8,078 nucleotides of DNA from Anaerolineae bacterium (GTDB taxonomy: Bacteria; Chloroflexota; Anaerolineae; 4572-78; J111). The stretch's first letter is position 1. Each line of letters opens with the position of its first letter. The notes beneath the pieces were generated by a model. That model did not search any database and was not told where the DNA came from. It was given only the letters and a program-made list of their open reading frames with translations. A program made the position numbers and the translations under genes. This document shows positions 1 to 8,078 of the stretch, piece by piece. The DNA lies in assembly GCA_020433785.1 (NCBI GenBank), contig JAGRCC010000011.1, positions 1-8,078 on the forward strand. The letters are read 5' to 3'.

Positions 1-496
1 GCAGGACGAGTTCAACCACGATAAACAGGATGAGTGACCACCGGAAGCCCAACTTATAGGCTAGCATAAAACCGACCCCCATCGCCACAATATCGCTGAC
101 GGAGTTGACAATCGTGTCCCCGTCATACCCCAGTGAGATGGTGGTTTCGCGGTAGCGTTGAATGACCATCTCGCTATTTTCAAATAGTTCCCAAGCCGCC
201 TCGATACCCACGGCAATACATAATCGCCATAGCAGCGGCATTTGCGGTCGAAGCCAGGTCAGGATCCAGAAAAAAACCACACCATGTAACAGGTGGGAAA
301 AAGCATACGGATCGAGCAGGTGTTGCGAGTTATCCGCGCTCCAAATATCGCCCACCCACAGGTAAACCTGGCCGCATGAGCATATCCATAATCGTCCCTG
401 GCTTCGTAACAGGAAGATGGATAGAGCTAGAATGAGGGCCATCGCCAGCCAGGGCCACAGCTTTTTGTGATTTTGTTGAAAATAGTTTGTGCTCAT
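1..496 (-). CDS. UPF0314/DUF2585 family membrane protein, 3' end cut by window edge
   Basis: Reading the minus strand from an ATG at 496 gives 165 residues without a stop up to the left edge, so the C-terminus is missing. I recognise the UPF0314 (DUF2585) family, an integral membrane protein of unknown function. The supporting signatures are the segment DIWSADNSQHLLDPY (residues 50-64) followed by SHLLHG, EAAWELFENS (99-108) and RYRETTISL (114-122) followed by a GD..VNS..D pattern (126-135). Hydrophobic segments lie near residues 13-30, 66-82, 87-103, 130-149 and from 152 to the edge. The start is only 6 nt after the stop of the DMSP lyase-like gene, so the two are very likely co-transcribed. 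No strong Shine-Dalgarno is visible, consistent with translational coupling. Family members are usually a little under 200 residues, so only a short tail should be lost. The family assignment is by memory of its motifs. Confidence 0.85.
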   Translation of the reverse strand, partial: MSTNYFQQNHKKLWPWLAMALILALSIFLLRSQGRLWICSCGQVYLWVGDIWSADNSQHLLDPYAFSHLLHGVVFFWILTWLRPQMPLLWRLCIAVGIEAAWELFENSEMVIQRYRETTISLGYDGDTIVNSVSDIVAMGVGFMLAYKLGFRWSLILFIVVELVL

Positions 497-502
497 AATG
501 TA

Positions 503-1105
503 TTAGTCGATGTGTGATTTTTGGGCAAGGTGACCCCCATGCCAGAGGTACAACGCCAGGAGCGGCGCAGCTTCGGTGCGCATGCCATGCGTTAGCCACG
601 ACCGGTGATAGATCGGAACACCAATTGGCCTCGACACCCAATGGTCATGACCCCACACCCACCAAGCCGGCCCACTCAAGGGGATGTAAACTTCCTCAGC
701 CTCATGGCTGTGCTTGGGGTATTCGATGTCCGGGCCGAGCAACAGGAATCCGCAGGCGATATCGGCGCTAGCAATCGGCCCGCGTAGCCCGATTAATTCG
801 GTCCAACCATATTTTGCCAAGAAGGCCGGACCAAAATCATCGAGCGAGTAGGTTTGGCCCCACCTCAGGTCCTCCGCTAGAGTGACGAGCAGGTGGACTA
901 TCGTTTCAGTTTCGACCTTGGCCCCGACCACAAGCTCGGGCAAATAGGCCAGAACCGGCAGTGACCGTTGGGAAACCGTTCGGGTATTGAAAGGTTTAGC
1001 CGGCCACTTAGCCAGAAAAGGACCTAGATAATGATGATCCAGGCTGATTAAATAATGATATACGATCTCGACTAGGTCAAAAAGTTTGGTTTTAGTCATG
1101 GGCAT
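503..1105 (-). CDS. cupin resembling DMSP lyases (DddL/DddQ type)
   Basis: This 200-residue protein has a C-terminal cupin domain carrying the metal-site pattern of the dimethylsulfoniopropionate lyase family: Y129-x2-H132-x-H134-x3-E138-x-Y140 and, about 33 residues on, H173 in LTHGMRT. In characterised DddQ the spacing Tyr-x2-His-x-His-x3-Glu-x-Tyr is identical and these residues bind the metal and supply the catalytic tyrosine, cleaving DMSP to dimethyl sulfide and acrylate. The tail APLLALYLWHGG also fits the family. The N-terminal part (1-110) is helical and matches the all-helical lead of DddL/DddQ in length. Two starts are possible, M1 and M3; neither has a clear Shine-Dalgarno. It sits 81 nt after a GNAT gene and 6 nt before a UPF0314 gene on the same strand. 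No acrylate-handling gene is nearby, so the true substrate could differ. Family membership is well supported; lyase activity is inferred. Confidence 0.8.
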   Translation of the reverse strand: MPMTKTKLFDLVEIVYHYLISLDHHYLGPFLAKWPAKPFNTRTVSQRSLPVLAYLPELVVGAKVETETIVHLLVTLAEDLRWGQTYSLDDFGPAFLAKYGWTELIGLRGPIASADIACGFLLLGPDIEYPKHSHEAEEVYIPLSGPAWWVWGHDHWVSRPIGVPIYHRSWLTHGMRTEAAPLLALYLWHGGHLAQKSHID

Positions 1106-1186
1106 AGGTTATCGTGATCTAACATGACCCTGGAAACCTCAGCTTACCGTTCAACGTCTATGTCATCTGCTGTGAGCCCATGCCGG

Positions 1187-1765
1187 CTAGGCTACCGGCG
1201 AGACGCCATTCCTCCGGGCCGGTTGAGGCCATTCTCGCCGCAAAAGGCCATAGCCGTATTCACTGCGCCATTCACCTTTGAACCAATAATGTTCGATAAA
1301 GTGCGCTTCGCGTCGCATGCCAACGCTTTCCAACAATCGGCTTGAAGCCCGATTATCCACATCGCATAGGGCTTGTAGACGGTGAAGCTGAAAGGTATTA
1401 AACAAATAATCGATCAAGCGGGTCACCGCCTCAGTGGCTAAGCCCTGACCTTGATAGGCGCGGGCCAGGGTAAAGCCGATGTCAGCCTGTTGGCCGTCTT
1501 CCGGCAAAATATGGAAAGCGCAGTCGCCGATTAAACGGCCCTCTTGTTTGTGTTCGATGGCGATTTGATACCACTCATCAGGCAGGCCGGGATGAGTGGC
1601 CTGCATGTCTGTAATAAACTCGCGGGCCTGGTCAAGACTAAAAGGCGCTTGCCAGCCTTGATACTGAGCGACCAGGGGGTCGGAGCGGTAGGCGGCAAAA
1701 TCGGCGGCATCATCCATTTGGAAGGCGCGTAAACGCAAACGGGGTGTTTCTAAGGGTAAGGTCAT
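1187..1765 (-). CDS. GNAT-family N-acetyltransferase (RimJ/RimL-like)
   Basis: A 192-residue protein with the full GNAT fold of the Acetyltransf_3 type. It opens with ETPRLRLRAF (residues 6-15), the usual first strand of RimJ/RimL-like enzymes. The acetyl-CoA binding loop is AYQGQGLATEA (103-113), matching the Q/R-x-x-G-x-A motif, and LHRLQALCDVDNRAS (127-141) followed by SRLLESVGM is the typical motif B with the conserved Asn. It should transfer an acetyl group from acetyl-CoA to an amine, perhaps a protein N-terminus or a small molecule; the acceptor cannot be told. The start is supported by GGAG eight nt upstream of the ATG. It lies 62 nt after the AraC-family gene and 81 nt before the DMSP lyase-like gene, all on one strand, so it could belong to a longer operon. 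About ten extra residues after the fold look like an unstructured tail. Confidence 0.9.
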   Translation of the reverse strand: MTLPLETPRLRLRAFQMDDAADFAAYRSDPLVAQYQGWQAPFSLDQAREFITDMQATHPGLPDEWYQIAIEHKQEGRLIGDCAFHILPEDGQQADIGFTLARAYQGQGLATEAVTRLIDYLFNTFQLHRLQALCDVDNRASSRLLESVGMRREAHFIEHYWFKGEWRSEYGYGLLRREWPQPARRNGVSPVA

Positions 1766-1792
1766 GGGGTCAACTCCGTGGATATTTTCTGG

Positions 1793-1804
1793 GCCAATAT
1801 TGGC
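1793..1804. repeat. 12-bp perfect palindrome between the AraC and GNAT genes
   Basis: GCCAATATTGGC is self-complementary and lies 23 nt past the AraC-gene stop and 28 nt before the GNAT start. It has no loop and no T-run, so it is a poor terminator. A dimeric regulator could bind it, but nothing else supports that. Confidence 0.35.
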
Positions 1805-1827
1805 AATAAGAGCTCATGAGTAAGGTG

Positions 1828-2763
1828 CTAACGGCCCACATTTTCGCGGGCGGCTTCCGTGACATATTGGGTCGGTGAGCAGCCCACCATTCGACTGAAG
1901 GCGGTGCTAAAGGCACTGGCCGATTGATAGCCAATGTCGAACGCGATCTCGGTCAATGACTTGTTGCTGTGGAGCAGCGCATCTTTGGCCAGAGCCATTC
2001 GCCACGCCAGCAGATACTCGACCGGGGCAGCGCCGACGGCCGTGGTAAAGTGGCGCGCAAAGGACGAGCGGGACATGCCGACACTCGCGGCCAGTTCAGC
2101 CACGGTCCAGGCTCGCCCCACATTCGAATGGATCTGCCGCAGGGCCAAGGCCAGTTGCGGATCGGCCAGACCGGCCAGTAGGCCTTTTATCGGCGGCTTT
2201 GGTTCGCTGCTTTGGCGGCGCAGGGCCTCGATCAGCATAATTTCGACCAAGCGGGACAATATCAGATCTTTCCCCAGCCACTCAGAACGCGCCTCTTCGG
2301 CAATAATAGCGATAATGCTGCGCAGCCGGTCGGTGATACCCGCCCGGGATTGAACATGGATGGTTGGCGGGAGCAGCCCGGTCAGGAGCGTGACATTCGC
2401 CGGATCACAGAGAAACAGGCCGCCAATCACATGAGTGGTTCGCGCCCCGTTTGAGCCGGCACCGATGGTGAAGTCATCGCCATGCAAGGCTTTGAAGGCG
2501 GCATCGGTCAGAACGGTTTCGACGCCCGGATGGCTGACAAAAGTGGCTGACAGCGGGCGCGCAACCAGGAGGTAGTCACCCTGACACAAGTGAATAGGAT
2601 CGCCGTCATCCTGCTGAAACCAGCAGTCGCCCTCGGTGACCAGAAAAAAGCTGGGGTCTGGGTAGTAGGGAGAACGAACCCCCCATTGGCCTGTCCCCAG
2701 TAGGCTGCCGAGCAGAGCGGTTCGAGGCCGCAAGAGGGCGATAAGGTCGGTTAATGGATCCAT
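1828..2763 (-). CDS. AraC-family transcriptional regulator with N-terminal cupin domain
   Basis: With the start at the ATG at 2763 the protein has 311 residues. Residues 1-185 form the cupin_6-type ligand domain seen in many AraC regulators that begin MDPL and continue with a GDYLLV-like strand (62-67). The DNA-binding domain follows at about 205-300: first helix-turn-helix WTVAELAASVGMSRSSFARHF (219-239), second around SLTEIAFDIGYQSASAFSTAF (269-289), ending with the family signature GCSPTQY (294-300). A reading frame extends six codons upstream to 2781, but a good -10 box lies inside that extension, so the shorter start is preferred. That start is only 6 nt after the -10 box, which implies a leaderless mRNA. 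The gene is divergent from an SDR gene, a classic regulator-target arrangement. It probably senses a small molecule and controls its own promoter and the SDR gene; the ligand is unknown. Confidence 0.93.
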   Translation of the reverse strand: MDPLTDLIALLRPRTALLGSLLGTGQWGVRSPYYPDPSFFLVTEGDCWFQQDDGDPIHLCQGDYLLVARPLSATFVSHPGVETVLTDAAFKALHGDDFTIGAGSNGARTTHVIGGLFLCDPANVTLLTGLLPPTIHVQSRAGITDRLRSIIAIIAEEARSEWLGKDLILSRLVEIMLIEALRRQSSEPKPPIKGLLAGLADPQLALALRQIHSNVGRAWTVAELAASVGMSRSSFARHFTTAVGAAPVEYLLAWRMALAKDALLHSNKSLTEIAFDIGYQSASAFSTAFSRMVGCSPTQYVTEAARENVGR

Positions 2764-2769
2764 AGTAAG

Positions 2770-2797
2770 AGTATAGCACAAAAATCGAGACGATCAA
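2770..2797 (-). promoter_or_regulatory. promoter of the AraC-family gene
   Basis: On the minus strand TTGATC (2797-2792) is followed after 16 nt by TATACT (2775-2770), a five-of-six -10 box. Only 6 nt then separate it from the ATG at 2763, so transcription should begin at or next to the start codon, giving a leaderless message. Confidence 0.65.
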
Positions 2798-2807
2798 TAA
2801 TGATCGT
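2790..2807. promoter_or_regulatory. palindromic operator candidate between AraC and SDR genes
   Basis: ACGATCA-ATAA-TGATCGT is a perfect inverted repeat with 7-bp arms and a 4-bp spacer. It covers the -35 box of the AraC-gene promoter and ends 14 bp before the -35 of the divergent SDR promoter, the expected place for a site controlling both genes. AraC proteins often bind direct repeats, so a different dimeric regulator could be the user. Confidence 0.55.
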
Positions 2808-2821
2808 TGGACTTTTCGTTA

Positions 2822-2850
2822 TTTACAATCCAAACCGCATCCCTTATACT
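2822..2850 (+). promoter_or_regulatory. promoter of the SDR gene
   Basis: TTTACA (2822-2827) and TATACT (2845-2850) are separated by exactly 17 nt; each matches the sigma70 consensus at five of six positions. Transcription should start near 2857, leaving a leader of about 40 nt before the SDR start codon. Confidence 0.75.
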
Positions 2851-2897
2851 GCATATCATCTCTACTAACTCCACCATTATTACAAAGGAACTATCTG

Positions 2898-3740
2898 ATG
2901 AGTAAAACAGTTTTGATTACCGGTTGCTCGACCGGCCTGGGCCGGACCACAGCAAAAAAATTCGCCGCTGAAGGTTGGAATGTCGTGGCTACCATGCGCA
3001 CCCCAGACCACAGCCTGGCCGCCGACTATCCCGATCGTATCCTGGTGACCGCGCTCGATGTTACCGATGTGGCCAGCATCGAGGCGGCCATCGACGCGGG
3101 CATCGCCCGGTTTGGCGCTATTGATGTGGTGGTCAACAATGCGGGTATCAGCACGGTCACCATCCTTGAGGCGACGCCGCCCGAAACCATTCGAACTATA
3201 TTTCAGACGAATGTCTTCGGCCCGATCAATGTCATCCGGGCCATGACGCCCCGGTTCCGCATGCAAGGCGGCGGTGTCTTTGTCAATATCAGTTCGGCGG
3301 TCGGCTTAGCGGCCGCGCCGCTCCTGTCGATCTACGTGGCCACCAAGCATGCCCTGGAGGGACTGTCGGAGTCCCTATCCTATGAGCTTGAGTCGCAGAA
3401 CATCCGCATGAAGCTGGTGGAGCCGGGCGCGATGCACACCACCAACTTCGCCAAGAGCACCCTGGCGACCTTGCAGGATATCCCCATGCCGCCGGCCTAC
3501 AAGCCCTACTTCGATCATATCATGCAGGCCATGATGGATTCCCCCTTTGACGATGCCGACGAAGAGCAGGTGGCCGAGACGGTCTTCAGCGCCGCCGGCG
3601 ACCCCTCTCCACGCCTGCGCTACGTGGCCGGCCCCGATGCGGAAGAGATGGCCCAACTTCGGTGGTCAACCTCTGAGGAGCATTACCTGGCTACGATGCG
3701 CGATCTATCGGGGCAGACAGCATGGCTCAGTTCGTTATAG
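2898..3740 (+). CDS. classical short-chain dehydrogenase/reductase (SDR)
   Basis: A 280-residue cytosolic NAD(P)-dependent oxidoreductase of the classical SDR family. The cofactor loop is TGCSTGLG (residues 8-15), with D54 in LDVTD, NNAG at 80-83, N105 in QTNVFG, catalytic S133 in NISS, and the Y146-x3-K150 pair in SIYVATK. PG at 176-177 follows the sixth strand. R34 after the second strand hints at NADPH preference. The extended C-terminus after about residue 195 is like that of the subgroup often labelled 17-beta-hydroxysteroid-dehydrogenase-like or YusZ-like; the substrate cannot be deduced. The start is supported by AAAGGA eight to nine nt upstream. The gene has its own good promoter and is divergent from the AraC-family regulator, which probably controls it. 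It ends 46 nt before the convergent miniprotein gene. Confidence 0.95.
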   Translation: MSKTVLITGCSTGLGRTTAKKFAAEGWNVVATMRTPDHSLAADYPDRILVTALDVTDVASIEAAIDAGIARFGAIDVVVNNAGISTVTILEATPPETIRTIFQTNVFGPINVIRAMTPRFRMQGGGVFVNISSAVGLAAAPLLSIYVATKHALEGLSESLSYELESQNIRMKLVEPGAMHTTNFAKSTLATLQDIPMPPAYKPYFDHIMQAMMDSPFDDADEEQVAETVFSAAGDPSPRLRYVAGPDAEEMAQLRWSTSEEHYLATMRDLSGQTAWLSSL

Positions 3741-3786
3741 TTTTCCGGGTATTGGCCGTCCGCATCGGTTAAGCTGGCGGCGGTGC

Positions 3787-3900
3787 TTACTGGAGCGCCT
3801 TCAGAAGAATTAGAATGGCCGGGACGCAGAACATCCCCAAACCAACGGCGATGAACCAATGCAGGCTAGCGGCCACTCGGAGTTGAGCTAGAGCGGACAC
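3787..3900 (-). CDS. 37-residue putative single-pass membrane miniprotein
   Basis: On the minus strand a GTG at 3900 is preceded by AAGGAGG with a 7-nt spacer, the strongest Shine-Dalgarno in the window. It opens a 37-codon frame ending in TAA at 3787. The product begins MSALAQLRVAASLHW and continues with a hydrophobic run (about residues 14-34: FIAVGLGMFCVPAILILL), ending K-A-L-Q. This is the pattern of a small single-span inner-membrane protein. It starts 42 nt after the stop of the upstream cupin gene and is probably its operon partner. I do not recognise a family. The ribosome site and membrane-like composition argue it is real; the short length and GTG start leave doubt. Confidence 0.6.
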   Translation of the reverse strand: MSALAQLRVAASLHWFIAVGLGMFCVPAILILLKALQ

Positions 3901-3942
3901 GGTGATCCCTCCTTGACTTTAACCGATGCGAAGCTGGTAGGG

Positions 3943-4401
3943 CTAGATCGGCAGGGGACCCACAAACTCGATCCCATACGCCTGGCACGCTTGCCCAATT
4001 ACCGTATCATCGATGACGGCATGGGGTAAAGGCGAGGTAATTGCTCGGTAGAACTCGCCATGTCGGGGTGTTGTGAGAATGAGGTAACGCGCCATGACCG
4101 ACTCAATCCGGAAGCCGTGGATTGTGCCACCGGGAATATGAACAAATGCGCCGGCCCCGGCTCGCCTCCCCGCCTGGCCGTCCAGGTAAAAGGAGATTTC
4201 GCCTGCGAGGACATAGAACGATTCACCATCATCGTGTTTGTGCAGCGGGATGATTTCGCCGCCAATTGCCTGTTCTTCAACCAGAGCGAAAGCCCCGCCC
4301 GTGCGCGTATCTGTCGCCAGAAAGTAGGTGAATGTCTCCCCCATCCAGCGCAACTCACCCTCGCCGGGTTGATATAAGTAAGCGTTAATCATCTCACTCA
4401 T
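3943..4401 (-). CDS. single-domain cupin protein (quercetin dioxygenase-like)
   Basis: A 152-residue protein with one complete cupin domain. Motif 1 is G48-x5-H54-x-H56-x3-E60-x6-G67 and motif 2 is G84-x5-P90-x-G92-x2-H95, so all four usual metal ligands (two His, Glu, His) are present. It should bind a divalent metal and may be a small oxygenase, isomerase or sensor; the substrate is unknown. The start at 4401 is supported by GGAGG five nt upstream; the next Met (residue 4) would be badly spaced. It resembles the cupin at 6747-7238 in overall plan, though not closely in sequence. Downstream is the membrane miniprotein gene; upstream is a MITE-like element that may supply or disturb its promoter. 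No signal peptide is seen. Confidence 0.9.
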   Translation of the reverse strand: MSEMINAYLYQPGEGELRWMGETFTYFLATDTRTGGAFALVEEQAIGGEIIPLHKHDDGESFYVLAGEISFYLDGQAGRRAGAGAFVHIPGGTIHGFRIESVMARYLILTTPRHGEFYRAITSPLPHAVIDDTVIGQACQAYGIEFVGPLPI

Positions 4402-4431
4402 GAAAACCTCCGTGATATTTATCCTTATGAG

Positions 4432-4552
4432 TTACGCAGTTCAAAAGGTGACAGTCACTTAGCGGCGATAAATCGACCTGTTTGGACTAAACGAACATTC
4501 ATTTTCAGCAAAAAGTGACTGTCACCTGGGTTCGATACACTCAACTGCGTAA
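4432..4552. repeat. outer inverted repeat enclosing the first MITE-like element
   Basis: TTACGCAGTT (4432-4441) is perfectly matched by AACTGCGTAA (4543-4552). The two arms enclose the 82-bp element at 4446-4527, giving a nested structure of 121 bp. The ends look like those of insertion-sequence or MITE termini, but no transposase remains between them. Confidence 0.6.
4446..4527. mobile_element. MITE-like element, copy 1
   Basis: The terminal inverted repeats are perfect over 15 bp: AGGTGACAGTCACTT (4446-4460) and AAGTGACTGTCACCT (4513-4527). The 52-bp interior has no ORF. Its ends match those of the element at 6175-6254 at 12 of 14 positions, and both interiors are exactly 52 bp, so the two belong to one family of small non-autonomous repeats. 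The arms could also form a strong hairpin in RNA. It lies between two minus-strand genes. No clear target duplication is seen immediately outside. It may be mobilised by a transposase elsewhere in the genome. Confidence 0.65.
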
Positions 4553-4574
4553 GTCCTATATCCTATGGTTTTGA

Positions 4575-4859
4575 TCAGTACGCCTTGGCTTCCACCATTT
4601 CTACAATCTGTGATTGAGGGTTCATCATAATCGTCCCCTCGACCCGGCCCCACACCACGCGCATGGCGGCCAGCAAGGCCTCGGCCTGATCGATGGTATC
4701 GAACTCAAGGTCGATCATGACGTAGTTGGGATTGTCGATGGGGCGTAGGATTTGGTAGCGGCGTACGCCTGATTTCTCCCGGCCGACCGGGTCGCTATCG
4801 AAGGCTTGCTTCCAGCCTTCATAGTTCGGGACAGGGTGTTCAATGCGAAGCATGTACAT
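4575..4859 (-). CDS. small dimeric alpha-beta barrel (ABM/cyclase-like) protein
   Basis: A 94-residue protein with the ferredoxin-like pattern of strand, helix, strand seen in dimeric alpha-beta barrel proteins: YMLRIEHPV (2-10), a helix with Y-x2-WKQAFDSDP (13-24), the strand around GVRRYQILRP (31-40), YVMIDLEFD (46-54), a helix ending AMRVVW (65-70), and a last strand near IVEMVEA (85-91). I recall similar small proteins annotated as hypothetical or cyclase-like; the reaction is unknown and no catalytic residue is evident. The reading frame can be extended to a TTG at 4874, but AAGGAG lies inside that extension, 6 nt before the ATG at 4859, so the ATG is chosen. It follows luxR on the same strand after a 133-nt gap containing a large palindrome, so the two are probably separate transcription units. 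Confidence 0.8.
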   Translation of the reverse strand: MYMLRIEHPVPNYEGWKQAFDSDPVGREKSGVRRYQILRPIDNPNYVMIDLEFDTIDQAEALLAAMRVVWGRVEGTIMMNPQSQIVEMVEAKAY

Positions 4860-4880
4860 GGTTAGCTCCTTCAATCCTCT

Positions 4881-4924
4881 AAAAATAGATGCTGTAGGAC
4901 AAACTTAAGTTTGTCCTACAGCAT
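4881..4924 (-). terminator. perfect 36-bp palindrome, possible terminator of luxR
   Basis: Positions 4889-4906 and 4907-4924 are exact reverse complements with no spacer (TGTAGGACAAACTT ... its complement). Read on the minus strand the hairpin is followed three nt later by TTTTT (4885-4881), so it could stop transcription coming from luxR. The perfect, loop-less symmetry also fits two fused insertion-element ends or a binding site. Confidence 0.55.
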
Positions 4925-4940
4925 TTTCATTCTCGTTGTC

Positions 4941-4954
4941 GTCTCATCTGAGAC
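4941..4954. repeat. short inverted repeat upstream of the barrel gene
   Basis: GTCTCA-TC-TGAGAC is a perfect 6-bp inverted repeat with a 2-bp spacer, in the gap between luxR and the barrel gene. It could be an operator for the latter; no promoter boxes are clear beside it. Confidence 0.3.
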
Positions 4955-4992
4955 TGTCGGACTCCTTTGAAAACGATAAGCCTTAATGCCGA

Positions 4993-6147
4993 TCAACTGT
5001 TCCCATGTGGGTCCAACGGGCCGCCGCGCAGTGGTCGTCCCGTCATGGCGCGCTGCTCGTTGTCGCGCAGGCGCGGTTCGTAGTGGGCGAAGAAAACCTG
5101 GCCAATCAGCTCACGCCGGCTGCGCACGCCCGTCTTGTCAAACACGCTCTTGAGGTGCTGCTGGACGGTGTAGGCGGAGATCACCAGGCGCGCGGCGATC
5201 TCTACGGTCGAATTGCCTTGTAACACCAGGCGGGTGACTTCCTGCTCGCGCTCGGTCAACTCATAGGCCGCCATCAGCAAAGAGGCGATACGCGCCGGTT
5301 GGGCAGGCTCAACAATAACGGCGCAGCGCCGCGTACCGCCGGCCACAAGTGCGGCGCCGTGGAGGACGACCCACTGATTAGAGCGGGTCAGCACCCGCGC
5401 CAGGGCCACCTCGCCGGGGGCATCCATGTGTTCAGCGGTGCGCATGGCGCGCCCGGCCACCGCCAGGACCACCGGGGGCAGCTTGCCGCGCACCGTCCAG
5501 TCACCGCCGGGCAATTCGTCCAGCCAGTGGGCCACACCGGGCGTGAGCGACTCAACGGACCAATCTTCCCGGAGTACCACCAACCCGGGCGCTTCCGGCC
5601 CTTCGGGGTCGGCCGCCTCGCCGACCAGCAGCCCGCGCCGAGCGCCTTCGGCCAGGTAGGGCGCTACTTCACGCAGGAAGCGGCACTCGTCGGGGTCGAA
5701 CAAGGGCTGGCCCGGCTCGCGGTAAAGCCCCAGCATCCCCCAGACATCACCGGCCAAGGTGCGCAAGGCGATCAGGAGTTCCTGATCGCCCCCATAGGGC
5801 CGCACGTAAAGGTTCCAGCCAGGGCTGCGGCTCGGATCACCTCCGGTCGCTTCATGCACCGTCGAGAACCCCCGTTCAGACCGGGCGACATCGGCGATCT
5901 TGTGGAAGTCGTCTTCAAAGTATTCGTGGGCCAGCCATTCCGGCGGCAGTTCCAGCATCTCAGGGTTATAGTGGCTGGTGACCAGGAGCGAGGCGGGGTC
6001 CAGGGTGAACCAGCAGGGACTCATATAGTGCGGCACAGCCCGCGCCAGGGTCTCGTTCGCCTGCTGCCAAAACGTCACCAGGTCGAGGCTCTGCCCGGCC
6101 AGCCAAATGATCTTGTCTTTAGCTCGCTGCTTTCCGTATCCGTCCAT
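4993..6147 (-). CDS. LuxR-family transcriptional regulator with N-terminal sensor region
   Basis: A 384-residue regulator. The C-terminal LuxR helix-turn-helix spans about residues 295-353: ELTEREQEVTRLVLQG (296-311), then STVEIAARLVISAYTVQQHL (313-332) with the recognition helix, then KTGVRSRREL. The N-terminal 280 residues have no receiver-domain signature; the segment from about 25 to 175 is GAF-like (for example WNLYVRPYGGDQ, 111-122, and WGMLGLYRE, 136-144), and a second alpha/beta section lies at 188-282. It probably senses a small ligand and acts as a one-component regulator. About 30 polar residues follow the HTH. The gene is divergent from the SnoaL-cupin operon, its likely target. 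There is no clear Shine-Dalgarno before the ATG; GACGC directly precedes it. A MITE-like element separates it from a good upstream promoter. Confidence 0.92.
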   Translation of the reverse strand: MDGYGKQRAKDKIIWLAGQSLDLVTFWQQANETLARAVPHYMSPCWFTLDPASLLVTSHYNPEMLELPPEWLAHEYFEDDFHKIADVARSERGFSTVHEATGGDPSRSPGWNLYVRPYGGDQELLIALRTLAGDVWGMLGLYREPGQPLFDPDECRFLREVAPYLAEGARRGLLVGEAADPEGPEAPGLVVLREDWSVESLTPGVAHWLDELPGGDWTVRGKLPPVVLAVAGRAMRTAEHMDAPGEVALARVLTRSNQWVVLHGAALVAGGTRRCAVIVEPAQPARIASLLMAAYELTEREQEVTRLVLQGNSTVEIAARLVISAYTVQQHLKSVFDKTGVRSRRELIGQVFFAHYEPRLRDNEQRAMTGRPLRGGPLDPHGNS

Positions 6148-6152
6148 GCGTC
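6144..6152. repeat. 9-bp direct repeat, copy at the luxR start codon
   Basis: CCATGCGTC here covers the luxR start codon (complement of positions 6147-6145). The same nine bases recur at 6265-6273. The pair brackets the second MITE-like element and could be a target-site duplication or a duplicated promoter-start segment. Confidence 0.5.
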
Positions 6153-6174
6153 GTATTTATTCAGCATACAACAA

Positions 6175-6254
6175 GGTGACTGGCACTTAATCGCACTAAT
6201 AACAGCGTTGTATTCCACTCAATGGTCTCGATTTGAGCCAAAGTGCCAGTCACC
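6175..6254. mobile_element. MITE-like element, copy 2
   Basis: Perfect 14-bp terminal inverted repeats, GGTGACTGGCACTT (6175-6188) and AAGTGCCAGTCACC (6241-6254), enclose 52 bp without a gene. It is related to the element at 4446-4527 by its ends (12 of 14) and by interior length. Read in reverse the interior shares AAATCGA and TGGA-x-TA blocks with copy 1, suggesting old divergence. It lies between the luxR promoter and the luxR start, so its arms would form a hairpin in the luxR leader RNA. Confidence 0.65.
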
Positions 6255-6264
6255 GGAGTAGTTA

Positions 6265-6273
6265 CCATGCGTC
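6265..6273. repeat. 9-bp direct repeat, promoter-side copy
   Basis: CCATGCGTC repeats the bases over the luxR start codon at 6144-6152. On the minus strand its ATG (6268) lies just 6 nt after a perfect TATAAT box. Confidence 0.5.
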
Positions 6274-6274
6274 T

Positions 6275-6303
6275 ATTATACATCCGCCAATTGCTGCTTA
6301 CAA
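6275..6303 (-). promoter_or_regulatory. probable luxR promoter
   Basis: On the minus strand TTGTAA (6303-6298) is followed after 17 nt by a perfect TATAAT (6280-6275). Transcription would start near 6268 and run through the MITE-like element before reaching luxR at 6147, giving a leader of about 120 nt. It is back-to-back with the SnoaL-operon promoter; their -35 regions are about 17 bp apart. Confidence 0.65.
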
Positions 6304-6328
6304 TACCACTTTTCTGGTATAGAAAAGT
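6303..6328. promoter_or_regulatory. overlapping inverted repeats, operator candidate between luxR and the SnoaL operon
   Basis: Two perfect dyads overlap. ATACCA-CTTTTC-TGGTAT spans 6303-6320, and ACTTTTC-TGGTATA-GAAAAGT spans 6308-6328. They share bases, so only one can form a given structure at a time. They sit between the two divergent promoters and cover the -35 region of the SnoaL operon. The LuxR regulator is the obvious candidate to bind here. Confidence 0.5.
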
Positions 6329-6348
6329 CTCCCGGCGGCCTATATACT
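6320..6348 (+). promoter_or_regulatory. promoter of the SnoaL-cupin operon
   Basis: TATACT (6343-6348) is a five-of-six -10 box; 17 nt upstream is TAGAAA (6320-6325), a four-of-six -35 box inside the inverted repeats. A weak -35 under an operator suggests a regulated, possibly activated promoter. The start would be near 6355. Confidence 0.55.
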
Positions 6349-6355
6349 TGAGGCT

Positions 6356-6391
6356 ATGAACGACTTCAGACAAGGAAGGGCGGGGCGATGA
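6356..6391 (+). CDS. possible 11-residue leader peptide
   Basis: An ATG lies 7 nt after the -10 box, so a transcript from this promoter would begin at or beside it. It encodes MNDFRQGRAGR and stops at TGA 6389-6391, overlapping the start of the SnoaL-like gene as ATGA. The SnoaL and cupin genes overlap in the same way. It may be a leaderless peptide that couples translation, or chance. Confidence 0.25.
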   Translation: MNDFRQGRAGR

Positions 6392-6750
6392 TGACCGGGG
6401 CGCGAACACCGGAGGAACTTGAGACGCTGTTGGAGGACACCCTGATGCTCCGCGACCAGCAAGCGCTGGCCGAGTTGTTTGAGGATGGCGCCCTGCTGGT
6501 TGTGAACGATGAACAATCAGCTCGTGGGGGTGAGGCGATAGCCCGGTTGGCCCTGGTGACGTGGGCCGGTGAACACAGCTACGTGGCCAATCCGCAGTAT
6601 GTCATGCAAGCCCGCGACATTGCGCTGATCGTTTCCGAGCGGTGCATCACTGTGGTGCGCCGTGACAATAGGGGAACCTGGCGGTACGCGATTGTCCGCC
6701 AGTTGGTTGATGATGGCTTGATCATAAATTTCGAAGGGAGACTAAAATGA
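6388..6750 (+). CDS. SnoaL-like / NTF2-fold small protein
   Basis: A 120-residue protein whose pattern fits the SnoaL/ketosteroid-isomerase-like NTF2 fold. It has an N-terminal helix TPEELETLLEDTLMLRDQQA (7-26), then LAELFEDGALLVV (28-39), a Gly-containing turn with a second helix GGEAIARLALVTW (47-59), and alternating strands such as DIALIVSERCITVVRR (77-92) and GTWRYAIVRQLV (96-107). Members are often small enzymes or stress-type proteins acting on hydrophobic compounds; no specific reaction can be assigned. Two ATG codons are adjacent (6388 and 6391); the purine-rich AAGGAAGGG and GGGG lie upstream. Its stop overlaps the next gene's start (ATGA), indicating tight translational coupling. 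It is the first gene of an operon divergent from luxR. Confidence 0.85.
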   Translation: MMTGARTPEELETLLEDTLMLRDQQALAELFEDGALLVVNDEQSARGGEAIARLALVTWAGEHSYVANPQYVMQARDIALIVSERCITVVRRDNRGTWRYAIVRQLVDDGLIINFEGRLK

Positions 6751-7238
6751 CACAGAACAATGTTCAAACTCAGATGTTGAAGCCGGTGGCCGTGGCCAAA
6801 GACGAGGGACAGGCGCGCTGGTGGTTTGACAGCCTGGCCGTGATCAAGGCCACGGCCGCCGACACCGGGGGGCAGATGACCCTTATCGAGATCACGGAGC
6901 CGCCTGGGGCCGAAGCCCCGCTCCATGTGCATCACCGGGAGGACGAGGGCTTTTGGTTGCTCGAAGGGGACGTCACCTTTGAGGTCGGCCAGGCCACCAT
7001 TGAGGCCCACGCCGGGGATTACGTTTTTGGCCCGCGTGACATCCCCCACCGCTATACGGTCGGCAGCGCCGGCTGCCGGATGCTGTTCATCATGACCCCC
7101 GGCGGGTTCGAGGATCTGGTCATCGCTATGAGCAAACCGGCCGCCAGCCGCACCTTGCCCCCACCGTCCGATGAGGAGCCGAACTGGGAGCAAGTGGCGG
7201 CCATCGCTAAAGCGCACGGGAACGAATTGCTCGGGTAA
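6747..7238 (+). CDS. cupin protein, quercetin dioxygenase-like
   Basis: A 163-residue protein with one cupin domain at about residues 45-118. Motif 1 fits the classic spacing exactly: G54-x5-H60-x-H62-x4-E67-x6-G74. Motif 2 is G90-x5-P96 with the last ligand at H101 (PRDIPHRY). Thus a metal site of three His and one Glu is intact. The C-terminal 40 residues are helical and Pro-rich (SRTLPPPSDEEP then a helix), as in many quercetin 2,3-dioxygenase-like cupins of unknown substrate. AGGGAG lies 7 nt before the ATG, and the start overlaps the stop of the SnoaL-like gene by ATGA. The pair probably work on the same compound under LuxR control. The gene is followed by a stem-loop and then the 22-bp repeat array. 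Confidence 0.92.
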   Translation: MTQNNVQTQMLKPVAVAKDEGQARWWFDSLAVIKATAADTGGQMTLIEITEPPGAEAPLHVHHREDEGFWLLEGDVTFEVGQATIEAHAGDYVFGPRDIPHRYTVGSAGCRMLFIMTPGGFEDLVIAMSKPAASRTLPPPSDEEPNWEQVAAIAKAHGNELLG

Positions 7239-7280
7239 CGCCCCTGCTACCCGTAAATAGGCTTAGCGTTCGGCGTTGAA

Positions 7281-7334
7281 CACCCGGGTGACACAACCTG
7301 ACCAGGCTAGGGTTCAGACGTGGTCACCTGGGTG
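7281..7334. repeat. stem-loop at the front of the 22-bp array
   Basis: CACCCGGGTGAC (7281-7292) can pair with GTCACCTGGGTG (7323-7334): 11 of 12 pairs plus one G-T. The 30-nt loop has further small dyads (CCTG-AC-CAGG). The right arm is already part of the first repeat unit, and the left arm is 44 bp (two units) before it, in phase. It lies 42 nt past the cupin stop; without a T-run it is not a typical terminator. Confidence 0.5.
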
Positions 7335-7676
7335 TAAAAAAGTTTAGACCTAGGTGTGTGGAAGCCTAGACCGGGGTGTGCGGAAGCCTAGACCCGGGTC
7401 TAAAAAAGTTTAGACCTAGGTGTGTGGAAGCCTAGACCCGGGTGTGCGGAAGTCCAGACCCAGGTGTACGAAAGCCTAGACCCAGGTGTCCGAAAGCCTA
7501 GACCGGGGTGCGCGGAAGCCTAGACCCAGGTGTCCGAAAGCCTAGACCGGGGTGTGTAAGAGTTTAGACCTAGGTGTGCAAAAGTCTAGACCCGGGTGTG
7601 AAAAAGTTTAAACCCAGGTCTAAAAAAGCCTAGACCCGGGTCTTTTTTTGTAAAGACCGGGGTGTTTGTAAAGGGA
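7325..7676. repeat. tandem array of sixteen 22-bp units
   Basis: Sixteen consecutive units of exactly 22 bp start at 7325, 7347, 7369 and so on to 7655, with no insertion or deletion. The consensus is roughly GACCCGGGTGTGCGGAAGCCTA. The best conserved part is the dyad ACC-NN-GGT; the middle dinucleotide is CG, TA, CA, GG or TG. Differences between units are mostly C/T and G/A changes. Units at 7347 and 7413 are identical, as are those at 7479 and 7523, and the first three units closely match the next three, so the array grew by 66-bp and 44-bp duplications. Frequent TAG triplets and a period not divisible by three rule out coding. There are no unique spacers, so it is not CRISPR. It resembles an iteron-like or other multi-site protein-binding array, or a structured non-coding RNA; neither is proven. 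Confidence 0.9.
7617..7658 (+). terminator. terminator-like structures at the end of the array
   Basis: GGTCTA (7617-7622) pairs with TAGACC (7631-7636), and the self-complementary AGACCCGGGTCT (7632-7643) runs into seven T residues (7643-7649). GGTCTTT (7639-7645) can instead pair with AAAGACC (7652-7658). These alternatives could end transcription from the cupin operon, about 400 nt past its stop. Confidence 0.35.
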
Positions 7677-7683
7677 GACCTTA

Positions 7684-7815
7684 ATGACTCAAGGCCCTTA
7701 TCTAGCTACCTCACGTTTGCCAACAACCATGACGTTCACCCCACTCCGAGAGTTTGTGGCGTTGGATGGATGGCTGGATGGGCAGTGGGGCTACCGTAGT
7801 GGGAAGTTGTTCTGA
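7684..7815 (+). CDS. doubtful 43-residue ORF after the array
   Basis: An ATG at 7684 opens 43 codons ending in TGA at 7813-7815. AAAGGGAG lies about 6 nt upstream and is formed by the last repeat unit. The product begins MTQGPYLATSRLPTTMTF and ends in a Trp/Gly-rich stretch (DGWLDGQWGY). The start region resembles that of the upstream cupin gene (AGGGAGAC before ATGAC-CA). I recognise no family; no hydrophobic segment is present. The good ribosome site is the only real support. Confidence 0.25.
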   Translation: MTQGPYLATSRLPTTMTFTPLREFVALDGWLDGQWGYRSGKLF

Positions 7816-7916
7816 GGGGAGTAAGTAAAGAAGATGGATAAAAAAGAGGCTGCGCTAGTCTATTCGTACATAGTACACTGTAGAAATTGTTTGAAATCAA
7901 TTAGAGGGGTGGGGGT

Positions 7917-7991
7917 AGTTAGTTTGTTGGCCGGTTGGATGGTTGGTTTGGACGTTACCAACCAACCATCCATCCAACAAACAAACCAACT
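7917..7991. repeat. long GGTT/AACC-rich imperfect hairpin
   Basis: Arms 7917-7947 and 7961-7991 pair at 25 of 31 positions around a 13-nt loop, including an unbroken 12-bp inner stem (TGGATGGTTGGT with its complement). The left arm has seven GG pairs in about 25 nt, enough for a two-layer G-quadruplex. It lies 7 nt beyond the stop of the minus-strand gene at the right edge and may protect or terminate that mRNA, though no T-run is present. The rest of 7816-7916 shows no feature I can support. Confidence 0.6.
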
Positions 7992-7998
7992 CATCAGC

Positions 7999-8078
7999 TT
8001 ACTCAACGGTCAAGGTTTGATTCAATATCCCGCTGCGCAGGTCTTCTTTGCCGAAGACGGCGCGGACTTCGATGCGGT
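7999..8078 (-). CDS. C-terminal end of an unidentified protein, cut by the right edge
   Basis: On the minus strand the frame entering from the right edge gives 25 residues, RIEVRAVFGKEDLRSGILNQ followed by TLTVE, then TAA at 8001-7999. Third positions are G or C in 18 of 25 codons, like the clear genes in this window, and the alternation of charged and hydrophobic residues suggests beta strands. This could be the end of a secreted beta-sandwich or a cytosolic domain; too little is visible to name it. A plus-strand frame also runs through this stretch but would have to read through the hairpin at 7917-7991, so the minus strand is preferred. Confidence 0.6.
   Translation of the reverse strand, partial: RIEVRAVFGKEDLRSGILNQTLTVE

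Follow-up and report, generated by a model that had tools for sequence, protein, structure and literature searches.

A tandem array of palindromic 22-bp units downstream of a cupin gene in an Anaerolineae bacterium, read as a probable intergenic minisatellite

What kind of element is a run of sixteen 22-bp repeats in which a dyad is conserved and the spacing never slips? The array lies near one end of the 8,078-nt stretch of an Anaerolineae contig that was analyzed here (the window). A preliminary description had reported perfect phase across sixteen repeats, with ACC and GGT conserved around a changing dyad centre, and had interpreted the array as a dimer-binding or iteron-like site. The structural part of that account was borne out by TRF and by in-register alignment: positions 7325-7676 hold 16 tandem units, each exactly 22 bp long, with no indel. 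The array and a possible outlying unit are as follows.

7325..7676, + strand: tandem array of 16 units x 22 bp, consensus GACC-NN-GGTGT-NNNN-AAG-NNTA (TRF, register and motif count)
7281..7290, + strand: CACCCGGGTG, a possible decayed unit, in register and exactly 44 bp upstream of unit 1

TRF assigns a period of 22 with 0% indels and 76% matches (7345-7641), and also reports a 66-bp higher-order period (7326-7641, 79% matches). When the units are aligned, ACC (columns 2-4), GGT (columns 7-9) and an A at column 22 are each found in 16/16 units, and variation is found in columns 5-6, the dyad centre, and in columns 12-15 and 19-20. G stands at column 1 in 14 of the 16 units and T at column 11 in 15, and the AAG of columns 16-18 is kept in 14, 15 and 15 units, respectively; with the linker letters AAG and TA almost invariant as well, the conserved portion is larger than the dyad alone. 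The motif AGACCNNGGT matches 17 times (14 on the + strand, 3 on the - strand), always within the array, where shuffles lead one to expect 0.28, and there are no further copies in the 8,078-nt window. For ACCNNGGT, 16 of 18 matches in the window fall within the array (2.17 expected from shuffles). In the predicted + strand fold, CACCCGGGTG at 7281..7290 pairs with the start of the array.

The genes in the window are of ordinary chromosomal type, metabolic and regulatory: they encode DUF2585, DMSP-lyase-like, GNAT acetyltransferase, AraC-type regulator, short-chain dehydrogenase, two Cupin_2 and LuxR-type regulator proteins, and two of the ten proteins scanned have no Pfam match. No replication protein was found among these ten. 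Organism names accompany four of the 120 relatives listed for the LuxR protein (Anaerolineae, Chloroflexota, Trueperaceae and Thermomicrobiales) and two of the 120 listed for the cupin (both Chloroflexota), which makes membership of the Chloroflexota probable; no cupin relatives were confirmed in viral contigs. A coding array was ruled out, as no ORF of at least 60 aa overlaps it. Its immediate surroundings contain the following features.

6747..7238, + strand: gene for a Cupin_2 protein, with 86 bases from its stop (7238) to the array (ORF and Pfam)
7999..8078, - strand: probable 3' end of a gene, 25 codons plus TAA (7999-8001), cut by the window end (coding score)
7917..7991, - strand: long hairpin just past the probable - strand stop codon, -47.1 kcal/mol and z -7.4 for 7910-7997 (fold)

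The 25-codon - strand reading has a codon score of 0.351, to be compared with a 5th percentile of 0.057 for the genes of the window and with 95% of wrong frames below 0.170; its mirror + frame scores 0.26, and the whole + ORF at 7834-8076 scores -0.031. By its codon usage, a convergent - strand gene after the array is thus probable, and the array lies downstream of the cupin gene on the + strand and probably also downstream of a gene on the - strand, which is not a promoter position. The hairpin at 7917-7991 is built of GGTT/GGAT-like four-base repeats. Elsewhere in the window, two elements of exactly 80 bp (4447-4526 and 6175-6254; 0 expected in 200 shuffles) share their inverted ends (GGTGACNGNCACTT ... 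AAGTGNCNGTCACC) but differ inside; one sits between the genes at 3943-4401 and 4575-4874, the other between the start of the LuxR gene (6147) and a gene at 6388. In this they are reminiscent of paired REP elements (REPINs). The intergenic positions 4889-4924 form a perfect, loopless 18+18 palindrome.

How the array came about can be read in part from the similarity of its units. The 66-bp and 44-bp higher-order copies that had been described earlier are present, with 38 and 39 identical bases at those offsets.

7335..7438, + strand: higher-order duplication, 38 identical bases 66 bp apart (7335-7372 / 7401-7438; units 1-3 versus units 4-6), second copy placed by adding the offset
7472..7554, + strand: higher-order duplication, 39 identical bases 44 bp apart (7472-7510 / 7516-7554), second copy placed by adding the offset

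Units 2 and 5 are identical, as are units 8 and 10, and the most diverged units are 15 and 16 at the 3' end, with 7-12 differences from the other units. Considering that the linker letters AAG and TA are common to the units and that blocks of 38-39 bp are identical, the array grew by duplication. Identical units, block copies and diverged units at the 3' end broadly form the pattern that slippage or unequal exchange leaves, and with head-to-tail copies, a unit within about 10-100 bp and these signs of duplication the locus has two of the attributes by which minisatellites (VNTRs) are recognized. Unit 1 is not diverged, so that the expected end decay is found at one end only, which counts against a minisatellite.

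Two further observations speak against a minisatellite, namely the absence of indels over 16 diverged units despite runs of A and T in the linkers, and the seven invariant columns (of 22), which are in excess by one of two counts. With 41 parsimony steps on a neighbour-joining (NJ) tree and changes falling evenly, 3.3 invariant columns are expected (P 0.012), whereas with a minimum of 28 changes 5.6 are expected (P 0.26). Any excess conservation therefore depends on how changes are counted, and because exchange between units may inflate the parsimony step count, the alignment would offer weak evidence of selection on ACC/GGT. For the spacing, we compared the diverged tandem repeats of 102 loci and the window, taking rows with a period of 12-70, three or more copies and a match of no more than 85%. 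Of the 92 rows, 56 contain indels; 32 lack them and have periods that are multiples of three, as coding repeats do, and 4 lack them at other periods. These last are the window array, which has the most copies, and the loci L013, L036 and L061. Zero indels across 16 units is thus somewhat unusual, although the comparison is a hint at most, because the loci were chosen by motif and the rows overlap.

Owing to the periodicity, ACC and GGT bound not one palindrome but two, ACC-NN-GGT and GGT-linker-ACC, the centres of which are 11 bp apart in the consensus. We compared the two for pairing and compensating changes, using 15 units as rows (13 distinct). The linker palindrome has 77.9% of its cells paired (shuffles 71.6 +- 1.6) and a covariation of 0.202 (shuffles 0.107 +- 0.026), and neither value was reached by any of 500 shuffles; with the partner slid, at most 51.3% of cells pair, with a covariation of 0.183. 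The corresponding values for ACC-NN-GGT are 72.1% paired (shuffles 70.5 +- 1.4), reached by 106 of 500 shuffles, and a covariation of 0.127, reached by 78. Pairs changed on both sides number 3 in each palindrome, a count reached by 8/500 shuffles for the linker palindrome and 9/500 for ACC-NN-GGT. When the 3' linker halves were permuted among the 15 units, the three linker pairs scored 26.0 against 17.8 +- 2.1 (P 0.0002), and four versions of a tree-aware simulation, in which columns evolve independently on the unit tree, gave P values of 0.017, 0.011, 0.018 and 0.04. Compensating changes would thus favour the linker palindrome over ACC-NN-GGT, modestly so, because the tree-aware P values lie at 0.01-0.04. 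Neither palindrome is regular: the ACC-NN-GGT dyad fails at the fourth pair in 13 of 15 units, the pair next to ACC/GGT being symmetric in 2/15, and the stem of the linker hairpin fails at pair 4 in 10 of the 13 distinct rows and at pair 7 in 9. At least 7 of 9 Watson-Crick pairs are formed at only three centres within 7300-7700 (7395.5, 7406.5 and 7615.5), which leaves the majority of units imperfect for either palindrome. In tandem repeats, therefore, a "conserved dyad" is ambiguous, since each unit contains two palindromes, and compensating changes can help to discriminate between them.

The pairing potential of the array is also apparent from its folding. The region 7240-7700 folds with z-scores of -5.1 and -5.0 on the two strands, better than all 100 shuffles, as predicted folds of self-complementary repeats tend to do. 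Four units were folded singly: unit 4 forms a perfect 8-bp hairpin (-7.8 kcal/mol), unit 1 reaches -4.0 kcal/mol (z -3.5), and the remaining two reach -3.4 and -2.4 kcal/mol, values that 46 and 44, respectively, of 200 shuffles attain. On each strand, units 14-15 provide a terminator-like site.

7612..7649, + strand: terminator-like hairpin of units 14-15 (stem 7612-7641) followed by a seven-T run, -14.8 kcal/mol for 7605-7655 (terminator scan and fold)
7601..7643, - strand: terminator-like hairpin of units 14-15 (stem 7643-7610) followed by a five-T run (7605-7601), -21.7 kcal/mol for 7600-7650 (terminator scan and fold)

Considering that these 2 sites in 6200-8078 are not above the shuffled mean of 1.9, it is their position rather than their number that is suggestive of a role at transcript ends, and in the predicted structures the last repeats may help to end transcription. 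No known RNA family was found over the window at gathering score. At a relaxed threshold, 7200-8078 gave 13 weak rows, comprising 12 microRNA models (11 in the hairpin region at 7917-7991 and one at 7639-7680) and one IMES-2; every score was below gathering, and the rows were taken as chance.

To see where similar arrays occur, we used a strict two-unit pattern, TAGACCNNGGTNTNNNNAAGNNTAGACCNNGGT, which has seven matches in the window and which fixes part of the linker, so that arrays with other linkers are missed. Across a one-genome-per-species collection, where about 0.03 chance matches of its 22 fixed bases are expected by arithmetic estimate, it gave a single match, in a rumen Bacteroidetes MAG. 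Because it matched no Chloroflexota record of that collection, the comparison suggests that the spread of the unit is narrow, presuming that the collection includes relatives of the lineage. The rumen locus (L057, about 152-238; also L067, about 1455-1540) has about four 22-bp units around AGACC-NN-GGTG, the first core being imperfect, and the gene that follows reads as HU-like. Among its relatives, in sets of 149 family members and 296 phylum members that each include the matching genome, related two-unit patterns were found in none of the other 443 (148 and 295); a backward control pattern matched once in the 296 phylum members (G356). A similar 22-bp array in one rumen Bacteroidetes genome speaks against a purely local origin; we tentatively read it as convergence between simple repeats.

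An origin of the array from a plasmid or phage was rejected, as a search at blastn sensitivity, with low-complexity filtering, of 72,556 plasmid and 50,697 phage records gave no match to 7240-7700. Viral contigs contained 0 matches to a one-unit pattern with its linker, 56 loci with a loose three-core pattern, and 11 and 37 loci with two two-unit patterns (a control pattern gave 4 loci against the 11); judged by eye, these are mostly short-period or coding-like repeats. Four of the 11 loci (L058, L059, L063 and L066) are one sequence, and three others (L060, L064 and L065) are nearly one. In the set of loci examined for period, values range from 15 to 30 and 22 does not stand out, with 4 of 48 matches (two each in L020 and L067, the latter not viral). 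Locus L052 has AGACCTTGGTGT units at 22 bp, with a linker that differs from that of the window array. A further viral contig, L061, has four ACACC/AGACC-CG-GGTGT dyads at 1445-1525, spaced by 23 bp with unrelated linkers and overlapped by no ORF of at least 60 aa; from its sequence it looks like what is expected of a binding or operator array, unlike the window array. Our literature searches joining Chloroflexi/Anaerolineae with tandem repeats and intergenic terms found none, and nothing on this 22-bp unit appeared in the titles and abstract openings returned.

Taken together, we consider it fairly probable that the array is an intergenic minisatellite with a palindromic unit, located at the 3' boundary of a gene and perhaps of use at transcript ends. 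This reading follows from the homologous linkers, the duplicated blocks and the most diverged units at the 3' end; from the location between the cupin gene, whose stop lies 86 bases away, and the probable end of the - strand gene; from the absence of an ORF of at least 60 aa, the fold that surpasses shuffles and the terminator-like sites at units 14-15; and from the rarity of the unit elsewhere. The starting point would be a partly self-complementary 22-bp unit (GGTnTnnn-nnnn-nnnTAGACC), which slippage or unequal exchange would have multiplied between the cupin gene and its probably convergent neighbour, in part through block copies of 66 and 44 bp. The array would then be mostly tolerated without selection, and its sole likely use would be at transcript ends, given the terminator-like hairpin and T run of units 14-15 on either strand. 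As a minisatellite, the array would have little importance beyond that of a possible strain marker.

The binding array of the preliminary description would have a dimer on each ACC-NN-GGT along one helix face, with a nucleoid, partition or regulatory function. It draws on ACC and GGT in 16/16 units around a free centre, on indel-free spacing of about two helical turns, and on L061, a candidate site itself, in which spaced arrays with a similar core exist. We nevertheless consider it unlikely: the conservation excess depends on the count, the dyad is broken at its fourth pair, and its paired cells and covariation are matched by many shuffles, the both-side-changed pairs being the one exception to the other measures, with covariation giving more backing to the linker palindrome. 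Furthermore, the array does not precede its + strand neighbour, a protein partner was not found, and where an operator array would have free linkers, AAG and TA are nearly constant, conserved by descent as they may be. Plasmid- or phage-type iterons resemble the array in unit length and tandem register; with metabolic and regulatory genes around it, no replication gene among the ten proteins scanned and no match in the plasmid or phage records, we regard this origin as extremely improbable.

RNA hairpins that span the linker (GGT...ACC), selected because they protect or end the transcript of the cupin gene, would account for the pairing and covariation of the linker palindrome, for the permutation and tree-aware results, and for the folds of units 4 and 1. 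Against them stand the recurrent failures at stem pairs 4 and 7, the two folded units that do no better than many shuffles, and a covariation that comes from few events, mainly two unit types, so that we hold this possibility to be quite doubtful. It is also conceivable, if rather far-fetched, that the array is a two-sided gene-boundary element, in which palindrome centres alternating every 11 bp would provide protein sites on one DNA face and, in RNA transcribed from either side, hairpins that terminate transcription; on this view a comparable design would have arisen separately in the rumen Bacteroidetes. Were the binding or the gene-boundary reading true, the locus would represent an element under spacing constraint, in a lineage that has been little studied.

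As a minisatellite, the array can be set beside known systems. Bacterial minisatellites and VNTR loci have head-to-tail units, block duplications and an intergenic position, all of which apply here; unlike them, the window array has a partly self-complementary unit, 0 indels in 16 units and substitutions concentrated in three blocks. Iteron and operator arrays have a spacing of about 22 bp and a repeated dyad core, which the window array shares, whereas it has no replication gene among the scanned proteins, is not upstream of the cupin gene, and has linkers conserved through duplication. Repetitive extragenic palindromes (REPs) have been hypothesised, in the abstract of PMC3733652, to act in transcription termination and mRNA stabilization, and three Chloroflexota genomes are rows of a table in PMC12306157. 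The window array differs from such palindromes (PMC12306157, PMC3733652) in its tandem 22-bp register and in having no AGACCNNGGT outside the array within the window, and it is like them in being both extragenic and palindromic.
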